A stretch of DNA of 64,000 nt. Source: Sinomonas atrocyanea (GTDB taxonomy: Bacteria; Actinomycetota; Actinomycetes; Actinomycetales; Micrococcaceae). Numbering within the stretch: the first letter of the stretch is position 1; the number at the start of each line of letters is the position of its first letter. The position numbers and the translations under genes are program-made. Of the stretch, positions 1 through 64,000 are shown piece after piece. Where the stretch lies: the NCBI RefSeq assembly GCF_030811715.1, contig NZ_JAUSRH010000004.1:1-64000 (forward strand). Direction: 5' to 3'. Below the pieces are notes generated by a model, which saw only the letters and a program-made list of their open reading frames with translations, ran no database searches and was not told where the DNA came from.

Positions 1-105
1 CGGCGGGGGGGCCGGCCCCCCCCCCCCCCCCCCCCCCCCGCCGCCCCCCCCCCCCCCCGGGGCCCGGGGCCGCGGGGGGGGGGCCCCCCCCCCCCCCCCC
101 TCTCT
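1..105. other. G/C homopolymer tract, probable contig-end artefact
   Basis: The first ~100 bases are almost only long runs of C and G with no A and no codon structure, then change abruptly to normal sequence. This looks like low-quality read ends or assembly noise at a contig edge. No function is proposed. Confidence 0.8.
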
Positions 106-137
106 GCTGTCTCCGTCCTTCTGCAGGGCGGCGCCGT

Positions 138-1025
138 CTACCGCGCCAGGCTCCCGGAGGCGGGGCGCCGAGGTCTCCGTGTCCCCGGGGCCGCGGCGAG
201 CTTGCGCTCGAGGACCTGCGCGACGCCGTCGTCCTCGATGCCCGGGGCGTGCAGCTCGGTCGCGGCGAGCGCCTCGGGGTGCCCCGAGGACATCGCATAC
301 CCCTCGCCCGCCCAGGCGAGCATCTCGACGTCGTTCGGCATGTCCCCGAACGCGACCACCTCGGCGGGCGCGATCCCGAGCGCGTGCGCATACTCGGCCA
401 GCGTCACGGCCTTGTTCACCCCGAGCGGGGCCATCTCGAGCATGGTCAGGTCCACCGCCGAGTGCGTGATCGAGACGAGGTGGGAGACATGGGGCGCTAC
501 GATGCGCAGGTACTCCTCGGCCGTGATGCCCTCGATCTTCGCCATGAACTTCACCACCTCGTCCCCCGGGACCAGCTCGGCGAGGTCGCCGTGGCGAACC
601 TGGTCCAGCAGGGCCCGGTGCCGGGGCTCGGCGAAGGCGGTCTCCATGACGAACTCCGCCGGGGTCTCCGCCGCGAACGCCGTCTCAGGGAAGAGCCCTT
701 GGATGATCCCGCGGACCTCGAGCATCGTCTCGCGGCGGATGGCCTCCGCGGAGACCACAGACATCGTCTCGAGGTCGTAGACGAGGGCGCCGTTCGAGCA
801 GATCACACGCCCGGCGTGCCCGAGCTGCTCGCTCAGCGGCGTGAGCCAGCGCGCAGGGCGGCCGGTGACGAAGACGAGCTCGACGCCGGCCTCCTCGCAC
901 GCGTGCAGCGCCTGGACGGTGCGCTCGGTGATCCGTCCGTCCCGGCGCAGGATGGTGCCGTCGATGTCGCTGGCCACGAGCCGCATGAGCTCGGCGGCGC
1001 CCAGGCCGCCCTCGGTTCCGGACAT
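138..1025 (-). CDS. HAD-superfamily (Cof-type) phosphatase
   Basis: The 295-residue product is a Cof-type HAD hydrolase, which removes phosphate from small sugar phosphates or similar metabolites in the cytoplasm. Motif I is SDIDGTI near residue 19 with the Asp nucleophile and Asp acid/base. Motif II is FVTGRP. A conserved Lys precedes the C-terminal GDMPNDVEML motif that binds magnesium. The length fits the family. The ATG directly abuts the stop of the upstream YbhB gene (TGAATG) and has GAGGT at normal ribosome-binding distance inside that gene. A second start at 986 (MRLVASD) is possible. It is the last gene of a kinase-YbhB-HAD unit, consistent with sugar-phosphate metabolism. The substrate cannot be read from the sequence. 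Confidence 0.9.
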   Translation of the reverse strand: MSGTEGGLGAAELMRLVASDIDGTILRRDGRITERTVQALHACEEAGVELVFVTGRPARWLTPLSEQLGHAGRVICSNGALVYDLETMSVVSAEAIRRETMLEVRGIIQGLFPETAFAAETPAEFVMETAFAEPRHRALLDQVRHGDLAELVPGDEVVKFMAKIEGITAEEYLRIVAPHVSHLVSITHSAVDLTMLEMAPLGVNKAVTLAEYAHALGIAPAEVVAFGDMPNDVEMLAWAGEGYAMSSGHPEALAATELHAPGIEDDGVAQVLERKLAAAPGTRRPRRPASGSLAR

Positions 1026-1553
1026 TCAGCGGACCTCGTAGGTGCAGGTGATGGTCGCAGTCGCCAGCTCATGCGCGGCGATGTCCCGGAGCACCCGCGA
1101 ACCCTTGCTGCGCGGCGTCCCGGGCACGCTGCCGACGTCGAGGGCGTGCACCGTGAACACGTACCGGTGGGGCCCCGAGCCGCGCGGCGGCGCTGCGCCG
1201 ACGAACCCGGTGAAGCCGGCGTCGTTGAGGAGCTCGAGGCAGCCATTGGGGAGGCCGGCCTCGGAGTCGGCCGGGCCCATGCCGTCCGGGGCGCCGCCGG
1301 CGCCCTCGGGCAGCTCGTCGACTTCGGCGGGGATGTTCACCACCGCCCAGTGACAGAAGCTGCCCGCCCGCGGGGCGTCCGGGTCCATGACCGTCACGGC
1401 GAAGCTGCGGGTCCCCTCGGGCGCGCCGCTCCACGCCAGCTGGGGCGAGAGGTCCTGCCCGTCGAGCCCGAAGTACGCGCTCGTCTGGGGACGCGGGAGC
1501 CCGGCGCCGTCCTTGAGGTCCTGGCTCCTCAGCGAGAACTGTCCTTCGCTCAT
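1026..1553 (-). CDS. YbhB/YbcL-family (PEBP-like) protein
   Basis: This 175-residue protein belongs to the bacterial phosphatidylethanolamine-binding-protein family. It shows the family core [20 protein letters not shown], then DPDAP, then CHWAVVNIP, and near the C-terminus GPHRYVFTVHALD. These residues line the conserved anion pocket. The molecular role of bacterial family members is largely unknown. There is no signal peptide, so it should be cytoplasmic. Its ATG overlaps the stop of the upstream kinase (ATGA at 1550-1553), and the HAD gene follows with no gap, so the three are one translationally coupled unit. A paralogue sits at 22201-22737. Confidence 0.88.
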   Translation of the reverse strand: MSEGQFSLRSQDLKDGAGLPRPQTSAYFGLDGQDLSPQLAWSGAPEGTRSFAVTVMDPDAPRAGSFCHWAVVNIPAEVDELPEGAGGAPDGMGPADSEAGLPNGCLELLNDAGFTGFVGAAPPRGSGPHRYVFTVHALDVGSVPGTPRSKGSRVLRDIAAHELATATITCTYEVR

Positions 1554-2488
1554 GACGCTCCTCCTGTGCGGATCTCGGCGCGCGACGGCGGGTTGGCGCC
1601 GGGGCGCGAGACGGTCACCGCGGCGGCGCGCGCGGCGAAGTCGAGGATGCGGCCGAGCTCGGCCGCATCGAGGCGGCGCAGCTCGGGGCGGCGCTGGGCG
1701 CCGTCGAGCTCGCGGTCCACGATTGCTGAGAGCAGCGCGGCCATGAACGAGTCCCCGGCCCCCACGGTGTCCGCCACGCGCACCTTCGGGGCCGGCGCCG
1801 AGGCCTCGCCGTCGCGGCACACGGCCCACGGCCCCTCGGCGCCCCGGGTCACGACCACGAAAGCCGGCCCCTCGGGGCTGCCCAGGCCGAGCCAGCGGCG
1901 CGCGGAGTCGAGGGGGTCCACGCCGGGGTAGAGCCAGGCGAGGTCCTCGTCCGAGGCCTTGACCACGTCGGCGAGGGCCACGAGCCGTTCGACCCTTCCG
2001 CGGACCACGTCGGCATCGGTGGTGATGGTCGGGCGGCAGTTCGGGTCGAAGGAGATGGTGGCGCGGGGCCGGGCCCGTTCCACGGCGCGCAGCACCTGGT
2101 CCGCGCCGGGTTCGAGGACCGCGGCGATCGAGCCGGTGTGCAGGAGCGTCGTGGGGCCCAGAAGGCCTTCGAGCCGGTCGCGGAGGCTGGGGAGGTGCCA
2201 GTCGAGCTCGAAGTGGTAGATCGCGGCGCCGTGGTGGTCGAGCTCGGCCAGGGCCACCGAGGTGGGGCTCTCGTCGGGCGGCAGGGCCACGAGCACGTTG
2301 GCGCCGTGGAGGTGGTCGGTGAGCATCCGCCCGTTGGCGTCGTCGCCGTAGCGGCCGATGAACTGGACCGGATGGTCGAGGCGTGCCAGGCCGACGGCCA
2401 CGTTCAGCGGGCTCCCGCCCGGGTGCGACTCGGTGCCGGAGGGGCGGCGGACCACGTCGATGAGTCCCTCGCCGATGACTGTCAGCAT
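1550..2488 (-). CDS. PfkB-family carbohydrate kinase (fructokinase-like)
   Basis: The 312-residue ribokinase/PfkB-family kinase phosphorylates a sugar, probably fructose or a related hexose, with ATP. The N-terminal GGSPLNVAVGLARL glycine motif and the C-terminal DTVGAGDSFMAAL motif, with the catalytic Asp in GAGD, are both intact. The reading frame is open far upstream, but family alignment starts at MLTVIGEGLIDV, so I place the ATG at 2488. A TACCGT box lies 13-8 bases before it, which suggests a leaderless or nearly leaderless message. It heads the kinase-YbhB-HAD unit and is divergent from a sugar porter, so uptake plus phosphorylation of one sugar is a reasonable inference. Confidence 0.9.
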   Translation of the reverse strand: MLTVIGEGLIDVVRRPSGTESHPGGSPLNVAVGLARLDHPVQFIGRYGDDANGRMLTDHLHGANVLVALPPDESPTSVALAELDHHGAAIYHFELDWHLPSLRDRLEGLLGPTTLLHTGSIAAVLEPGADQVLRAVERARPRATISFDPNCRPTITTDADVVRGRVERLVALADVVKASDEDLAWLYPGVDPLDSARRWLGLGSPEGPAFVVVTRGAEGPWAVCRDGEASAPAPKVRVADTVGAGDSFMAALLSAIVDRELDGAQRRPELRRLDAAELGRILDFAARAAAVTVSRPGANPPSRAEIRTGGAS

Positions 2489-2613
2489 GGCATTCACGGT
2501 AGCAGTCGGGGGTGCGGCGCGGGCCGCCGGAACCGAACTGGCGCTCCCGCGCGACGTGGGTCTGGGTGGCCCGACGCGGGAGGCGGGGAGAGGGCTGGGT
2601 AGGGCCCGTGCCC

Positions 2614-2619
2614 TATGGT
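2614..2619 (+). promoter_or_regulatory. -10 box for the sugar porter gene
   Basis: TATGGT fits the actinobacterial TANNNT -10 consensus and would start transcription near 2626, leaving a ~30-base leader with GGAG before the ATG at 2657. The ATG at 2615 lies inside this box and is therefore unlikely to be the start codon. Confidence 0.5.
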
Positions 2620-2656
2620 TCCACTCTGGACCTACTCGAGATTTTTGGAGTCCCCG

Positions 2657-4108
2657 ATGTCCGCTACGGCTGCACCGCACCATCAACCGCGCGCGACGAA
2701 GCTCCCCGCGCTCGTCCCCGGCCCCCACTCGAAGCGGCTCGGCCTCATCGCGCTCGTCGCGACGTTCGGCGGCCTGCTCTTCGGCTACGACACCGGCGTG
2801 ATCAACGGCGCCCTCAACCCGATGTCCGCCGAGCTGGGCCTGACCCCCATCACCGAGGGCGTCGTCACCGCCTCGCTCGTGTTCGGGGCCGCGATCGGCG
2901 CGATCCTCGGCGGGAGACTCTCGGATGCCTGGGGGCGCCGGACCACGATCATCATGCTCGCGGCCCTCTTCTTCGCCGGCACCGTCGCCGTGGTGGCCAC
3001 CTCCAACTTCGAGGTCCTCGTCCTGGGCCGCATCCTCCTCGGCCTCGCGGTCGGCGGCGCCTCGACCGTGGTCCCGGTCTTCCTCGCCGAGCTCGCCCCC
3101 TACGAGATCCGCGGCTCGGTCGCCGGCCGCAACGAGCTCGCGATCGTCATCGGCCAGCTCGCGGCGTTCGTCATCAACGCCGTCATCGGCAGCGTCTTCG
3201 GCATGATCCCCGGCGTGTGGCGCATCATGTTCGCGATCTGCGCGCTGCCCGCCGTCGCCCTGTTCTTCGGGATGCTGCGCATGCCGGAGTCGCCCCGCTG
3301 GCTCGTCGAGAAGGGCCGCAAGGCGGAGGCCCTCGCCGTGCTCAAGACCGTCCGGGCCGGTGACCGCGCGGCGGCCGAGCTCGCCGACGTCGAGCTCGTC
3401 GCCCAGGAGGAGCGCGCGAGCCACCAGATCGGCTGGCGCGCCATCTTCTCGAACAAGAACCTGCTCCGCATCCTGCTCGTCGCGATCGGCCTCGGAGTGG
3501 CCCAGCAGCTCACCGGCATCAACTCGATCATGTACTACGGCCAGACCGTGCTCACCGAGTCCGGCTTCAGCAAGGACGGCGCGCTCATCGCCAACATCGC
3601 GCCCGGCGTCATCGCCGTAGTCGGCGGAATCGTCGCCCTGAAGATGATGGACCGACTGGACCGCCGCACCACCTTCATCACCGGCCTCTCGCTCACCACG
3701 GCCTGCCACGTGCTCATCGGCATCGCCTCGATGGCCCTGCCGGTGGCCAGCCCGATCCGGCCCTTCGTGATCCTCTTCCTCGTCGTGGCGTTCGTCGGCT
3801 CAATGCAGACCTTCCTCAACGTGGCCGTGTGGGTCTACCTCTCGGAGATCTTCCCGCTGCACATGCGCGGCTTCGGCATCGGCGTCGCGGTGTTCGCCCT
3901 GTGGGTCATGAACGGGTTCCTCTCGCTCTACTTCCCCTCGATGGTCGCCGCGATGGGGATCACCGGAACGTTCTTCCTCTTCGCCGTGGTCGGAGCCCTC
4001 GCCCTGGTCTTCGTCATCACCCAGGTGCCCGAGAGCCGCGGACGCACCCTCGAGGCCCTCGAGGAGGACGTCACCACCGGCGCGATCTACCTCGTGCACA
4101 AGAAGTAG
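2657..4108 (+). CDS. MFS sugar porter (sugar:H+ symporter)
   Basis: The 483-residue membrane protein has twelve predicted hydrophobic segments and the hallmarks of the sugar-porter family. These are [11 protein letters not shown] in the first helix, [10 protein letters not shown] in the 2-3 loop, [12 protein letters not shown] before the central loop, [13 protein letters not shown] in helix 7 and [10 protein letters not shown] at the C-terminus. It should bring a hexose, pentose or inositol into the cell with protons. The start at MSATAAPH is chosen because GGAG lies seven bases upstream, while the upstream in-frame ATG is in the promoter. It is divergent from a PfkB-type kinase, so a common substrate is likely but unproven. 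Confidence 0.93.
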
Positions 4109-4112
4109 CAGC

Positions 4113-4152
4113 GCCCGGTCGGGGCAGGCGGCCGCCCCTGCCCCGACCGGGC
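4113..4152 (+). terminator. Strong hairpin terminator after the sugar porter
   Basis: A perfect 16-bp stem (4113-4128 with 4137-4152) closes an 8-base loop five bases after the stop codon. There is no T run, as is common in high-GC actinobacteria. Confidence 0.8.
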
Positions 4153-4172
4153 CGAGTGTCGGCGCCGGTTGC

Positions 4173-4178
4173 TACGGT
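4173..4178 (+). promoter_or_regulatory. -10 box for leaderless transcription of the RelA/SpoT-domain gene
   Basis: TACGGT occupies positions -12 to -7 relative to the ATG at 4185. This is the spacing that places the first transcribed base at the start codon. No Shine-Dalgarno sequence is present. Confidence 0.65.
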
Positions 4179-4184
4179 TCTTGC

Positions 4185-5291
4185 ATGGCCTCCACCTACG
4201 ACCACCTCGACGCCGGGCAGCGCGCCATCGTGGACGCGTCCGTCGCGACGTACGAGCGCGTCCGGCCCATGCTCAAGAGCGTCACGAGGGACATGATCCA
4301 GACCCTCATCTCCATGTTCAAGGACGCCGAGGTGACTCCCCTGTTCGTCACGGGCCGCACCAAGACGGTCGAGTCCTTCCGCGAGAAGATCTCCCGACTC
4401 GACCCGCCGGCCGTGCCGGGGGGCGAGCCCACGCTCAAGTTCCCCGACCCGTTCCGGACCCTCAACGACATGGTCGGCGTCCGGGTGATCACCAAGCTGC
4501 CGGCGGAGAACGCGGTGGTGGCCAACCTCATCAAGCGGCAGCGGCAGATCTTCGACTGCCGCGGGGACCGGGAGAAGGCCATCGGCTCAATCGAGTCGGG
4601 CACATACGGATACTCGAGCCGGCACCTGATCCTGCGGACCCTCCAGAACGACACCGTGCGCGCCTACCAGGCCGTCTTCAACCCGGAGCTGCCAGCCAAC
4701 GGCTCGTACTTCTTCGAGTGCCAGATCCGCACCGTCTTCGCGCACGCGTGGAGCGAGATCGAGCACGACATCCGCTTCAAGGGCGAGGACCCGAGGGCCT
4801 GGAGCCCCCAGTTCGACCGCCAGTTCACGGCCACGGCGGCCATGCTCGAGGTCGTCGAGAAGGAGTTCGCAGAGCTCCACGAGCGCTACGAGACCGTGGT
4901 GAGCTTCTGGGACGAGGGCGGAGAGGGCGCCGCCCCGCTCACCCCCGAGCGGATCCGCGAGGTCTGGCAGACGCTCCTGCCGCACGTGGACCGGAAGATC
5001 GACGACGACTGGGGCTGGGCGGCCGAGCTCTTGGCCGCCCACCGGCTCGCGGAGACGCGCCAGCTCGTCGAGCTGATCGACGCCGAGCGGATCACCGACG
5101 TCCGCAAGGCCCTCGACCACCGGTACTCCCCCGGCCCCGACCGGCTCCTCGACGACCTCCTGCTGTGGCGCTACGGCCGGGAGCACATCGAGCTCACCGC
5201 GGAGCCGGCCGACGTCGAGCCCCACCCGCGGCGGGACTCCCTCCAGCGGCGGCTCAAGCAGATCGAGCGCTACCGGCTGACCGGCCGGTAG
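4185..5291 (+). CDS. RelA/SpoT synthetase-domain protein with C-terminal extension
   Basis: The 368-residue protein carries a (p)ppGpp-synthetase fold of the small-alarmone-synthetase kind over about residues 40-205. It shows the family signatures LNDMVGVRVI, GYSSRHL and ECQIRTVFAHAWSEIEHD, which contribute GTP and magnesium contacts. It has no HD hydrolase domain and no TGS/ACT domains, so it is not the housekeeping bifunctional Rel. About 160 residues follow the synthetase domain, rich in charged helices and ending WRYGREHIELT and LKQIERYRL. I do not recognise this part, and small alarmone synthetases usually lack it. It stands alone between two terminators and appears to be transcribed leaderless. 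Pyrophosphokinase activity is inferred from the motifs. Confidence 0.88.
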   Translation: MASTYDHLDAGQRAIVDASVATYERVRPMLKSVTRDMIQTLISMFKDAEVTPLFVTGRTKTVESFREKISRLDPPAVPGGEPTLKFPDPFRTLNDMVGVRVITKLPAENAVVANLIKRQRQIFDCRGDREKAIGSIESGTYGYSSRHLILRTLQNDTVRAYQAVFNPELPANGSYFFECQIRTVFAHAWSEIEHDIRFKGEDPRAWSPQFDRQFTATAAMLEVVEKEFAELHERYETVVSFWDEGGEGAAPLTPERIREVWQTLLPHVDRKIDDDWGWAAELLAAHRLAETRQLVELIDAERITDVRKALDHRYSPGPDRLLDDLLLWRYGREHIELTAEPADVEPHPRRDSLQRRLKQIERYRLTGR

Positions 5292-5300
5292 GAACTGCCG

Positions 5301-5351
5301 CGACGACGGCGCCGGGCGGCCCGCCCGCACGAGGGGGCGCCCGGCGTCGTC
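5301..5351. terminator. Bidirectional hairpin terminator between convergent genes
   Basis: The arms gacgacggcgccgggcg and cgcccggcgtcgtc pair with a small bulge. The hairpin lies between the RelA/SpoT-domain gene and the convergent S53 protease gene. Confidence 0.6.
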
Positions 5352-5375
5352 CGCGGTGCCGGCTCGTCGCCGCGG

Positions 5376-6977
5376 CTACAAGGAGGGCTGGCCGCCCAGG
5401 GCCGCCAGGAGCGCGGTGCCGTTCGGGGAGCCCAGCCCAGTGCACGGGTCCCACCCCGGGCCCGCGTGATAGGTGCCGTTGCTGCCCGAGGTGATGTCCC
5501 GGAAGGCCCCTGCCTGCGCGTACAGGGCGGGCTGGAGCAGCCCGAAGCGCCGCCCCGTCGCCTGGGCCAGCCGGGCGACGAGGGCTGCCCAGAGCGGGGC
5601 CACGGCGCTGGTCCCGCCGATCACCATGTCGGTCCCGTCCACGCGGACCCGGTAGCCGGTCTGCGGGTCGGCCACCGCGCTCACGTCGGGGACGCCCCGC
5701 CCGTGCTTGGCGGGATGCGGGGCGGGCTTCGGCCTGCGGTGGGCGGCGGGAGCCGACGAGTTCTGCCACGCCGGGGCCGGGAACACGTCGCTGTACCCGC
5801 CGCCGGTCGCGGACGTGGTGGGCGAGTCGTTCCAGACGGTCTCGGACGTGATGGTCCCGGACGCGGCGTCGGCGACCAGGCGGGTGCCGCCGCATGCGAG
5901 GGCATGGGGGCTCGAGGCGGGGAAGTCTGCGTGGTCCTTGCCGTCGCCCACCCCGTCGGTGCTGCCGCGATCGCCGGCCGCCGCGGTGACGGTGACGCCG
6001 AGGGCGGCCGCGTCGGCGAGCGCCTGGTCCATGGCGTTGCGGGCCTGGGCGGTCCAGGCGTCCTCGCTCTGGCCCCAGCTGATGCTCACGGCGCACGGGG
6101 CGGGGGTGGCGTGCGAGGCCCGCACGAGCGCATCGAGGAAGCCGGCGTCCGTGTTCGGCCCGAAGTAGACCACGATCGTGGACCCCGGGGCGAGGGCGCC
6201 CACCACCTCCACGTCCAGCAGCACCTCCCCGTCTGCGCCCTGGGGGTCCTGGCCGGGCTGGTTCTCGGCGCCGTCCACCCCGACGGCGGTGACGGTGGGC
6301 GTGGCGAGGCCGAGGCCCCCGAAGTAGGCGTCCAGGTCGGCCTGCCCGAAGCCGCCGCCGAGCTCGAGGATCGCCACCGTCTGGCCCGCACCGTCGGTCC
6401 CGGCGGGAAAGCCGTAGATCCGGCCTAGGTCAGGGGGGCTGTAGCTCGTGCCGGCCGCCGCGCGCGGGATGGCCCGGAACTGGGCCCTCGCCTGGGGGCG
6501 GTCGTCGAGGCCCAGGACCGCCGTGACCACGCCGTCCAGCGAGGCTGGGATCCGCAGGGACCCGGTGCGATGCCGGTGTGCGACGGACTGACCGTGGGGG
6601 CCGGAGCTCGTGACCCTCTCGAGGCTTGTGCCGAAGATCCGGCAGAGCTGCTCGACCGTGCCGGCCAGGCGGATCCTGCGGGAGGCGGGGTCGGCTTCCA
6701 CGACCTCGGCCCCGAGCCGGGTGAACGTCTCCGTGGCAAGCCTGAGGTCCTCGTCGGAGGCGCCGTGACGGGCGGCGAGCTCCTGTGGCGAGAGCGGGGC
6801 CTCGCCGGGCTCCGCTGGAAGCGGGGCCTTGCGGCGCAGCACCACGGTGATCTGGATGCGCTCGGCGGGGTCGGCCGCCTGGCGCGCCGCAAGGCCGGGG
6901 GCGGGGGCGCGCTCCGAGCCCTCGAGAATGACGCTGGGCTCCTCGGCAGAGGGCTCGGAGGTGGGCTGGTCGGTCAT
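5376..6977 (-). CDS. S53-family (sedolisin/kumamolisin-like) serine-carboxyl protease
   Basis: The 533-residue proenzyme has an N-terminal activation domain (about residues 40-180, with HGASDEDL and RIFGTSLERV typical of Pro-kumamolisin) and a subtilisin-like catalytic domain. The Glu-xxx-Asp pair of the catalytic triad is in GEVLLDVEVV near residue 250. The serine is in GGTSAVAPLWA near residue 455. The C-terminal calcium site is in the DITSG...GPGWDPCTGLGSPNG segment. No signal peptide or membrane anchor is visible, as in kumamolisin. The protease should self-process in acid and cut peptides. It is convergent to the preceding gene and probably monocistronic. Confidence 0.9.
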   Translation of the reverse strand: MTDQPTSEPSAEEPSVILEGSERAPAPGLAARQAADPAERIQITVVLRRKAPLPAEPGEAPLSPQELAARHGASDEDLRLATETFTRLGAEVVEADPASRRIRLAGTVEQLCRIFGTSLERVTSSGPHGQSVAHRHRTGSLRIPASLDGVVTAVLGLDDRPQARAQFRAIPRAAAGTSYSPPDLGRIYGFPAGTDGAGQTVAILELGGGFGQADLDAYFGGLGLATPTVTAVGVDGAENQPGQDPQGADGEVLLDVEVVGALAPGSTIVVYFGPNTDAGFLDALVRASHATPAPCAVSISWGQSEDAWTAQARNAMDQALADAAALGVTVTAAAGDRGSTDGVGDGKDHADFPASSPHALACGGTRLVADAASGTITSETVWNDSPTTSATGGGYSDVFPAPAWQNSSAPAAHRRPKPAPHPAKHGRGVPDVSAVADPQTGYRVRVDGTDMVIGGTSAVAPLWAALVARLAQATGRRFGLLQPALYAQAGAFRDITSGSNGTYHAGPGWDPCTGLGSPNGTALLAALGGQPSL

Positions 6978-7145
6978 GGCGTTCTCCGTTCGTGGGCCCT
7001 GCCGGGCCCGTCGCTGCGGGAGGGTGCGGTCCGGTATCCGCGACGATACGACCCGCGCGGCCCGCGGGCCATGCCCGGCACCGGCGATTCGTCCGGATGA
7101 CGGGCGCGACTCGTCCGATTAGGTGCCCGATGCAACCATAGGGGG

Positions 7146-8147
7146 GTGACCCCCGCCGTATCCCAGCAGACAGCCCATGCCCCAGCGCCCTCGAAGGCCG
7201 ACCGCGACGCCAAGCTCGCCGTCACCGTCTTCCCCGTCCTCGTGCTCGCCGCAGGCCTCATCGGCTTCCTCGTCCCGGGCCCGATCAAGGCGGCCGCGCC
7301 GGCCGTGCCGTACCTCCTCGGCGTCATCATGTTCTGCATGGGGCTCACGCTCACCCCGCCGGACTTCGCCTCCGTGGCCAGGAGGCCGTGGGCGGTGGCC
7401 CTCGGGCTCGTGGCGCACTACGTGATCATGCCCGGGGCCGGCTGGGCCATCGCGACCGCCCTGCAGCTGCCGCCCGAGCTGGCCGTCGGCGTGATCCTCG
7501 TGGGCTGCGCGCCCTCGGGCACGGCGTCGAACGTCATGGCCTACCTCGCCAAGGGCGACGTCGCGCTGTCCGTCGCCGTCGCGACCGTCTCCACGCTCGT
7601 GGCGCCGCTCGTGACCCCGGCACTCACCCTCCTGCTCGCGGGCTCGTTCCTGCACGTCGACGCCGGGGGCATGATCCTGGACATCGTCAAGACCGTGCTG
7701 ATCCCCGTGGTCCTCGGCCTCGTGGTCCGCGTGTTCCTCAAGAAGGCCGTGGCGAAGGTCCTCCCGGCGCTGCCATGGATCTCGGCGGTCGTGATCGCCG
7801 CGATCGTGGCGATCGTGGGGGCCGGATCCGCGAGCAAGCTCGTGGCCGCGGGCGGGATCGTGCTGCTCGCGGTGGTGCTCCACAACGGCTTCGGACTGAG
7901 CCTCGGCTACCTCGCCGGCAAGGCCGGCCGCCTCGACCGCAGGGCCCGGCGCGCCCTCGCCTTCGAGGTCGGCATGCAGAACTCGGGGCTCGCCGCGACC
8001 CTTGCGGCCGCGCACTTCACGCCCCTCGCAGCGCTGCCCTCGGCGGTGTTCTCGGTGTGGCACAACATCTCCGGCGCGGTGGTGGCGGCGTGGCTCGCGC
8101 GCCGTCCGGTGCCGGAGGCCGAGCAGGTGGCGCACACCGGGCGCTAG
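7146..8147 (+). CDS. Bile acid:sodium symporter-family (BASS) transporter
   Basis: The 333-residue membrane protein has about ten hydrophobic helices and the BASS signatures MGLTLTPPDF, VGCAPSGTASNVMAYLAKGDVALSV (given here in part) and EVGMQNSGLA, which surround the crossover and sodium sites. Bacterial members move organic anions such as bile acids, pantoate or 2-keto acids with sodium. The substrate here is unknown. The predicted start is GTG at 7146, preceded by a G-rich stretch with no clear ribosome site, so the start is uncertain by a few codons. The Dps gene follows 70 bases downstream on the same strand with its own ribosome-binding site. Confidence 0.88.
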   Translation: MTPAVSQQTAHAPAPSKADRDAKLAVTVFPVLVLAAGLIGFLVPGPIKAAAPAVPYLLGVIMFCMGLTLTPPDFASVARRPWAVALGLVAHYVIMPGAGWAIATALQLPPELAVGVILVGCAPSGTASNVMAYLAKGDVALSVAVATVSTLVAPLVTPALTLLLAGSFLHVDAGGMILDIVKTVLIPVVLGLVVRVFLKKAVAKVLPALPWISAVVIAAIVAIVGAGSASKLVAAGGIVLLAVVLHNGFGLSLGYLAGKAGRLDRRARRALAFEVGMQNSGLAATLAAAHFTPLAALPSAVFSVWHNISGAVVAAWLARRPVPEAEQVAHTGR

Positions 8148-8217
8148 GGTTTTGCCCCGCCCCGGGCTGGGGTAAGAGGCCGGTATCCCGATTCGTTCCG
8201 ATGGAAAGGACCCGGCC

Positions 8218-8676
8218 ATGAAGGCTTCCGACCAGCTCGCCCACGGACTGCAGGCGATCCTCGTGGACCTGATCGAGCTGTCCCTCCAGGGCAAGCAGGC
8301 GCACTGGAACATCGTGGGACCGAACTTCCGCGACCTGCACCTGCAGCTCGACGAGGTCGTCGCGGCGGCGCGGCTCCACGCCGACGAGGTCGCCGAGCGC
8401 CTGCGCGCCCTCCACGCGGTTCCGGACGGCCGGACCGCCACCGTGGCCAAGACCACCTCGCTGTCCGAGCCCACCGAGGGCCTCGTGAGCACCTCGAGCA
8501 CGGTCGACGCCGTCGTGGCCGCCATCGACTCCGTCTGCGCCACCGTGCGCGGGGTGTACGACGCGGTGGAGAAGGACGACGCCGCCACCACCGATATCCT
8601 CAACCAGATCCTGCTCCAGCTGGAGAAGCTGTCGTGGATGGTCGGCGCGGAGAAGGCCAAGACGACCGCGCCGTAG
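8218..8676 (+). CDS. dps: Dps-family ferritin-like DNA-protection protein
   Basis: The 152-residue protein is a Dps-type mini-ferritin. It should form a dodecamer that oxidises and stores iron with hydrogen peroxide and shields DNA during stress. The ferroxidase-site signature LQGKQAHWNIVGPNFRDLH is near residue 20, followed by LDEVVAAARLHADEVAERL, which supplies acidic ligands from the neighbouring subunit. The length and four-helix pattern fit. AAAGGA precedes the ATG at normal distance. It is the second gene after the BASS transporter, but a link between them is not evident. Confidence 0.9.
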   Translation: MKASDQLAHGLQAILVDLIELSLQGKQAHWNIVGPNFRDLHLQLDEVVAAARLHADEVAERLRALHAVPDGRTATVAKTTSLSEPTEGLVSTSSTVDAVVAAIDSVCATVRGVYDAVEKDDAATTDILNQILLQLEKLSWMVGAEKAKTTAP

Positions 8677-8699
8677 GGCGCCCCGTCCGGGGGCCCGCC

Positions 8700-9611
8700 C
8701 TAGGCCGGCAGAACCGCCTGGGCGGCCTCCTCGAGCGCGCGGCGGACGGCCAGCATCACCGGGTTCTGTGCCGCCGCCGAGCGCATGGCGGTGAAGACCG
8801 TCCGGTGCGGGGCGCCGGCGAGCGTCACGAGCCGTGCCGCCGGGGCCCGTCCCACCCAGACCAGATCCGGCAGCAGGGCCACGGCATTGCCCGATTCGAC
8901 GAGCCGGACGTGCGCCTGCAGGTCCGCGGTCTCGTAGCGGACGTCCGGCTCGAAGCCGGCGGCCCGGCAGCTCTGCTCGGCCCAGTGCCGGGAGGCCGCC
9001 CCTCGCGGCTCCATGACCCACGGCAGGCCCGCGACCTCGGAGAGCGCGCCGGCACCGTCGAACGCGGCGCCGGAGCCCGCGGGCGGGAGGGCGAGCCGGA
9101 TCGCATCCTGCGTCAGGCGCTGCCGGTCCAGCCCGGGGTAGTGGGGAGCCGCGTGGTGGGGGTACTGCTCGGCCACGACGATGTCGAAGCTGCGCGCCCA
9201 GGTCTCGCGCAGCGCCGTCTCGGGCTCGTGCTGGACCATCTCCACGCGCAGCAGCGGGTGCCGCTCCCCCAGGGCGCGCAGCGCCGCCGGCAGAAGAGCG
9301 AGGGCCGCAGTCTGGAAGACCGCGAGCCGCACGGTGCCCTGCACCTCGCTCGCACTGGCCGCGAGGGCCGCCTCGGTGCGCTCGAGCTCGGCCAGAAGGG
9401 TCTCGGTGTGCGCCACGAGGACCTCGGCCTCCGGAGTGAGCACGACGCCGCGGCCGGACTTGCGCGTGAGCGGCACCCCCGCCTCCCCCTCGAGCAGGGC
9501 CAGCTGCTGCGACACCGATGAGGGGCTATAGGCGAGGGCCTCCGCGACGCCCGCGAGCGTCCCGCGGATGCTCAGCTCACGGAGCAGTCTGAGGCGGCGG
9601 ATCTCAAGCAC
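8700..9611 (-). CDS. LysR-family transcriptional regulator
   Basis: The 303-residue protein has an N-terminal winged helix-turn-helix (residues 1-60, LREL...GTLAGVAEALAYSPSSVSQQLALLE) and a C-terminal effector-binding domain. The start is GTG at 9611 with AAAGGAGG upstream. It is divergent from putA with 90 bases between the start codons. A near-palindrome at 9633-9661 sits in that gap, so it most likely controls putA and itself, with proline or a derivative as effector. That assignment rests only on position. It could instead control some other target. Confidence 0.88.
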   Translation of the reverse strand: MLEIRRLRLLRELSIRGTLAGVAEALAYSPSSVSQQLALLEGEAGVPLTRKSGRGVVLTPEAEVLVAHTETLLAELERTEAALAASASEVQGTVRLAVFQTAALALLPAALRALGERHPLLRVEMVQHEPETALRETWARSFDIVVAEQYPHHAAPHYPGLDRQRLTQDAIRLALPPAGSGAAFDGAGALSEVAGLPWVMEPRGAASRHWAEQSCRAAGFEPDVRYETADLQAHVRLVESGNAVALLPDLVWVGRAPAARLVTLAGAPHRTVFTAMRSAAAQNPVMLAVRRALEEAAQAVLPA

Positions 9612-9632
9612 GGGGCCTCCTTTCTTCCGTCG

Positions 9633-9661
9633 GATTTCCTCACCGGTACCGGTCAGAAATC
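9633..9661. promoter_or_regulatory. Operator-like palindrome between lysR and putA
   Basis: A perfect ACCGGTACCGGT core at 9642-9653 is flanked by GATTTC on the left and GAAATC on the right, giving a 29-base near-palindrome with one base of asymmetry. Its position between the divergent lysR and putA genes suits a LysR binding site. Confidence 0.55.
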
Positions 9662-9701
9662 ATCACTTCTCCTTTCGTATTGTGCGTCACATACTGGCTC
9701 C

Positions 9702-12700
9702 ATGACCACGCACATCCACGCCCGGAGCTCCGCGGGCAGCGCCCCCGCCCCCTCCGCTCCGGCTCCGGCCGCGCGGGCACTGGCCGCGCCGCACCCCATC
9801 CGTCCCCAGGACCTCGCCGACGACGCCGTCGCGCAGGTCCGCAGGTGGCTCGACGCCGCCGCCGCGCTGCCCGTCGATGCGGCCGCGGCGCAGCTGGCGG
9901 GCGTGCTCCAGGACCCGGACGGCCTGTCCTTCACCGTGGGATTCGTCGACGGCGTGGTGCGCCCGGAGGACCTCGGTGTCGCGGCGCGCAACCTCAGGGC
10001 GCTCTCGGCCAAGGCCCCCGCCTTCCTGCCGTGGCCGCTGCGCGCCGCGCTCGCCGCGGGCGGAGCGCTGGCGCCTGCCGCCCCCGGCGTGGTGGTGCCC
10101 GTGGCCCGCCGCGTCCTCCGCGAGATGGTGGGCCACCTGATCGTGGATGCCTCGGACGCCCGCCTGGGCCCCGCGATCGCCAAGATCCGGAAGCCGGGCA
10201 TCCGGCTGAACATGAACCTGCTGGGCGAGGCGATCCTCGGCCGGGGCGAGGCGTCGCGGCGGCTCGAGGGCACCCGGCGGCTGCTGGCCCGCGACGACGT
10301 CGACTACGCCTCGATCAAGGTCTCCTCGACCGTGGCGCCGCACAACCACTGGGCGTTCGAGGAGGCCGTGGCCCACATCGTCGAGTCGCTCACCCCGCTC
10401 TACCGCCTGGCCGCCTCGGCCCCCACCCGCAAGTTCATCAACCTGGACATGGAGGAGTACAAGGACCTCGACCTGACGATCGCAGTCTTCACGCGGCTGC
10501 TCGAGCGCGAGGAGTTCCGAGGCCTCGAGGCCGGGATCGTGCTGCAGGCGTACCTGCCGGACGCGCTCGGGGCGATGGTCCACCTCCAGGAGTGGGCCGC
10601 GCAGCGCGTGGCCGGCGGCGGCGCGCCGATCAAGGTCCGCGTGGTCAAGGGCGCCAACCTGCCCATGGAGCACGTGGATGCGGAGATCCATGGCTGGCCG
10701 GCCGCGACGTGGGGCTCCAAGCGGGAGACCGACACCTCGTACAAGGCGATCCTCGACTACGCGCTCACGCCCGAGCACCTGGCCAACGTGCGGGTGGGCG
10801 TCGCCGGGCACAACCTGTTCGACGTCGCCCTCGCGTGGCTGCTCGCGAAGGCCCGCGGTGTGGACACGGGGGTGAGCGCAGGCTCCGGGCTGATCGAGTT
10901 CGAGATGCTCCTCGGCATGGCGTCGGCGCAGGCGCAGGCCGTGCTGGCCGACGTGGGCCACCTGCTGCTGTATACGCCCGTGGTGCACCCGGACGAGTTC
11001 GACGTCGCGATCGCCTACCTGATCCGCCGCCTCGAGGAGGGCGCGAGCCAGGAGAACTTCATGTCCGCGGTCTTCGAGCTGGGCTCGGACGATCCCCGCG
11101 GCGCCGCCCTCTTCGAGCGGGAGAAGGAGCGCTTCCTCGCCTCCCTCGAGGCCCTCGGCTCCGCCCCGTTCACAGGACCCGACGGCCAGCCGGCCCTTCC
11201 CGCCCCGAACCGGACCCAGGACCGCAGCCGCGACCTCCCCGCCCCGTCCGGGAGTCACCTGCTCGGGGTCACCTCGGGCGACTCCCAGGGCGTGACTCAC
11301 AGATGGAGGGCCGGGGCGGGCTTCGCCAACACCCCGGACACCGACCCCGACCTCCCCGCCAACCGGCAGTGGGGACGCGATATCATCGCCCGCGCCGAAT
11401 ATAGCCGTATCGGCATGGACGCGATCGAAGAGGCGACGATCGGCACCGAAGGCGAGCTCGACGACGTCGTCCGTGCGGCAGCCTCGGCCGGCGAGGCGTG
11501 GGGGGCGCTCACCGGCGTCCAGCGCGCCGCCGTCCTTGACGAGATGGGCCGCTCGCTCGAGCGGCACCGCGCGGACCTTCTCGAGGCCATGGCCTCCGAG
11601 ACGGGCAAGACGCTCGACCAGGGCGACCCCGAGGTCTCCGAGGCCGTCGACTTCGCCCACTACTACGCGACGCTCGCCCGCGAGCTCGACGCCGTCGAGG
11701 GCGCCCGGTTCGTGCCCAGCCGCCTCACCGTCGTGACGCCGCCCTGGAACTTCCCGGTGGCGATCCCCGCGGGATCCACGCTCGCCGCGCTCGCCGCCGG
11801 CTCCGGCGTCGTCATCAAGCCGGCCCAGCAGGCCCGCCGCAGCGGCGCGGTGATGGTCACGGCGCTGTGGGAAGCGCTCGAGGCGACCCGAGCGCAGACC
11901 GGGGTCGGGCCCGAGGTGCTCCGACTCGTGCAGCTGCCGGAGCGCGGACTCGGCCAACGGCTCATCGCGCACCCCGACGTGGACCGGGTGATCCTCACGG
12001 GCGGCTACGAGACGGCGCAGCTGTTCCGCTCCTTCCGGCCGGACCTGCCGCTGCTCGCCGAGACCAGCGGGAAGAACGCCGTCATCGTCACTCCGAGCGC
12101 GGACCTCGACCTCGCCGCGAAGGACGTGGCCTACTCCGCGTTCGGGCACGCCGGGCAGAAGTGCTCGGCCGCCTCGCTCGTGGTCCTCGTGGGCTCGGTC
12201 GCCCGGTCCCAGCGGTTCCGCAACCAGCTCGTCGACGCGGTCGAGTCGCTCCACGTCGGCTACCCGTGGGACCCGCGCAGCCAGATGGGGCCCGTCATCG
12301 AGCCCCCGGGCGAGAAGCTGCGCCGCGGCCTCACCGAGCTCGGCCCGGGCGAGCACTGGGTGCTCGAACCGCGCCAGCTCGACGACTCCGGCAAGCTCTG
12401 GAGCCCCGGGGTGCGTGCGGGCGTCCGGCCCGGGAGCGAGTACCACCTGACCGAGTACTTCGGCCCGGTCCTCGGCGTCATGACCGCCCGGACGCTCGAG
12501 GAGGCCGTTGAGCTCGTCAACCGGGTCGACTACGGCCTGACCTCCGGGCTCCACTCCCTCGACGCCGCCGAGATCGAGTACTGGGCCGAGCACATCGCCG
12601 CCGGCAACCTGTACGTCAACCGCGGCATCACGGGCGCGATCGTCCAGCGGCAGCCCTTCGGCGGCTGGAAGAAGTCCGCCGTCGGCGCCGGGGCTAAGGC

Positions 12701-13397
12701 GGGCGGACCCAACTACCTCGTGGGCCTCGGCTCCTGGACGGACGCACCCGTCGGGGCGGAACCGGCCACCGGGCGGAACCTCGGCCGGGCGGCCGCGGAC
12801 CTCCTCGCCTCCGCCCGTGAGGAGCTCCCCGCAGCCGACGCCGCGTGGCTGGCCGCCGCCCTCGGCTCGGACGCCGCCGCGTGGGCCGAGGAGTTCGGCA
12901 TCTCGAAGGACGTCTCAGCCCTGGCCTGCGAGCGCAACGTGTTCCGGTACCGCCCCGTCCCGGTGACCGTCCGGTTCGAGGCCCCGACCTCGGGACATGG
13001 CGTCGCCGAACTGCTGCGGATCGCCGCGGCCGGGCTCGTGGCGGGATCGGCCGTGACGGTGAGCACCGCCGTCGGCCTTCCCGGCTCCGCGGAAGGCGTG
13101 CTGCGGCGCCACGGTGTGACCGTGGCGGTCGAGGACTCCGCCGCCTGGCTGCGGCGCGCGGCAGCTCTCGGCGCGGGGCGCGTGCGGCTCATCGCCGGCA
13201 CGGACGACGACGGTGTTTCCTCCGCGCGGGCCCTCGCCGGCGCCGTGGACGGCACCCCGGATGTGGCCATGTATGCGCATCCGGTCGTGTCAGCTGGCCG
13301 CGTGGAGCTGCTCCCGTTCCTGCACGAGCAGGCTGTCTCCGTCACGGCGCACCGGTTCGGGAACCCGAACCCCGTGACGGCAACGGTGCGCCTCTGA
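9702..13397 (+). CDS. putA: Bifunctional proline dehydrogenase / glutamate-semialdehyde dehydrogenase
   Basis: The 1231-residue enzyme converts proline to glutamate in two steps. The N-terminal FAD-dependent proline dehydrogenase barrel covers about residues 80-480 (MNLLGEAILG, INLDMEEYKD, RVVKGANLPME). The NAD-dependent aldehyde dehydrogenase covers about 560-1030 (TPPWNFPVAIPAGS, ETSGKNAVIV, catalytic Cys in GHAGQKCSAAS, EYFGPVLGV). A C-terminal ALDH-like domain follows, as in long PutAs. No ribbon-helix-helix DNA-binding domain is present, so regulation must come from elsewhere, probably the divergent LysR. The linker between the two catalytic domains contains an in-frame set of short inverted repeats (11250-11298). 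Confidence 0.95.
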   Translation: MTTHIHARSSAGSAPAPSAPAPAARALAAPHPIRPQDLADDAVAQVRRWLDAAAALPVDAAAAQLAGVLQDPDGLSFTVGFVDGVVRPEDLGVAARNLRALSAKAPAFLPWPLRAALAAGGALAPAAPGVVVPVARRVLREMVGHLIVDASDARLGPAIAKIRKPGIRLNMNLLGEAILGRGEASRRLEGTRRLLARDDVDYASIKVSSTVAPHNHWAFEEAVAHIVESLTPLYRLAASAPTRKFINLDMEEYKDLDLTIAVFTRLLEREEFRGLEAGIVLQAYLPDALGAMVHLQEWAAQRVAGGGAPIKVRVVKGANLPMEHVDAEIHGWPAATWGSKRETDTSYKAILDYALTPEHLANVRVGVAGHNLFDVALAWLLAKARGVDTGVSAGSGLIEFEMLLGMASAQAQAVLADVGHLLLYTPVVHPDEFDVAIAYLIRRLEEGASQENFMSAVFELGSDDPRGAALFEREKERFLASLEALGSAPFTGPDGQPALPAPNRTQDRSRDLPAPSGSHLLGVTSGDSQGVTHRWRAGAGFANTPDTDPDLPANRQWGRDIIARAEYSRIGMDAIEEATIGTEGELDDVVRAAASAGEAWGALTGVQRAAVLDEMGRSLERHRADLLEAMASETGKTLDQGDPEVSEAVDFAHYYATLARELDAVEGARFVPSRLTVVTPPWNFPVAIPAGSTLAALAAGSGVVIKPAQQARRSGAVMVTALWEALEATRAQTGVGPEVLRLVQLPERGLGQRLIAHPDVDRVILTGGYETAQLFRSFRPDLPLLAETSGKNAVIVTPSADLDLAAKDVAYSAFGHAGQKCSAASLVVLVGSVARSQRFRNQLVDAVESLHVGYPWDPRSQMGPVIEPPGEKLRRGLTELGPGEHWVLEPRQLDDSGKLWSPGVRAGVRPGSEYHLTEYFGPVLGVMTARTLEEAVELVNRVDYGLTSGLHSLDAAEIEYWAEHIAAGNLYVNRGITGAIVQRQPFGGWKKSAVGAGAKAGGPNYLVGLGSWTDAPVGAEPATGRNLGRAAADLLASAREELPAADAAWLAAALGSDAAAWAEEFGISKDVSALACERNVFRYRPVPVTVRFEAPTSGHGVAELLRIAAAGLVAGSAVTVSTAVGLPGSAEGVLRRHGVTVAVEDSAAWLRRAAALGAGRVRLIAGTDDDGVSSARALAGAVDGTPDVAMYAHPVVSAGRVELLPFLHEQAVSVTAHRFGNPNPVTATVRL
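11250..11298. repeat. Nested inverted repeats inside the putA interdomain linker
   Basis: GAGTCAC at 11252-11258 pairs with GTGACTC at 11292-11298, and GGGAGTC at 11250-11256 pairs with GACTCCC at 11280-11286. The segment is in frame and encodes a Gly/Ser/Thr-rich stretch of the linker. It resembles a short mobile palindromic unit tolerated in a linker, but no second copy was recognised with certainty. Confidence 0.6.
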
Positions 13398-13537
13398 GGA
13401 AGCCCGCTGCGACGTCTACGACATGAAGTTTTCGGAAATAGTCATGTGAAGTAGTGACATGAACACGTCCTGTCACGAATCATGGACTTGCCATCTCACA
13501 TGCACCCGGGGAACGTCACCCGAACAGGAGAGACTTC

Positions 13538-14125
13538 ATGTCCAGATTCACGGCACTTGCCTCGCACAAGCTGGTGGTCGCCGCTGTCGCCGCGGGGGCC
13601 ATCAGCCTCGGCGGCGCCGCGGCCGCCGCCATCGCTGCCCCGGGAGTCCAGCCCGCGGCGGACCAGCCGACCGCAACCTCGACGGCCCAGCCGACCGAGA
13701 CGGACTCGCCCGAGCCGAGCGAGAGCGCCGAGCCCACCGAGACCGCCCAGCCGACGGAGTCCGCCGAGCCAACGGAGTCCGAGGCCCCGAAGCCGAGTGA
13801 GTCGGCCGAGCCCAGCGAATCGGCCGAGCCGACCGAGACCGAGTCGCCCGAGCCGAGCACGACGGCCTCCCCCAAGCCCAGCGAGGACGGGAGCGGCCCG
13901 AACGAGCACGCTTCGGAGGTGGGCAAGCAGGCCTACATCGCCGCCCACTCCAGGCCCACGGGCACCCCGGCGCCGCGATGGGTGTCGCAGTGGGTGCACC
14001 GGTACGTGCCGGGCTCGTCCCAGCACGAGTCGGAGCAGGACCAGCAGGGCGAGGACCAGCAGGGTTCCGGCGAGCACGGCCAGCAGGCCTCCGGCGACCA
14101 CGGCAGCTCGCACCGCGGCCGCTGA
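13538..14125 (+). CDS. Secreted Ser/Pro/Glu/Thr-rich low-complexity protein
   Basis: The 195-residue protein has a signal sequence or N-terminal membrane segment (residues 8-33, Ala/Val-rich, ending AAIAAPG). A long degenerate repeat of the type (S/T)-E-(S/P)-(A/S)-E-P follows over residues 45-115. The C-terminal tail is rich in Gln, His, Ser and Gly. No enzymatic domain is visible. Such disordered acidic stretches occur in exported wall-associated proteins. AGGAGAG precedes the ATG. The gene is flanked by putA and a strong terminator and seems to be transcribed alone. I do not recognise a family. Confidence 0.75.
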   Translation: MSRFTALASHKLVVAAVAAGAISLGGAAAAAIAAPGVQPAADQPTATSTAQPTETDSPEPSESAEPTETAQPTESAEPTESEAPKPSESAEPSESAEPTETESPEPSTTASPKPSEDGSGPNEHASEVGKQAYIAAHSRPTGTPAPRWVSQWVHRYVPGSSQHESEQDQQGEDQQGSGEHGQQASGDHGSSHRGR

Positions 14126-14151
14126 TCAGCCCTGACAGCCGCAGCGCCACC

Positions 14152-14185
14152 CGCTGGGGGCCGAGGACTTCCTCGGCCCCCAGCG
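14152..14185 (+). terminator. Strong hairpin terminator
   Basis: A perfect 15-bp stem (14152-14166 with 14171-14185) with a 4-base loop follows the secreted-protein gene and precedes the Nudix promoter. Confidence 0.85.
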
Positions 14186-14193
14186 GCGTCTCG

Positions 14194-14199
14194 TAGGCT
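14194..14199 (+). promoter_or_regulatory. -10 box upstream of the MELPCR leader
   Basis: TAGGCT lies at -12 to -7 from the ATG at 14206, predicting a leaderless message that begins with the six-codon leader ORF. Confidence 0.6.
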
Positions 14200-14205
14200 G
14201 GGCCC

Positions 14206-14226
14206 ATGGAGCTTCCATGCCGATGA
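14206..14226 (+). CDS. Six-residue leaderless leader ORF (MELPCR) coupled to the Nudix gene
   Basis: ATG at 14206 has a perfectly spaced -10 box and opens a six-codon ORF whose TGA overlaps the ATG of the Nudix gene (ATGA at 14223-14226). This is a translational-coupling layout. GGAG inside the leader (14208-14211) could also serve as ribosome-binding site for the Nudix start. The peptide itself probably has no function beyond coupling, although attenuation cannot be excluded. Confidence 0.45.
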   Translation: MELPCR

Positions 14227-14687
14227 AGAGCGCGGGCATCCTGCTGTACCGCCGCCCGGCAGGGTCCCCGGACGGGCTCGAGGTCTGGATCGCGCACATG
14301 GGCGGCCCGTTCTGGGCCCGCAAGGACCAGCACGGCTGGTCGCTGCCCAAGGGGCTCTGCGAGGGAGACGAGGATCCGCTCACCGCGGCGCAGCGCGAGT
14401 TCGCGGAGGAGATGGGCAGCCCGCCGCCCGCGGGGGACTACGTGCACCTCGGTGAGTTCCGGCAGCCCTCCGGCAAGGTGATCACGGCGTTCGCGGCAGA
14501 GGCGGAGTTCGAGCCCGAGCAGGTGGTCAGCAACATGTTCGAGCTCGAGTGGCCCAAGGGCTCGGGCCGCGTCCAGGAGTACCCAGAGGTGGACCGCGCC
14601 GAGTGGGTCAGCGAGCCCACGGCCCGGCTCAAGCTCGTCAAGGGCCAGATCCCCATCCTCGACGCGCTCCTCGCCCGGCTCGGCTGA
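14223..14687 (+). CDS. Nudix hydrolase
   Basis: The 154-residue protein contains an intact Nudix box near residues 46-69. It begins GLCEGDE and ends REFAEEMG, matching G-x5-E-x7-REUxEExGU, the magnesium and diphosphate site. The protein should hydrolyse a nucleoside diphosphate linked to another moiety. The substrate is not clear, and the sequence resembles the ADP-ribose/diadenosine-type subgroup in size. An in-frame ATG two codons earlier (14217) is possible. I prefer 14223 because it is coupled by ATGA to the leader ORF at 14206. It is followed by a convergent hydrolase gene. Confidence 0.9.
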   Translation: MKSAGILLYRRPAGSPDGLEVWIAHMGGPFWARKDQHGWSLPKGLCEGDEDPLTAAQREFAEEMGSPPPAGDYVHLGEFRQPSGKVITAFAAEAEFEPEQVVSNMFELEWPKGSGRVQEYPEVDRAEWVSEPTARLKLVKGQIPILDALLARLG

Positions 14688-14718
14688 GGCGCGGCGCGGC
14701 CGGGGGCTCCCCAGCATG

Positions 14719-15516
14719 TCAGGGCGCGTCGAGGAATCCGAGGACATCGCTGGCGAAGCTGGGCACGAGCGGGATGCCGACGTGGCCGCGGCCGTAGTAG
14801 ATGATCAGACGGCCCCGGGGCAGCCCGCGTGCGGTCTCGCGGAACACCGCGGCGCCGTAGGGGGCGTCCTCGTCACCGCCGACCACGAGGGTCGGCACGG
14901 CGATGGCCGCGAGCCGCGAGGTGATGTCGAACCGGTCCTCCGCGCGGAGCACCGCCATGACGTCCGCGGTGGAGCCGCGGTACATGAGCGGGCCCATGAC
15001 CCACCCGGCCCAGCTCTCGAGGCTGCGCGCGGAGGGCCGGAGGCCGCCGAGCCGGACGATCTCCACCCCTGCGCCGCGGAGGTCGCCGGCTTCGAGCCGG
15101 CGCAGGAGGGCCCGCTGCCCGGCCTTGCCCGCCGGCCCCAGCCGGCAGCCGCCGGCCACGAGGACGAGGCGGCGGACGAGCTCCGGCCGGTCGTGCGCAA
15201 GCTGGAGGGCCACGGCCGCTCCGGTGGAGATCCCGAGGACGTCCACGGGTCCCCCGAACCGCGGCAGCCGCTCCGCGTAGTCGGCTGCGATGTCCGCCAT
15301 GGTCGTCGCCGGCGTGAGGCCCGGGCGCCGGTTCACCCACCAGACCTCGCGGCGCCGCGCCAGGGGACCCAGCGGTTGGGATTCGGCGATGAAGGCAGGC
15401 CCGCGCGGCACCTCGTGCCGAGGGGTCAGCCCCGGGATCACCAGAAGCGGCGGCCCGGACCCGAGCCTGAACGAGGGCAGCCCCTCGAAGGGGTTCGCGT
15501 GGCCGGTCTGCTCCAT
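14719..15516 (-). CDS. Alpha/beta-hydrolase
   Basis: The 265-residue enzyme has the alpha/beta-hydrolase fold. The nucleophile Ser lies in GISTGA, the acid Asp probably in VGGDEDAPYG, and the His in GRGHVG near the C-terminus. An oxyanion-type LVIPGLTPRH segment is near residue 27. The order and spacing are those of esterases and related hydrolases. There is no signal peptide, so it acts in the cytoplasm. It is transcribed towards the Nudix gene and away from the next cluster, apparently alone. The natural substrate is unknown. Confidence 0.85.
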   Translation of the reverse strand: MEQTGHANPFEGLPSFRLGSGPPLLVIPGLTPRHEVPRGPAFIAESQPLGPLARRREVWWVNRRPGLTPATTMADIAADYAERLPRFGGPVDVLGISTGAAVALQLAHDRPELVRRLVLVAGGCRLGPAGKAGQRALLRRLEAGDLRGAGVEIVRLGGLRPSARSLESWAGWVMGPLMYRGSTADVMAVLRAEDRFDITSRLAAIAVPTLVVGGDEDAPYGAAVFRETARGLPRGRLIIYYGRGHVGIPLVPSFASDVLGFLDAP

Positions 15517-15674
15517 GGCGCGCCCCTACTGCCCGGCCCCGGCGCGGACGGCCCCGCGGCACACACCCGCGGTGCCCGCCGCGCAGGCCGGGCCGTGGCC
15601 GTTCGCCGCCGCAGAGCGTTCCATCCTGCTCAGGCTAGCCCGTGGACGCGGAGTGCTGGCAGGGCCGCGTCCGG

Positions 15675-16436
15675 TCAGCGGCCGCGGCGCTTCCCCGCGC
15701 CGGGCCGTCCGCCTCCCGCGGAGGGGCCCCGCTTGCCCCCTGCTCGGCCGCGGCCGCCCCCGGCGCGCGCGGCCTTGGCCGCCCGGCTCGCCTCATTGCG
15801 GGCCCTGGCCTCCTTGGACTGGGACGCGGCCCGGTCCTCTCGGCGCTTCTTCGCGGCCTCGGCCTGGTCCCGCTGCACGGACGCCTGCCGCGAGCTGTTC
15901 GCGCCGCGGCCCCGGACCACGCCGATGAACTCCTGGATGTGCTCGGACTCGTCCTCGCGCCGCCAGGCCACCCCCACCGCGTACGGGTCCACCCCGGTCA
16001 CCGGCCGGTAGCGCAGCTCCTTGCGGTTGAAGTGCCGCACCACGGACATGGGCATGATCGCGAGCCCCGCACCGCCCTCGACGAGGTCGAGGCGTTCGGA
16101 GGGGCCGCCGTCGTACTCGAAGAGCTCATCCTCGACCTCGGCGAGCGGGATCTCCTCGAAGGCCTGGATCTCGTGGCCCTTCGGCGCCACCACCACGGGG
16201 AGCTCCTCGTAGAGCGGGATGACGTGGAGCTGCTCGCGGTCCCTGTCCACCGGGAGCCGGACGAACGCCACGTCCGCCCGGCCGTCGCGGAGCACGGCGA
16301 GCTGGTCGACGTCGTCGACCATCTGGGAGGCGAGCGGGACGTCCGGGAAGCGCTCCTCCCACCGGTGGAACCACTTGCCCGGCGCGACCCCCGCGACGAA
16401 GGCAACCTTCAGGGGCTGGGCACTCTCCGACTGCAT
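15675..16436 (-). CDS. LysR-type substrate-binding domain protein without HTH, with basic tail
   Basis: The 253-residue protein starts directly in a LysR-type effector-binding domain (residues 8-170, LKVAFVAGVAPGKW to AVGVAWRRED). It lacks the ~60-residue N-terminal winged helix that LysR regulators need to bind DNA. From about residue 180 it becomes a Lys/Arg/Ala/Gly-rich tail that could contact nucleic acid or a partner. Its ATG is 22 bases from the divergent DUF5997 gene, and both appear leaderless. The missing DNA-binding part and the tight pairing suggest that the two act together, but this is inference. A truncated regulator is less likely, since the start is clean and the promoter intact. 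Confidence 0.85.
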   Translation of the reverse strand: MQSESAQPLKVAFVAGVAPGKWFHRWEERFPDVPLASQMVDDVDQLAVLRDGRADVAFVRLPVDRDREQLHVIPLYEELPVVVAPKGHEIQAFEEIPLAEVEDELFEYDGGPSERLDLVEGGAGLAIMPMSVVRHFNRKELRYRPVTGVDPYAVGVAWRREDESEHIQEFIGVVRGRGANSSRQASVQRDQAEAAKKRREDRAASQSKEARARNEASRAAKAARAGGGRGRAGGKRGPSAGGGRPGAGKRRGR

Positions 16437-16442
16437 GCGTCA

Positions 16443-16452
16443 ACGGTAGCCT
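16443..16452. promoter_or_regulatory. Overlapping divergent -10 boxes for two leaderless genes
   Basis: On the + strand TAGCCT (16447-16452) is at -12 to -7 from the ATG at 16459. On the - strand TACCGT (16448-16443) is at -12 to -7 from the ATG at 16436. The boxes share two base pairs, so polymerase can serve only one gene at a time. Confidence 0.65.
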
Positions 16453-16458
16453 TGATCC

Positions 16459-16914
16459 ATGAGCTCGAACCCCCAGGGCAGCGCGTCCCAGTCCATGAAG
16501 CCTGCCACCGCAGCCAAGAAGCTCGGGATCTTCCTGCCCGCCGCGCCCGCGGAGTTCCAGGAGGGCACCGTCTCCCGCGAAGAGTTCGACCAGCTGCGCG
16601 AGAACCCGCCCGCGTGGCTCACCGAGCTGCGCGAGCACGGCCCGCACCCGCGTCCGATCGTGGCGCAGAAGCTCAACGTGACGATCTCGGGCCTCGCCCG
16701 CGGCGGCATCACCGAGCCCCTCACCACGGCGCAGATCACCGAACTGCTCAACAACCGGCCGCAGTGGCTCCAGGAGGAGCGGGCCAACATGGCCGCGGTG
16801 CGCGAGGAGGCGCGCCGCGTCAAGGCCGAGGCCGAGGAGAAGGCCGCGCGCGCGGCGTCCGGGGCGCACGGCGCGGCGGCGGAGCGCTCGCTGCGCGGCG
16901 GCCGCCACGGCTGA
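16459..16914 (+). CDS. DUF5997-family protein
   Basis: The 151-residue protein matches the actinobacterial DUF5997 family by its MKPATAAKKLGIFLPAAP opening and overall layout. Two similar segments can be seen: residues 37-58 (VSREEFDQLRENPPAWLTEL...) and 87-107 (LTTAQITELLNNRPQWLQEE...). Both show the pattern L-x2-x-x-N-x-P-x-WL-x-E. Between them lies KLNVTISGLARGGI, which could form a small helix-turn-helix. The C-terminus is a charged Ala/Glu/Arg coiled helix. The function is unknown. It is divergent from the HTH-less LysR-domain protein with only 22 bases between the start codons. Confidence 0.82.
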   Translation: MSSNPQGSASQSMKPATAAKKLGIFLPAAPAEFQEGTVSREEFDQLRENPPAWLTELREHGPHPRPIVAQKLNVTISGLARGGITEPLTTAQITELLNNRPQWLQEERANMAAVREEARRVKAEAEEKAARAASGAHGAAAERSLRGGRHG

Positions 16915-16923
16915 GGCGCCGCG

Positions 16924-17298
16924 TCAGTCCTGGTGGAGCTGGATCCAGTTGCCGTGCCGGTCGTCGAACACCGCGGAGATGCCCGAGGGATCCTCGGCCG
17001 GCTCGCCCCGGAACTCCAGCCCGGCGTCGCGGAGCCGCCCATAGTCCTCCACCACGTCCGGGGAGCCGAGGACGATGGCCGGCAGCCCGGCGTCGTACAC
17101 GCCCCGGCGGTAGGCCTCGGCGACCGGGTTGTCGCTCGGCTCCAGCAGCAGGCCCACGCCGCCGGAGTCCGGCGTGGTCACAATGAACAGGTTCGCCTCA
17201 GCCATCGCGAGCAGGGGCTCGAAGCCGAGGACCGTGGTGTAGAAATCGAAGGCTGAGGCAGGGTCTGTCACGTGGATGGAGCACATCTTGATCCTCAT
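16924..17298 (-). CDS. VOC (glyoxalase-like) family protein
   Basis: The 124-residue protein has the single-domain vicinal-oxygen-chelate fold: IKMCSIHVTDPASAFDFYTTVLGFEP at the N-terminus (quoted in part as IHVTDP and FYTTVLGFE) and DRHGNWIQLHQD at the C-terminus with a terminal His. The family includes glyoxalases, resistance proteins and dioxygenases. The exact reaction is not known. I place the start at ATG 17298 because TAGGCT lies exactly at -12 to -7. A GTG two codons upstream (17304) overlaps this spacing and is less likely. It is convergent to the DUF5997 gene. Confidence 0.85.
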   Translation of the reverse strand: MRIKMCSIHVTDPASAFDFYTTVLGFEPLLAMAEANLFIVTTPDSGGVGLLLEPSDNPVAEAYRRGVYDAGLPAIVLGSPDVVEDYGRLRDAGLEFRGEPAEDPSGISAVFDDRHGNWIQLHQD

Positions 17299-17304
17299 GC
17301 GCAC

Positions 17305-17310
17305 AGCCTA
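17305..17310 (-). promoter_or_regulatory. -10 box for leaderless VOC gene
   Basis: TAGGCT on the minus strand occupies -12 to -7 from the ATG at 17298, which decides this start over the upstream GTG. Confidence 0.6.
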
Positions 17311-17386
17311 TGCACGCCCGGGCCGCCGGCCTAGGGTCCGCCACCGCGCACGACGCCGCGCCGGCACCGCCCGCGTCCGCCCGGCC

Positions 17387-17392
17387 TAAGCT
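17387..17392 (+). promoter_or_regulatory. -10 box for the D-threonine-aldolase-like gene
   Basis: TAAGCT predicts a transcript start near 17399 and a ~30-base leader containing AGGAG before the GTG at 17429. Confidence 0.45.
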
Positions 17393-17428
17393 GGGGCTTC
17401 CGACCCGACCCCGAGCCCAGGAGCGCCC

Positions 17429-18523
17429 GTGAGCACTGTTCCCCCCGAGATCGACACCCCGGAGATCATGGTGGACGCCGACGTGCTGCGGCGGAACATC
17501 GAGCGGATGGCGGCGGGCGTCGCGGCGAAGGGCCTCGCGCTGCGTCCGCACGCGAAGACGCACAAGATCCCCGAGATCGCCGCGCTGCAGCTCGTCGCGG
17601 GGGCCGTGGGGCTCACGGTCGCCACCATCGGCGAGGCCGAGGTGTTCGCGGAGCACGGCGCCGCGGACCTGTTCATCGCGTACCCGCTGTGGGTCACGGA
17701 GCGCAGCGGGCAGCGGCTGCGGCAGCTCGGGCGCCGGGCGAGGATCGCGGTGGGCACCGATTCGGCCGAGGCGGCCCGAGCGATGGGCGCCCATGTGGCG
17801 GGGGCCGACGTGGAGGTGCTCGTCGAGGTCGACAGCGGCCACCACCGCAGCGGCGTGGCGCCCGCGCAGGCCGTCCAGGTGGCGCGCGCCGCGGCGGACT
17901 CCGGGCTGCGCGTGGCCGGCGTCTTCACGTTCCCGGGCCACTCCTACGCACCCGGCATGCCCGCTGAGGCGGCCGAGGAGGAGCGGCGGGCCCTGGCCGA
18001 GGCCGCGCGGCTGCTCACCGAGGCGGGCTTCGAGGTGACCCGGGTGAGCGGCGGCTCGACCCCGAGCGCCCTCCTCACCGAGGCCCGGCCCACCACCGAG
18101 GTCCGTCCCGGCGTGTACGTGTTCGGCGACGCGCAGCAGCTCGAGCTCGGCCGCTGCGCGCCCGAGGACGTGGCCCTCACCGTGGCGGCGACCGTGGTGA
18201 GCCGCCACGAGGGCTCATCTGGCGTGCCCCGCCGGGTGGTCCTCGATGCGGGCAGCAAGGTCCTGGGCGGGGACCGCCCGGGCTGGGCCACGGGGTTCGG
18301 CCGGCTCGCCGACTTCCCCGATGCGCGGATCACCGCGCTCTCCGAGCACCACGCCACGGTGGCCTTCCCCGACGGCGAGGGGCTGCCAGCGCTCGGCGAG
18401 CGCCTGCGGGTGATTCCGAACCACGTGTGCGTCGCAGTGAACCTCGTCGACGAGGTCGCCGTGGTCAGCGGCGGCGAGGTCGTGGACCGGTGGCGGGTGG
18501 CCGCGCGGGGGCGGAACAGGTAG
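17429..18523 (+). CDS. D-threonine aldolase / D-serine dehydratase-like PLP enzyme
   Basis: The 364-residue enzyme is a fold-type III (alanine-racemase-like) PLP protein of the metal-activated D-threonine aldolase and D-serine dehydratase group. The PLP lysine is in RPHAKTHK near residue 37. The phosphate-binding part is at SGGSTPS near residue 210. The C-terminal metal site is represented by SEHHA and PNHVCVAVNL. It should cleave D-3-hydroxy-amino acids to glycine plus an aldehyde, or deaminate D-serine. The start is GTG with AGGAG at good distance. It is followed by a hairpin terminator, so it is a single-gene unit. Confidence 0.85.
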   Translation: MSTVPPEIDTPEIMVDADVLRRNIERMAAGVAAKGLALRPHAKTHKIPEIAALQLVAGAVGLTVATIGEAEVFAEHGAADLFIAYPLWVTERSGQRLRQLGRRARIAVGTDSAEAARAMGAHVAGADVEVLVEVDSGHHRSGVAPAQAVQVARAAADSGLRVAGVFTFPGHSYAPGMPAEAAEEERRALAEAARLLTEAGFEVTRVSGGSTPSALLTEARPTTEVRPGVYVFGDAQQLELGRCAPEDVALTVAATVVSRHEGSSGVPRRVVLDAGSKVLGGDRPGWATGFGRLADFPDARITALSEHHATVAFPDGEGLPALGERLRVIPNHVCVAVNLVDEVAVVSGGEVVDRWRVAARGRNR

Positions 18524-18538
18524 CCGCCGCTGCGGGGC

Positions 18539-18574
18539 GCGGACGACGGCGGGTGGGCGGCCGCCGTCGTCCGC
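18539..18574 (+). terminator. Hairpin terminator
   Basis: A perfect 14-bp stem (18539-18552 with 18561-18574) with an 8-base loop lies shortly after the stop codon of the PLP-enzyme gene. Confidence 0.75.
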
Positions 18575-18602
18575 CCCCTCCGCACGGGTGCCCAAGGACC
18601 TC

Positions 18603-18632
18603 TTGCCCCGGGCATGACAACAGGAGTAAAAT
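18603..18632 (+). promoter_or_regulatory. Sigma-70-like promoter for the small zinc-ribbon gene
   Basis: TTGCCC at 18603-18608 and TAAAAT at 18627-18632 are separated by 18 bases. The box sits in an unusually AT-rich patch for this chromosome. The leader to the ATG at 18709 would be about 70 bases. Confidence 0.55.
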
Positions 18633-18708
18633 TCTGTCAATTTCGATGCCTTGCACCAGCCCGGGCGCCTCCGCCTCGGCCGGGGGCGGCGGACGGGCAG
18701 GGGGACAC

Positions 18709-18954
18709 ATGCATCACCACCCATCAGGCGCCCCGCAGCGGGACGCCCTGACCATCGCGGCCCTGCACTGCCCCGCCTGCGACACGCTCGCGGACCACGC
18801 GATCGCCCCCATGGCCAGGAGTGCCCGGGCCTTCGGCGCGGCCCTGCGCCACCGGACCTTCACCCTCTTCTGCCTGGCGTGCGGCCGGATCGAGGAGCTC
18901 ACGCCCGAGCAGGCCCGGGCGGCGCGATCGTTCGCCGCGGGCCGCAGCGCCTGA
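18709..18954 (+). CDS. Small zinc-ribbon-like protein (two CxxC motifs)
   Basis: The 81-residue protein has two CxxC pairs, CPAC at residues 21-24 and CLAC at 55-58, about 30 residues apart, as in a zinc ribbon. The region between is Ala-rich with several His residues. The N-terminus is His-rich (MHHHPSG). No family is recognised. The start follows AGGGGGAC, and a plausible promoter lies upstream. The ATG-initiated frame can be extended upstream, but the extension is Gly/Arg-rich and unlikely to be coding. It converges with the MerR gene. Confidence 0.65.
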   Translation: MHHHPSGAPQRDALTIAALHCPACDTLADHAIAPMARSARAFGAALRHRTFTLFCLACGRIEELTPEQARAARSFAAGRSA

Positions 18955-18987
18955 CGCCCCGGACACCTTCGCCCCCTCCGCCCCCGG

Positions 18988-19743
18988 CTACAGCATGCGC
19001 TCGGCGTAGGCGCGCAGGGCGTCTCGGACAAACGCCGCCCCCTCCGGGCCGCCGTAGTTCTGCGCGAAGCGCGGATCCGCGACGTACATCTCGGCCAGGC
19101 CGAGCACATACTCCCTCGCCGGGCCGTCCGGGTAGCCGGGCGTGCCCGGGATGTCGGCGAGCCACCGCACGTGGCGCCCCGCGAGGCCCTGGGCGGCCTC
19201 GCCGTCGGGCGCCTCACCGGCCGCGGAGGCCTGCCGCCAGTCAGCGTTGAGCTGCGCCACCCGGGCCCGCCACTCTTGCTGGCCCGCGGCGCCGAGCCCG
19301 CGCCACCAGGCGTCGGAGTCCGCGTAGGCCTTGGCGCCCCATCGGGCCTCGACCTCGTCCCTGTACTGCGTGTGGTCGAACCCGGCGAACATGTCCTCGG
19401 CCATGAGTGGCCCTCCTGTCTCCAATGCGGTGATGGTCTGCTCCACCGCCCGCGCCTGGCGCGCGAGCCGCTCCTGCTCGTTGCCGAGCCACGCGAGGTG
19501 GCGGCGCAGCGCGGGGGCGGCGTCGCCGTCGTGCGCGAGGGCGTGTGCGATGTCCTCGAGCCCAAGTCCGAGCTGGCGGAGCAGGAGGATGCGCTGGAGC
19601 CGGACGAGGGCGTCGCGGTCGTAGTAGCGGTAGCCGTTGGGGCCGACCCGGGTGGGCTCGAGCAGGCCGATGCTGCCGTAGTGGCGCAGCGTCCGGCTCG
19701 TGGTGCCGGCGAGCCTGGCGACCTCCTGGATGCTCCAGTCCAT
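18988..19743 (-). CDS. MerR-family regulator with TipAS-like effector domain
   Basis: The 251-residue regulator has an N-terminal MerR winged helix (residues 1-70, MDWSIQEVARLAGTTSRTLRHYGSIGLL, seen in parts) with the typical NGYRYYD turn. A dimerisation helix follows, then a C-terminal domain of about 130 residues (EDMFAGFDHTQYRDEVEARWG onwards, quoted in part) like the TipAS antibiotic-binding domain. Family members bend a 19-bp-spaced promoter to activate it, often when a drug binds. The start ATG at 19743 has GGAGG upstream. A typical MerR promoter with a perfect palindrome sits at 19767-19797, so the gene probably controls itself. Confidence 0.9.
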   Translation of the reverse strand: MDWSIQEVARLAGTTSRTLRHYGSIGLLEPTRVGPNGYRYYDRDALVRLQRILLLRQLGLGLEDIAHALAHDGDAAPALRRHLAWLGNEQERLARQARAVEQTITALETGGPLMAEDMFAGFDHTQYRDEVEARWGAKAYADSDAWWRGLGAAGQQEWRARVAQLNADWRQASAAGEAPDGEAAQGLAGRHVRWLADIPGTPGYPDGPAREYVLGLAEMYVADPRFAQNYGGPEGAAFVRDALRAYAERML

Positions 19744-19766
19744 GCGCGTCCTCCTTCGTGGCTTCC

Positions 19767-19797
19767 ACGGTAGGAGTTGACGCTGCGTCAAGGTCAA
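19767..19797 (-). promoter_or_regulatory. MerR-type promoter with 15-bp palindromic operator
   Basis: On the minus strand TTGACC (19797-19792) and TACCGT (19772-19767) are 19 bases apart. This is the over-long spacing that MerR activators correct. The spacer holds the perfect palindrome TTGACGC-A-GCGTCAA (19791-19777). Confidence 0.75.
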
Positions 19798-19899
19798 GGG
19801 GGCCGGGTCAAGGAGCGGGCGCGAGGGATTCCGACCGGCTTTCCCAAGGCCGCGAGGCGATACGGCGGCGCGCCGCCCGGGACGCGCCCGCGGCGGCCC

Positions 19900-20460
19900 C
19901 TAGACCCGGTCGGATTCCGGCGCCACCCCGCGCAGCCGGTCCACGACGGCGAGCAGACCCTCGAGGCTGGTGCCGAAGGCCGCCTCGGGCCAGCCGCCGG
20001 CGAGCGTGGAGTAGTGGTACAGCCCCTCCCCCACGAGCATGATCGCCGCCGAGGCTTCCGGGTCCGGCACCTCGCGCCGGATGATCTCGAGCCACGCGGC
20101 GTCAAGCTCCTCGAGCGCGGCGAGGGCCCCCGCGTGCCCGGCCTGGGCCAGCCGCACGGTGGCGACGAAGAGCAGGTCCAGGTCCGAGCCCGTGCTCACC
20201 GAGGTGCGCACGAAGTACCGCGAGGGCCCCTCGGTGGCGGAGGCCATCTGCTCCCGGTCCTCGGCGGCGGCCTCGGCCAGCCGCCCGAGCAGCCCCTCGG
20301 CCAGCGCGTCCTTGCTCCTGAAGTGGTACAGCAGCCCGCCCTTGGAGACGCCGGCCGCGGCCGCCACGGCGTCCATGGTCGCCGCCCGCTCGCCGTCGGA
20401 GACGAGGAGGTCGCGGTAGGCATCGAGGATCGCCGCGCGGGCCTTGGGGGGTCTGGGCAT
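19900..20460 (-). CDS. TetR-family repressor, probable regulator of the adjacent efflux pump
   Basis: The 186-residue protein has an N-terminal TetR helix-turn-helix (residues 1-50, RAAILDAYRDLLVSDG to KGGLLYHFRSKDAL) and a variable ligand-binding C-terminal part. It is divergent from a DHA2 efflux pump with 78 bases between the start codons, containing a palindrome that overlaps the pump promoter. It should repress the pump until a toxic cation or drug binds. Its own start (ATG 20460) is leaderless, with TACAGT at -12 to -7. Confidence 0.9.
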   Translation of the reverse strand: MPRPPKARAAILDAYRDLLVSDGERAATMDAVAAAAGVSKGGLLYHFRSKDALAEGLLGRLAEAAAEDREQMASATEGPSRYFVRTSVSTGSDLDLLFVATVRLAQAGHAGALAALEELDAAWLEIIRREVPDPEASAAIMLVGEGLYHYSTLAGGWPEAAFGTSLEGLLAVVDRLRGVAPESDRV

Positions 20461-20466
20461 ACCGAC

Positions 20467-20472
20467 ACTGTA
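20467..20472 (-). promoter_or_regulatory. -10 box for leaderless tetR
   Basis: TACAGT on the minus strand occupies -12 to -7 from the ATG at 20460. Confidence 0.6.
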
Positions 20473-20479
20473 CGCGTCG

Positions 20480-20508
20480 TTGCAGCAATACCGTCCAGAC
20501 GGTATAGT
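20480..20508 (+). promoter_or_regulatory. Efflux-pump promoter with embedded TetR operator
   Basis: TTGCAG (20480-20485) and TATAGT (20503-20508) are 17 bases apart. The spacer and -10 are covered by an 18-bp inverted repeat, arms ATACCGTC and GACGGTAT around CA (20488-20505), the expected shape of a TetR-family operator. Confidence 0.75.
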
Positions 20509-20538
20509 TATGGCTATCCCCCACCCCAGGAGCCCCCG

Positions 20539-22089
20539 ATGAACCAGGCTTCCCAGGCCCAGGCATCACCCCGCCTCGCCCCGCCGACCCCCGCGCGCCG
20601 CTGGCTCGCCCTCGCCGCCCTCATGTTCCCCGTGCTGCTCATCGCGGTCGACAACACCGTGCTGAGCTTCGCCGTCCCGGCGATCTCGCTCGCACTGGCG
20701 CCCACGGGGACCGAGATGCTGTGGATCGTCGACGTCTACTCCCTCGTCCTCGCGGGACTGCTTGTGCCCATGGGCTCGATCGGGGACAGGATCGGGCGGC
20801 GCCGGATCCTCCTGACCGGGGCCAGCGGCTTCGCCGCGGTCTCGGCCGCCGCCGCATTCGCGACCACCCCGGCCCAGCTCATCGCGGCGCGGGCGCTCAT
20901 CGGCGTGTTCGGCTCGATGATCATGCCCGCGACCCTGTCGCTGATCCGCAACATCTTCGCCGACGCCCGCGAGCGCCGGCTCGCCGTGGCCGTGTGGGCT
21001 TCCGTCTTCTCCGGCGGCGCGGCGCTCGGGCCCCTCGTGGGCGGCGCGCTCCTCGAGCACTTCGCCTGGGGCTCGGTCTTCCTGCTCGCGGTGCCCATGC
21101 TCGTCCCCGCCCTGGCCCTCGCCCCGGTCCTCGTGCCCGACTCCCGCGACCCGGCGCCGTCGCCCGTCGACCCGGTGAGCATCGCGCTCGTGGTGGGCGC
21201 CGCCGTCGCCCTCGTCTGGGGGATCAAGGAGCTCGCGCACGACGCCGGCCCCGCCCCCGCCGCCGCAATCCTCCTCGGGCTCGGGCTGGGTGCAGCCTTC
21301 GTCCGGCGCCAGCTCGGCCGGGCCGCAAGCGGCAGGGGCCCCATGCTCGATGTCCGCCTCTTCGCCCGCCCGGCGTTCAGCGCGGGGCTCGCGGCCAACC
21401 TGCTGAGCATCTTCTCGCTCGTCGGGTTCATGTTCTTCCTCTCCCAGCACCTCCAGCTCGTGGCCGGGAAGGCACCGTTCGAGGCCGGGCTGCTCATGCT
21501 CCCGGGCATGGCCCTCTCCGTGGTCGCCGGGCTCGCGGCCGTGCGGCTCGCGGCCCGGTTCTCGGCCCGGTCGGTCATGGTGGCCGGCCTGCTGATGAAT
21601 GCGCTGGGCTATGCGGTGGTGCTCGGGTTCGGGCGCGACGGCTCGCTTCCGGGGCTGCTGACGGGCTTCGCCGTGACGGGCGCCGGCGTGGGCCTGGCGG
21701 AGACGCTCTCCAACGACCTCATCCTCGGCTCGGTCCCGCCGGCCAAGGCCGGGGCGGCCTCTGCGATCTCCGAGACGGCCTATGAGCTCGGGGCGGTGCT
21801 GGGCACGGCGGTGCTCGGGAGCATCCTCGGCGCGGCGTACCGGGCGGGGGTGCAGGTGCCGGCCGGGCTGCCCGGCGAGGAGGCGGCCCGCGCGCACGAG
21901 ACCCTCGGCGGCGCCGTCGAGGCCGCCGGGCTCCTGCCCGCCGACGCGGCGGCGGAGCTCCTGGACTCGGCGCGTCGGGCCTTCGACTCCGGCGTCGCGT
22001 CCACGGCGGCGATCGGTGCGGCGCTCATGGCGGGGGCCGCCGTCGTCGTCCTCCGCGTCCTGCGGGCGCCGAAACCGCCCCGGAGATGA
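20539..22089 (+). CDS. MFS multidrug efflux transporter (DHA2, 14-TM)
   Basis: The 516-residue membrane protein belongs to the 14-helix drug:H+ antiporter family (QacA/SmvA type). Helix 1 has LIAVDNTVLSFAVP with the acidic residue of this group. The 2-3 loop has GSIGDRIGRRR. Helix 5 carries the antiporter motif C form FSGGAALGPLVGGALLE. It likely pumps out lipophilic cations such as quaternary ammonium compounds, judging by the family and by the TetR partner. CAGGAG precedes the ATG. Upstream in-frame codons read into the tetR gene and are excluded. Confidence 0.9.
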   Translation: MNQASQAQASPRLAPPTPARRWLALAALMFPVLLIAVDNTVLSFAVPAISLALAPTGTEMLWIVDVYSLVLAGLLVPMGSIGDRIGRRRILLTGASGFAAVSAAAAFATTPAQLIAARALIGVFGSMIMPATLSLIRNIFADARERRLAVAVWASVFSGGAALGPLVGGALLEHFAWGSVFLLAVPMLVPALALAPVLVPDSRDPAPSPVDPVSIALVVGAAVALVWGIKELAHDAGPAPAAAILLGLGLGAAFVRRQLGRAASGRGPMLDVRLFARPAFSAGLAANLLSIFSLVGFMFFLSQHLQLVAGKAPFEAGLLMLPGMALSVVAGLAAVRLAARFSARSVMVAGLLMNALGYAVVLGFGRDGSLPGLLTGFAVTGAGVGLAETLSNDLILGSVPPAKAGAASAISETAYELGAVLGTAVLGSILGAAYRAGVQVPAGLPGEEAARAHETLGGAVEAAGLLPADAAAELLDSARRAFDSGVASTAAIGAALMAGAAVVVLRVLRAPKPPRR

Positions 22090-22200
22090 TGGGTCGGGCA
22101 CGGTCCGGGCAGCAGGCACCCTGCTCAAGCCACCATGTCCCGCCATAGGATCGGAACCGCGTGGGCGCACGCCCCGCTCCCCGCGAGAGAGGAGCTGCAC

Positions 22201-22737
22201 ATGAGTGGCAACGATCCCTTTGACCGCATCCCGGAGACGGCGAGCTTCACCGTCACGAGCACGACCGTCACGGACGGCCAGCCCTGGCCGGCGGCGCAGT
22301 ACTCCGGCGCGTTCGGCGTGCCGGGCGGCGAGGACGTCTCGCCCCAGCTGTCCTGGTCCGGGGCACCCGAGGGCACCAAGAGCTTCGCGGTCACGGTCTA
22401 CGACCCGGACGCGCCGACCCAGTCGGGCTTCTGGCACTGGGCCGTGGCGAACATCCCCGCGTCGGTCACCGAGCTGCCCGAGGGCGCGGGCACGGCGTCG
22501 GGCGAGGACATGCCGGACGGCGCGATCCAGCTGAAGAACGACGGCGGCACCGCCCAGTTCGTCGGTGCCGCGCCGCCCTCGGGGCACGGGACGCACCGGT
22601 ACTTCATCACGGTGCACGCCCTCGACGTCGAGGACATCGGCGTCAACGCGGACTCGTCGCCGGCCTTCCTGGGCTTCAACATCTTCTTCCACACGCTCGG
22701 GCGGGCCGGCCTGGTCGTCACGGGCAAGATCGACTAG
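22201..22737 (+). CDS. YbhB/YbcL-family (PEBP-like) protein, second copy
   Basis: The 178-residue paralogue of the protein at 1026-1553 has the same landmarks: [20 protein letters not shown] in parts, [30 protein letters not shown]. It differs in the C-terminal third ([21 protein letters not shown]). It is cytoplasmic, with no signal peptide. GAGGAG precedes the ATG by a suitable distance. It appears to stand alone between the efflux pump and the fluoride-channel genes. The function of the family is not settled. Confidence 0.88.
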
Positions 22738-22815
22738 TCACAGGACGGCCAACTCGCTGCCGTACGGCCGCGTCTGCCGGGATGCCCGGCGGCCGCGGCC
22801 GCTGCGTCCGGGACC

Positions 22816-23196
22816 TCAGCCGGCGAGCGCGGCCGCCGCAGCGAGACCGAGCAGCGCCGCGGCCAGGCACAGCGCCAGGGTGCCCACCCCATTGACGACG
22901 GCGGCCGCCCAGCGGCCGCTGAGGGCGAGGCTCACGCTCTGGTAGCTCGCGGTGGAGAAGGTCGTGTAGCCGCCGAGGAAGCCGGTGCCCAGGACCGCCT
23001 GCACGGCGGGGTCGGCCCCGGCGAGCACGGCGCCCGTGACGAGGCCCAGCGCGAGCGACCCGGTGACGTTGATGCCGATGGTGGCGAAGGGCAGCGGGCC
23101 CCTGATGCGGCGGCTCACGGCGGTGTCCAGCACGTAGCGGGCCACCGCGCCCAGGCCGCCGGCCGCGCCGAGCAGCAGGGCCTCGAGGGGGCTCAT
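22816..23196 (-). CDS. crcB: Fluoride ion channel subunit (Fluc/CrcB)
   Basis: The 126-residue, four-helix protein is a Fluc/CrcB fluoride exporter. It has the family landmarks GGLGAVARYVLD near residue 14, the polar-track Asn in INVTGSLALG, and GTGFLGGYTTFSTAS in helix 3 with the Phe and Thr/Ser that line the fluoride path. Fluc channels are dual-topology dimers. Here two different genes sit together with an ATGA overlap (23193-23196), so a heterodimer is expected, as in several Gram-positive bacteria. No fluoride riboswitch is visible upstream. Confidence 0.9.
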   Translation of the reverse strand: MSPLEALLLGAAGGLGAVARYVLDTAVSRRIRGPLPFATIGINVTGSLALGLVTGAVLAGADPAVQAVLGTGFLGGYTTFSTASYQSVSLALSGRWAAAVVNGVGTLALCLAAALLGLAAAAALAG

Positions 23197-23903
23197 CGGG
23201 GCTCCTCGGGGAGGTCCTGGCCGTCAGCCGCGGCGCGGTCTCCGATTCCGCCCCCGGTTTCGGTCATTGCCCCCCGCTGAAGACGGTGGTCCTGACCGAA
23301 AGGTGAGGCGGTTTCACGGCTGGCGTCGGCCGCGGGAGCCGCGGGGTGGGCCCGGCCGCCGTGGGGGTGGGCCGCGGCGTGCGCCTCGGCGGCCAGGCCG
23401 CGCCGGTCCTCGCGGTGCAGCCAGGCCGCCCCGGCGACCCCGAGCAGGGTGGCCGCGGCTCCACCGAGCAGGCTCAGCGCGAGGTACCACGCGCCGTCGG
23501 ACGTCCGGCCGGCCGCCAGGAGCCGGGACCCGTCCACGGCGAGGGTCGAATAGGTGGTGAAGGCGCCGAGGAAGCCCGTGCCCACCGTGAGCCGGACGAG
23601 GCGCCGGGGACCCACGTCCGGGCCGCGCCGCGCGAGCGATTCGAGCAGCGCCCCGAGGGCCAGCGCCCCGACGAGGTTGATGGCCAGGGTCCCGAGGGGC
23701 CAGCCGCCAGGCGTCGGGATCGCGGCACCGAGCGCCCACCGGGACAGCGCGCCGAGCACGCCGCCGCCGAACACGAGGGCGAGCACCCCCGGGGAGAACG
23801 GGTGGGCGAGCCGGGGAGGCGCAGGCAGCCGCGACGGCGCGTGCGGCGCGGGGCCGGCGTCGTGCGCGGGGCCCGGAACGGGAAGGCGGGGGTCGGAAGT
23901 CAC
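23193..23903 (-). CDS. crcB: Fluoride ion channel subunit (Fluc/CrcB) with long C-terminal tail
   Basis: The 236-residue partner of the preceding Fluc subunit carries the same motifs (GGVLGALSRWALG, INLVGALALG, GTGFLGAFTTYSTLA) within residues 40-165. It has two unusual extensions, ~35 Pro/Ala-rich residues at the N-terminus and ~70 residues at the C-terminus, His/Ala/Gly-rich and probably disordered. Other Fluc subunits are about 120-130 residues long. The start is GTG at 23903. A TAGGCT box lies at -15 to -10, so a nearly leaderless message is likely. It is divergent from the lipase maturation factor gene. Confidence 0.85.
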   Translation of the reverse strand: MTSDPRLPVPGPAHDAGPAPHAPSRLPAPPRLAHPFSPGVLALVFGGGVLGALSRWALGAAIPTPGGWPLGTLAINLVGALALGALLESLARRGPDVGPRRLVRLTVGTGFLGAFTTYSTLAVDGSRLLAAGRTSDGAWYLALSLLGGAAATLLGVAGAAWLHREDRRGLAAEAHAAAHPHGGRAHPAAPAADASRETASPFGQDHRLQRGAMTETGGGIGDRAAADGQDLPEEPR

Positions 23904-23949
23904 GGCGGGTAGAGCCTACCGCCCCTCCCTGTGCGCGCGGGGCCCGGCG

Positions 23950-23955
23950 TAGCGT
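23950..23955 (+). promoter_or_regulatory. -10 box for leaderless LMF-like gene
   Basis: TAGCGT lies at -12 to -7 from the GTG at 23962 and supports that GTG as the start. Confidence 0.6.
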
Positions 23956-23961
23956 GGAGGT

Positions 23962-25488
23962 GTGGACGCGGCATCCGGGGTCATGGCGTGGTTCGCGGCC
24001 ACCGATTCCGAGGTGGCCCGCTGGGTGCTGCAGCGCGGCGTCGCGGCCCTGTTCTTCGTCGCATTCCTCTCGAGCCTCAACCAGTTCCCCGCGCTCGTCG
24101 GCGAGCGCGGCCTCCTGCCGGTCCCGCAGTACCTCGCGGGGTTCCACCGCCTGCGCCGCCCGAGCCTTTTCCGGTACCGCTACTCGGACCGGCTGTTCCG
24201 CTGGGCGGCGGCCGTGGGCCTCGTGGTGTCAGCGCTGCTCGTGCTGGGCGTCCCGCAGGCGGGGCCGTGGTGGGTCCCGCTCGCGGCGTTCCTGGTGCTG
24301 TGGGGGCTGTACATGTCGATCGTGAACGTCGGTCAGACGTTCTACGGGTTCGGCTGGGAGATGCTCCTGCTCGAGGCGGGGTTCACGGTCGCGTTCCTCG
24401 GCTCGGACCAGGTCCCGCCGCCGCGCCCGATCCTCATCCTGGTGGTCTGGCTCGTGTTCCGGCTGGAGTTCGGGGCGGGAATGATCAAGATCCGCGGGGG
24501 CGCCGAGTGGCGGGACCTCACCGCGCTCTACTACCACCACGAGACCCAGCCGATGCCCGGCCCGCTGAGCCGGCAGTTCCACCTCCTGCCGAAGTGGATG
24601 CACCGCTCCGAGGTGGTGGGGAACCACTTCGCGCAGCTCGTGGTGCCGTTCTTCCTGTTCTTCCCGCCCGTGGGCACCGTCGCGGCGGCGGTGGTGGTCG
24701 TGACGCAGCTGTGGCTCGTGCTCTCGGGCAACTTCGCGTGGCTGAACTGGTCCGCGATCGTCCTCGCGTTCGCTGCCGTGGGCGACGCGGCGGTGCACTG
24801 GCTGCTCCCGTCCGTCCCCGAGCGGCTCTCCTCGGCCCCCTGGAACGCCGGGGCCGGCGGGGGCGGCGGGCGTACGACGGCGTGGCCCGCCTCGGGCGAC
24901 TGGGTCGCCTGGGTGTGGGTCGGCGTCGTGGTCGCCGCGTCACTGCTGCTGCTCGTGCTCTCGTGGTGGCCGGCGAAGAACCTCGTCTCGAGCCGCCAGC
25001 TCATGAACGCCGCCTTCAACCGGTGGCAGCTCGTCAACACGTACGGCGCCTTCGGGTCGGTGACGAAGAACCGGGTGGAGATCGTGGTCGAGGGCACGCT
25101 GGACCCGGTCCCCGCGGAGGACGCCGAGTGGCGCGAGTACAGGTTCCGCGGCAAGCCCGGCGAGCCGGAGCGCATCCCGAGGCAGTGGGCGCCGTACCAC
25201 CTGCGGCTCGACTGGCTCATGTGGTTCCTGCCGCTGCGCACCGTGCACGAGGACTGGTTCTACGCCTTCCTCGTCAAGCTCCTGGCGGCGGACCCGGCCA
25301 CGCTCCGGCTCCTGCGCGAGGATCCGTTCCACGGCGAGCGTCCGCGCTGGGTGCGGGCGCGGTCGGCGCTGTACGAGTTCTCGACGCACGCCGAGTTCCA
25401 GCAGACCCACCAGCGCTGGGTCGTCACGCCGCTGCGGGTGCTCATCCGGCCGCTCACCCTGCGCGAGGGCGAGGAGGCCGGGCACTGA
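23962..25488 (+). CDS. Lipase maturation factor-family membrane protein
   Basis: The 508-residue protein resembles the lipase maturation factor (LMF1) family. Its N-terminal ~330 residues contain many hydrophobic helices with the signature NVGQTFYGFGWEMLLLEAGF. The C-terminal part (YGAFGSVTKNRVEIVVEG and later segments) is predicted to be a beta-rich domain, as in LMF proteins. Vertebrate LMF1 helps dimeric lipases to fold. What the bacterial members do is unknown, and no lipase gene is adjacent here. The GTG start is supported by a leaderless -10 box. A hairpin terminator shared with the convergent tRNA gene follows. Confidence 0.85.
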   Translation: MDAASGVMAWFAATDSEVARWVLQRGVAALFFVAFLSSLNQFPALVGERGLLPVPQYLAGFHRLRRPSLFRYRYSDRLFRWAAAVGLVVSALLVLGVPQAGPWWVPLAAFLVLWGLYMSIVNVGQTFYGFGWEMLLLEAGFTVAFLGSDQVPPPRPILILVVWLVFRLEFGAGMIKIRGGAEWRDLTALYYHHETQPMPGPLSRQFHLLPKWMHRSEVVGNHFAQLVVPFFLFFPPVGTVAAAVVVVTQLWLVLSGNFAWLNWSAIVLAFAAVGDAAVHWLLPSVPERLSSAPWNAGAGGGGGRTTAWPASGDWVAWVWVGVVVAASLLLLVLSWWPAKNLVSSRQLMNAAFNRWQLVNTYGAFGSVTKNRVEIVVEGTLDPVPAEDAEWREYRFRGKPGEPERIPRQWAPYHLRLDWLMWFLPLRTVHEDWFYAFLVKLLAADPATLRLLREDPFHGERPRWVRARSALYEFSTHAEFQQTHQRWVVTPLRVLIRPLTLREGEEAGH

Positions 25489-25554
25489 TGTGCCGTGCGC
25501 TCTGCCGTGCCGCCGCCCGCTGAGGGCCGGGGCGCAGAGGCACAGAGGCAACGA

Positions 25555-25585
25555 GAAGGGCCCCGGTCACTGACCGGGGCCCTTC
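25555..25585. terminator. Bidirectional hairpin terminator
   Basis: Fifteen-base arms (25555-25569 and 25571-25585) form a perfect palindrome around a single central base. The hairpin lies directly downstream of tRNA-Leu on the minus strand and after the LMF-like gene on the plus strand. Confidence 0.85.
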
Positions 25586-25591
25586 GTGCGG

Positions 25592-25674
25592 TGCGCGAGG
25601 CGGGATTTGAACCCGCACGCCCTTTCGGACACTGGCACCTGAAGCCAGCGCGTCTGCCGTTCCGCCACTCGCGC
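25592..25674 (-). tRNA. tRNA-Leu (anticodon CAG)
   Basis: Read on the minus strand, the acceptor arms GCGCGAG and CTCGCGC pair. The anticodon stem CTGGC/GCCAG holds the loop TTCAGGT with anticodon CAG. The T-arm has GGGTTCAAATCCC, and a long variable arm is present, as expected for leucine. The discriminator base is A and CCA is not encoded. Placing tRNA-Leu beside fhaA matches the order seen in mycobacteria. Confidence 0.95.
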
Positions 25675-25728
25675 GCAACACTTCCGCCGTTCGGGCCTGA
25701 GCCCAACCCTGCGAAAGCAGCGAGAACC

Positions 25729-25758
25729 AGCATAGCCGAGCGGTCCGCGGATTGCGAA
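25729..25758 (-). promoter_or_regulatory. Probable promoter of tRNA-Leu
   Basis: On the minus strand TTCGCA (25758-25753) and TATGCT (25734-25729) are 18 bases apart, about 55 bases before the mature tRNA. Confidence 0.45.
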
Positions 25759-25868
25759 ATTGCCCGAGGCCACCCTGAGGATGGGCGAAGATGGGGGACG
25801 GCGCGCCAGGGGAACCGTCGTTACGCGCTCGGTACACCCCGGTTCAGACGGCACCCAGAGGCGCCCAG

Positions 25869-25874
25869 TAGTAT
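25869..25874 (+). promoter_or_regulatory. Possible -10 box for the fhaA operon
   Basis: TAGTAT is the best -10-like sequence in the 290-base gap between tRNA-Leu and fhaA. No matching -35 box is convincing. The rest of the gap shows no ORF or RNA that I can support. Confidence 0.35.
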
Positions 25875-25965
25875 CGGGTGAGGACTGTGCACGCAGCGTG
25901 CACCGCTCCGTGAAGCTGACGCACTGCGCCCGCACCCGCGGGCCCTGGACCTGGAAGGAGGGGCC

Positions 25966-26688
25966 ATGGGACTGCTCGACAGGCTCGAGCGCGGCATCGA
26001 GAAGGCCGTCCACGGCGTCTTCTCGACAGGCTCGAAGGGCCAGGTGCAGCCGGTGGAGATCGCCAGCAGGCTGCGCCGCGAGATGGACCGCCAGGCCTTC
26101 TCGATCGACCAGGGACGCACCCTCGCGCCCAACGTCTTCGAAGCCCACCTCTCCGACGCAGACTTCGAGCGCGCCCGCGGCTGGGGGCAGCCGCTGGCCG
26201 AGGAGCTGTGCGACGTGGCCGTCAGGCATGCCCGCTCCCAGGGCTACACGCTGCAGGGCCCCGTCCGCTTCACGTTCCGCCACGACGCCGCGCTCAAGCC
26301 CGGCCAGTTCGAGGTCGACTCCCGCACCGAGCGGAACGAGGCGCGCCCGAACCTCCCCGCCGCCCCGACGCGCGAGCCCGTGCGACTCTCGCCCGTGCTG
26401 GAGATCGATGGGCAGCGGTACTCGGTCAACGCGGACTCCGTGGTGCTGGGCCGCTCGAACGAGGCAGACATCGTGGTCGACGACACGGGCGTCTCCCGCC
26501 GGCACCTCGAGATCCGCACCGACGGCAGCACGACGTACGCGGTGGACCTCGGCTCGACCAACGGCAGCTACATCAACGGCCACCGCATCGAGGGCAGCGC
26601 CGTTCTCCACGACGGGACCACCATCACCATGGGACGCACCAAGATCGTCTTCCGCATGCTTCCGGCACCCCGGGGAGGGAACGCGTGA
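25966..26688 (+). CDS. fhaA: DUF3662 and FHA-domain protein FhaA
   Basis: The 240-residue protein has the N-terminal DUF3662 domain (residues 1-120, MGLLDRLERGIEKAVHGVF) and a C-terminal forkhead-associated domain (residues 150-230). The latter shows VVLGRSNEADIVV, SRRHLEI and DLGSTNGSYINGHRI, the phosphothreonine-binding site. In mycobacteria FhaA binds phosphorylated partners of PknB, including the flippase MviN, and tunes peptidoglycan synthesis. It is the first gene of the operon with fhaB-pstP-rodA-pbpA-pknA-pknB. GGAAGGAGG precedes the ATG. Confidence 0.95.
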   Translation: MGLLDRLERGIEKAVHGVFSTGSKGQVQPVEIASRLRREMDRQAFSIDQGRTLAPNVFEAHLSDADFERARGWGQPLAEELCDVAVRHARSQGYTLQGPVRFTFRHDAALKPGQFEVDSRTERNEARPNLPAAPTREPVRLSPVLEIDGQRYSVNADSVVLGRSNEADIVVDDTGVSRRHLEIRTDGSTTYAVDLGSTNGSYINGHRIEGSAVLHDGTTITMGRTKIVFRMLPAPRGGNA

Positions 26689-27158
26689 ACGAGCTGACCC
26701 TCACCGCCCTGCGGCTCGGGTTCCTCCTGCTGCTGTGGCTGCTCGTCTTCAGCGTCGTGGGCGCCATGCGCCGTGACCTCGCCGTCGGCCGGCGGAACAA
26801 GACCGGCGCCCCCACCGCCCGCCAGGTGCGGCGGAACCCGGAGCTCGCCGAACCGCCCGCCCGCCAGCAGGCGCACCGCCTCGTCGTCGTCGAGGGCCCC
26901 CTCGCCGGCACCAGCCTTCCGCTCGAGGGAAGCCCGGTGCTGCTCGGGCGCGCCCAGGAGGCCACGCTCGTCCTCGAGGACGACTACGCCTCGGGCCGCC
27001 ACGCCCGCCTGTTCCCGCAGGGAAGCCGCTGGTTCATCGAGGACCTCGGCTCCACGAACGGCACCTACCTCGCGGACCAGCAGCTCACCCGCGCCCAGCC
27101 CGTTGAGCTCAACGTGCCGATCCGGATCGGCAAGACTGTGATCGAGCTGAGGCCCTGA
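26685..27158 (+). CDS. fhaB: FHA-domain protein FhaB (FipA)
   Basis: The 157-residue protein has one N-terminal membrane helix (residues 7-27) and a C-terminal FHA domain with PVLLGRAQEATLVL, SGRHARL and DLGSTNGTYLADQ. In mycobacteria this protein is a substrate of the operon's kinases and helps link FtsZ and FtsQ under stress. The GTG start overlaps the fhaA stop (GTGA at 26685-26688), so it is translationally coupled. Confidence 0.93.
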   Translation: MNELTLTALRLGFLLLLWLLVFSVVGAMRRDLAVGRRNKTGAPTARQVRRNPELAEPPARQQAHRLVVVEGPLAGTSLPLEGSPVLLGRAQEATLVLEDDYASGRHARLFPQGSRWFIEDLGSTNGTYLADQQLTRAQPVELNVPIRIGKTVIELRP

Positions 27159-27160
27159 CC

Positions 27161-28903
27161 TTGGCAGAGGCCCCGCTGATCCTGCGCTACGCGGCCCGCT
27201 CCGACGTCGGCCGGCTCCGCTCCAAGAACGACGACTCCGCCTACGCGGGCCGTCATCTCATGGTGGTCGCCGACGGCATGGGCGGGCACGCGGGCGGCGA
27301 CGTGGCCAGCGCCTCCACCGTCCTGGACCTCATCCACCTCGACCACGGCGCGTACGAGGAGGGCGAGGCGGCGACCCAGCTCGCCGACGAGATCCAGACC
27401 GCGAACTCGCTCCTGTCCGAGCTCGTCAGCGCGAATCCGCTCCTGGCCGGGATGGGCACCACCGTGACCGCGCTCCTGCTGTCCGAGGGGACCTTCGCGT
27501 TCGCCCACATCGGCGATTCGCGCGCCTACCGGCTGCGCGGCAACGACATCGAGCAGGTCTCCACCGACCACACCTTCGTCCAGCGGCTCATCAACGAGGG
27601 CCGCCTCCGTCCGGAAGAGGCGGAGACGCACCCGCACAAGAACGTGCTCATGCGGGTCCTCGGCGACGTGGACGCGAGCCCCGAGCTCGATCTCGCCACC
27701 TTCCCGGCGGTCGAGGGCGAGCGCTGGCTCCTGTGCTCCGACGGCCTCAACTACGTCCCCCTGCCGCTCGTGCACCGCACCCTGCGGGAGATCGAGGACC
27801 CGGCAGAGTGCGCCGACCGCCTCGTCGAGCTCACGCTCGCAGCGGGCGCGCCGGACAACGTGACCGTGATCGTCGCCGACGTCGTCGCCGGAGAGGAGGA
27901 CGACGGCGAGGCCGCACCTCCCGCGCAGGCCCCGGCCGCCGCGACGCTCACCGCAGCCGCCGCCGCCCGCACGCCCGTGACCTCGGCTGCCGCCGCCAAC
28001 CCGCCCCGGGCCAACGCAGCCGAGCAGGCCGCCGCGGAGGAAGCAGCGGCCTCGAAGCCGGCCCCCGCCGCCGCACCCGAGCCCCGCGCACCCGAGCCCC
28101 GCGCGGCCGAGGCGGGCGAGGCTGGCGAGGCAACGGCCCCGGAGCGTGAAGGCGAGGACTCCGGCCGCGAGGAGCCGGAGACGGACCCGAACCTCGGCGC
28201 CCACCTCTCCGCCGAGGTCCTGCGCCGGGAGCTCGACTCCCGCCCGCACGAGCTCGTGGGCGCCGCCGCCTCGGCCGCCGAGACCGGCTCGCTGCCCTCG
28301 GTCGCGAGCCGCACCGCCGCACGCCGCGCCGCCGCCATCCTCACCCACCGCAGCCCCGAGCCCGAGGAGGACGCGGAGGAGCCCGCCCCGCCGGCCCGCC
28401 CCGTGAGGCGCTGGCTGCGGATCGGGCTCGGCGCGATCGCCGCCCTGGCCCTCATCCTCGGGGTCTGGTTCGGCTACGCCTGGACCCAGACCCGCTACTA
28501 CGTCGGCGCCTACGACAACCGGGTGGCCATCTACAACGGCGTCTCGCAGCAGCTGGGCCCGATCTCGCTCTCGCACGTCCACTCGGCCACGAACATCCCG
28601 CTCGACTCGCTGAGCCCGTACACGCAGCAGCGGCTGCGCTCCGGCGTTCCCGCGGACGGCCTCGAGGCCGCCGAGGACATCGTGCACGCGATCCAAGCCG
28701 ACCCGAGGGGATGCCTGCCCGGCTCGGGCGCGACCGCGAGCCCGGCCCCGTCCAGCTCGGCATCGGGTGGCGCGGTCCCGTCGGGCGGCGCCTCCCCGTC
28801 GTCGAGCGCGAAGCCGTCGCCCTCGGGCTCCGCGGCCCAGAGCGCGAGCCCGAGTGCGAGCCCGACCACCACCCCCGACCCCTGCCTGGGAGGCACCCGA
28901 TGA
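27161..28903 (+). CDS. pstP: PP2C-family Ser/Thr protein phosphatase PstP
   Basis: The 580-residue protein has a cytoplasmic PP2C domain (about residues 6-240) with the metal-binding residues in VADGMGGHAGGDVAS, GDSRAYRLR and DNVTVIVAD. It dephosphorylates PknA/PknB and their targets. A long Ala/Pro/Glu-rich linker (about 250-420), one membrane helix (about 425-447) and a short external part with a Ser/Pro tail follow. The linker and the external part are longer than in mycobacterial PstP (~514 residues). The start is the rare TTG at 27161, two bases after the fhaB stop, and its stop overlaps the rodA start (ATGA). Confidence 0.95.
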   Translation: MAEAPLILRYAARSDVGRLRSKNDDSAYAGRHLMVVADGMGGHAGGDVASASTVLDLIHLDHGAYEEGEAATQLADEIQTANSLLSELVSANPLLAGMGTTVTALLLSEGTFAFAHIGDSRAYRLRGNDIEQVSTDHTFVQRLINEGRLRPEEAETHPHKNVLMRVLGDVDASPELDLATFPAVEGERWLLCSDGLNYVPLPLVHRTLREIEDPAECADRLVELTLAAGAPDNVTVIVADVVAGEEDDGEAAPPAQAPAAATLTAAAAARTPVTSAAAANPPRANAAEQAAAEEAAASKPAPAAAPEPRAPEPRAAEAGEAGEATAPEREGEDSGREEPETDPNLGAHLSAEVLRRELDSRPHELVGAAASAAETGSLPSVASRTAARRAAAILTHRSPEPEEDAEEPAPPARPVRRWLRIGLGAIAALALILGVWFGYAWTQTRYYVGAYDNRVAIYNGVSQQLGPISLSHVHSATNIPLDSLSPYTQQRLRSGVPADGLEAAEDIVHAIQADPRGCLPGSGATASPAPSSSASGGAVPSGGASPSSSAKPSPSGSAAQSASPSASPTTTPDPCLGGTR

Positions 28904-30321
28904 GCGGCGTGGAGACCGTGGAGAAGCCACGGCGGAACGTGGAGCTGCTGCTCCTGCTCCTGGCGTTCGCCGTGTCCATCGGCGCGAACACCATGAAGGG
29001 CCTGCAGGACGGCACGGCCTTCGGCAGCGACTTCTGGCTCCAGGAGGCGCTCCTGGCGGGACCGGCCCTGGCGATCCACGCGGTGCTGCGCTTCCGCGCC
29101 AAGTATGCCGATCCGCTCATCCTTCCCATCGTGGTGACCCTCAACGGGCTCGGCCTCGCAATGATCCACCGGCTCGACACGCCGCAGACGGACTACGGCA
29201 ACACGCAGGCCCGCTGGACTGTGGTGGGCATGGTGCTCGCCATCGCCGTGGTCTGGTTCCTGCGCGACCACCGCATCCTCCGCCGGTTCACGTACATCTC
29301 CCTGATCGTCAGTGCCGTCCTGCTGCTCCTGCCCCTCGTTCCCGGCATCACCGCCGGCGAGATCAACGGCGCCCAGGTGTGGATCCGGGTCGGCGGCTCG
29401 ACGTTCCAGCCCGGCGAGATCGCGAAGATCACCATCGCCGTGTTCTTCGCCGGCTACCTCTCCACGAACAGGGACCTCATCCTGCTCGCGGGGCGCCGGA
29501 TCGGGAAGCTCCAGCTGCCGCGCTTCAAGGACCTCGGCCCCATGGTCGTGGCCTGGCTCGCCGCGATCGGCATCCTGATCTTCCAGCACGACCTCGGCAT
29601 GTCGATCCTCTTCTTCGGCATCTTCATCTCGACGATCTACATCGCGACGAGCCGCGTGAGCTGGGCCATCCTCGGCGTGCTGCTCATGTTCGCCGGCGCG
29701 ATGGCCGCGAGCCTCGCGCTGCCGCACATCCGCCTGCGCATCGACGGCTGGCTCAACGCGTTCTCCCCGGACGTGTACGGGCGCAGCTCGGGCAGCAGCT
29801 ACCAGATCGTCCAGGGCCTGTTCGGCATGGCCAACGGCGGCCTGCTCGGCACGGGCCTCGGCCAGGGACGCCCGGACCTCGTGCCGTTCTCCCACTCGGA
29901 CATGATCGTGGCCTCGTTCGGCGAGGAACTGGGCCTCGTGGGCCTGTTCGCGATCGTGCTGCTGTACGCCATGCTCGTCACGAGGGGCTTCCGCGCCGCG
30001 CTCGGCGCCCGTGACTCCTTCGGCAAGCTCCTCGCCTCGGCGCTCTCGGCCGCGGTCGGGCTGCAGGTCTTCGTGATCATCGGCGGCGTCACCCGGCTCA
30101 TCCCGCTCACGGGCCTCACCACGCCGTTCCTCGCCGCGGGCGGCTCCTCGCTGCTGGCCAACTGGATCATCGTGGCCCTGCTGCTCGTGATCTCGAACGC
30201 GGCACGCAGGCCGGTGGCACAGGGGCCCCTCGTGGCCGACGGCGGCCACGGCAGCACGCGGCACGCCGATCTGGCCCAGCCCGGAGACACCATGACGACG
30301 CAGGCGGTGAGGACCCGATGA
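28900..30321 (+). CDS. rodA: RodA/FtsW/SpoVE-family peptidoglycan glycosyltransferase
   Basis: The 473-residue membrane protein of about ten to twelve helices belongs to the SEDS family, which polymerises lipid II into glycan strands with a class B penicillin-binding protein. Family landmarks include VWIRVGGSTFQPGEIAKI and the C-terminal GSSYQIVQGLFGMANGGLLGTGLG, quoted here in parts, followed by HSDMIVASFGEELG. It overlaps pstP upstream and its partner pbpA downstream (both ATGA), so the pair is coupled for joint production. Confidence 0.95.
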   Translation: MSGVETVEKPRRNVELLLLLLAFAVSIGANTMKGLQDGTAFGSDFWLQEALLAGPALAIHAVLRFRAKYADPLILPIVVTLNGLGLAMIHRLDTPQTDYGNTQARWTVVGMVLAIAVVWFLRDHRILRRFTYISLIVSAVLLLLPLVPGITAGEINGAQVWIRVGGSTFQPGEIAKITIAVFFAGYLSTNRDLILLAGRRIGKLQLPRFKDLGPMVVAWLAAIGILIFQHDLGMSILFFGIFISTIYIATSRVSWAILGVLLMFAGAMAASLALPHIRLRIDGWLNAFSPDVYGRSSGSSYQIVQGLFGMANGGLLGTGLGQGRPDLVPFSHSDMIVASFGEELGLVGLFAIVLLYAMLVTRGFRAALGARDSFGKLLASALSAAVGLQVFVIIGGVTRLIPLTGLTTPFLAAGGSSLLANWIIVALLLVISNAARRPVAQGPLVADGGHGSTRHADLAQPGDTMTTQAVRTR

Positions 30322-31793
30322 ACCAGGCGATCAGGAATGCGTGGATCGCGATCGCGGTCATGTTCGCCCTCATTCTCGGCGCCATCAGCTACGTGCAGGT
30401 GATCGGGGCGGACGACCTCAACAAGAACTCCTGGAACAACCGGGCGATCCTGCAGACGTTCTGCCAGGAGCGCGGCCCGATCCTCGTGGCCGGCAAGCCG
30501 ATCGCACAGTCCGTGGCCAGCGGCAACGACACCTGCAAGTTCCAGCGAACCTTCCCGGGCCAGGACCTCTACGCGGGCATCACGGGCTTCTACTCGAACG
30601 TGTACGGCTCCTCAGGCCTCGAGAACACCATGAACTCGACCCTCACGGGCCGCTCCGACGAGCTGCTCATGGACCGGATCCGCCAGCTCTTCCTCGGCGA
30701 GCAGCCGCAGGGGGCCTCGGTCGAGCTCACCATCGACCCGGCCATCCAGAAGCTCGCCTACGACCTCATCCCCGACGGCCAGCGCGGCTCGATCGTGGTG
30801 ACGAACCCGAAGACCGGCGCGATCATCGCCATGGTCTCCAAGCCCAGCTACGACCCGAACCTCATCGCCACCCAGGACCAGGCGGCGGCGTCGGCGGCGA
30901 TGCAGAAGATCCAGTCCAAGCCGGGCATCAACCTCAACCAGGGCGTCAGCGGCCCCACGGGCGCGCTCCTCGCCCCGGGCTCGGTGTTCAAGCTCGTGGA
31001 CACCGCCGCAGCGCTAGCCTCGGGGAAGTACAACAAGGACTCGGTCCTGCCCAACCCCGCCCAGATGACGCTGCCGGGGACCAACACGCAGCTGCCCAAC
31101 TATGCCGGCGGCAACTGCTACACGCGGGACAAGGCGGACTTCGCCTTCGCCCTCGAGCAGTCCTGCAACACGCCCTTCGCGTCGATCGCCCTCGACCTGG
31201 GCCAGGACGCCATCGGCAAGCAGGCGGCGGCGTTCGGCTACGGGCAGGACGCCGGGGACCAGCTGCACCTCGACTACTCCTCGGGGGTGTGGCCGCAGAA
31301 GCTCGACCAGGCGCAGCTCGCCCAGTCCGCGATCGGGCAGTTCGACGTCAAGGCCTCTCCGCTGCAGATCGCCCTCGTGACGAGCGCGATCGCGAACGGC
31401 GGCGTCCAGATGAAGCCCTCGCTCGTCAAGAGCATCACGGCCCCGGACCTCCATGTCGTCTCGGAGCCCAAGCCCGAGGTGCTGCGCACGTCCACCACGC
31501 CGGACATCGCCCGCCAGATCACCGAGTGGATGACCGACGTGGTCTCGCAGGGCATTGCCGGCGCGGCCGCGGTCCCGGGCGTCAAGGTGGCGGGCAAGAC
31601 CGGCACGGCTGAGCTCGGTGTGACCGACAGCAAGGGCCAGATGCTGAACAATTCCTGGTTCACCGGCTTCGCCCCGGCTGACAACCCCCAGGTTCAGGTG
31701 ACCGTGGTGATGGAAGGCGTGGACATCTACCAGGGCGCCGCGCTGACCAGTCCGACAGCGAGAAAGATCTTTGAGGCGGTGTTGAATAAGTGA
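30318..31793 (+). CDS. pbpA: Class B penicillin-binding protein (PbpA)
   Basis: The 491-residue transpeptidase has an N-terminal membrane helix (residues 7-29), a pedestal region with [17 protein letters not shown], and the transpeptidase domain. The active-site Ser is in the APGSVFKLV tetrad, followed by SCN in EQSCNTPFA and KTG in [10 protein letters not shown]. It cross-links peptidoglycan made by RodA. In mycobacteria the homologue is controlled by PknB phosphorylation. Its stop overlaps the pknA GTG start. Confidence 0.95.
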
Positions 31794-33478
31794 GACCGAC
31801 GTCAGGCATCACCTTGGGCGGCAGGTACCAGCTGCAGAGCCGGATCGCCATCGGCGGCATGGGCGAGGTGTGGCGTGCCCGCGACCAGGTGCTCGGACGC
31901 ATCGTCGCGATCAAGATCCTCAAGGAGGAGTACGCGGGCGACCCGAGCTTCCTCGAGCGGTTCCGCGCGGAGGCCCGCCACACCGCGCTGCTGAACCACA
32001 GCGGGATCGCCAACGTCTTCGACTACGGCGAGGCAGAGGGCTCCGCCTACCTCGTCATGGAGCTCGTCCCCGGCGAGCCGCTCAGCGCGATCCTCGAGCG
32101 CGAACGCGTCCTGTCCCCGGACCGGACCCTCAACATCATCGCCCAGACCGCCCGCGCCCTCGCTGTCGCGCACGGGCAGGGCCTCGTGCACCGCGACGTC
32201 AAGCCCGGGAACCTGCTCATCACCCCGGACCACCGGGTCAAGGTCACCGACTTCGGCATCGCCCGCCTCGCCGACCAGGTCCCGCTCACGCAGACCGGCC
32301 AGGTCATGGGCACCGCGCAGTACCTCGCGCCCGAGCAGGCCACGGGCCAGCAGGCCACAGGCTCGAGCGACATCTACTCCCTCGGCGTGATCGGCTACGA
32401 ATGCCTCACCGGCCACCGCCCGTTCTCCGGCGAGAGCCAGATCGCGATCGCGCTCGCCCAGGTCAACGACGCCCCGCCGCCGCTGCCCGAGCACCTTCCC
32501 GCCCCGGTCCGCGCCCTGCTCATGTCGATGCTCTCGAAGGACCCGCGGAACCGGCCCGCGAACGCGATCAAGCTCGCGGAGGCGGCCGAGGCCATCCGCC
32601 GCGGCGACGTCCGGGCCGCGCAGGCGGCCGTGCCGGGCATGCTCCTGCAGGAGGATTCGACCGAGGCGATGAATGCCGTCTCGACCGGGAAGCTGCAGCG
32701 CCAGACGGCCCCGACCGCCGTGGTCGGCGGCGCGGGCCTGGCGGCCGGGGCAGCTGCCGCGGCCGCAGCGGCAGGCGCCTCGGCCTCGCGCGGCGCCCCC
32801 GCGACGTCGGCCCTGCCCCTCATGGGCGAGGGCGGCCGCGGCCCGGAGGGGAGCGTCTCCGCGAGCGAGGACGCCCACCAGCCGCTGTACGCCCCGGACG
32901 ACGACGAGCAGCCCGAGCCCCCCGCAGTCCGCAAGCAGCGCAAGCGCAGCCCCCTCACGTGGCCGCTCGTGGCCCTGCTGCTCCTGCTCCTGTTCGTGCT
33001 GATCGGCGTGTGGCTCTCCAACGCGGGGCTATTCAGCCCCTCGCCGCTGCCCTCGAGCGCGCCGAGCAGCTCGAGCGCAGCGCCGAGCACGACGTCGGCC
33101 CCGCCCACGAGCGAGCCGCCGAGTTCGACGGCGCCGCCGGCGCCCGCCACGGTCACGATCGTCCCGTCGAACTACATCGGGCAGAACTACACTCAGGTGA
33201 AGTCACAGCTCGAGGAGCTCGGCATGAACGTGGCACTCAACGCCGTCCAGTCGCAGACTGGGACGATGGGCCAGGTCACCGACGTCACGCCCGCGGGGCA
33301 GGTCACGGTCGGCTCGACCGTCACCGTCACCTACCTCTCGGTCCAGCCGCCGGTCACGGCGCCGCCGGCGCCGTCGAAGTCCTCCGCGCCGCCCAAGAGC
33401 AGCCCCGCGCAGCCGCAGCCGCCGTCGCAGACCTCGGGCGCCCTGCCCTCCACGCTGCCGATCACGCCGAGCAGCTGA
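31790..33478 (+). CDS. pknA: Ser/Thr protein kinase PknA with one PASTA domain
   Basis: The 562-residue kinase has an N-terminal Hanks-type domain (residues 10-275: [10 protein letters not shown]-loop, [11 protein letters not shown] catalytic loop, [19 protein letters not shown]). A juxtamembrane Ala/Gly-rich linker, one membrane helix (about 385-405) and an external part with Ser/Pro linkers follow. The single PASTA-like domain (about 455-525, [18 protein letters not shown]) is notable because mycobacterial PknA has no PASTA domain. The GTG start overlaps the pbpA stop. Confidence 0.95.
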
Positions 33479-33527
33479 CCCGGTGACCTATTCCGCCCAC
33501 CCGCCCCTGGAACGAGAGGACGAGCCC

Positions 33528-35555
33528 ATGCCCGCTCCCATCGTCCTCTCGGGCAGATACGAGCTCGGCGAGCTGATCGGCCGGGGCGGGATGGCGGACG
33601 TCTACGAGGGCCTCGACCTGCGGCTGGGGCGCCGGGTCGCGGTGAAGATGCTGCGCCCGGACATGGCCCGCGACGGGCAGTTCCGGGCCCGCTTCGAGCG
33701 CGAGGCGCGCGCCGTCGCCGGACTCAACCACCCCTCGATCGTGGGGGTGTACGACACCGGCGAGCACAATCCGGACCCGCTCTCGCCGCACAGCGTCGCG
33801 GTGCCGTACATCGTCATGGAGTATGTCGAGGGCCGGACCCTGCGGGACGTGATCCGCGAGGGCACCCCGAGCATCGACGACTCCATCGATGCGCTGCTCG
33901 GCGTGCTCTCCGCGCTCGAGTACAGCCACCGGCACGGCATCATCCACCGGGACATCAAGCCCGCCAACGTCATGGCGTGCAACGAGCCCGGGTCCGTGAA
34001 GGTCATGGACTTCGGGATCGCGCGGGCCACCGCGGACACCTCCGCGACCGTCACCCAGACCCAGGCCGTGGTGGGCACCGCCCAGTACCTCTCCCCGGAG
34101 CAGGCCCAGGGCAAGGTGGTGGACGCCCGCAGCGACCTCTACTCCGCCGGGTGCCTGCTCTACGAGCTCCTGACCGGCCGGCCGCCGTTCGTGGGCGAGT
34201 CCGCGGTGTCCGTGGCCTACCAGCACGTCCAGTCCGTGCCCCGCCCGGCCGCCGACTTCAACCCGGACGTGTCCCCGGCGCTCCAGAGCGTCCTGGACCG
34301 CGCCCTCGAGAAGGACCCCGCCGACCGCTTCCAGAGCGCCGCCGCCTTCCAGCGCGCGCTGCGCGGCGCCCGGGCCGGCATCGTGGTGCCCGCCCGCCCC
34401 GGCCGCGGCGCGGCCGGGGCGGGGGCCGCCGCTGCAGCCGCAGCTGCTGCTGCCGCCCGAGGGCAGGCGGACGACGGCGGGATCCCCACCGCCGCTGTCG
34501 GGCTCGTCGGCGAGGATGGCAGCGGCCAGAACGCCGCAGCCGCGGGGCAGGACGGCCGTGGGCCGAACGGCGCCGGCGCGCAGCCTGCCGGCGAGGCCCA
34601 GTCCTCCCCCCACCTCGGCGACACGGGCGAGTTCCCGGCGTTCGCGCCCCAGCCCTCCGACCTCATCGAGTTCGACGACGCCCGCGACGAGGAGCGCGCC
34701 CGCCGTGGACGCGGCCGGCGGCGCGCCTGGATCGTGGTGCTGCTCGTGATGGCGCTGCTCGTGGCGACCGGCGGCGGCCTGCTGCTGTACCAGTACATGA
34801 ACCAGCCCTCGGCGGTGCAGATGATCACCGTCCCGGCGGTGTCCAACATGTCCGAGACCGAGGCCGCGCTCAAGCTCCAGTCGCTCGGCCTGCAGCCGAA
34901 CATCTCCCATCCCAAGGACCCCACGGTGCCGAAGGGCACGGCGATCCGCACGGTGCCCGACGCGGGGACGCAGCTCGCCAAGGGCTCCTCGATCTCGCTC
35001 GAGATCTCGGACGGGCCGGCCAACGCGACGATCCCGACGTCGATCATCGGCGCCACCGAGTCGGGCGCCCGCTCGACGCTTCAGGCCCTCGGGCTCCAGG
35101 TCAAGCCGCGCTCGATCCTCGCGAACGATCCCAAGGCCCCGTACGGGACCGTCATCGCCACCAAGCCGGGCCCGGGCCAGACCGTGGGCCTGGGCACGGA
35201 GGTGGAGCTGACCGTCTCGACGGGCAAGGTGAGCGTCCCGAACCTGCGCGGCATGGCGGTCGCCGACGCCCAGAAGGCCCTGGCCGACCGCGGCCTCAAG
35301 GCCGCGGTGCAGGAGCAGGAGAACGCCAACGCGGCGCCGGGGACGGTCACGTACCAGGACCCGGCCGCGGACGGCAGCGTGGACCAGGGTGGGACCGTCA
35401 CGCTGATCGTGGCGAAGGCCCCGCCGCCCCCTCCGGCGCCGAGCCCCTCGCCGTCGCCGAGCGACACCACGAGCCCGTCGCCCCCGGCGTCGAGCCCCGG
35501 CAACAGCGGCGATGCCCCCGGCCATCGAGGCGGCGGCGGAGGCGGAAACGGCTGA
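33528..35555 (+). CDS. pknB: Ser/Thr protein kinase PknB with three PASTA domains
   Basis: The 675-residue kinase has a Hanks-type domain (residues 10-275: GRGGMADVYEGL, IHRDIKPANVM, MDFGIARAT), a long Ala/Gly-rich linker and a membrane helix (AWIVVLLVMALLVATGGGL). Three PASTA repeats follow, opening with ITVPAVSNMS, ATIPTSIIGA and VSVPNLRGM. Mycobacterial PknB has four. The repeats bind muropeptides and lipid II and localise the kinase to growth zones. I choose ATG 33528 (MPAPIV) with AGAGGA upstream. A GTG at 33483 would add 15 poorly conserved residues. The last residues are Pro/Ser/Gly-rich. Confidence 0.95.
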   Translation: MPAPIVLSGRYELGELIGRGGMADVYEGLDLRLGRRVAVKMLRPDMARDGQFRARFEREARAVAGLNHPSIVGVYDTGEHNPDPLSPHSVAVPYIVMEYVEGRTLRDVIREGTPSIDDSIDALLGVLSALEYSHRHGIIHRDIKPANVMACNEPGSVKVMDFGIARATADTSATVTQTQAVVGTAQYLSPEQAQGKVVDARSDLYSAGCLLYELLTGRPPFVGESAVSVAYQHVQSVPRPAADFNPDVSPALQSVLDRALEKDPADRFQSAAAFQRALRGARAGIVVPARPGRGAAGAGAAAAAAAAAAARGQADDGGIPTAAVGLVGEDGSGQNAAAAGQDGRGPNGAGAQPAGEAQSSPHLGDTGEFPAFAPQPSDLIEFDDARDEERARRGRGRRRAWIVVLLVMALLVATGGGLLLYQYMNQPSAVQMITVPAVSNMSETEAALKLQSLGLQPNISHPKDPTVPKGTAIRTVPDAGTQLAKGSSISLEISDGPANATIPTSIIGATESGARSTLQALGLQVKPRSILANDPKAPYGTVIATKPGPGQTVGLGTEVELTVSTGKVSVPNLRGMAVADAQKALADRGLKAAVQEQENANAAPGTVTYQDPAADGSVDQGGTVTLIVAKAPPPPPAPSPSPSPSDTTSPSPPASSPGNSGDAPGHRGGGGGGNG

Positions 35556-35567
35556 GCGCGCTCAGCC
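35550..35567. repeat. Palindrome containing the stop codons of both pknB and trpG
   Basis: The 18-bp perfect palindrome GGCTGAGCG-CGCTCAGCC holds both convergent stop codons. It could act as a small bidirectional terminator, but it has no loop and no T run. Confidence 0.6.
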
Positions 35568-36203
35568 TGCGGTGATGAGCGGGCTCAGGTGCGAGGCCTT
35601 CTCGGCGGCCCCGGCGAGGCCGAGGGACTCGAGCCACGTGCCGAGCATCTGGTAGCCGCCCTCGGTCAGCACGCTCTCGGGGTGGAACTGCACCCCGCAC
35701 AGGGGCGCGGTCCGGTGCGCGAGGCCCATCACTACGCCGGAGTGCGTGTGGGCAGTGACCTCGAGGACGTCGGGGATCGAGTCCGCGACCGCGGCGAGGG
35801 AGTGGTAGCGGGTGGCGGTGAAGGGCGAGGGGAGGCCGGCGAACACGCTCCTGCCCTCGTGCTCGACGAGGGAGGTCTTCCCGTGCATGAGCTCCGGCGC
35901 GTGCGTCACGGTGCCGCCGTAGGCCTCGGCCAGGGCCTGGTGGCCCAGGCACACGCCGAGCATCGGCTTGCTGTTCTCCCCGCACCACCTGATGAGCTCG
36001 ATGCACACCCCGGCCTCGGCGGGGTTGCCGGGCCCGGGCGAGACGAGGACGCCGTCGCGCGCGGCGGCGAGCTCGATCGCCTCGGCGAGGGAGACGTCGT
36101 CGTTCCTCACCACGGTCGTCTCGGCGCCGAGCTGCTGGAGGTAGCCGACGAGCGTATAGACGAACGAGTCGTAGTTGTCGATGACGAGGATGCGGGTGGT
36201 CAT
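35562..36203 (-). CDS. trpG: Anthranilate / aminodeoxychorismate synthase glutaminase subunit
   Basis: The 213-residue class I glutamine amidotransferase has the DNYDSFVYTL N-terminus, the nucleophile elbow GVCLGHQALAE with Cys, and the FHPESVLT His-Glu pair. It supplies ammonia from glutamine for anthranilate (tryptophan) or aminodeoxychorismate (folate). Actinobacteria often use one subunit for both. Its position convergent to pknB and next to crgA matches mycobacteria (Rv0013). Only six bases separate it from the pknB stop. Confidence 0.93.
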   Translation of the reverse strand: MTTRILVIDNYDSFVYTLVGYLQQLGAETTVVRNDDVSLAEAIELAAARDGVLVSPGPGNPAEAGVCIELIRWCGENSKPMLGVCLGHQALAEAYGGTVTHAPELMHGKTSLVEHEGRSVFAGLPSPFTATRYHSLAAVADSIPDVLEVTAHTHSGVVMGLAHRTAPLCGVQFHPESVLTEGGYQMLGTWLESLGLAGAAEKASHLSPLITAG

Positions 36204-36367
36204 GCGTCAGTAGCCGTTTCGTCCGGGCCGGCGCGGGTACGGAGGGCTCCTGCGGCTAGACTGAAGCCTCAGGAACGCACGGCCCGCACCCGCGGTGCAG
36301 CGTGTTGGTGCTTAGCAGAATATCAAGCGGGCCCCGCGGCGTGACGGGCGGGCCCCGAGGAGGACGA

Positions 36368-36715
36368 GTGCCCGAGTCGACGGACAAGCCCCAGCAGAAG
36401 CCGGCTGCGGCCGCGCCGAAGAAGGCAGCAGACCCCAAGGCAGCCGACCGCCGGTCGGCCAACCGCAAGGCGGCCGAGCGGAGGGCCGCGAAGAAGGCCA
36501 AGCGGCAGCGCCGCGCCCAACGCGCCGGCGGACCCACGCCCCAGTGGTACAAGTACGTCATGTTCGGCCTCATGGTGGTGGGCCTGCTCTGGATCATCAC
36601 GTTCTACGTGACCCAGGGCCTGTTCCCCTTCCCCGAGCTGGGCAACTGGAACATCCTCGCCGGCTTCGGGATCGCGATCGTGGGGTTCCTCATGACCCTG
36701 CGCTGGCGGGGCTGA
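36368..36715 (+). CDS. crgA: Cell-division protein CrgA
   Basis: The 115-residue protein has a very basic Lys/Ala-rich N-terminal region (residues 8-52) and two membrane helices (about 57-78 and 91-111) with YKYVMFGLMVVGLLWIITFY, the CrgA signature. It interacts with FtsZ, FtsI and other divisome proteins and times septum formation in actinobacteria. The start is GTG at 36368 with GGAGGAC upstream. Its last 26 bases overlap tail-to-tail with the convergent glycosyltransferase gene, an unusual overlap. Confidence 0.93.
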   Translation: MPESTDKPQQKPAAAAPKKAADPKAADRRSANRKAAERRAAKKAKRQRRAQRAGGPTPQWYKYVMFGLMVVGLLWIITFYVTQGLFPFPELGNWNILAGFGIAIVGFLMTLRWRG

Positions 36716-37880
36716 GCGCGCGGAGCACCGCGCGTCCCGTCGACTCCCACCCCGGCAGCAGCGGCCTCGCCGCGAGCGCGGCGGCCCGCCATCGGGCGCG
36801 CACCGAGGGGTCGTCGAGCCACCCCGCGAGCTTGCGGGCAAGCGGGTCCGCGGCTCCGAGCCCCGCATTCCCCGGGGGCTCCACCGCGGCCCCGGCCGTC
36901 CCGAAGCCTCCCTCGAGGGAGAGCCCGAGCGCCTCGACCGCCCCGGTGCCCGCGGCGACGATCGCCGGGATGCCCCGCGCGAGCGACTCCACCACCGCGA
37001 GCCCATAGGTCTCCGGGTCCGAGGCGAGCACCGTGAGGTCCGTGACGGACCACTCCGCGTCGAGCGCGTCGCCCCGCAGCTCGCCGGGCACCCGCACGCG
37101 CTCGGCGATGCCGAGGTCCGCGGCGGCATCCCGGACCGCGCGCGCGTAGGCCCGGTCGGCGGCGTCGTACCCGGCGAGCGTGAGCGTCCACGGCCGGTCG
37201 CGGAGGGCCGCGAGCGCGCGCACGAGCCGCAGCTGCCCCTTCCCCGGCAGGAGTGCCGCGAGGCACAGCACGTGCGGGATCCCGCCGTCGGCGAGGCTGC
37301 CCCCCGCCGCCGGGGCACCCACGACGCCGGGCCTCACCACCCCGGGCACCATGCCGTAGCGCTCGGCGAGACGCCGGGCGGAGAAGTCGCTCGGGACCAG
37401 GGCCACGTCCGCGGCGGCGAGGGCGCGCCGCTCCAGGCCGGCGAGCCGCTCCGCCTCTTCGGGGGACAGGCCCGCGGCGTCCGCGAGGAGCAGGTGCACG
37501 AGGATGCCGAAGCGGCCCCCGCCGCCGCGCACAGCAGGGACGGCCGAGGCGACCTCGTCCGGGGCGCCGAGCGCGAGGAGACCGTCGACCAGCACGTGGG
37601 CCCCTGCCGCGGGCGTCCCCTCAGGCCGAGACGGGTGCGGCGGGTGGGAGCCGCCGTCGTGCGCCGGAGCGAGCGCGGCGGCGAGGCGGCGGCGGTCCTC
37701 GGCCGAGCCCACCGGCCACTCCCCCGGCACCGCGACCACCTCGACGTCGGCGCCGAGCGCCGACAGGGCCTCGGCAAGCTGGGTGTTGTAGACCGTGCCC
37801 CCCGAGGTGTAGCCGAGGCCGTCGGGGACCACGAGCCGGATCCTGGCCGGCGAAGGCGCCGGGACGCGGGTGCGCTCCAT
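36690..37880 (-). CDS. Glycosyltransferase family 4-like protein
   Basis: The 396-residue protein has the two Rossmann-like domains of GT-B glycosyltransferases. The N-terminal part shows PDGLGYTSGGTVYNTQLAEAL. The C-terminal part shows LLPGKGQLRLVRAL, and EWSVTDLTVLASDPETYGLAVVESLARGIPAI (in parts), which contains the nucleotide-sugar-binding E-x7-E motif of family GT4. It would transfer a sugar from an activated donor to an unknown acceptor. It is the last gene of the dehydrogenase-PTPS-GT operon, one base after the PTPS-like gene, and overlaps crgA by 26 bases. Confidence 0.85.
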   Translation of the reverse strand: MERTRVPAPSPARIRLVVPDGLGYTSGGTVYNTQLAEALSALGADVEVVAVPGEWPVGSAEDRRRLAAALAPAHDGGSHPPHPSRPEGTPAAGAHVLVDGLLALGAPDEVASAVPAVRGGGGRFGILVHLLLADAAGLSPEEAERLAGLERRALAAADVALVPSDFSARRLAERYGMVPGVVRPGVVGAPAAGGSLADGGIPHVLCLAALLPGKGQLRLVRALAALRDRPWTLTLAGYDAADRAYARAVRDAAADLGIAERVRVPGELRGDALDAEWSVTDLTVLASDPETYGLAVVESLARGIPAIVAAGTGAVEALGLSLEGGFGTAGAAVEPPGNAGLGAADPLARKLAGWLDDPSVRARWRAAALAARPLLPGWESTGRAVLRALSPASAGS

Positions 37881-37881
37881 C

Positions 37882-38286
37882 TCAGCCGCGGGAGCCCGGG
37901 ACCCCGGCCAGGGCCAGCGTGTACGAGGCCCACGCGTCCGGGTTCTCGCGCAGCGTCACCTCGATCGCGGCGAGGTGCTCGAGGCGGCGCAGGTGCTCTG
38001 CTGCGCCCACCGCGATGTGCTGGGCGAGGACCTCGGTGGTGGTGAGGCGGCCCGTGAAGTCCGGGTGCTCGTCCAGGTTGCGGTACCGCAGCCCGTCTAG
38101 GACTGCGGAAAGGAGCTCGGAGGCCTCGCCGATGTCCATCACGGTCGAGTTCGCGTCCAGCGCCTCGGCACGGACGGTCAGTTCGACTACGAACGTGGCG
38201 CCGTGCAGTCCCTGGGCGGGGCCGAAGGCCGGCCTCGGGAGGCTGTGGGCGATCATCACGTGGTCGCGGACGGTGAGGCTGAACAT
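37882..38286 (-). CDS. 6-pyruvoyl-tetrahydropterin synthase-like protein with altered active site
   Basis: The 134-residue protein has the PTPS/QueD fold: F-S-x5-H start, IAHSL (His14), LHGATF (His28), the VMDIGE strand, TTTEVLAQHI and a late RENPDAWASY. Compared with E. coli QueD, the second His of the zinc-binding HGH motif is Ala30, the catalytic Cys position before it is Ala24, and the LDHH motif reads LDEH. The zinc site and chemistry are therefore likely altered. No other queuosine or pterin synthesis gene is close. It sits between a dehydrogenase and a glycosyltransferase gene in one operon. The product is unknown. Confidence 0.82.
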   Translation of the reverse strand: MFSLTVRDHVMIAHSLPRPAFGPAQGLHGATFVVELTVRAEALDANSTVMDIGEASELLSAVLDGLRYRNLDEHPDFTGRLTTTEVLAQHIAVGAAEHLRRLEHLAAIEVTLRENPDAWASYTLALAGVPGSRG

Positions 38287-38355
38287 GGCTCTCCTTCGGG
38301 TCAGGGGACGGGTCTCGGCCGCGCAGGGCCGCCGGTCGGGATCAGGGGTGAGGGG

Positions 38356-39402
38356 TCAGGGGGCGCCGGGGTAGCGGATCACGTGGCACAGCCCGGGCCA
38401 GGCGCCGGCCACGTCGCCGCCCTCCGCGAGCCGCTCCATCGTCGCGGGCAGGTCGGCGAAGTCGGAGGGCTCGCCGAGGAACGCGTCGAACACCGGGTCC
38501 TCCAGGAGCCGCAGCGCGAGGGCCAGGCGCTGCGCGGTCGTGCGCCGGACGCGGCGTGGCTGGGCGACCTGGCCCACCTGGCTCGCGCGCAGCGAGAGGC
38601 GGCGGGCGTGGAAGTCCGCGCCGAGCGGGACCTGCACGCTGCGGTCGCCGTACCAGGACAGCTCGATGACCTCGCCGTCGTCGCCCACGATCTCGAGGCA
38701 GCGAGCGAGCCCCTCGGGCGTCGCGGAGGCGTGGAAGACGAGGTCGCAGTCCTCCGCAGCATCCTCGGGCGCGACGAGCCGGACCCCGAGCGCGTCCATG
38801 AGCCTCCCCCGGGCGGGGTCCGGGTCCACGGCCTCGAGCCGTTCCAGCGGGAAGCGGCGCAGGAGCGCGGCCGCGGAGGCGCCGATGAGCCCGCAGCCCA
38901 CCACGGCGATCCGGTCGCCGATGCGGGGGCCGCCCTCCCAGAGCGCGTTGACTGCCGTCTCGACGGCTCCGGCGAGCAGCGCGCGGCGGGGCGGCACGCC
39001 GTCGGGCACCAGGGTGAGGTCCGCGGCCGGGACCACGTAGCGGTCCTGGTGCGGGTAGAGGCAGAAGACGGTGCGGCCCTCGAGCTCGGCCGGGCCGCGC
39101 TCGACGACCCCCACCGAGAGATAGCCGTACTTGACGGGGGCAGGGAAGCTGCCCTCCTGGTGGGGAGCCTCCATGAGGTCCGCGACCCGGTCCGGCACCT
39201 TGCACGCGTGGACAAGGTTCTCGGTGCCGCGCGAATGGCCGGAGTACAGGGTGCGGACGAGCGCCTCTCCCTCCCCCGGCTCCGGGACGGGCACCGGCCG
39301 CAGCTCGCCCCGGCGCGGGCCGGTGGTCCAGTAGGCGGTGGCCTTCGCCATGCCGCTGGAGGGCACGGCGGCGCCCGGATCGGTCCTGCGCGGATCTCCC
39401 AT
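38356..39402 (-). CDS. Zinc-binding dehydrogenase-like (MDR-family) oxidoreductase
   Basis: The 348-residue protein is a medium-chain dehydrogenase/reductase-like oxidoreductase with a Rossmann nucleotide site VVGCGLIGASAAAL near residue 164. The N-terminal GroES-like part includes LYSGHSRGTENLVHACKVP and VKYGYLSVGVVE. The typical four-Cys structural zinc site is absent. The ATG at 39402 is supported by TAGTGT at -12 to -7, although an internal start at 39351 (MAKATAYW) is also in frame. It heads the operon with the PTPS-like gene and the glycosyltransferase. Its substrate is unknown. Confidence 0.85.
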   Translation of the reverse strand: MGDPRRTDPGAAVPSSGMAKATAYWTTGPRRGELRPVPVPEPGEGEALVRTLYSGHSRGTENLVHACKVPDRVADLMEAPHQEGSFPAPVKYGYLSVGVVERGPAELEGRTVFCLYPHQDRYVVPAADLTLVPDGVPPRRALLAGAVETAVNALWEGGPRIGDRIAVVGCGLIGASAAALLRRFPLERLEAVDPDPARGRLMDALGVRLVAPEDAAEDCDLVFHASATPEGLARCLEIVGDDGEVIELSWYGDRSVQVPLGADFHARRLSLRASQVGQVAQPRRVRRTTAQRLALALRLLEDPVFDAFLGEPSDFADLPATMERLAEGGDVAGAWPGLCHVIRYPGAP

Positions 39403-39408
39403 GCCCCG

Positions 39409-39414
39409 ACACTA
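39409..39414 (-). promoter_or_regulatory. -10 box for leaderless MDR-PTPS-GT operon
   Basis: TAGTGT on the minus strand lies at -12 to -7 from the ATG at 39402. Confidence 0.6.
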
Positions 39415-39468
39415 CCCACCCGGGCTGCGGGTGAGACACAGGCCCCGGCCGCGCCGCGCTGCCCCGCC

Positions 39469-39474
39469 TAGACT
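39469..39474 (+). promoter_or_regulatory. -10 box for leaderless alaX-like gene
   Basis: TAGACT lies at -12 to -7 from the ATG at 39481. Confidence 0.6.
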
Positions 39475-39480
39475 GGAAGG

Positions 39481-40197
39481 ATGACCACGGCGGTAGACCA
39501 GCAGACCAACGCGTACTTCGACGACACCTACCTCACCGAGACGACCGCTACCGTGATCGCCGCCGGGACGGACGAGGACGGCGCGTGGGCGGCCGTGTCC
39601 CCCAACATCTTCCACCCCAAGGGCGGCGGGCAGCCCTCCGACGAGGGGACGCTCGACGGCGTCGCGGTCACCCCGGCGCGCGACGACGCGGGACTCGTGG
39701 TCCTCACCGGCGCGCCCTCCGCGCCCGAGGTGGGGACCGCCGTCGTCTGCCGGATCGACGCGGAGCTGCGCCGCCGGCACGCCGCGCTCCACACGGCGGG
39801 CCACATCCTCGGCCACCTCGGCGAGGCACGCGGCTGGCAGCACTCCGGACATTCGCACTTCCCCGGGCAGGCGCGGCTGGACTTCGACCCCGCCGGCCAC
39901 GAGGACGAACTCGCAACCCCGGAGCCCCGCGAGTCCGTCCGCGCCGAGTTCCAGGCGCAGATGGACGCCGTGCTGGCCCGCGGCGGGGCGGTGTCAGCGT
40001 CCGTGGACGCCACTGGGCACCGCACGGTGACGATCGAGGGCGTCAACGCCGAGCCGTGCGGCGGCACGCACGTGCGGTCGCTGTCCGAGCTCGCCGGCGT
40101 GCGGATCCTCGAGGTGAAGGTCAAGCGCGGCGCCATCAAGGTCCGCTACGAGGCGGAGCACGCCGACCGTGCGCCGGCGGGCGGGAGCGCGTCCTGA
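39481..40197 (+). CDS. AlaX-type alanyl-tRNA editing protein
   Basis: The 238-residue protein is a free-standing editing domain related to the second half of AlaRS. It removes serine or glycine wrongly attached to tRNA-Ala. It shows HPKGGGQPSD, the metal-binding HTAGHIL, and near the C-terminus CGGTHV, which supplies further zinc ligands. Two glycine- and alanine-rich strands lie between. The gene is leaderless and overlaps trpF (TGATG at 40195-40199), so the two are coupled, although they share no pathway. Confidence 0.9.
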   Translation: MTTAVDQQTNAYFDDTYLTETTATVIAAGTDEDGAWAAVSPNIFHPKGGGQPSDEGTLDGVAVTPARDDAGLVVLTGAPSAPEVGTAVVCRIDAELRRRHAALHTAGHILGHLGEARGWQHSGHSHFPGQARLDFDPAGHEDELATPEPRESVRAEFQAQMDAVLARGGAVSASVDATGHRTVTIEGVNAEPCGGTHVRSLSELAGVRILEVKVKRGAIKVRYEAEHADRAPAGGSAS

Positions 40198-40826
40198 TGC
40201 TGTGGGTGAAGATCTGCGGGCTGTCCACGCCCGAGGCCGTCGAGGCGGCGGTGGAATCCGGGGCCGACGCGGTGGGGTTCGTCCTCGCCCCGGGGAGCCC
40301 CCGGACGGTCGGGGCTGCGCTGGCAGCTCGGCTCGTGGCCGCCGCCCGGGACGCGGCGGGCCGGGCGGGACGCGAGGTCGAGACCGTGGCGGTGGTCCGG
40401 GACCAGACGCTCGAGGAGGTCGCGGCCCTGGCGCGCGAGGCCGGCGTGGACACCGTCCAGCTGCACGGGGACGAGCCGGACGCGACGGCCGATGCCCTCC
40501 GCGAGGCCGGCCTCCGGGTGATCCGGGCCCTCTCCGCGGGCGAGTACACGCGGCGCACCGCCACGGGCTGGTCCTCCCCGGACCGGCTCCTGCTCGACGC
40601 CGCCGTCCCCGGCTCCGGCGAGCGGTTCTCCGAGGACGAGCTCGGCGCTGCGCCGTCCGGGTTCTGGGCCCTGGCTGGCGGCCTGTCCCCGCAGAACGTG
40701 GGCGAGGCGGTCGCCGCGCTGCGGCCCGGCGGGGTGGACGTCTCGAGCGGGGTGGAGTCATCGCGCGGGGTGAAGGACCTGGGGCTCATCCGCGCCTTCA
40801 TCCAGGCCGCCCGCACCGTCCTCTAG
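40197..40826 (+). CDS. trpF: Phosphoribosylanthranilate isomerase
   Basis: The 209-residue TIM-barrel enzyme isomerises phosphoribosylanthranilate in tryptophan synthesis. The N-terminal VKICGLSTPEAV carries the general-base Cys. VQLHGDE is the family signature, the catalytic Asp is in LLLDAAVPGSGERF, and the phosphate loop is in GGLSPQNV and DVSSGVESSRGVKD. It lies away from the rest of the trp genes, which are not in this window apart from trpG. Its TAG stop is inside a 26-bp tandem repeat. Confidence 0.93.
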   Translation: MLWVKICGLSTPEAVEAAVESGADAVGFVLAPGSPRTVGAALAARLVAAARDAAGRAGREVETVAVVRDQTLEEVAALAREAGVDTVQLHGDEPDATADALREAGLRVIRALSAGEYTRRTATGWSSPDRLLLDAAVPGSGERFSEDELGAAPSGFWALAGGLSPQNVGEAVAALRPGGVDVSSGVESSRGVKDLGLIRAFIQAARTVL

Positions 40827-40872
40827 GGCGGGACCTCCTGGGGCGCCTCTAGGGCGGGACTTCCTGGGGCGC
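40821..40872 (+). repeat. Two tandem copies of a 26-bp unit at the end of trpF
   Basis: The units at 40821-40846 and 40847-40872 are identical except for one C/T difference. The first contains the trpF stop codon. The pattern suggests recent tandem duplication. Confidence 0.85.
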
Positions 40873-40940
40873 CCCACCCCTGCCCCGGTCATATGCACGC
40901 TGTCACCGCCATCACGGTCCCCGGCATAGGATCAGTAGGT

Positions 40941-41750
40941 ATGGCTCCCAAAAATGAACCGGAATCAGAGACCGACCTCGAGGGCGGCCAGTCCGGCGGA
41001 GTGCAGTCCGTAGAGCGTGCGCTGACTGTCCTGGAGATCTTGGCGCGGGAGGGGCACGCGGGCGTCAGTGAGATCGCCGAGGAGATGGGGATCCACAAGT
41101 CCACCGTCTCTCGGCTGATGGGGTCGCTGGTAAGCCGCGAGATGGTCCACCAGAACAGCGATCGCGGCAAGTACCAGCTCGGGTTCGGGATCCTCCGCCT
41201 GGCCAGCTCCATTCCCGGGCGGCTGAGTCTGGTCCACGAGGCACGGCCTGTGCTGGAGAGCCTCGCCGAAGAATTCAAGGAAACGGTCAACCTCGCCGTC
41301 CTGCGGTCCAACTACGCCGTCAATGTGGACCAAGCCATGGGCCCCTCCACACTGGCAACGTATGACTGGGTGGGAAGCCTGACGCCGCTGCACGCCACCT
41401 CCAGCGGGAAGGTGCTCCTGGCTGCCTTGGGTGCTGATGAACGGGACCGCATCCTGAAAGAGGCCGGACTGAAAGCCCGCACGGCCAAGACCATCACCAG
41501 CCGGAAAGAACTGGATGAGCAGCTGCTCGAGGTGGGCGCCAAGGGGTACGCGGTCGTGCGGGAGGAGTTCGAGATCGGCCTGAATGCAGTGGCGGTGCCC
41601 GTCTACAACCACCAGGGCGAAGTAACGGGCGCCATCAGTATCTCGGGGCCAGCGTTCCGGTTCGACCCCGAGAAGATCCCCGGCCTGCTGGAGACGCTCA
41701 AGGAAGCCGGACTCAAGGTCAGCGCCAACATGGGCTACACGCGGCGCTAG
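40941..41750 (+). CDS. IclR-family regulator, candidate controller of the betaine island
   Basis: The 269-residue protein has an N-terminal winged helix (about residues 20-85: ERALTVLEILA, GVSEIAEEMGIHKSTVSRLM) and an IclR effector-binding domain (about 90-265: TPLHATSSGKVLLA, GYAVVREEFEIGLNAVAVPV). IclR proteins sense small catabolites. TAGGAT lies 14-9 bases before the ATG at 40941, so the leader is very short. It is oriented towards the glycine-betaine genes and is the natural candidate to control them, probably through the two-part motif at 42205-42229 and 50305-50329. The gene is visibly less GC-rich than trpF upstream. Confidence 0.88.
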   Translation: MAPKNEPESETDLEGGQSGGVQSVERALTVLEILAREGHAGVSEIAEEMGIHKSTVSRLMGSLVSREMVHQNSDRGKYQLGFGILRLASSIPGRLSLVHEARPVLESLAEEFKETVNLAVLRSNYAVNVDQAMGPSTLATYDWVGSLTPLHATSSGKVLLAALGADERDRILKEAGLKARTAKTITSRKELDEQLLEVGAKGYAVVREEFEIGLNAVAVPVYNHQGEVTGAISISGPAFRFDPEKIPGLLETLKEAGLKVSANMGYTRR

Positions 41751-42410
41751 GACCATCAATCGCCCCACGTCCACAATGACTCAGGGCCATGGCCTGTTGT
41801 CGACTGCCATTGGCTGCCTGCGGTTGCCGCGTCCAACCACCGATCGTAGGCACGACCAATACGCGGCGCCGCGGCCCACGAAGTACCGCGCCGCAAGGCC
41901 ATCGGCGAACTCCGCCAGACCCTCGGGCGGCTGGTGTGCATCGTCGTGACGATGGGGGTCTGCACCCCCGCGGTCCTGCCGCGGCGATCCGCATGATCTC
42001 GCCATGACCCGGGACAACAACCTGCCTTTCAGCCGGCAGCCAAGGTAGCCCCGGCCCGGCGGAGCCCGGCCGGGCCGAGGCAAGCGCCCGCGAATCTGGC
42101 CCCATGCATCTAGAAGGACTGCCCGGCCCGGTGAATGGCCTCCTGCCTGCGGAGCTCCAGAACGCATCCGTCACATCTTGACAGCGAGGGTGGCCTGCGT
42201 CACGCTGTTGCACATGCTGATCGTTGTTGCGTAGGACGCACGCTCGTCGAAGGGCCGAATATGGATTCGCTCCAAGCATCACCCGCAGGACCCCTTCTCG
42301 CGCCTCGCCGTTCCTCCTGAACGCGCAGCCTCACCCTCAGACGATGCCGGCGGCCTCCACGCCGTAGTCGCCCCAAAGCCACACTTACCCAGCCCTTCCG
42401 GGAGGAATTA
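41751..42410. other. 660-base gap between the IclR gene and gbcA, no supported gene
   Basis: Short ORFs are present on both strands, but none has a ribosome site or a recognisable family. The left half (41751-42150) has an uneven base composition and could be gene debris. The right half carries the two-part motif CTGTTGCACA-N7-CGTTGTTG at 42205-42229 and the GGAGGA ribosome site of gbcA. Confidence 0.5.
42205..42229 (+). promoter_or_regulatory. Two-part motif upstream of gbcA (shared with transporter gene)
   Basis: CTGTTGCACA (42205-42214), seven variable bases, then CGTTGTTG (42222-42229). The same sequence with the same spacing occurs at 50305-50329. A small hairpin-like TGCGT/ACGCA follows directly here. 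It is a candidate IclR binding site or promoter element. Confidence 0.65.
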
Positions 42411-43715
42411 ATGACTGCTCCAGTGAACGCGCCCCTCAATTCACGCGGAAGACTCGCTTCGACCTTGCCTGCGGAGAAGCTGGCGGAAATCGCTGCGCTG
42501 TTTGAGTTCCGGCGTAAGGGATATTCACTCGATGCCCCCTTCTACACCGACCCAACGCTCTTCAAGCTCGACATGGAGGCCGTCTTCGGCCAGCACTGGA
42601 TCTTTGCCGGCAGCGTTGCCGAGCTGCCGGAGCCGGGCGACTACATCACGGTGGACTACGGCCCCTACTCCCTGATCGTGCTGCGCACCGACGAGGGCGA
42701 CGTCAATGTCCTGCACAACGTGTGCCGCCATCGCGGTGCACGCGTCCTGACCGAGGCCGCCGGGTCCACCGGAAACCTGGTCTGTGGCTACCATTCCTGG
42801 ACCTACTCTCCCGAGGGCAACCTGATCCACGCCTCCGCCCCCGGCGAGGCAAAGTTCGACAAGAACTGCTTTGCCCTCAAGCGTGCCCACAGCCGCGAGG
42901 TCGCCGGGCTCATCTTTGTCTGCATCGCGGACGAGCCGCCCGCGGACTTCGATGAGACTGCCAAGATCTTCGAGCCGTACCTCGCACCCCACGACCTGTC
43001 CAAGACGAAGATCGCCTACCAGCAGAACATCATCGAAGAGGGCAACTGGAAGCTCGTCATGGAGAACAACCGTGAGTGCTACCACTGCGACGGGCACCCA
43101 GAACTCGCCTGCTCGCTCTTCCCCACCTGGGGCCTGACCGAGGGCCTTATCCCTGCCCACCTCGAGGAAGTGTGGGACCGCAACAAGCAGGCCCAGTCAT
43201 CGCTCGAGGAGCGGTGCCGCCGCTACGGCCTGCCCTACAGGGTGGTCGAGGAGCTCGACACCCGCATAGCCGGAATCCGCATCTCACGCGAATCCCTGGA
43301 CGGCGAGGGCGAGTCGTTCTCGGCCGATGGGCGCCGGCTCTCCAAGAAGCTGCTCGGCGACCTGCCGGACTTCCGTCTGGGCCGCTGCTCGATGCACCTG
43401 CAGCCCAACAGCTGGTTCCACTTCCTCGGCGACCACGTCATCACGTTCGGCGTCTTCCCCATCAACGAGCACCAGTCCCTGGTCCGCACCACCTGGCTGG
43501 TGGCCGACGACGCCGAGGAGGGCGTTGACTACGACCTCGACAAGCTCACCTACACCTGGAAGCAGACCAACCTGCAGGACAAGGCGTTCGTGGAGCTGTG
43601 CCAGCAGGGTGCCAGCAGCCCCGCGTACGAGCCCGGCCCCTACATGAAGAGCGAATACCAGGTCGAGGCATTCATCAACTGGTACGTCCAGCGCGTGCAG
43701 GAGCACTTGGCATGA
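42411..43715 (+). CDS. gbcA: Glycine betaine monooxygenase, Rieske oxygenase subunit
   Basis: The 434-residue alpha subunit of a Rieske oxygenase demethylates glycine betaine to dimethylglycine and formaldehyde with oxygen. The Rieske cluster ligands are Cys105 and His107 in CRHRGA and Cys125 and His128 in CGYHSW. The mononuclear iron site is in NNRECYHCDGHPEL near residue 225. The identification as GbcA rests on its length, the overlap with a reductase gene (ATGA), and the dimethylglycine oxidase downstream. A related quaternary-ammonium oxygenase (for example for stachydrine or carnitine) is an alternative. GGAGGA precedes the ATG. Confidence 0.88.
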   Translation: MTAPVNAPLNSRGRLASTLPAEKLAEIAALFEFRRKGYSLDAPFYTDPTLFKLDMEAVFGQHWIFAGSVAELPEPGDYITVDYGPYSLIVLRTDEGDVNVLHNVCRHRGARVLTEAAGSTGNLVCGYHSWTYSPEGNLIHASAPGEAKFDKNCFALKRAHSREVAGLIFVCIADEPPADFDETAKIFEPYLAPHDLSKTKIAYQQNIIEEGNWKLVMENNRECYHCDGHPELACSLFPTWGLTEGLIPAHLEEVWDRNKQAQSSLEERCRRYGLPYRVVEELDTRIAGIRISRESLDGEGESFSADGRRLSKKLLGDLPDFRLGRCSMHLQPNSWFHFLGDHVITFGVFPINEHQSLVRTTWLVADDAEEGVDYDLDKLTYTWKQTNLQDKAFVELCQQGASSPAYEPGPYMKSEYQVEAFINWYVQRVQEHLA

Positions 43716-45118
43716 CGGACGTCCTCACTGAGACACCCATCCAGGAGCCACAGCGCATCCGCGGCCTGGAAATGCCGTGGAACAGGGTGATGGGCAGCAT
43801 CGAAGGACCTGCCAACGCTGCGCGTGCCCTCGGCCCGTGGCATCCGCAGGAGTTCATGGCCGAATGCGTGGAGACCGTTCCCGAGGCAGGCGGCATCATG
43901 ACCTTCGTGTTCCGCCGCCGCGACGGTGCGCCTCTGGCGTTCCGTGCGGGCCAGTACGTAAACGTCGCGTTTCCCGTCAACGGCGAGGACCAGGATCCAG
44001 TAGACCGCAGCTACTCGCTGTCCAGTTCGCCCACCCAGCCGTGGACCTTCAGCATCAGCGTAAAACGGGACAACACGGGACTTGTTTCACCGTGGGTGCA
44101 TGAGAACGTCAGGCCCGGCACCGTCCTGGACATGCTCGGACCGGTCGGGGCGTTCCATCTGCCGGACGCCGATCGGCGTGCACGGTACCTGTTCCTGGCC
44201 GCCGGCGCGGGCATCACCCCCATCATGTCCATGGTGCGGACCATCCACTCCCTGCCGGGCCATGCCGATGTTGTGGTGCTCTACCACGGCGCGGAAGCCG
44301 GCGGCTTTGCCTTCCACCAGGAACTGGCCTACATCGCATCCGTGGACTCGCGCGTCAAGGTCTTCTACTCCCTAGGCGACCGCAGCAAGCCCGACGAGTG
44401 GGAAGGGCTCAGCGGAAGGCTGACGGCCGCCATGATCGATCAGGTTGCTCCGGATGCAAACGGCCGCCAAGTGTATGCCTGCGGCCCGGAGGGTTACCTG
44501 AACAGCGCCACCGAACTCCTCAAGAAGGTGGGCGTCGACGACACCTCCATCTACATGGAGTTCTTCTCGGGTGATCGCCAGACCATCCTCGAGTACCAGG
44601 CTGAACTCGCCCTCGCGGCGGACATCGCAGAGGAGATCGCAGGGGAAATCGCCACTTCCGCTGAGGACTACTACGAAAGCCAGCCAAGCCCGTTCGGGCT
44701 CTATGAGCCCGGTTACGACGAGGACGGAACCCTGCAGGCCGCGGGGCTGCCGCTCGAAACCGCCAACCCGGACGCGCCAGCCCCCGAAGGAAGTTCGCAC
44801 GCGGAGCCCGAGGCGGGAACCCCCGATGCCTCGAGCTTCGACACGGTCGGAACGGGAAGCCTCACCCTCTCCTTCATGCGCACTGGCATCAAGGTGCGGA
44901 TCGATCCCGACCAGCACATCCTCGAGGTGGCGCAGCGGGCGGGCGTCAGGATCGGCGCCAACTGCAAGGAGGGCATGTGCGGCTCCTGCAAGGTCGTCAA
45001 GCTTTCCGGGGAGGTCGAGATGAACCACCAAGGCGGGATCCGCAAACGGGAGATCGACGCCGGCAAATTCCTTCCCTGCTGTTCCACAGCGCGCACCGAC
45101 TTGGCCATCGACGCCTAG
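43712..45118 (+). CDS. gbcB: Glycine betaine monooxygenase, reductase subunit
   Basis: The 468-residue reductase transfers electrons from NAD(P)H to the Rieske subunit. It has an FAD-binding ferredoxin-reductase domain (RSYSLSSSP, the flavin motif, near residue 100), an NAD-binding domain (LFLAAGAGITPIMSM and CGPEGYLNSATELL), and a C-terminal plant-type [2Fe-2S] domain with Cys residues in GANCKEGMCGSCKVV and PCCS. The stretch between the reductase and ferredoxin parts (about 310-385) is acidic and longer than usual. It overlaps gbcA by ATGA. Confidence 0.88.
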   Translation: MTDVLTETPIQEPQRIRGLEMPWNRVMGSIEGPANAARALGPWHPQEFMAECVETVPEAGGIMTFVFRRRDGAPLAFRAGQYVNVAFPVNGEDQDPVDRSYSLSSSPTQPWTFSISVKRDNTGLVSPWVHENVRPGTVLDMLGPVGAFHLPDADRRARYLFLAAGAGITPIMSMVRTIHSLPGHADVVVLYHGAEAGGFAFHQELAYIASVDSRVKVFYSLGDRSKPDEWEGLSGRLTAAMIDQVAPDANGRQVYACGPEGYLNSATELLKKVGVDDTSIYMEFFSGDRQTILEYQAELALAADIAEEIAGEIATSAEDYYESQPSPFGLYEPGYDEDGTLQAAGLPLETANPDAPAPEGSSHAEPEAGTPDASSFDTVGTGSLTLSFMRTGIKVRIDPDQHILEVAQRAGVRIGANCKEGMCGSCKVVKLSGEVEMNHQGGIRKREIDAGKFLPCCSTARTDLAIDA

Positions 45119-45200
45119 AGGCTCCCCTGGAGCGGCGCCGCCGCCCCCGCAGAAGGCCTGATGCAGACTTTGCCTCCTGGCGAGTCCAGCTGGGCAATCT

Positions 45201-45230
45201 AATATATCAGTCTTCTACTTTGAATATATC
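45201..45230 (+). promoter_or_regulatory. AT-rich direct repeat upstream of purU
   Basis: AATATATC occurs at 45201-45208 and again at 45223-45230, starts 22 bases apart (about two helix turns), directly before the AAGGAGG ribosome site of purU. Such AT-rich sequence is rare in this chromosome. It could be an internal promoter or a regulator site. Confidence 0.55.
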
Positions 45231-45246
45231 TACAAGGAGGAGGGCC

Positions 45247-46152
45247 ATGCCCCTCATGGAACCAGCACCTGCCACGGCTGTCCGGCCGGAGCTCAAGGAC
45301 GAGCACGCCCAGAAGTTCGTGCTGACGTTGTCCTGCCGGGAGCAGGCCGGAATCGTGCAGGCAGTGACCACGTTCCTCTTCGAGCGCGGCTTCAACATCG
45401 ACGAGCACCAGCAGTTCGACGACAGCCTGCGCGAGACGCTGCACCTGCGCACCGCATTCTCCGGGTCCCCCAGCTACACCCCCGCCATGCTCGAAGAAGA
45501 GTTCGGCGGCATCGCGCAGCGGTTCGACATGAAGTTCAGCTTCCACGACCAGACCCAGCAGCGTGTCCTGGTCATGGTCTCCAAGTTCGGCCACTGCCTC
45601 AACGACCTCATCTTCCGCTGGCGCGGCGGCAGTCTGGGCGGTGAGCTGGTCCTGGTGGTTTCCAACCACGAGACCCACCGTGCCATGGCCGAGGCCGCGG
45701 GCCTGCCCTTCATCCACATCCCAGTCACCCCGGACACCAAGGCTGACGCCGAACGCCGCCTTCTGGAGCTCGTGGATGAATACGACGTCGATCTGGTGGT
45801 CCTTGCCCGATACATGCAGGTGCTCTCAAACGATCTCTGCCGTTCCCTGGAAGGCCGTGCGATCAACATCCACCACTCCTTCCTCCCCGGCTTCAAGGGT
45901 GCCAAGCCCTACCACCAGGCCCACGCACGCGGCGTGAAGCTCATCGGTGCCACCGCGCACTACGTCACCGCCGACCTGGACGAGGGCCCGATCATCGAGC
46001 AGGAAGTCATCCGGGTAGATCACAGCTACGGCCCCTCCGCCCTGTCCACCGTCGGCCAGGACGCCGAGGCACTCGCCCTGTCCCGGGCCGTCCGCTGGCA
46101 CTGCCAGCACCGCGTGCTGCTGGACGAGACCAGCACCGTGGTGTTCCGGTAA
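45247..46152 (+). CDS. purU: Formyltetrahydrofolate deformylase
   Basis: The 301-residue enzyme hydrolyses 10-formyl-tetrahydrofolate to formate and tetrahydrofolate. It has an N-terminal ACT-like domain (FVLTLSCREQAGIVQAV) and a C-terminal formyltransferase-like domain. The active-site Asn-His-Asp set is in NIHHSFLPGF and GATAHYVTADLDEGPII. In this operon it would recycle the folate loaded by the dimethylglycine oxidase. AAGGAGG lies upstream of the ATG. A start three codons later (MEPAP) is possible. Confidence 0.93.
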   Translation: MPLMEPAPATAVRPELKDEHAQKFVLTLSCREQAGIVQAVTTFLFERGFNIDEHQQFDDSLRETLHLRTAFSGSPSYTPAMLEEEFGGIAQRFDMKFSFHDQTQQRVLVMVSKFGHCLNDLIFRWRGGSLGGELVLVVSNHETHRAMAEAAGLPFIHIPVTPDTKADAERRLLELVDEYDVDLVVLARYMQVLSNDLCRSLEGRAINIHHSFLPGFKGAKPYHQAHARGVKLIGATAHYVTADLDEGPIIEQEVIRVDHSYGPSALSTVGQDAEALALSRAVRWHCQHRVLLDETSTVVFR

Positions 46153-46177
46153 CCGGCACTGCCGGCACAGACATTAA

Positions 46178-48694
<2,517 letters not shown>

Positions 48695-48696
48695 GC

Positions 48697-49368
48697 ATGA
48701 CGGAACAGCACTCGAACAGAGCGGCACCGTCCGGCGCCGGGTCGGTCGGCACCGAGACCCTCGGCAGCTACCTCGCACGGCTCGCCTCCCGGCAACCCAC
48801 GCCGGGAGGCGGGGCGGCAGCCGCACTCCATGCCGCACAGGGGGCGGCACTAGTGGCCATGGTGGCCCGCTACACCACCGGCCCCAAGTACGAAGAGCAT
48901 GCAGGACTGGTGGAGCGGACCACGAAGGTGGCCGATGAGCTCGCATCGGAGGCACTGCGCCTGGCGGAGTCCGATGAACGGGTCTTCCAGGCGGTGATCG
49001 ACGCGTACCGGCTTCCCTCTGACACCGAGGGGCTCAGGGCTGCCAAGACGTCAGCCATCCAGGCGGCGCTGGTGCAGGCCGCACAGACCCCCGCACAGCT
49101 GATCAAGCTGGCCGGTGAGGTGGTGGACCTCGCAGCCGGACTGGCCGACGTCGCCAACCCGAACGTCATCAGCGACGTGGCGGCAGCAGCAGATGCGGCA
49201 CGTGCCGCCGCCACCACGGCACGGGTCAACATCGACATCAACGTCGTGGCCATCAAGGACCAGTCGGCGCGGTCGCTGCTCAAGGAGCAGACTGCCGGCA
49301 TCGAGGAAAAGGTCGTGGCGGCGGCGGACGCCCTCGTGGGGCGGGTACGGGAAAGGATCCTGCAGTGA
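48697..49368 (+). CDS. fchA: Cyclodeaminase/cyclohydrolase-family methenyl-THF cyclohydrolase
   Basis: The 223-residue protein belongs to the formiminotransferase-cyclodeaminase C-terminal family, whose free-standing members (FchA) hydrolyse methenyl-THF to 10-formyl-THF. It shows PTPGGGAAAALHAAQGAALV at the N-terminus and VNIDINVVAIKD near the C-terminus. It starts three bases after the dmg stop. Its own stop overlaps the folD start (GTGA at 49365-49368). This pairing is notable because the FolD here lacks the Lys needed for the same reaction. Confidence 0.85.
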   Translation: MTEQHSNRAAPSGAGSVGTETLGSYLARLASRQPTPGGGAAAALHAAQGAALVAMVARYTTGPKYEEHAGLVERTTKVADELASEALRLAESDERVFQAVIDAYRLPSDTEGLRAAKTSAIQAALVQAAQTPAQLIKLAGEVVDLAAGLADVANPNVISDVAAAADAARAAATTARVNIDINVVAIKDQSARSLLKEQTAGIEEKVVAAADALVGRVRERILQ

Positions 49369-50279
49369 GCGCCCAGACGCTCTCTGGAAAGGAGCTGGCC
49401 GGAGACATCCGGCGCCGCGCGCGGGAACAGGGCCGGGACCTCGAGCAGGACAGCATTCGCCCTGTCCTAGCCGTGGTCATCGCCACCGACGACGGCTCGA
49501 CCCACTGGTACGTCCGTTCCATCGAGCGCGCCGCAGAGTCGGCCGGGATCGGCTGCCGCGTCATCGATCTCGGCCACGATGCAACGGAGCAGGACCTGGC
49601 CGGCGTCCTGCGCGACCTGGCCACCGAATCGTCGGTGCACGGCATCATCCTGCAGACGCCGCTTCCGGCCGGCGTCCGCACCGATGCCTTGGTGGGGCTG
49701 ATTCCGCCGGAGAAGGACATCGACGGGGCGAACCCGCTGAGCCTTGGCCGCCTCGCCGTGGGGCAACCCGCCTTCGCGCCTGCCACGGCCCGGTCCGTCG
49801 TCGAGATCCTTGAACACCACCGCATCCCGGTGGCCGGGCGCCGCGCTGTGGTTGTAGGCCGCTCGGCAGTGGTGGGAAAGCCGCTGGCCCTCCTGCTCCT
49901 GGAACGCGACGCTGCCGTCACGGTGTGCCATTCACGGTCCGGGCCGCTGGAGAACCACACGGCTGGGGCGGACATCGTGGTGGTCGCGGCGGGAAGGACC
50001 GGCCTGCTCAACGGCAGCCACGTCTCTTCCTCTTCCGTAGTCATCGATGTGGGCACCAACGTCCTGGCCGACGGGTCGCTGGCGGGGGACGTGGACGCGG
50101 ACAGCGTCCGAGGGGTTGCAGCTGCGCTCAGCCCTGTTCCGGGTGGCGTCGGCTCCGTGACGACGGCGTTGCTGCTGCTCCACACCGTGGAGGCCGCTCG
50201 GCGCCAATCGTCCGGCATGCCTCGGGACCAGCAGCAAGGAACGCCTACACACTCTGTCTTGCACAGGCGACGCCCTTGA
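49365..50279 (+). CDS. folD: FolD-family methylene-THF dehydrogenase lacking the cyclohydrolase lysine
   Basis: The 304-residue protein aligns with bifunctional FolD: Q-T-P-L-P in place of QLPLP, the KDIDG motif with its Asp, VVVGRSAVVGKPLALLLL for the nucleotide, and PGGVGSVTTALLLLHTV. In the WYVRSIERAAESAG segment, Ile53 stands where E. coli FolD has Lys54 and the human enzyme Lys56. That residue is needed for cyclohydrolase activity but not for dehydrogenase activity. So this protein is probably a dehydrogenase only, with FchA supplying the second step. The start is GTG, coupled to fchA. The last ~25 residues are an unusual extension. Confidence 0.88.
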   Translation: MSAQTLSGKELAGDIRRRAREQGRDLEQDSIRPVLAVVIATDDGSTHWYVRSIERAAESAGIGCRVIDLGHDATEQDLAGVLRDLATESSVHGIILQTPLPAGVRTDALVGLIPPEKDIDGANPLSLGRLAVGQPAFAPATARSVVEILEHHRIPVAGRRAVVVGRSAVVGKPLALLLLERDAAVTVCHSRSGPLENHTAGADIVVVAAGRTGLLNGSHVSSSSVVIDVGTNVLADGSLAGDVDADSVRGVAAALSPVPGGVGSVTTALLLLHTVEAARRQSSGMPRDQQQGTPTHSVLHRRRP

Positions 50280-50703
50280 CTTTGAGTGTGACCTAGCGCA
50301 CGATCTGTTGCACAGAGCGAACGTTGTTGATCATCACGGAACGAAGCCGACCCGGTTGTTTCCCCCTCGGGACTCCACCCGTGATGCGCTGAGAAACAGC
50401 TAAACGAATTCAGGATGGCCGATCACAGGGGAGCCCTGTCTCGCGCATCGGCCGCACAACGTTGGGAACTGTTGATGACTATCAAAGGTGGCAGCACCAT
50501 CGATCAAAGCAGTGCGGTGCGCCGGAACCTGGGAACGACGCCGAAGTCGTCTCCCGAGTCCTGCGCGGCCATATCGGCTGGCATCGAGCCAGTCGGGCTC
50601 GTCGACCGGTCGCCCAGGGCTGCTGCGGCTCTCCAAGCACCTAGGAAACGGCGCTCGGGTGCCGGCAGCGGTTTGCGCTGAAACCAGAAGGGAACGAATC
50701 TCA
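50280..50703. other. Leader region before the MFS gene, no supported gene
   Basis: The 424-base stretch carries the two-part motif shared with gbcA at 50305-50329. An 88-codon ORF at 50415-50681 overlaps the transporter leader but has no family or ribosome site, so I do not call it. No known riboswitch could be recognised by eye. Confidence 0.5.
50305..50329 (+). promoter_or_regulatory. Two-part motif upstream of the transporter (shared with gbcA)
   Basis: CTGTTGCACA (50305-50314), seven variable bases, then CGTTGTTG (50322-50329), identical in both parts and in spacing to 42205-42229. Here TGATCATCA follows. Confidence 0.65.
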
Positions 50704-52116
50704 GTGATCCATTCGATCAGGACGACGGCCCCCGCCGACGCCTCCATCTCAAAAGAGACCAGCTCCACGTTCAAACGCCGCTTCATGATACGGCTTGTCG
50801 CTGTCTTCATCGGCGGGATGTTCCTCGACGGTTACATCCTCGGAATCATCGGCCCCGTCACCGGACCCATGCGGGCGGATCTCCAGCTCAACGAACTATC
50901 GCTGGGCATGATCGCTGCAGGCCCGCTGGCTGGGATCTTCGTCGGCTCCCCGCTGGCCGGCTGGGCTACTGACAAGTTCGGACGCAAGCCCATGTTCCTC
51001 GTGGACATGGGCCTGTTCCTGCTCGCCTCAGCGGCCCAGTTCTTCGTAACCTCCGGAGACGGAGCCGTGATCCAGCTGGCCGTCATCCGGTTCTTCATGG
51101 GCGTCGCGATCGGCGGCGAATACTCAATCGGCGGGCCACTGCTGTCAGAGTTCTCCCCTCCGAAGCTCCGCGGACGATTGCTCGGGCTGACCCTCATCGC
51201 CTGGTACGTCGGTTTCATGATGGCATTCATCATCGGCACGCTCCTGCACGACGCCGGCACCCCATGGCGCCTCGTGATCGGCACGAGCACGATACTCGCA
51301 TTCGTCCTGTTCCTCGCCCGCTTGGGCCTCCCCGAATCGCCGAGCTGGCTCATCACGAAGGGACGGCGCGAGGAAGCACTGGCGATCGCACGCAGATACG
51401 TTGAATCGCCCCAGATGCACAAGAGCATCACCGAAGAGATCGATCTGAGGAAGATCCAGGAGGCCCAAGCCGCGCGGAGCAGGACCAAGGTCAAGGGCGC
51501 CTCCGTCGGAATGCTGTTCTCGAGACAGTACTGGCGCACCACGCTCTTCACCTCAGGTTTCTGGTTCTGCGCGGTCACCCCGTACTTCGCGATCGCGACT
51601 TTCGCCGACGACGTGCTCAACCATTTCGGCTTCGGCGGCGGCTGGGCCGGTGGAGTGGGCCTGTCCGCACTTGCGACCGCGGGCGTTGTCACCACCGTGC
51701 TTCTGATTGACAAGCTCGGCCGCCGAATCCTCACCGTGCCCGGGCAGTGGCTCTGCGCAGGCATCCTGCTCGTTATCGGACTCTGGGCGAACGCACCTGC
51801 GATCCTCGTGCTCGTCCTGTTTCTCGCCTTCTCCTACTTCAACGCCGGCTACACCACGCTGACGCAGGTCTACCCGGCAGAGGTATTCCCCGGTCACCTG
51901 CGCGGCATCGGCATGGGCTTCGCCGCAGCCTTCAGCCGCATCGGAGCCGCACTCGGCACGTTCGCGTTGCCATGGGCGATCAGCAACATCGGCATGGGCC
52001 CAAGCATGGTTGCAGCCGCCGCCGTCGCATTACTCGGCGCAGTCCTCTCGCAATGGCTCGCGCCTGAAACGAAGGGGCGCACCCTCGCCGAGATCTCAGC
52101 AGACTTCTCCCACTGA
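50704..52116 (+). CDS. MFS transporter, probable substrate uptake for the betaine island
   Basis: The 470-residue protein has twelve predicted helices and MFS landmarks. These are GWATDKFGRKPMF in the 2-3 loop, GGEYSIGGPLLSEFSPPKLRGR in helix 4 (in parts) and RLGLPESPSWLITKGR before the central loop. It resembles metabolite:H+ symporters rather than sugar porters or drug pumps. The start is taken as GTG at 50704 with AAGGGA upstream. The shared motif with gbcA suggests uptake of betaine, dimethylglycine or choline, but the substrate is not proven. A terminator with a short T run follows. Confidence 0.85.
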   Translation: MIHSIRTTAPADASISKETSSTFKRRFMIRLVAVFIGGMFLDGYILGIIGPVTGPMRADLQLNELSLGMIAAGPLAGIFVGSPLAGWATDKFGRKPMFLVDMGLFLLASAAQFFVTSGDGAVIQLAVIRFFMGVAIGGEYSIGGPLLSEFSPPKLRGRLLGLTLIAWYVGFMMAFIIGTLLHDAGTPWRLVIGTSTILAFVLFLARLGLPESPSWLITKGRREEALAIARRYVESPQMHKSITEEIDLRKIQEAQAARSRTKVKGASVGMLFSRQYWRTTLFTSGFWFCAVTPYFAIATFADDVLNHFGFGGGWAGGVGLSALATAGVVTTVLLIDKLGRRILTVPGQWLCAGILLVIGLWANAPAILVLVLFLAFSYFNAGYTTLTQVYPAEVFPGHLRGIGMGFAAAFSRIGAALGTFALPWAISNIGMGPSMVAAAAVALLGAVLSQWLAPETKGRTLAEISADFSH

Positions 52117-52187
52117 CACTGGGACTGCACCGTCATTTCGAGTCAGAGCCAAAGCCGTCGGGCCGGGTAACCGAGCCCACCATGCAG

Positions 52188-52222
52188 GAGGCCTTCGCCG
52201 CGACAGCGGCGGAGGCCTCTTT
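52188..52222 (+). terminator. Intrinsic terminator after the MFS gene
   Basis: A 14-bp stem with one G-T pair (52188-52201 with 52206-52219), a four-base loop GACA and a short T tract. Confidence 0.8.
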
Positions 52223-52327
52223 GATGCGTCGAGCACGTGAGCCGGATGCCGTGATGTCGAAGGCCGTTGTGTGGTCCAGCCCGACCACTTGGCCGGTGAG
52301 CGGGGCCGCCCCAGGGCGCGTCACATC

Positions 52328-52387
52328 CTGAAGGTCACCCCACGGAGGTCAGAGTCAGGACAATGACCTTCAGGAGGTGACCTTCAG
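52328..52387. repeat. Three copies of a 10-base motif (CTGAAGGTCA / TGACCTTCAG)
   Basis: CTGAAGGTCA at 52328-52337 is followed by its reverse complement at 52364-52373 and at 52378-52387, the last two 14 bases apart. It lies between convergent genes at the right edge of the betaine island. Its role is unknown. Confidence 0.75.
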
Positions 52388-52443
52388 ATGGCGCGGCGAG
52401 GCTGGGGGGTGCCCGCGGCTCACCACGGCGGTGGCGGCCGGCG

Positions 52444-52905
52444 TCAGCGGCGGGCGGCCGACGTCTGGCGGGAGGCCGCGACCGTGCGCCCGAGCACCAG
52501 GCCGATCACCAGCATGCCGAGGCCGAGCAGGAGGTGCAGCCCGTTGTCCGCGGCGTTGAGCGGGACGAAGTTGCCGGCGGACTCCCCGCCGAACACGAGG
52601 CCGTAGACGAACAGGACGAGGTAGATCGCACCGCCCCAGACGAGGAAGCCCTTGGAGCCGGCCGCCGAGCGGCCGAGCGCAAGGCCCGCGATGCCGAAGA
52701 GCAGGTGGACCACGTTGTGCAGCACGGAGACCTGGAACAGGCCGAGCAGGTACGCGTCCGAATGGTGGCCCGCGAAGCCGAGGCCCGAGCCGGACGTGAC
52801 GCCGGGGATGAAGCCGAGCACCCCGACGAGGAGGAAGACGGCGCCGACGACGGTCGCGGCGACCTGGACTGCGGTGCGGCGGTTCGAGACGACTGAGGTG
52901 GACAT
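52444..52905 (-). CDS. DUF4383-family membrane protein
   Basis: The 153-residue protein has four membrane helices and the DUF4383 layout: AVQVAATVVGAVFLLVGVLGFIPG in the first helix, LFQVSVLHNVVHLLFGIAGLALG in the second, and NAADNGLHLLLGLGMLVIG in the fourth (quoted in parts). The function is unknown. The start at 52905 (MSTSVVSNRR) has AAGGAGA upstream. An ECF-type promoter like that of the fasciclin gene precedes it, overlapping the terminator of rskA, so it is likely part of the sigK regulon. Confidence 0.85.
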   Translation of the reverse strand: MSTSVVSNRRTAVQVAATVVGAVFLLVGVLGFIPGVTSGSGLGFAGHHSDAYLLGLFQVSVLHNVVHLLFGIAGLALGRSAAGSKGFLVWGGAIYLVLFVYGLVFGGESAGNFVPLNAADNGLHLLLGLGMLVIGLVLGRTVAASRQTSAARR

Positions 52906-52973
52906 GATGTCTCCTTGTGAGAAGGTCCCCGGCGTGCCGTCTGACGCGCCGGTGCGGTGTTCCCGCACCTGTA

Positions 52974-53002
52974 ATTCGGAAGGGCCCGCGCAGACGGATT
53001 GG
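52974..53002 (-). promoter_or_regulatory. SigK-type promoter for the DUF4383 gene
   Basis: On the minus strand CCAATCC (53002-52996) and CCGAAT (52979-52974) are 16 bases apart. An almost identical arrangement stands before the fasciclin gene. The -35 part lies in the loop of the rskA terminator hairpin. Confidence 0.65.
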
Positions 53003-53020
53003 ACCAATCTGCGCGGGCCC
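52982..53020 (-). terminator. Hairpin terminator after rskA
   Basis: A perfect 13-bp stem (52982-52994 with 53008-53020) with a 13-base loop follows the rskA stop. Its loop holds the -35 element of the next promoter. Confidence 0.75.
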
Positions 53021-53044
53021 TCCGGAAGGGGGTCGCCGAGGAGG

Positions 53045-53923
53045 CTAGGAGAACTGCTGGACGAGGATCGGCGCGGTGGTGGGCTGCTTCGACCCGCCAG
53101 CCGGCTCGACCGTCACGCCGAGCACGGTCGAGGAGCCGATCCCGCCCGCCAGCTCGTTCCACGTGGTCCCGGTGCCCTGCACGAGGCCCGCGGGCTTCAT
53201 GCTGCCGGACGCGTCCCCGAGCCACAGCTCATAGACGTGGCCCTGTGCCGGCTGCGGCAGCCCCAGCGTCACCACGCCGGCCACCGCGTCCTGCCGCGAG
53301 TGGGCGAGGACCAGGGTCCCGCCGCCGGGCACGCTGACCTCCTGGAGCTTGGCGTCCGGCGCTGCGAGGATCCGGCCCATCACCGCACCCGGGGCGTCGG
53401 CTGCGAGGGCGAGCTGGCGGAGGGCGTCGTCGCGCTGCTGCTGGGCGCGGATGGCCCACGCTCCGCTCACGCCGGCGATCACGAGGAGTGCGGCAGCGGC
53501 AGCGGCGAGCCACCGGGTGCTCACGGCGAACCGGGACGCGCGACGGCGGTGCTCGCCGAGGTCGGCCACGGTCGCCTCCGGGGCGGCTGGCTCCCCAACG
53601 TAGGGATGTGACCCCGCAACATTGGGATGTGACCCCGCATCGGTGGGGGCGGTGGGAGTGGCGGTTGCTCGGGGCCGGGGCTCCTCGGCGGCGTCGAACT
53701 GCGGCGTCACCGCGATCTGGGCCATGAGCCGGGCCTTCAGGTCCGGCGGCGGCGCGACGGGAGTCGTGCCCGCAGCGAGCAGGGCCGCGGTCTCGGCGAG
53801 CTCGCGCGCCTCCTCTGCCGTCTCGTCCCCGAAGCCGAGGGTGTGCTCGAAGCGGCGGCGCTCCTCGTCGTCGAGCGCGTTGAGGGCGTAGGCACCGGTC
53901 AGCAGGTGCAGCTGATCATCCAT
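53045..53923 (-). CDS. rskA: Anti-sigma-K factor RskA
   Basis: The 292-residue protein has an N-terminal zinc-less anti-sigma domain (residues 1-75: LLTGAYALNALDDEERRRFEHTL), a cytoplasmic linker, one membrane helix near residue 140-160 (WLAAAAAALLVIAGVSGAWAI) and an external RskA domain (GHVYELWLGDASGSMKPAGL). It holds SigK inactive until regulated proteolysis. A seven-residue tandem repeat (GSHPNVA/GSHPYVG) in the linker comes from a 21-bp DNA repeat. The gene overlaps sigK by eight bases. Confidence 0.92.
   Translation of the reverse strand: MDDQLHLLTGAYALNALDDEERRRFEHTLGFGDETAEEARELAETAALLAAGTTPVAPPPDLKARLMAQIAVTPQFDAAEEPRPRATATPTAPTDAGSHPNVAGSHPYVGEPAAPEATVADLGEHRRRASRFAVSTRWLAAAAAALLVIAGVSGAWAIRAQQQRDDALRQLALAADAPGAVMGRILAAPDAKLQEVSVPGGGTLVLAHSRQDAVAGVVTLGLPQPAQGHVYELWLGDASGSMKPAGLVQGTGTTWNELAGGIGSSTVLGVTVEPAGGSKQPTTAPILVQQFS
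53603..53644 (-). repeat. 21-bp tandem repeat within rskA
   Basis: GGGATGTGACCCCGCA occurs at 53603-53618 and 53624-53639, starts 21 bases apart, a multiple of three, so the frame is kept. A partial third copy lies to the left. Confidence 0.8.
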
Positions 53924-54518
53924 GGCTCACTCCCAACACGTCTCTCAGGCGGATCATTCCGTCGCGGATTCTGGTCTTCACGGTGCCCAGGGGAAGCCCC
54001 AGGGCGGTGGCGACTTCCCCGTAGGTGTAGCCGCCGTAGTAGGCGAGTCTGATCGCCTGCTTCTGCACCTCGGTCAGGGACTCGAGGGCCCGGTTGACCC
54101 GGTCGCTCTCGAGGGCCACCTCGACGCGGTGCTCGACGTCGTCGTAGCTCTCCTGGAACTCCTTGATGCCCTGGCGCAGGTCGCGGTCCGCGGCGGCCTG
54201 GGCTGCGCGGACGCGGTCCACGGCACGGCGGTGGGCCATGACGGTGATCCAGGCCCGGGCGCGGCCGCGGTCGGCGTCGAACCTCTTGGCCTGCTGCCAG
54301 ACCTCGAGGAACACCTCCTGGGTGACCTCCTCGGCCTGTGCCCGGTCGCGGACCACGCGCAGCACGAGGCCGTGGACGAGTGGGGCGAGCGCGTCGTACA
54401 GCTGGCCGAACGCCGCCTGGTCGCCGCGTGCCACGAGGTCCATGAGTTCGTCGAGGTCCGGGGCCGGCGCCCCGGCGTAGTGGTCCGGCATGTAGACCAC
54501 TGTCTCACGAAGAGCCAT
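53916..54518 (-). CDS. sigK: ECF sigma factor SigK
   Basis: The 200-residue ECF sigma factor has region 2 (about residues 35-100: FGQLYDALAPLVHGLVLRVV, EEVTQEVFLEVWQQ) and region 4 (about 140-195: LTEVQKQAIRLAYYGGYTYGEVATALGLPLGTVKTRIRDGM, in parts). The product is of the SigK group by its fusion-like overlap with rskA and the fasciclin gene upstream. The ATG at 54518 has GAGGAAGG upstream. A GTG four codons earlier has poor spacing. It should activate the fasciclin and DUF4383 genes. Confidence 0.92.
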   Translation of the reverse strand: MALRETVVYMPDHYAGAPAPDLDELMDLVARGDQAAFGQLYDALAPLVHGLVLRVVRDRAQAEEVTQEVFLEVWQQAKRFDADRGRARAWITVMAHRRAVDRVRAAQAAADRDLRQGIKEFQESYDDVEHRVEVALESDRVNRALESLTEVQKQAIRLAYYGGYTYGEVATALGLPLGTVKTRIRDGMIRLRDVLGVSHG

Positions 54519-54553
54519 CGCCTTCCTCACCTCCCTGGGCTCTCGGCTGCGCG

Positions 54554-54596
54554 CCGACGGCGGGCCGGGCGACCATCATGCCCGGCCCGCCGTCGG
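54554..54596 (-). terminator. Hairpin terminator between the fasciclin gene and sigK
   Basis: A perfect 17-bp stem (54554-54570 with 54580-54596) with a 9-base loop. Confidence 0.85.
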
Positions 54597-54612
54597 TGGC
54601 TGTTCTGACCTG

Positions 54613-55323
54613 CTACTTCGCCGGGGGCATCAGCACGGAGTCGACGAGGTACACCGTGGCGTTGGCCGTATGCACGCCGCCGCAGACCACGTTGGCGCCG
54701 TTGACCTTGAGGCTGTTGCCCGAGCCGGTGACGGTGACGTCCTGGCCCTCGACCGTCTTGTGGGTGCCGGCGATCGAGTCGGGCTCGATCTGGCCGGGGA
54801 CCACGTGGTAGGTGAGGATCTTCTTCAGCGTCGCGTCGTCGGTCTTGAGCGAGTTGATCGTGGCGGGGTCGATCTTCGCGAAGGCGCTGTCCACCGGGGC
54901 GAACACCGTGAACTGGCTCGAGTCGAGGGTGTCGACGAGGTTGACCTTGGGGTTGAGCTTGCCCGAGACCGCCGAGGTGAGGGTCTTCAGCAGCGGGTTG
55001 TTGGATGCCGCGACGGCGACCGGGTCGGCGCTCATCCCCTGGACCGACCCTGGTCCGGAGGGGTTGGCCTTCGCGTAGTCGGCGCAGCCGGCGCCTACGA
55101 GGTTCGCGGCCGGGTCGGCGCTCATGCTGCCCGAGGCCATCGGGCTGCTCATCCCGCTGCTCGCGCTCGGCGTGGTCATGCCTGCCGCGGCGCTGGACGG
55201 GGCGGACGACGACGAGCCGCCGGCCGCCGTCGTCGACCCGCCGCAGGCGGAGAGGCTGAGCGCGGAGACCGCGGCGAGAGCGGCGAGGCCCACAACGGCG
55301 GGGGTGCGATGGGTGGTCTTCAT
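54613..55323 (-). CDS. Fasciclin-domain lipoprotein (MPT83/MPT70-like)
   Basis: The 236-residue lipoprotein has a signal peptide with lipobox LSAC near residue 26, a Ser/Gly/Met-rich linker and a fasciclin domain (about residues 95-235). The domain shows [30 protein letters not shown] and [14 protein letters not shown], typical of the MPT70/MPT83 group. In mycobacteria these are the main targets of SigK. The start ATG at 55323 has AGGAG upstream. A matching ECF promoter stands at 55377-55404. The exported protein may help adhesion or envelope structure. Confidence 0.92.
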
Positions 55324-55376
55324 GGCTTCACTCCTGTTCGAGGTTGGCATGCCGTCGAAGGTGGCGTGCACCTCTA

Positions 55377-55404
55377 CTTCGGAGCGGGTGCGGGGGCGGA
55401 TTGG
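55377..55404 (-). promoter_or_regulatory. SigK-type promoter for the fasciclin gene
   Basis: On the minus strand CCAATCC (55404-55398) and CCGAAG (55382-55377) are 15 bases apart. GGT precedes the -35 and AGGTGC follows the -10, as at the DUF4383 promoter. Confidence 0.7.
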
Positions 55405-55442
55405 ACCGATGTGTGTGAGGTCGGTCCAGCCCGGCAGCCGGT

Positions 55443-56168
55443 TCAGCCCAGCAGCGAGCGCAGCGTGAAGGCATTGCGCACGGCGTTCCCGCCCCCGTCA
55501 TTGTTGAAGTAGGCGAACACCTCGTGGCCCCCGGCGTCCCATTCCCGGATCCGCTCGGCCCACCAGGCCAGGTCGGCATCGGAGTACGAGCCGCCGTAGA
55601 GGTGCTCGTGGTCGGGGCCGTGCAGACGCACGTAGACGTGCGGGGCCGTCGCCTCGAGGATGCACGGCAGGCCAGCGCCGCTCATGACGCAGTACGCGGC
55701 GCCGTGCCGGCGGAGGATGTCGAAGACGCCAGGATCGTGCCAGCTCGGGTGGCGGAACTCGACCGCGGTGCGCAGCCAGGGCGGGAGGGTTCCGAGGAAC
55801 CAGTCGAGCCGCGCGTCGTCCCGCGCGTGGTGGGGCGAGAGCTGGACGAGGAGCACGGCGCGGCGCGGTCCCAGCTCGTGCCACGCTCCGGCGATGCGCT
55901 CGGCCCACGCCTCGGGGGCGTAGAGGCGCTTCGCATGGGTCAGCCCGCGGGGGGCCTTGACCGAGAGGAGGAAGCCTTCGGGGAGCCGGCGGCGCCAGCT
56001 GGCGAACGCCGTCGGGCGCGGCCAGCGGTAGAAGCTCGCGTTGAGCTCCACGGTGGAGAACGCGCGCGAGTAGATGCCGAGGCGGTCCCACGGGCGGGTG
56101 CCCGGCGGGTAGAGGGCGTGCTCCCAGTGGTCGTAGCTCCAGCCCGAGGTGCCGATGTGCCAGCCCAT
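55443..56168 (-). CDS. DUF72-family protein
   Basis: The 241-residue protein belongs to the DUF72 (YecE-like) family with a TIM-barrel-like fold. It begins [22 protein letters not shown] and contains [24 protein letters not shown], and [29 protein letters not shown] in parts, a typical set of conserved residues. The function is unproven. The ATG at 56168 is chosen because the family starts there. TAGGCT lies at -13 to -8, consistent with near-leaderless transcription. Confidence 0.9.
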
Positions 56169-56220
56169 GTCCCCGAGCCTAGCCAGATTGGCTGGGGGCC
56201 GCCGGGGGTAGGGAGGGGCC

Positions 56221-56907
56221 ATGGCTACCTCGCTTCGCGGCGTCCTCTTCGACGTGGACGGCACCCTTGTGGACTCGACCTACTTCCATACCCTCGCCTG
56301 GTGGCACGGGTTCCGCCGCTTCGGGCATGACGTGCGGATGAATGAGATCCACCGCCTCGTGGGGATGGGCGGGCAGAAGATCGTGGAGCGGCTGCTCGGG
56401 CCGGACCGGGACGCGTCGCAGGACAGCGAGATCATGGACACGCATGCGGCGGTGTTCTCCACGTTCTGGCCGCATCTGCGGCCGTTCGACGGGGCCCGCG
56501 AGCTTCTGGGGCGCTGCAAGGAGGCGGGCCTGGCCGTGGTCCTGGCATCCTCGGCCCGGGAGCAGGACCTGACCGTGCTGCGTTCCGTGGTTGATGCCGA
56601 GGGGTCCGTGGACGCGGCGACGAGCTCGGCCGATGCGGATGAGCCCAAGCCCGCGCCGGACATCCTCGAGGCCGCGCTCAGGGCCGTGGGCCTCGAGGCG
56701 TCCGAAGTGGTATTCGTGGGTGACGCCGTCTGGGACGTGCAGGCCTCCTCTGCCCTGGGCATCCCGACCATCGGGCTCTCGTGCGGCGGCTACAGCGCGG
56801 CCGAGCTCGAGGAGGCGGGGGCGGCCGAGGTGTTCGCCTCGCCCCGCGACCTCATGGACGCATTCGGGGACAGCCTGATCGGGCGGGGGCTCGCCGGGGC
56901 GGAGTAG
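56221..56907 (+). CDS. HAD-family phosphatase (beta-phosphoglucomutase/Gph-like)
   Basis: The 228-residue HAD protein has motif I LFDVDGTLVDST (residues 9-20), motif II VLASSARE, motif III Lys in DEPKPAPDIL and motif IV VFVGDAVWDVQASS. The small alpha-helical cap is of the type found in phosphoglycolate and sugar-phosphate phosphatases. The substrate is unknown. A TAGGGA sequence at -12 and the G-rich stretch GGGAGGGG precede the ATG, so the mode of initiation is unclear. It is followed by a 5'-3' exonuclease gene on the same strand. Confidence 0.9.
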   Translation: MATSLRGVLFDVDGTLVDSTYFHTLAWWHGFRRFGHDVRMNEIHRLVGMGGQKIVERLLGPDRDASQDSEIMDTHAAVFSTFWPHLRPFDGARELLGRCKEAGLAVVLASSAREQDLTVLRSVVDAEGSVDAATSSADADEPKPAPDILEAALRAVGLEASEVVFVGDAVWDVQASSALGIPTIGLSCGGYSAAELEEAGAAEVFASPRDLMDAFGDSLIGRGLAGAE

Positions 56908-56955
56908 GGCCGGGAGGGCCGGGCGCTTCCGGCCCAGGGCGTGTCAGGATGGGCT

Positions 56956-57894
56956 ATGACCGAGCGCCTGATGCTCCTCGACACCGCCTCACTGTACTTC
57001 CGCGCCTTCCACGGGGTGCCGGAGACGATCCGGCGCGAGGACGGGACGCCGGTCAACGCCGTCCGCGGCCTGCTGGACATGATCGCACGGCTCACCGTGG
57101 ACTTCGGCGCCACGCACCTCGTTGCCTGCTGGGACGACGACTGGCGCCCGCGCTGGCGCGTCGACCTCATCCCCTCCTACAAGGCCCATCGCGTCGAACG
57201 CCATGTAGCGGACGGCCCCGACGTCGAGACCGTCCCCGCAGGCCTCGTGGCGCAGGTCCCGCTGATCCGCCACGTGCTGGGCCTGGCCGGGATCGCCGTC
57301 GTCGGCGCCCCGGAGCACGAGGCGGACGACGTGATCGGCACCTACGCGGCCAGCGCCGGGCTGCCCGTGGACGTGGTGACCGGCGACCGCGACCTCTTCC
57401 AGGTGGTCGACGACGGCCGCGGCGTCCGCGTCGTCTATACCGCCCGCGGCATGAAGAACCTCGAGACCGTCACGGACGCCGTGGTGGTGGGCAAGTACCG
57501 CGTGCTGCCCGAGCAGTACGCCGACTACGCCGTGCTCCGCGGCGACGCCTCGGACGGGCTGCCCGGCGTGGCCGGCATCGGCGAGAAGTCCGCCGCGACC
57601 CTCCTCGGCCGCTTCGGCACCCTCGAGGGCCTCCTCGAGGCGGCCGGCGACCCCGACAGCGGGCTGCCCGCCCCGATGCGGGCCAAGCTCGCCGCCGCCG
57701 CGGACTACCTCGACGTGGCCCCCGCGGTGGTGCGGGTGGTCCGCGACCTCGACCTCCCCGCCCTCGACGCCGCCGGGGCCCGGCTCCGCGCGGTCGACGG
57801 CGACCCCCGCCTCGAGCTCGAAGAGCTCGCCTCCGCGTGGAACCTCGGCGGGTCGGTCAAGCGCCTGCTCGCGGCGCTCGACCGGCACGGGTGA
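56956..57894 (+). CDS. 5'-3' exonuclease (PolA-N/FEN-like)
   Basis: The 312-residue protein is a free-standing 5'-3' exonuclease related to the N-terminal domain of DNA polymerase I. It shows LMLLDTASLYFRAFHG with metal-binding Asp, AHLVACWDDDW-like FGATHLVACWDDD, EHEADDVIGTYA, VVTGDRDLFQVV, GDASDGLPGVAGIGEKSAATLL, all quoted as short motifs, with the acidic residues of the active site and the helix-hairpin-helix. It could remove RNA primers or flaps. The start ATG at 56956 is chosen by family alignment. Confidence 0.9.
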   Translation: MTERLMLLDTASLYFRAFHGVPETIRREDGTPVNAVRGLLDMIARLTVDFGATHLVACWDDDWRPRWRVDLIPSYKAHRVERHVADGPDVETVPAGLVAQVPLIRHVLGLAGIAVVGAPEHEADDVIGTYAASAGLPVDVVTGDRDLFQVVDDGRGVRVVYTARGMKNLETVTDAVVVGKYRVLPEQYADYAVLRGDASDGLPGVAGIGEKSAATLLGRFGTLEGLLEAAGDPDSGLPAPMRAKLAAAADYLDVAPAVVRVVRDLDLPALDAAGARLRAVDGDPRLELEELASAWNLGGSVKRLLAALDRHG

Positions 57895-57904
57895 CCGGAG
57901 CCGG

Positions 57905-59152
57905 ATGAAGAGGGCAGGGGGCTACCGGCCCCTGCTGGCCCTGGTGGGGCCAGGACTGATGGCGATGCTGGCCGACACCGACGCGGGAAGCGTGGTGACA
58001 GCGGCCCAGTCTGGGGCGCGCTTCGGCTACCGGCTTCTTCTGCTGCAGTTCGCCCTTGTGCCCTTCATCTACATGGCCCAGGAGACGGCGGCGCGCCTGG
58101 GTGTGGCCACGGGCAAGGGCCAGGCGGAACTGATCCGGGAGCACTTCGGTCGGGGATGGGCGATGCTGGCCTCCGGCACCCTGTGGATCGCGTGCCTGGG
58201 TGCCCTCGTGACCGAGTTCGCGGGCATCGCCGGAGTCGGCGCCCTCGCCGGGCTGCCGCGCCCGATCTCCGCGGGCTCGGTGGTGCTGGCGCTGACCGTG
58301 CTCGTGCTGGCGGGCGGTTACCGGCACGTCGAACGGATCGGCATCGCCGTCGGCCTGCTCGAGCTGGCCTTCCTGGCCGCCGCCGCGCTCGCCCGGCCGG
58401 ATGCGGGCGCCGTCGTGGACGGCCTCGTCCATTCCGCAGCGGCGGCTCCGGGATACCTGACCCTGCTGGCGGCGAACGTCGGGTCGGCCGTGATCCCGTG
58501 GATGCTCTTCTACCAGCAGGGGGCAGTCGTCGAAAAGGGTCGCCGCGGCCTCATGCTGGAGGAGGCGATCGCTTCGGCCCGCGCCGACACCCTCCTCGGG
58601 GCCCTGATCTGCCAGACCATCACGGCAGCCATCGTCGTTGCCGCCGCCGCGACGGTCGGGACCGCCCATCCGGGGGTGAGCCTGGACAGCGTCGGGCAGA
58701 TCGCCCAGGCTCTCGCACCCTTCCTCGGACCCCGCGCCGCCACGATCCTCTTCGGCGTCGGCATGGCGGGCGCCTCGCTCGCGGCGATCCTCGTGGTGAG
58801 CCTTGCGGGGGCGTGGGGGCTGAGCGAGGCCCTTGGCTGGCGGCACAGCCTCACCGACTCACCCCGCCAGGCGGCCAAGTTCTACACCCTGCTCGCCGGC
58901 GCGAATGCCGTCGCCGCGGCAGCCGTGGTCCTCGTGCCGAACCTGGTCGACCTCACGGTCGGCCTGCAGGTGATGAATGCCTGCCTGCTGCCGATCGTCC
59001 TGGGCTTCCAGCTCGTCCTCGAGCGCCGTGCCCTGCCCCCTCGCCTCCGTTCCCGCGGGCCGCGGTGGGCCGCTGTGCTCGTCCTCAACGGCGCCCTCAT
59101 CGTCTTCGGCCTGGCGACGGCTGCCGGGCTCCTCGGTGGCGTCCCAGGGTGA
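57905..59152 (+). CDS. NRAMP-related divalent-metal transporter (NRMT-like)
   Basis: The 415-residue membrane protein has about eleven helices of the NRAMP/SLC11 superfamily. Helix 1 has ADTDAGSV (residues 23-30) in place of the DPGN motif of manganese transporters. Helix 6 has VIPWMLFYQQ (residues 196-205) in place of the MPH motif. Both changes match the NRAMP-related magnesium transporter group (NRMT), so magnesium is more likely than iron or manganese, though not proven. It begins ten bases after the exonuclease stop. Its promoter is not obvious. Confidence 0.8.
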   Translation: MKRAGGYRPLLALVGPGLMAMLADTDAGSVVTAAQSGARFGYRLLLLQFALVPFIYMAQETAARLGVATGKGQAELIREHFGRGWAMLASGTLWIACLGALVTEFAGIAGVGALAGLPRPISAGSVVLALTVLVLAGGYRHVERIGIAVGLLELAFLAAAALARPDAGAVVDGLVHSAAAAPGYLTLLAANVGSAVIPWMLFYQQGAVVEKGRRGLMLEEAIASARADTLLGALICQTITAAIVVAAAATVGTAHPGVSLDSVGQIAQALAPFLGPRAATILFGVGMAGASLAAILVVSLAGAWGLSEALGWRHSLTDSPRQAAKFYTLLAGANAVAAAAVVLVPNLVDLTVGLQVMNACLLPIVLGFQLVLERRALPPRLRSRGPRWAAVLVLNGALIVFGLATAAGLLGGVPG

Positions 59153-59323
59153 GGACTGCCGGGAGGCCGCCCCCCTGACCCCGCTCACGTGAGCCGCAGG
59201 GTGCGGATCTCCCAGGGCTGCAGGCGCAGTACGATCCCACGGCCCACCCATATCACCAGTACATGGGCCCCATATCCGAAAGCGGGCTACCGGTCTTCGC
59301 CCTCGCGCGGGAGAGTCGGTGGA

Positions 59324-60406
59324 ATGAAGCCTCCGCGCGCACTCCCCCATGACGATACGGCCCCAGCAGCGTCCGGCGGCGGGGCCGCGTCGCGGCGCGT
59401 CACACTTCTGCGGACGCTGCCGGGGCTCGGCGTCGCGGTGGCGGTCGCCGCCGTCGCGAGCGTGCTCGGTCAGCTTGCGCCGGTCATCGGGGGCCCCGTG
59501 TTCGGCATCCTCCTGGGGCTGCTCGCGGCAGCGGCCATCCGCCCCCTGCGGGGCGAGCGGTGGACGGCGGGCTACCGCTCGGCGGGCACCCACGTCCTGC
59601 AGAGCTCGATCGTGGTCCTCGGCACGGGGCTGTCCCTCCAGCAGGTCGCCCAGGTCGGCGCGAGCTCGCTGCCGGTGATGCTGGGGACGCTCGCCGTCGC
59701 GCTCGGCGGCGCCGCGCTCCTCGGCCGCGCCCTCCGGCTCGATGCGGACACTCGGACGCTCATCGGCGTCGGCACGGGAATCTGCGGCGCCTCTGCGATC
59801 GCCGCGACGACGGCGGTGATCAAGCCCAAGGAGGCGGACGTCGCCTACGCGATCGGCACCATCTTCACCTTCAACATCGCGGCCGTCCTGCTCTTCCCGG
59901 CGGTCGGCCACCTCCTCGGCCTCAGGCCGCACTCGTTCGGCCTCTGGAGCGGCACCGCGGTGAACGACACGTCCTCGGTGGTGGCGGCGGCCGCGAGCTA
60001 CGGGGGTGGCGCGGAGTCCTACGCGGTCGTCGTCAAGCTCACCCGCTCGCTCATGATCATCCCGATCGTCATGGCACTCGCCGCCCTGCGGGCCCGTCGG
60101 GAGCGCACGGACGGCGCGGGCGGCCGGACCAGCATGCCGTGGCGGCGCATGGTGCCGACGTTCCTCGTGGGCTTCGTCCTCGCCGCGGGTCTGGACACCG
60201 TGGGCGCCATTCCCCAGGCGTGGCACCCCGGCCTCTCCTCGCTGGCCACGTTCCTCATCACGGTGGCCCTCGCGGGGATCGGCCTCAACCTCCGCCTCGC
60301 CGAGATGCGCAAGGCCGGCCCGCGCCCGCTCCTGCTCGGCGGGATGCTCTGGGCGGCGGTGGCGCTGACGAGCCTCGGCCTGCAGGCGGCGACCGGGACG
60401 ATCTGA
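59324..60406 (+). CDS. YeiH/UPF0324-family membrane protein (putative sulfate exporter)
   Basis: The 360-residue protein has about ten membrane helices with the UPF0324 signatures VLGTGLSLQQVAQVG, GVGTGICGASAIAATTAVI and the C-terminal GIGLNLRLAEMRKAGPRPL. It is annotated by family as a putative sulfate or anion exporter, without direct proof. The ATG at 59324 (MKPPRA) is chosen because the upstream reading frame is Arg/Ser-rich and lacks the family pattern. It ends five bases before the convergent racemase gene. Confidence 0.85.
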   Translation: MKPPRALPHDDTAPAASGGGAASRRVTLLRTLPGLGVAVAVAAVASVLGQLAPVIGGPVFGILLGLLAAAAIRPLRGERWTAGYRSAGTHVLQSSIVVLGTGLSLQQVAQVGASSLPVMLGTLAVALGGAALLGRALRLDADTRTLIGVGTGICGASAIAATTAVIKPKEADVAYAIGTIFTFNIAAVLLFPAVGHLLGLRPHSFGLWSGTAVNDTSSVVAAAASYGGGAESYAVVVKLTRSLMIIPIVMALAALRARRERTDGAGGRTSMPWRRMVPTFLVGFVLAAGLDTVGAIPQAWHPGLSSLATFLITVALAGIGLNLRLAEMRKAGPRPLLLGGMLWAAVALTSLGLQAATGTI

Positions 60407-60411
60407 GGCGT

Positions 60412-61137
60412 TCAGCGGGCGGAGAGCGGCCAGCCCGTCACGGCCTTGGGCCGGGGCGCCGCGTAGGTGCGCACCTTGGAGGTGGTCAGCCCGAGCCGGA
60501 CCAGGCCCTCCGCGACCGCGACCGCCGCCGCCACGCCGTCGACCACCGGCACGCCGCAGCGTTCGCGGATCTGGGCATCGAGGCCGCTCATGCCGCCGCA
60601 GCCAAGCACGATCACCTCGGCCTTGTCGTCGTGCACCGCGGCCTCGGCCTGGGCCACGATCTCCTTGACGGCTCGCTGCGGATCCTCCTCGAGCTCGAGG
60701 ACGCCGAGGCCGGAGGCGCGCACCGAGGCGCAGCGGGCGTCGAGGCCCGCGAGCTTGAGCCGGTCCTCGATGAGCGGCACCGCGCGGTCGAGGGTCGTGA
60801 CCACGGAGTACTTGTGGCCGAGGTACATGGCCGTCGCGGCCGCCGCCTCGGTGATGTCCACGACCGGCACGTCGAGGAGCTCCTGGAGGCCCTCGCGGCC
60901 GTGCTCGCCGTAGCCCGCCTGGACCACCGCGTCGAACTCGCCCTCATAGCGCGTCACGGCGTCCATGACGGCGACCGCGGCGAGGTAGGACTCGAAGTTG
61001 CCCTCGCACGAGTCGGCGCCGAAATGGGGCGTGATGCCCACGATCTCGGTGCCGGGCGAGGCCGCGGCGCGGGCGGCCGCCGCGATCGAGTCGGTCATGG
61101 TCTGGGTCGTGTTGACGTTGGCGACGAGGATGCGCAT
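60412..61137 (-). CDS. Asp/Glu-hydantoin racemase-family protein with one catalytic Cys missing
   Basis: The 241-residue protein is of the Asp/Glu/hydantoin racemase family. It starts MRILVANVNTTQTMT, as hydantoin racemases do. The C-terminal catalytic Cys is present as Cys180 in VIVLGCGGMSG. The N-terminal catalytic Cys position is Gly75 in QAGYGEHG, where hydantoin racemases have ACFGDPG. A one-Cys enzyme cannot use the usual two-base mechanism and may instead act as an isomerase or decarboxylase-like enzyme. It follows the NCS1 transporter gene in the same direction with a terminator between. AAGGA precedes the ATG. Confidence 0.85.
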   Translation of the reverse strand: MRILVANVNTTQTMTDSIAAAARAAASPGTEIVGITPHFGADSCEGNFESYLAAVAVMDAVTRYEGEFDAVVQAGYGEHGREGLQELLDVPVVDITEAAAATAMYLGHKYSVVTTLDRAVPLIEDRLKLAGLDARCASVRASGLGVLELEEDPQRAVKEIVAQAEAAVHDDKAEVIVLGCGGMSGLDAQIRERCGVPVVDGVAAAVAVAEGLVRLGLTTSKVRTYAAPRPKAVTGWPLSAR

Positions 61138-61178
61138 CTGGGGGTCCTTGGGTGGAGCTGGCTGGGGGGAATGGCGAG

Positions 61179-61227
61179 GCACGACGGCGGCGGGCCGGCT
61201 CGGGGGGCCAGCCGGCCGCCGTCGTGC
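61179..61227 (-). terminator. Hairpin terminator between the NCS1 gene and the racemase gene
   Basis: Arms beginning gcacgacggcgg and ending ccgccgtcgtgc pair over about 18 bp with a small bulge. Confidence 0.65.
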
Positions 61228-61255
61228 TCATGGAGGCGGACGGAACCGGGGCGGG

Positions 61256-62791
61256 TCAGTGGACGCTGGGAACGGCGATCTCCTCGCCGTCGACGTCCTC
61301 GAAGGCCTGCTTCCGGTCGGCGAGCGCGTAGAAGTTCACGGCGGCGATGCCCGCGCCGAAGAACCACGAGAAGGAGCTCAGGGCGCCCAGGGCCGGGATG
61401 AACGCGATCGCGAGGGCCACGGCTGCGGCGGGCACGAGGGCGGCGACGGCCTTCGGGTTGACGCCCCTGCGGTAGTGGTACGCGCCGTCGGCGTCCTCGG
61501 AGTAGAGGGCCGGCACGGAGACCTTGCCGCGGCGGACGAGCCAGTAGTCGGCCATGATCACGCCGAACAGCGGGCCCAGCAGGGCGCCGAGGCCTCCGAG
61601 GAAGTACACGATCACGACCGGGTTGTTGTAGAGGTTCCACGGCAGGATCAGCAGGCCGATGACCGCCGAGACGAAGGCCGCCCTGCGGAAGTTGAGCTTG
61701 CGTGGGAAGAGGTTGGTGAGCGCGTAGGTGGGGGCGACGAAGTTGGCCATGAGGTTCACCGCGACGGTCAGGACGAGGAGGGCCGTGCTCGCCGCGGCGA
61801 GGAGGAAGGTGTTCGGGATCGAGGCGACCACGTCCGAGGGGCTCTCGATGAGGTGCCCGTCGATCTTGAACTGGGCGCCGGCGAGGACCACGCTGATGGC
61901 TCCGAAGAGGAGCATGTTGATCGGGATGCCCCAGAAGTTGCCCTTGACGATCGACTTCTTGGTCCGGGCCGAGCGGGTGAAGTCGCAGAAGTTGAGAACG
62001 AACGTGCCGTAGATCGAGACCCACAGGGCGCCGCCGCCGAGGATGTGCAGCCACATGTCGCCGCCCGAGAGGTCCTTGCCGGTGCTCCACGCGATGGAGA
62101 AGCCGGCCTTGGCGAACATCCAGACCGCGAGGGCGAGCATGGTGGCGAGGATGATGGGACCGGCGAAGGCCTCGTACTTGCGGATCATCTCCATGCCGTA
62201 GGAGACGATGACGACCTGGACGATCCACAGGAAGACGAAGGCCATCCAGCCGAGCGGGGACAGGCCGAGGATCGAGCCGCCGTCGAGCGGCTTGAGGCCG
62301 GGGAAGACCGCGATCACGAGGACGCGCAGCACCACCGAGGCTAGGTACGTCTGGATGCCGAACCAGGCGACGGCCACCCCGCCGCGGGTGAGGGCCGCGA
62401 TCTGGGCGCCGTGGATGCCGAAGGCGATGCGGCTCATGACGGGGAACGGGACGCCGGTCTTCTGGCCCATGAAGCCCGAGAGGTTCAGGAGGGCGAAGAG
62501 GAGGACCGCGCCGACGCCGAGGGCCGCGAGCACCTGCCAGCCGCCGAGGCCGAGGGCAAAGAGCCCGATGGCGAAGGCGTAGTTGCCGAGGCTGTGCACG
62601 TCGTTGGCCCACAGGGTGAAGATGCTGTAGGCGGTCCAGCTGCGCCCCTTGCGCTGGGTGGGGGCGAGGTCGGTGTTGTAGAGCCGCGGGCTCAGGCCCG
62701 CCGGAAGGGTGGCGGTGGTGTGGCCCATTGGTGCCTCCGCTTCGCCTTCGATGTTCAGCTGCTGGACGGCGGTGTCCGGGATGCTGGTCAT
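61256..62791 (-). CDS. NCS1-family transporter (hydantoin/allantoin/nucleobase type)
   Basis: The 511-residue membrane protein has twelve helices and NCS1 landmarks: WTAYSIFTLWANDVHSLGNY (residues about 50-69), FPVMSRIAFGIHGAQIAAL, ALWVSIYGTFVLNFCDFTRSAR and MADYWLVRRGKVSVPALY. It is of the Mhp1/allantoin type and would import hydantoins, allantoin or a nucleobase with sodium or protons. The start at ATG 62791 has GAGAG upstream. A GntR-type palindrome overlaps the promoter, but no gntR gene is in the window. The racemase-like gene downstream supports a hydantoin or allantoin substrate. Confidence 0.88.
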   Translation of the reverse strand: MTSIPDTAVQQLNIEGEAEAPMGHTTATLPAGLSPRLYNTDLAPTQRKGRSWTAYSIFTLWANDVHSLGNYAFAIGLFALGLGGWQVLAALGVGAVLLFALLNLSGFMGQKTGVPFPVMSRIAFGIHGAQIAALTRGGVAVAWFGIQTYLASVVLRVLVIAVFPGLKPLDGGSILGLSPLGWMAFVFLWIVQVVIVSYGMEMIRKYEAFAGPIILATMLALAVWMFAKAGFSIAWSTGKDLSGGDMWLHILGGGALWVSIYGTFVLNFCDFTRSARTKKSIVKGNFWGIPINMLLFGAISVVLAGAQFKIDGHLIESPSDVVASIPNTFLLAAASTALLVLTVAVNLMANFVAPTYALTNLFPRKLNFRRAAFVSAVIGLLILPWNLYNNPVVIVYFLGGLGALLGPLFGVIMADYWLVRRGKVSVPALYSEDADGAYHYRRGVNPKAVAALVPAAAVALAIAFIPALGALSSFSWFFGAGIAAVNFYALADRKQAFEDVDGEEIAVPSVH

Positions 62792-62872
62792 GGGGGAACT
62801 CTCTGGTCTGGGATGGGGGTTTGCGCTCGAGGGTGCGATCGCTTGTCCGGTACGGGGTGTGATCCCGATCTC

Positions 62873-62912
62873 TTGGTATACCAAAGATAGAGCCCAGTGA
62901 GCTGTTCCACAA
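62873..62912 (-). promoter_or_regulatory. NCS1 promoter with GntR-type palindrome
   Basis: On the minus strand TTGTGG (62912-62907) and TATCTT (62889-62884) are 17 bases apart. The perfect palindrome TTGGTATACCAA (62873-62884) overlaps the end of the -10 and the start region, as an operator of the FCD-type GntR family would. Confidence 0.65.
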
Positions 62913-62949
62913 GGGGGTTTTTTATTTTCGCATCGCGGAAGTCTGAAGT

Positions 62950-63585
62950 CTAGTCCTCCTCCCGGACGACGAGGTCTGCGAGCGGCCTGCCTGCCCTCAC
63001 GAGGAGGGCGTTCGCCTCGTCGGACCGGATCACCCACTCCCGCGCACGGTCGGGGTCCTTGCCGAACTCAATGTGCCGGCGGACGAGCCGGTCCACGCGG
63101 GTGGCCGGGTCGGCGTCGAGGTACCAGACCTCGGTCAGGCAGGCCCGGGCAGCGGCCCACGGCGCGTCCCCGAGGAGGAGGTAGTTGCCCTCGGTGATGA
63201 CGAGGCGCGCTTCCGGCAGGACCGCGATGGCGGCGGCGAGGGGCTGCTCGAGCCGGCGCTCGAACCCCGGAGCGTAGACCACGGACCCGGTATCCGAGGC
63301 GATCCTGGCCAGGAGGGCGGCGTACCCGTCGGGGTCGAAGGTCTCCGGTGCGCCCTTGCGGTCCGCGAGCCCGAGGCGCGCGAGCTGTACGTCGGCGAGG
63401 TGGAATCCGTCCATCGGCACGTGGGCCGCCCAGTCTCTGCCATGGGAAGAGCGCAGCCGCTCGAGGAGCTGCTCAGCGAGCGTCGTCTTGCCCGCACCGG
63501 GCTCGCCGCAGATGCCGAGGATGGCCCGGCCGCCATCCTCGGGGACGAGGGCGGCGGCGCGGCGGGCGAGTGCGTCGACGTTCAT
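62950..63585 (-). CDS. P-loop kinase-family protein (uridine kinase/pantothenate kinase-like)
   Basis: The 211-residue protein is a nucleoside/nucleotide-kinase-like P-loop enzyme, with the Walker A motif GEPGAGKTT at residues 27-35, DGFHLADVQLARLGL in the substrate part, and TEGNYLLLGD as the Walker B region. Related proteins phosphorylate sugars, nucleosides or pantothenate. The ATG at 63585 is coupled by ATGA to a 15-codon leaderless leader. A TTG start at 63636 would extend it, but the extension is Arg/Pro-rich and the leader layout fits better. The substrate is unknown. Confidence 0.85.
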   Translation of the reverse strand: MNVDALARRAAALVPEDGGRAILGICGEPGAGKTTLAEQLLERLRSSHGRDWAAHVPMDGFHLADVQLARLGLADRKGAPETFDPDGYAALLARIASDTGSVVYAPGFERRLEQPLAAAIAVLPEARLVITEGNYLLLGDAPWAAARACLTEVWYLDADPATRVDRLVRRHIEFGKDPDRAREWVIRSDEANALLVRAGRPLADLVVREED

Positions 63586-63629
63586 GCGTGGTTCGCCACC
63601 TGAGCGGGGTCGGACTCGAGCTGGTCCAT
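63582..63629 (-). CDS. Fifteen-residue leaderless leader ORF coupled to the kinase gene
   Basis: ATG at 63629 opens an ORF of fifteen codons (MDQLESDPAQVANHA) whose TGA overlaps the kinase ATG (ATGA at 63582-63585). TAGGGT occupies -12 to -7 from the ATG at 63629, the leaderless signature. The kinase ATG itself has no ribosome site, so it probably depends on termination at this leader. The peptide is not known to have a function. Confidence 0.45.
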   Translation of the reverse strand: MDQLESDPAQVANHA

Positions 63630-63635
63630 GGGCCA

Positions 63636-63641
63636 ACCCTA
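63636..63641 (-). promoter_or_regulatory. -10 box for the leader-kinase transcript
   Basis: TAGGGT on the minus strand lies at -12 to -7 from the leader ATG at 63629. Confidence 0.55.
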
Positions 63642-63685
63642 GCCGCCCCGACCGCGTGCCTCGGCCGAAACGGGCCCGCGGACCT

Positions 63686-64000
63686 CTACGGTCTTGGAGT
63701 GGCCACGGATGAGGAACTCGAAGGCCAGACGTCCATCGAGGAGGCGCTGGCGGACCTCGGCGAGCCGTGGACCGCCGAGTCGGAGACCGACGAGGACCCC
63801 ACGCCCACCCTCTTCTGACCGACAGGGACGACCACCGACGTCGCGAGCAGCCCGCGCGCGGCCGTCCACTGCCCGGCGAGCTCCGTCACCTCGACGCCGG
63901 CCACGACGGGACCGGCCACGAGGAGCCGGGCCCGGAACCGGCCGCCCTGCCGGAACTCGATGCGGACATCCTCGAACCCGAGCCACCGCCCCGTCAGGGG
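63686..64000 (-). CDS. Possible partial gene running off the window end, low confidence
   Basis: A minus-strand frame is open from the window edge to a stop at 63686. The part nearest the edge (for example FEDVRIEFRQGG and VEVTELAGQW) looks protein-like. The part overlapping the 39-residue gene is Ser-rich and looks like a shadow of it. The true end may be elsewhere. No family is recognised. Confidence 0.25.
   Translation of the reverse strand, partial: PLTGRWLGFEDVRIEFRQGGRFRARLLVAGPVVAGVEVTELAGQWTAARGLLATSVVVPVGQKRVGVGSSSVSDSAVHGSPRSASASSMDVWPSSSSSVATPRP
63687..63692 (+). promoter_or_regulatory. -10 box for the leaderless 39-residue gene
   Basis: TACGGT lies at -12 to -7 from the GTG at 63699. 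Confidence 0.55.
63699..63818 (+). CDS. Small acidic 39-residue protein
   Basis: GTG at 63699 opens a 39-codon ORF rich in Glu, Asp and Thr, from VATDEELEGQ to DEDPTPTLF. The leaderless -10 box in perfect position supports it. No family is recognised and it is too short to assign a fold. It is divergent from the kinase leader with 69 bases between their start codons. It overlaps a weaker frame on the opposite strand. Confidence 0.5.
   Translation: MATDEELEGQTSIEEALADLGEPWTAESETDEDPTPTLF

Follow-up and report, generated by a model that had tools for sequence, protein, structure and literature searches.

The window analysed here, a stretch of 64,000 nucleotides of Sinomonas atrocyanea DNA, carries on its + strand, in this order, genes for an IclR-type regulator, GbcA, GbcB, PurU, dimethylglycine oxidase (DMGO), FchA, a FolD-family protein that we call FolD2, and an MFS transporter. 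The features are the following.

40893..41750, + strand: IclR-type regulator, upstream of the cluster (IclR-family models, all scores below their cut-offs)
42411..43715, + strand: GbcA-type glycine betaine monooxygenase, oxygenase subunit (NF058607, 385.6 bits, below the cut-off of 670)
43712..45118, + strand: GbcB-type reductase subunit (NF058606, 237 bits, below the cut-off of 500)
45247..46152, + strand: purU, formyl-THF deformylase (TIGR00655, 320 bits, over the cut-off of 286; the start codon is our own reading)
46202..48694, + strand: dimethylglycine oxidase, DMGO (matches 1pj5, N,N-dimethylglycine oxidase, over the full length with 1701 bits)
48697..49368, + strand: fchA-type gene, 223 aa (PF04961), predicted methenyl-THF cyclohydrolase
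49365..50279, + strand: folD2, 304 aa, GTG start (PF00763 and PF02882), predicted dehydrogenase-only FolD
49365..49368, + strand: GTGA overlap of the FolD2 start codon and the FchA stop codon
49521..49523, + strand: codon of Ile53 of FolD2, the residue found where E. coli FolD has the catalytic Lys, K54
50659..52116, + strand: MFS transporter after folD2 (PF00083, E 2.1e-62; start uncertain)

The fchA gene begins 2 bases past the end of the DMGO gene, and it has the letters GTGA in common with folD2, since the FchA stop codon TGA lies at 49366-49368 and the FolD2 start codon GTG begins at 49365. ORF coordinates and the PF04961 match thus bear out an earlier note on this DNA, which had read an FchA-type gene directly before folD with a GTGA overlap. 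The same note placed the pair inside a betaine operon; betaine-type neighbours (GbcA, GbcB, PurU and DMGO) are indeed present, while a single transcript is what we infer from spacing and strand. DMGO is the predicted source of 5,10-methylene-THF and PurU the predicted consumer of 10-formyl-THF. The 1PJ7 DMGO originates from Arthrobacter globiformis, according to a passage of PMC3534580, and A. globiformis NBRC 12137 (L056) carries the same PurU-DMGO-FchA-FolD2 block as the window. In the clusters of some relatives, a second DMGO-like gene (L077:9671-12238, 1290 bits) lies past the MFS gene.

FolD2 belongs to the FolD family by both of its domains (PF00763, 91 bits, E 8.2e-26; PF02882, 188 bits, E 8e-56; both above the curated cut-offs). 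The catalytic Lys of the YxxxK motif, which marks a bifunctional FolD, is absent from it, with Ile53 standing instead. Ile53 falls under this Lys in all five of the PDB alignments listed, from 27 chains matched, and is aligned to E. coli K54 in MAFFT alignments. The earlier note had set Ile53 opposite E. coli Lys54 and had named a misalignment, with the Lys elsewhere, as grounds for refutation. Its reading proves correct, and a misalignment is ruled out by the five listed PDB alignments and by the Lys count: FolD2 has only three Lys residues (9, 117 and 172, at GK, EKD and GKP), all at usual FolD positions, so that no displaced Lys stands in.

Lysine state and fchA adjacency in Actinomycetota

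A scan of genome contigs with FchA yielded 65 loci, 61 of them from Arthrobacter/Pseudarthrobacter/Paenarthrobacter and 4 from Jiangella. A folD2 match follows the fchA match on the same strand in all 65, and 58 of them show the gene order PurU-DMGO-FchA-FolD2. Ile occupies the site in the window as well as in every one of these loci (66 Ile in the alignment), the two gap rows being the C-terminal halves of the broken folD frames of L052 and L061. Of the 63 related loci in which both ORFs are present, 62 have an in-frame overlap of the 4 bases NTGA, the exception being L061, with its broken folD frame; the fchA of L065 is cut by a contig end. The broken folD2 frames of L052 and L061 may represent either real decay or sequencing error. 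Such conservation is above chance, and the Ile is fixed rather than a product of random decay. Ten comparisons with the window's gene give FolD2 a dN/dS of 0.12-0.16, a rough value, given that nine of them have a dS close to 0.9 or higher; FolD2 is under purifying selection. A private mutation or a pseudogene is ruled out by the conserved Ile together with these ratios. A plasmid search with FchA gave 4 records at E 1e-5.

The survey of the class comprised 394 genomes, in which 68 matches to FolD2 exceeded 200 bits; all 68 were fetched. Among the 102 FolD rows of this set, 50 lie beside fchA and have Ile (48) or Leu (2) at the site, four of the 50 being repeats (L089/L077, L090/L076, L092/L156 and L093/L157). 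Another 24 FolDs belong to the window clade and lack a same-strand neighbouring fchA; they have Ile (14) or Leu (10) and never Lys, and 21 of the 24 genomes gave no PF04961 match at all. The FchA-free Lys-less genes are L125-L127, L129, L131, L139 and L141-L155 (genus codes g153 and g127). The comparison proposed in the earlier note, of FolDs next to fchA with stand-alone copies from the same genome, was run: all 28 stand-alone copies fetched keep the Lys. Twenty-three of them share a genome with a Lys-less window-clade FolD, which lies beside fchA in 9 cases, while the other 14 genomes are without any FchA. The window's genome is among the 23. Its only other FolD (contig C2 of G000) keeps the Lys, is 35% identical to FolD2 (100/283) and passes an NCBIfam bifunctional cut-off (465 vs 401); FolD2 itself passes no NCBIfam model among the 25 listed of 30, with a best score of 268 bits vs a cut-off of 421.

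In the survey of the phylum, PF04961 was found in 133 of 396 Actinomycetota genomes (131 over the cut-off), and Lys was absent from all 28 FolDs neighbouring the best 30 PF04961 loci. In an enlarged Actinomycetota set of 279 FolD rows, Lys is present in 0 of the 170 rows beside fchA (Ile 110, Val 30, Ala 26, Leu 3, Thr 1) and in 78 of the 109 not beside it (the rest being Ile 14, Leu 13 and Val 4). By our own reading, the fchA-adjacent pairs span 21 family codes. Seven loci were dropped before this count (L001, L002, L088-L090, L092 and L093), and six organisms are still double in it (L027/L077, L053/L076, L062/L108, L063/L116, L064/L115 and L066/L111). Twelve loci have no FolD row, owing to a broken frame (L052, L061), contig ends (L186, L205), a fragment (L209) or an FchA with no FolD in the stretch (L080-L082, L085-L087 and L297). 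Of the 109 non-adjacent rows, 20 (L158-L177) come from stretches of 1.2-1.4 kb, in which only the neighbour's edge is visible; 14 of their genomes are without PF04961 anywhere, as is G313. L122 was counted as non-adjacent, with an fchA ~1 kb off on the other strand. The Val and Ala types have also lost Gln98, unlike the window's FolD2, and in Ala-type rows a Lys frequently follows one or two positions later, like E. coli 56, with no alignment gap needed.

Does the mere presence of FchA account for the pattern? From the 133 genomes with PF04961, 75 were picked by hand, and 63 of these have a single FolD (one, G862, has no usable FolD). Without exception, the single FolD is either Lys-less and beside fchA (42 genomes) or Lys-bearing and not beside it (21 genomes). 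Because these 21 keep the Lys with a PF04961 protein elsewhere in the genome, adjacency and not mere presence matters, and FchA anywhere in the genome is ruled out as a predictor. Codes f66 and f98 contribute seven non-adjacent Lys-less FolDs, which belong to six genomes with PF04961 elsewhere and another, Lys-bearing FolD. Of the 42 Lys-less single-FolD genomes, 41 have formate-THF ligase, as does the window's genome. The remaining one of the 42, G905 (93% complete), whose sole FolD has Ile and overlaps fchA, gave no formate-THF ligase match, so its 10-formyl-THF should come by way of the FolD/FchA pair.

These rows are related by descent, and we therefore claim no significance for the raw counts. 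The best tree comprises 89 rows, E. coli and 88 out of 274, and was built after the columns near K54 and Q98 had been taken out; on it, loss of the Lys takes 2 changes and adjacency takes 6, while a single clade of all 54 Lys-less rows is not rejected (AU p 0.232). With about two Lys losses, and one origin not rejected, the adjacency counts are not independent. Five independent pairs differ in adjacency, too few for a test: the Lys agrees in 2, opposes in 0 and shows no difference in 3. One might thus suppose that Lys loss and fchA adjacency are linked by shared descent alone, the Lys having been lost for some other reason. Such a scenario would fit the small number of losses set against six changes of adjacency, the three pairs without a Lys difference and the 21 FchA-free genomes with a Lys-less relative of FolD2. 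However, both pairs that are informative for the Lys agree, and Lys-less pairs occur in different pathways, Wood-Ljungdahl-type as well as betaine. Moreover, an MTD1-type enzyme also adjoins FchA. We consider shared descent alone an unlikely explanation, albeit the strongest of the alternatives to a functional split.

The Wood-Ljungdahl-type and MTD1-type cases are as follows. In L310 (G691, code f73), a Lys-less FolD/FchA pair is accompanied by formate-THF ligase, a RACo-type protein, a CO dehydrogenase/acetyl-CoA synthase delta-subunit domain and a prismane/CO dehydrogenase domain, a set that points to a Wood-Ljungdahl-type cluster. Its FolD has Val at the Lys site and has lost Gln98, as opposed to the Ile and the retained Gln of the window. 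In L084, a gene directly after fchA (7698-8612, + strand) scores 194.5 bits against yeast MTD1 (1edz) vs 66.9 for the next chain, and a gene of L083 (about 6420-7023, - strand), also after fchA, matches it at 365 bits. Both MTD1-like genes overlap fchA or nearly so, and they come from different family codes. In some other genomes, e.g., L298, L299, L301, L303 and L307, no DMGO or PurU was found near the pair, and Pfam naming of these pairs' neighbours gave no common theme among those named.

The Ile53 site and the predicted capacity of FolD2

With the Lys lost and Tyr49, Gln97 and Asp120 (E. coli Y50, Q98 and D121) kept along with the GRS and HSR motifs, FolD2 has the features of a monofunctional FolD-type dehydrogenase. 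We take GRS and HSR to have an NADP-binding role, and by these motifs its cofactor is probably NADP+.

The retained Gln97, Tyr49 and Asp120, which set FolD2 apart from the Val and Ala types, might also suggest that the protein is still bifunctional by means of a different residue or a remodelled active site, FchA merely boosting the cyclohydrolase step. Against such a possibility, Ile cannot act as an acid or a base, and the three Lys residues all occupy other conserved FolD sites. Furthermore, a passage of PMC5688156 describes the E. coli FolD K54N variant as having undetectable cyclohydrolase activity and ~19% of the dehydrogenase activity. Continued bifunctionality thus appears to us quite improbable.

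The same variant qualifies what the earlier note had said of this Lys, namely that cyclohydrolase activity requires it and dehydrogenase activity does not. The first half stands; the second is too absolute in view of the residual ~19%, and also because the Lys has a part in both reactions, Lys56 supporting hydride abstraction, as stated in part of PMC3368264. Since the Lys also aids hydride transfer, FolD2 could be a poor or altered enzyme, either regulatory or acting on another substrate. The change of Tyr50 in some FchA-less relatives (Phe in L125, L126 and L129; lost in L147) would agree with this. Nevertheless, FolD2 is under purifying selection with its substrate and NADP motifs kept, its position after DMGO is fixed in 58 of 65 loci, and a Lys-less FolD is the sole FolD found in 42 genomes; we therefore give very little credence to a poor or altered enzyme.

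FchA and the predicted route from betaine methyls to formate

The FchA of the window matches PF04961 with 170 bits (E 5.3e-50, cut-off 24.5) and falls short of the NCBIfam FchA equivalog model (144 bits vs a cut-off of 275). The residues conserved across 169 FolD-adjacent FchA rows are all present in it. Its nearest solved chain is 7vg4, a methenyltetrahydrofolate cyclohydrolase, which is presumably from the Methylobacterium group. A formimino-THF cyclodeaminase in place of a cyclohydrolase, as the score below the FchA cut-off and the matches to the cyclodeaminase-named chains 1o5h and 1tt9 might hint, is very improbable given the better match to 7vg4 (E 1.6e-27 vs 3.3e-18 for 1o5h) and neighbours predicted to make methylene-THF and to consume 10-formyl-THF. 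Cyclohydrolase is accordingly the function that these matches and neighbours suggest for FchA. A second, weak PF04961 protein is encoded in the window's genome (L086:6862-7530, contig C1 of G000; 58.9 bits to the FchA model), with no FolD within 14 kb around it.

A division of the two steps between separate proteins has several precedents. In Methylobacterium, MtdA and Fch are a separate dehydrogenase and cyclohydrolase, MtdA not being classed as a FolD. The MTD1 enzyme of yeast acts as a dehydrogenase and is not known to have cyclohydrolase activity; the PDB title of 1edz names a dehydrogenase only. Like FolD2, it has the FolD fold and lacks the Lys, with Thr at the site in our alignment, but it is remote from FolD2 (25.6 bits). 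The FolD of Clostridium perfringens is reportedly dehydrogenase-only, with the cyclohydrolase step supplied by FchA (Aluri et al. 2016), and both proteins are said to be needed to replace E. coli FolD. The window pair resembles this case in combining a FolD-family dehydrogenase that would lack cyclohydrolase activity with FchA. Whereas C. perfringens is an anaerobe with formate assimilation, the window pair belongs to a catabolic cluster for betaine, alongside DMGO and PurU. With that split FolD and FchA on record, the window pair would be a catabolic variant and not a new principle.

The acetogen cluster runs in the reductive direction. In acetogens such as Acetobacterium, the cluster has the form fhs-fchA-folD, according to a passage of PMC6925170. 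There, too, fchA adjoins folD, and in the actinobacterial counterpart, L310, the FolD is Lys-less.

Taken together, these data lead us to propose the following scenario. By their family assignments, DMGO would pass a betaine-derived methyl to THF, giving 5,10-methylene-THF, and PurU would finally free formate and regenerate THF. Between them, FolD2 would oxidise 5,10-methylene-THF to 5,10-methenyl-THF, without the Lys needed for the next step, and FchA would hydrolyse methenyl-THF to 10-formyl-THF; for these middle two steps the residue and the comparative pattern speak. The cluster would thus be a full one-carbon disposal line for betaine methyls, in which two single-step enzymes replace a bifunctional FolD. 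From the directly observed gene order, overlap, residue change, conservation and association with fchA, we infer the activities, the direction of flux and the cofactor. Other routes count against the split: formate-THF ligase, which also supplies 10-formyl-THF, is present in 41 of the 42 Lys-less single-FolD genomes and in the window's genome, and the conversion of methenyl-THF can also be spontaneous, as a passage of PMC5688156 notes. Even so, we think it very probable that FolD2 is a dehydrogenase only and FchA the cyclohydrolase, with PurU acting on their product, the pair being a split one in betaine one-carbon disposal. The central proposal of the earlier note, that the two steps are divided between two proteins, finds comparative support in the contrast of 0/170 adjacent with 78/109 non-adjacent Lys-bearing rows and is very probably right. 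The overlap of the genes suggests matched amounts of both enzymes, and a FolD2/FchA complex or channel is possible.

Among the literature matches listed, no paper ties this Lys loss to fchA adjacency or the pair to a betaine cluster. What the window adds is the betaine setting, the fixed Ile and a genome in which the Lys-less FolD can be set against a Lys-bearing one; the surveys add a near-rule in Actinomycetota. On balance, it seems probable to us that this near-rule is general: any Actinomycetota FolD-type dehydrogenase beside fchA would have lost the Lys. This would hold for two or more FolD clades and for the MTD1 type, in acetogen-type as well as betaine clusters. Adjacency would then predict a dehydrogenase-only FolD, many annotations as "bifunctional" would be wrong, and the 21 FchA-free genomes may also hold a dehydrogenase-only FolD.

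Overall, adjacency to fchA would provide a simple genomic rule separating dehydrogenase-only from bifunctional FolDs and would correct routine annotation. The proposed split appears both in a catabolic cluster for betaine and in one of acetogen type, which raises the question of why two steps of one active site should be separated at all, be it for flux, for hand-over to PurU or for control of methenyl-THF. The reason may lie in a high flux, or in a cyclohydrolase step that is controlled on its own.
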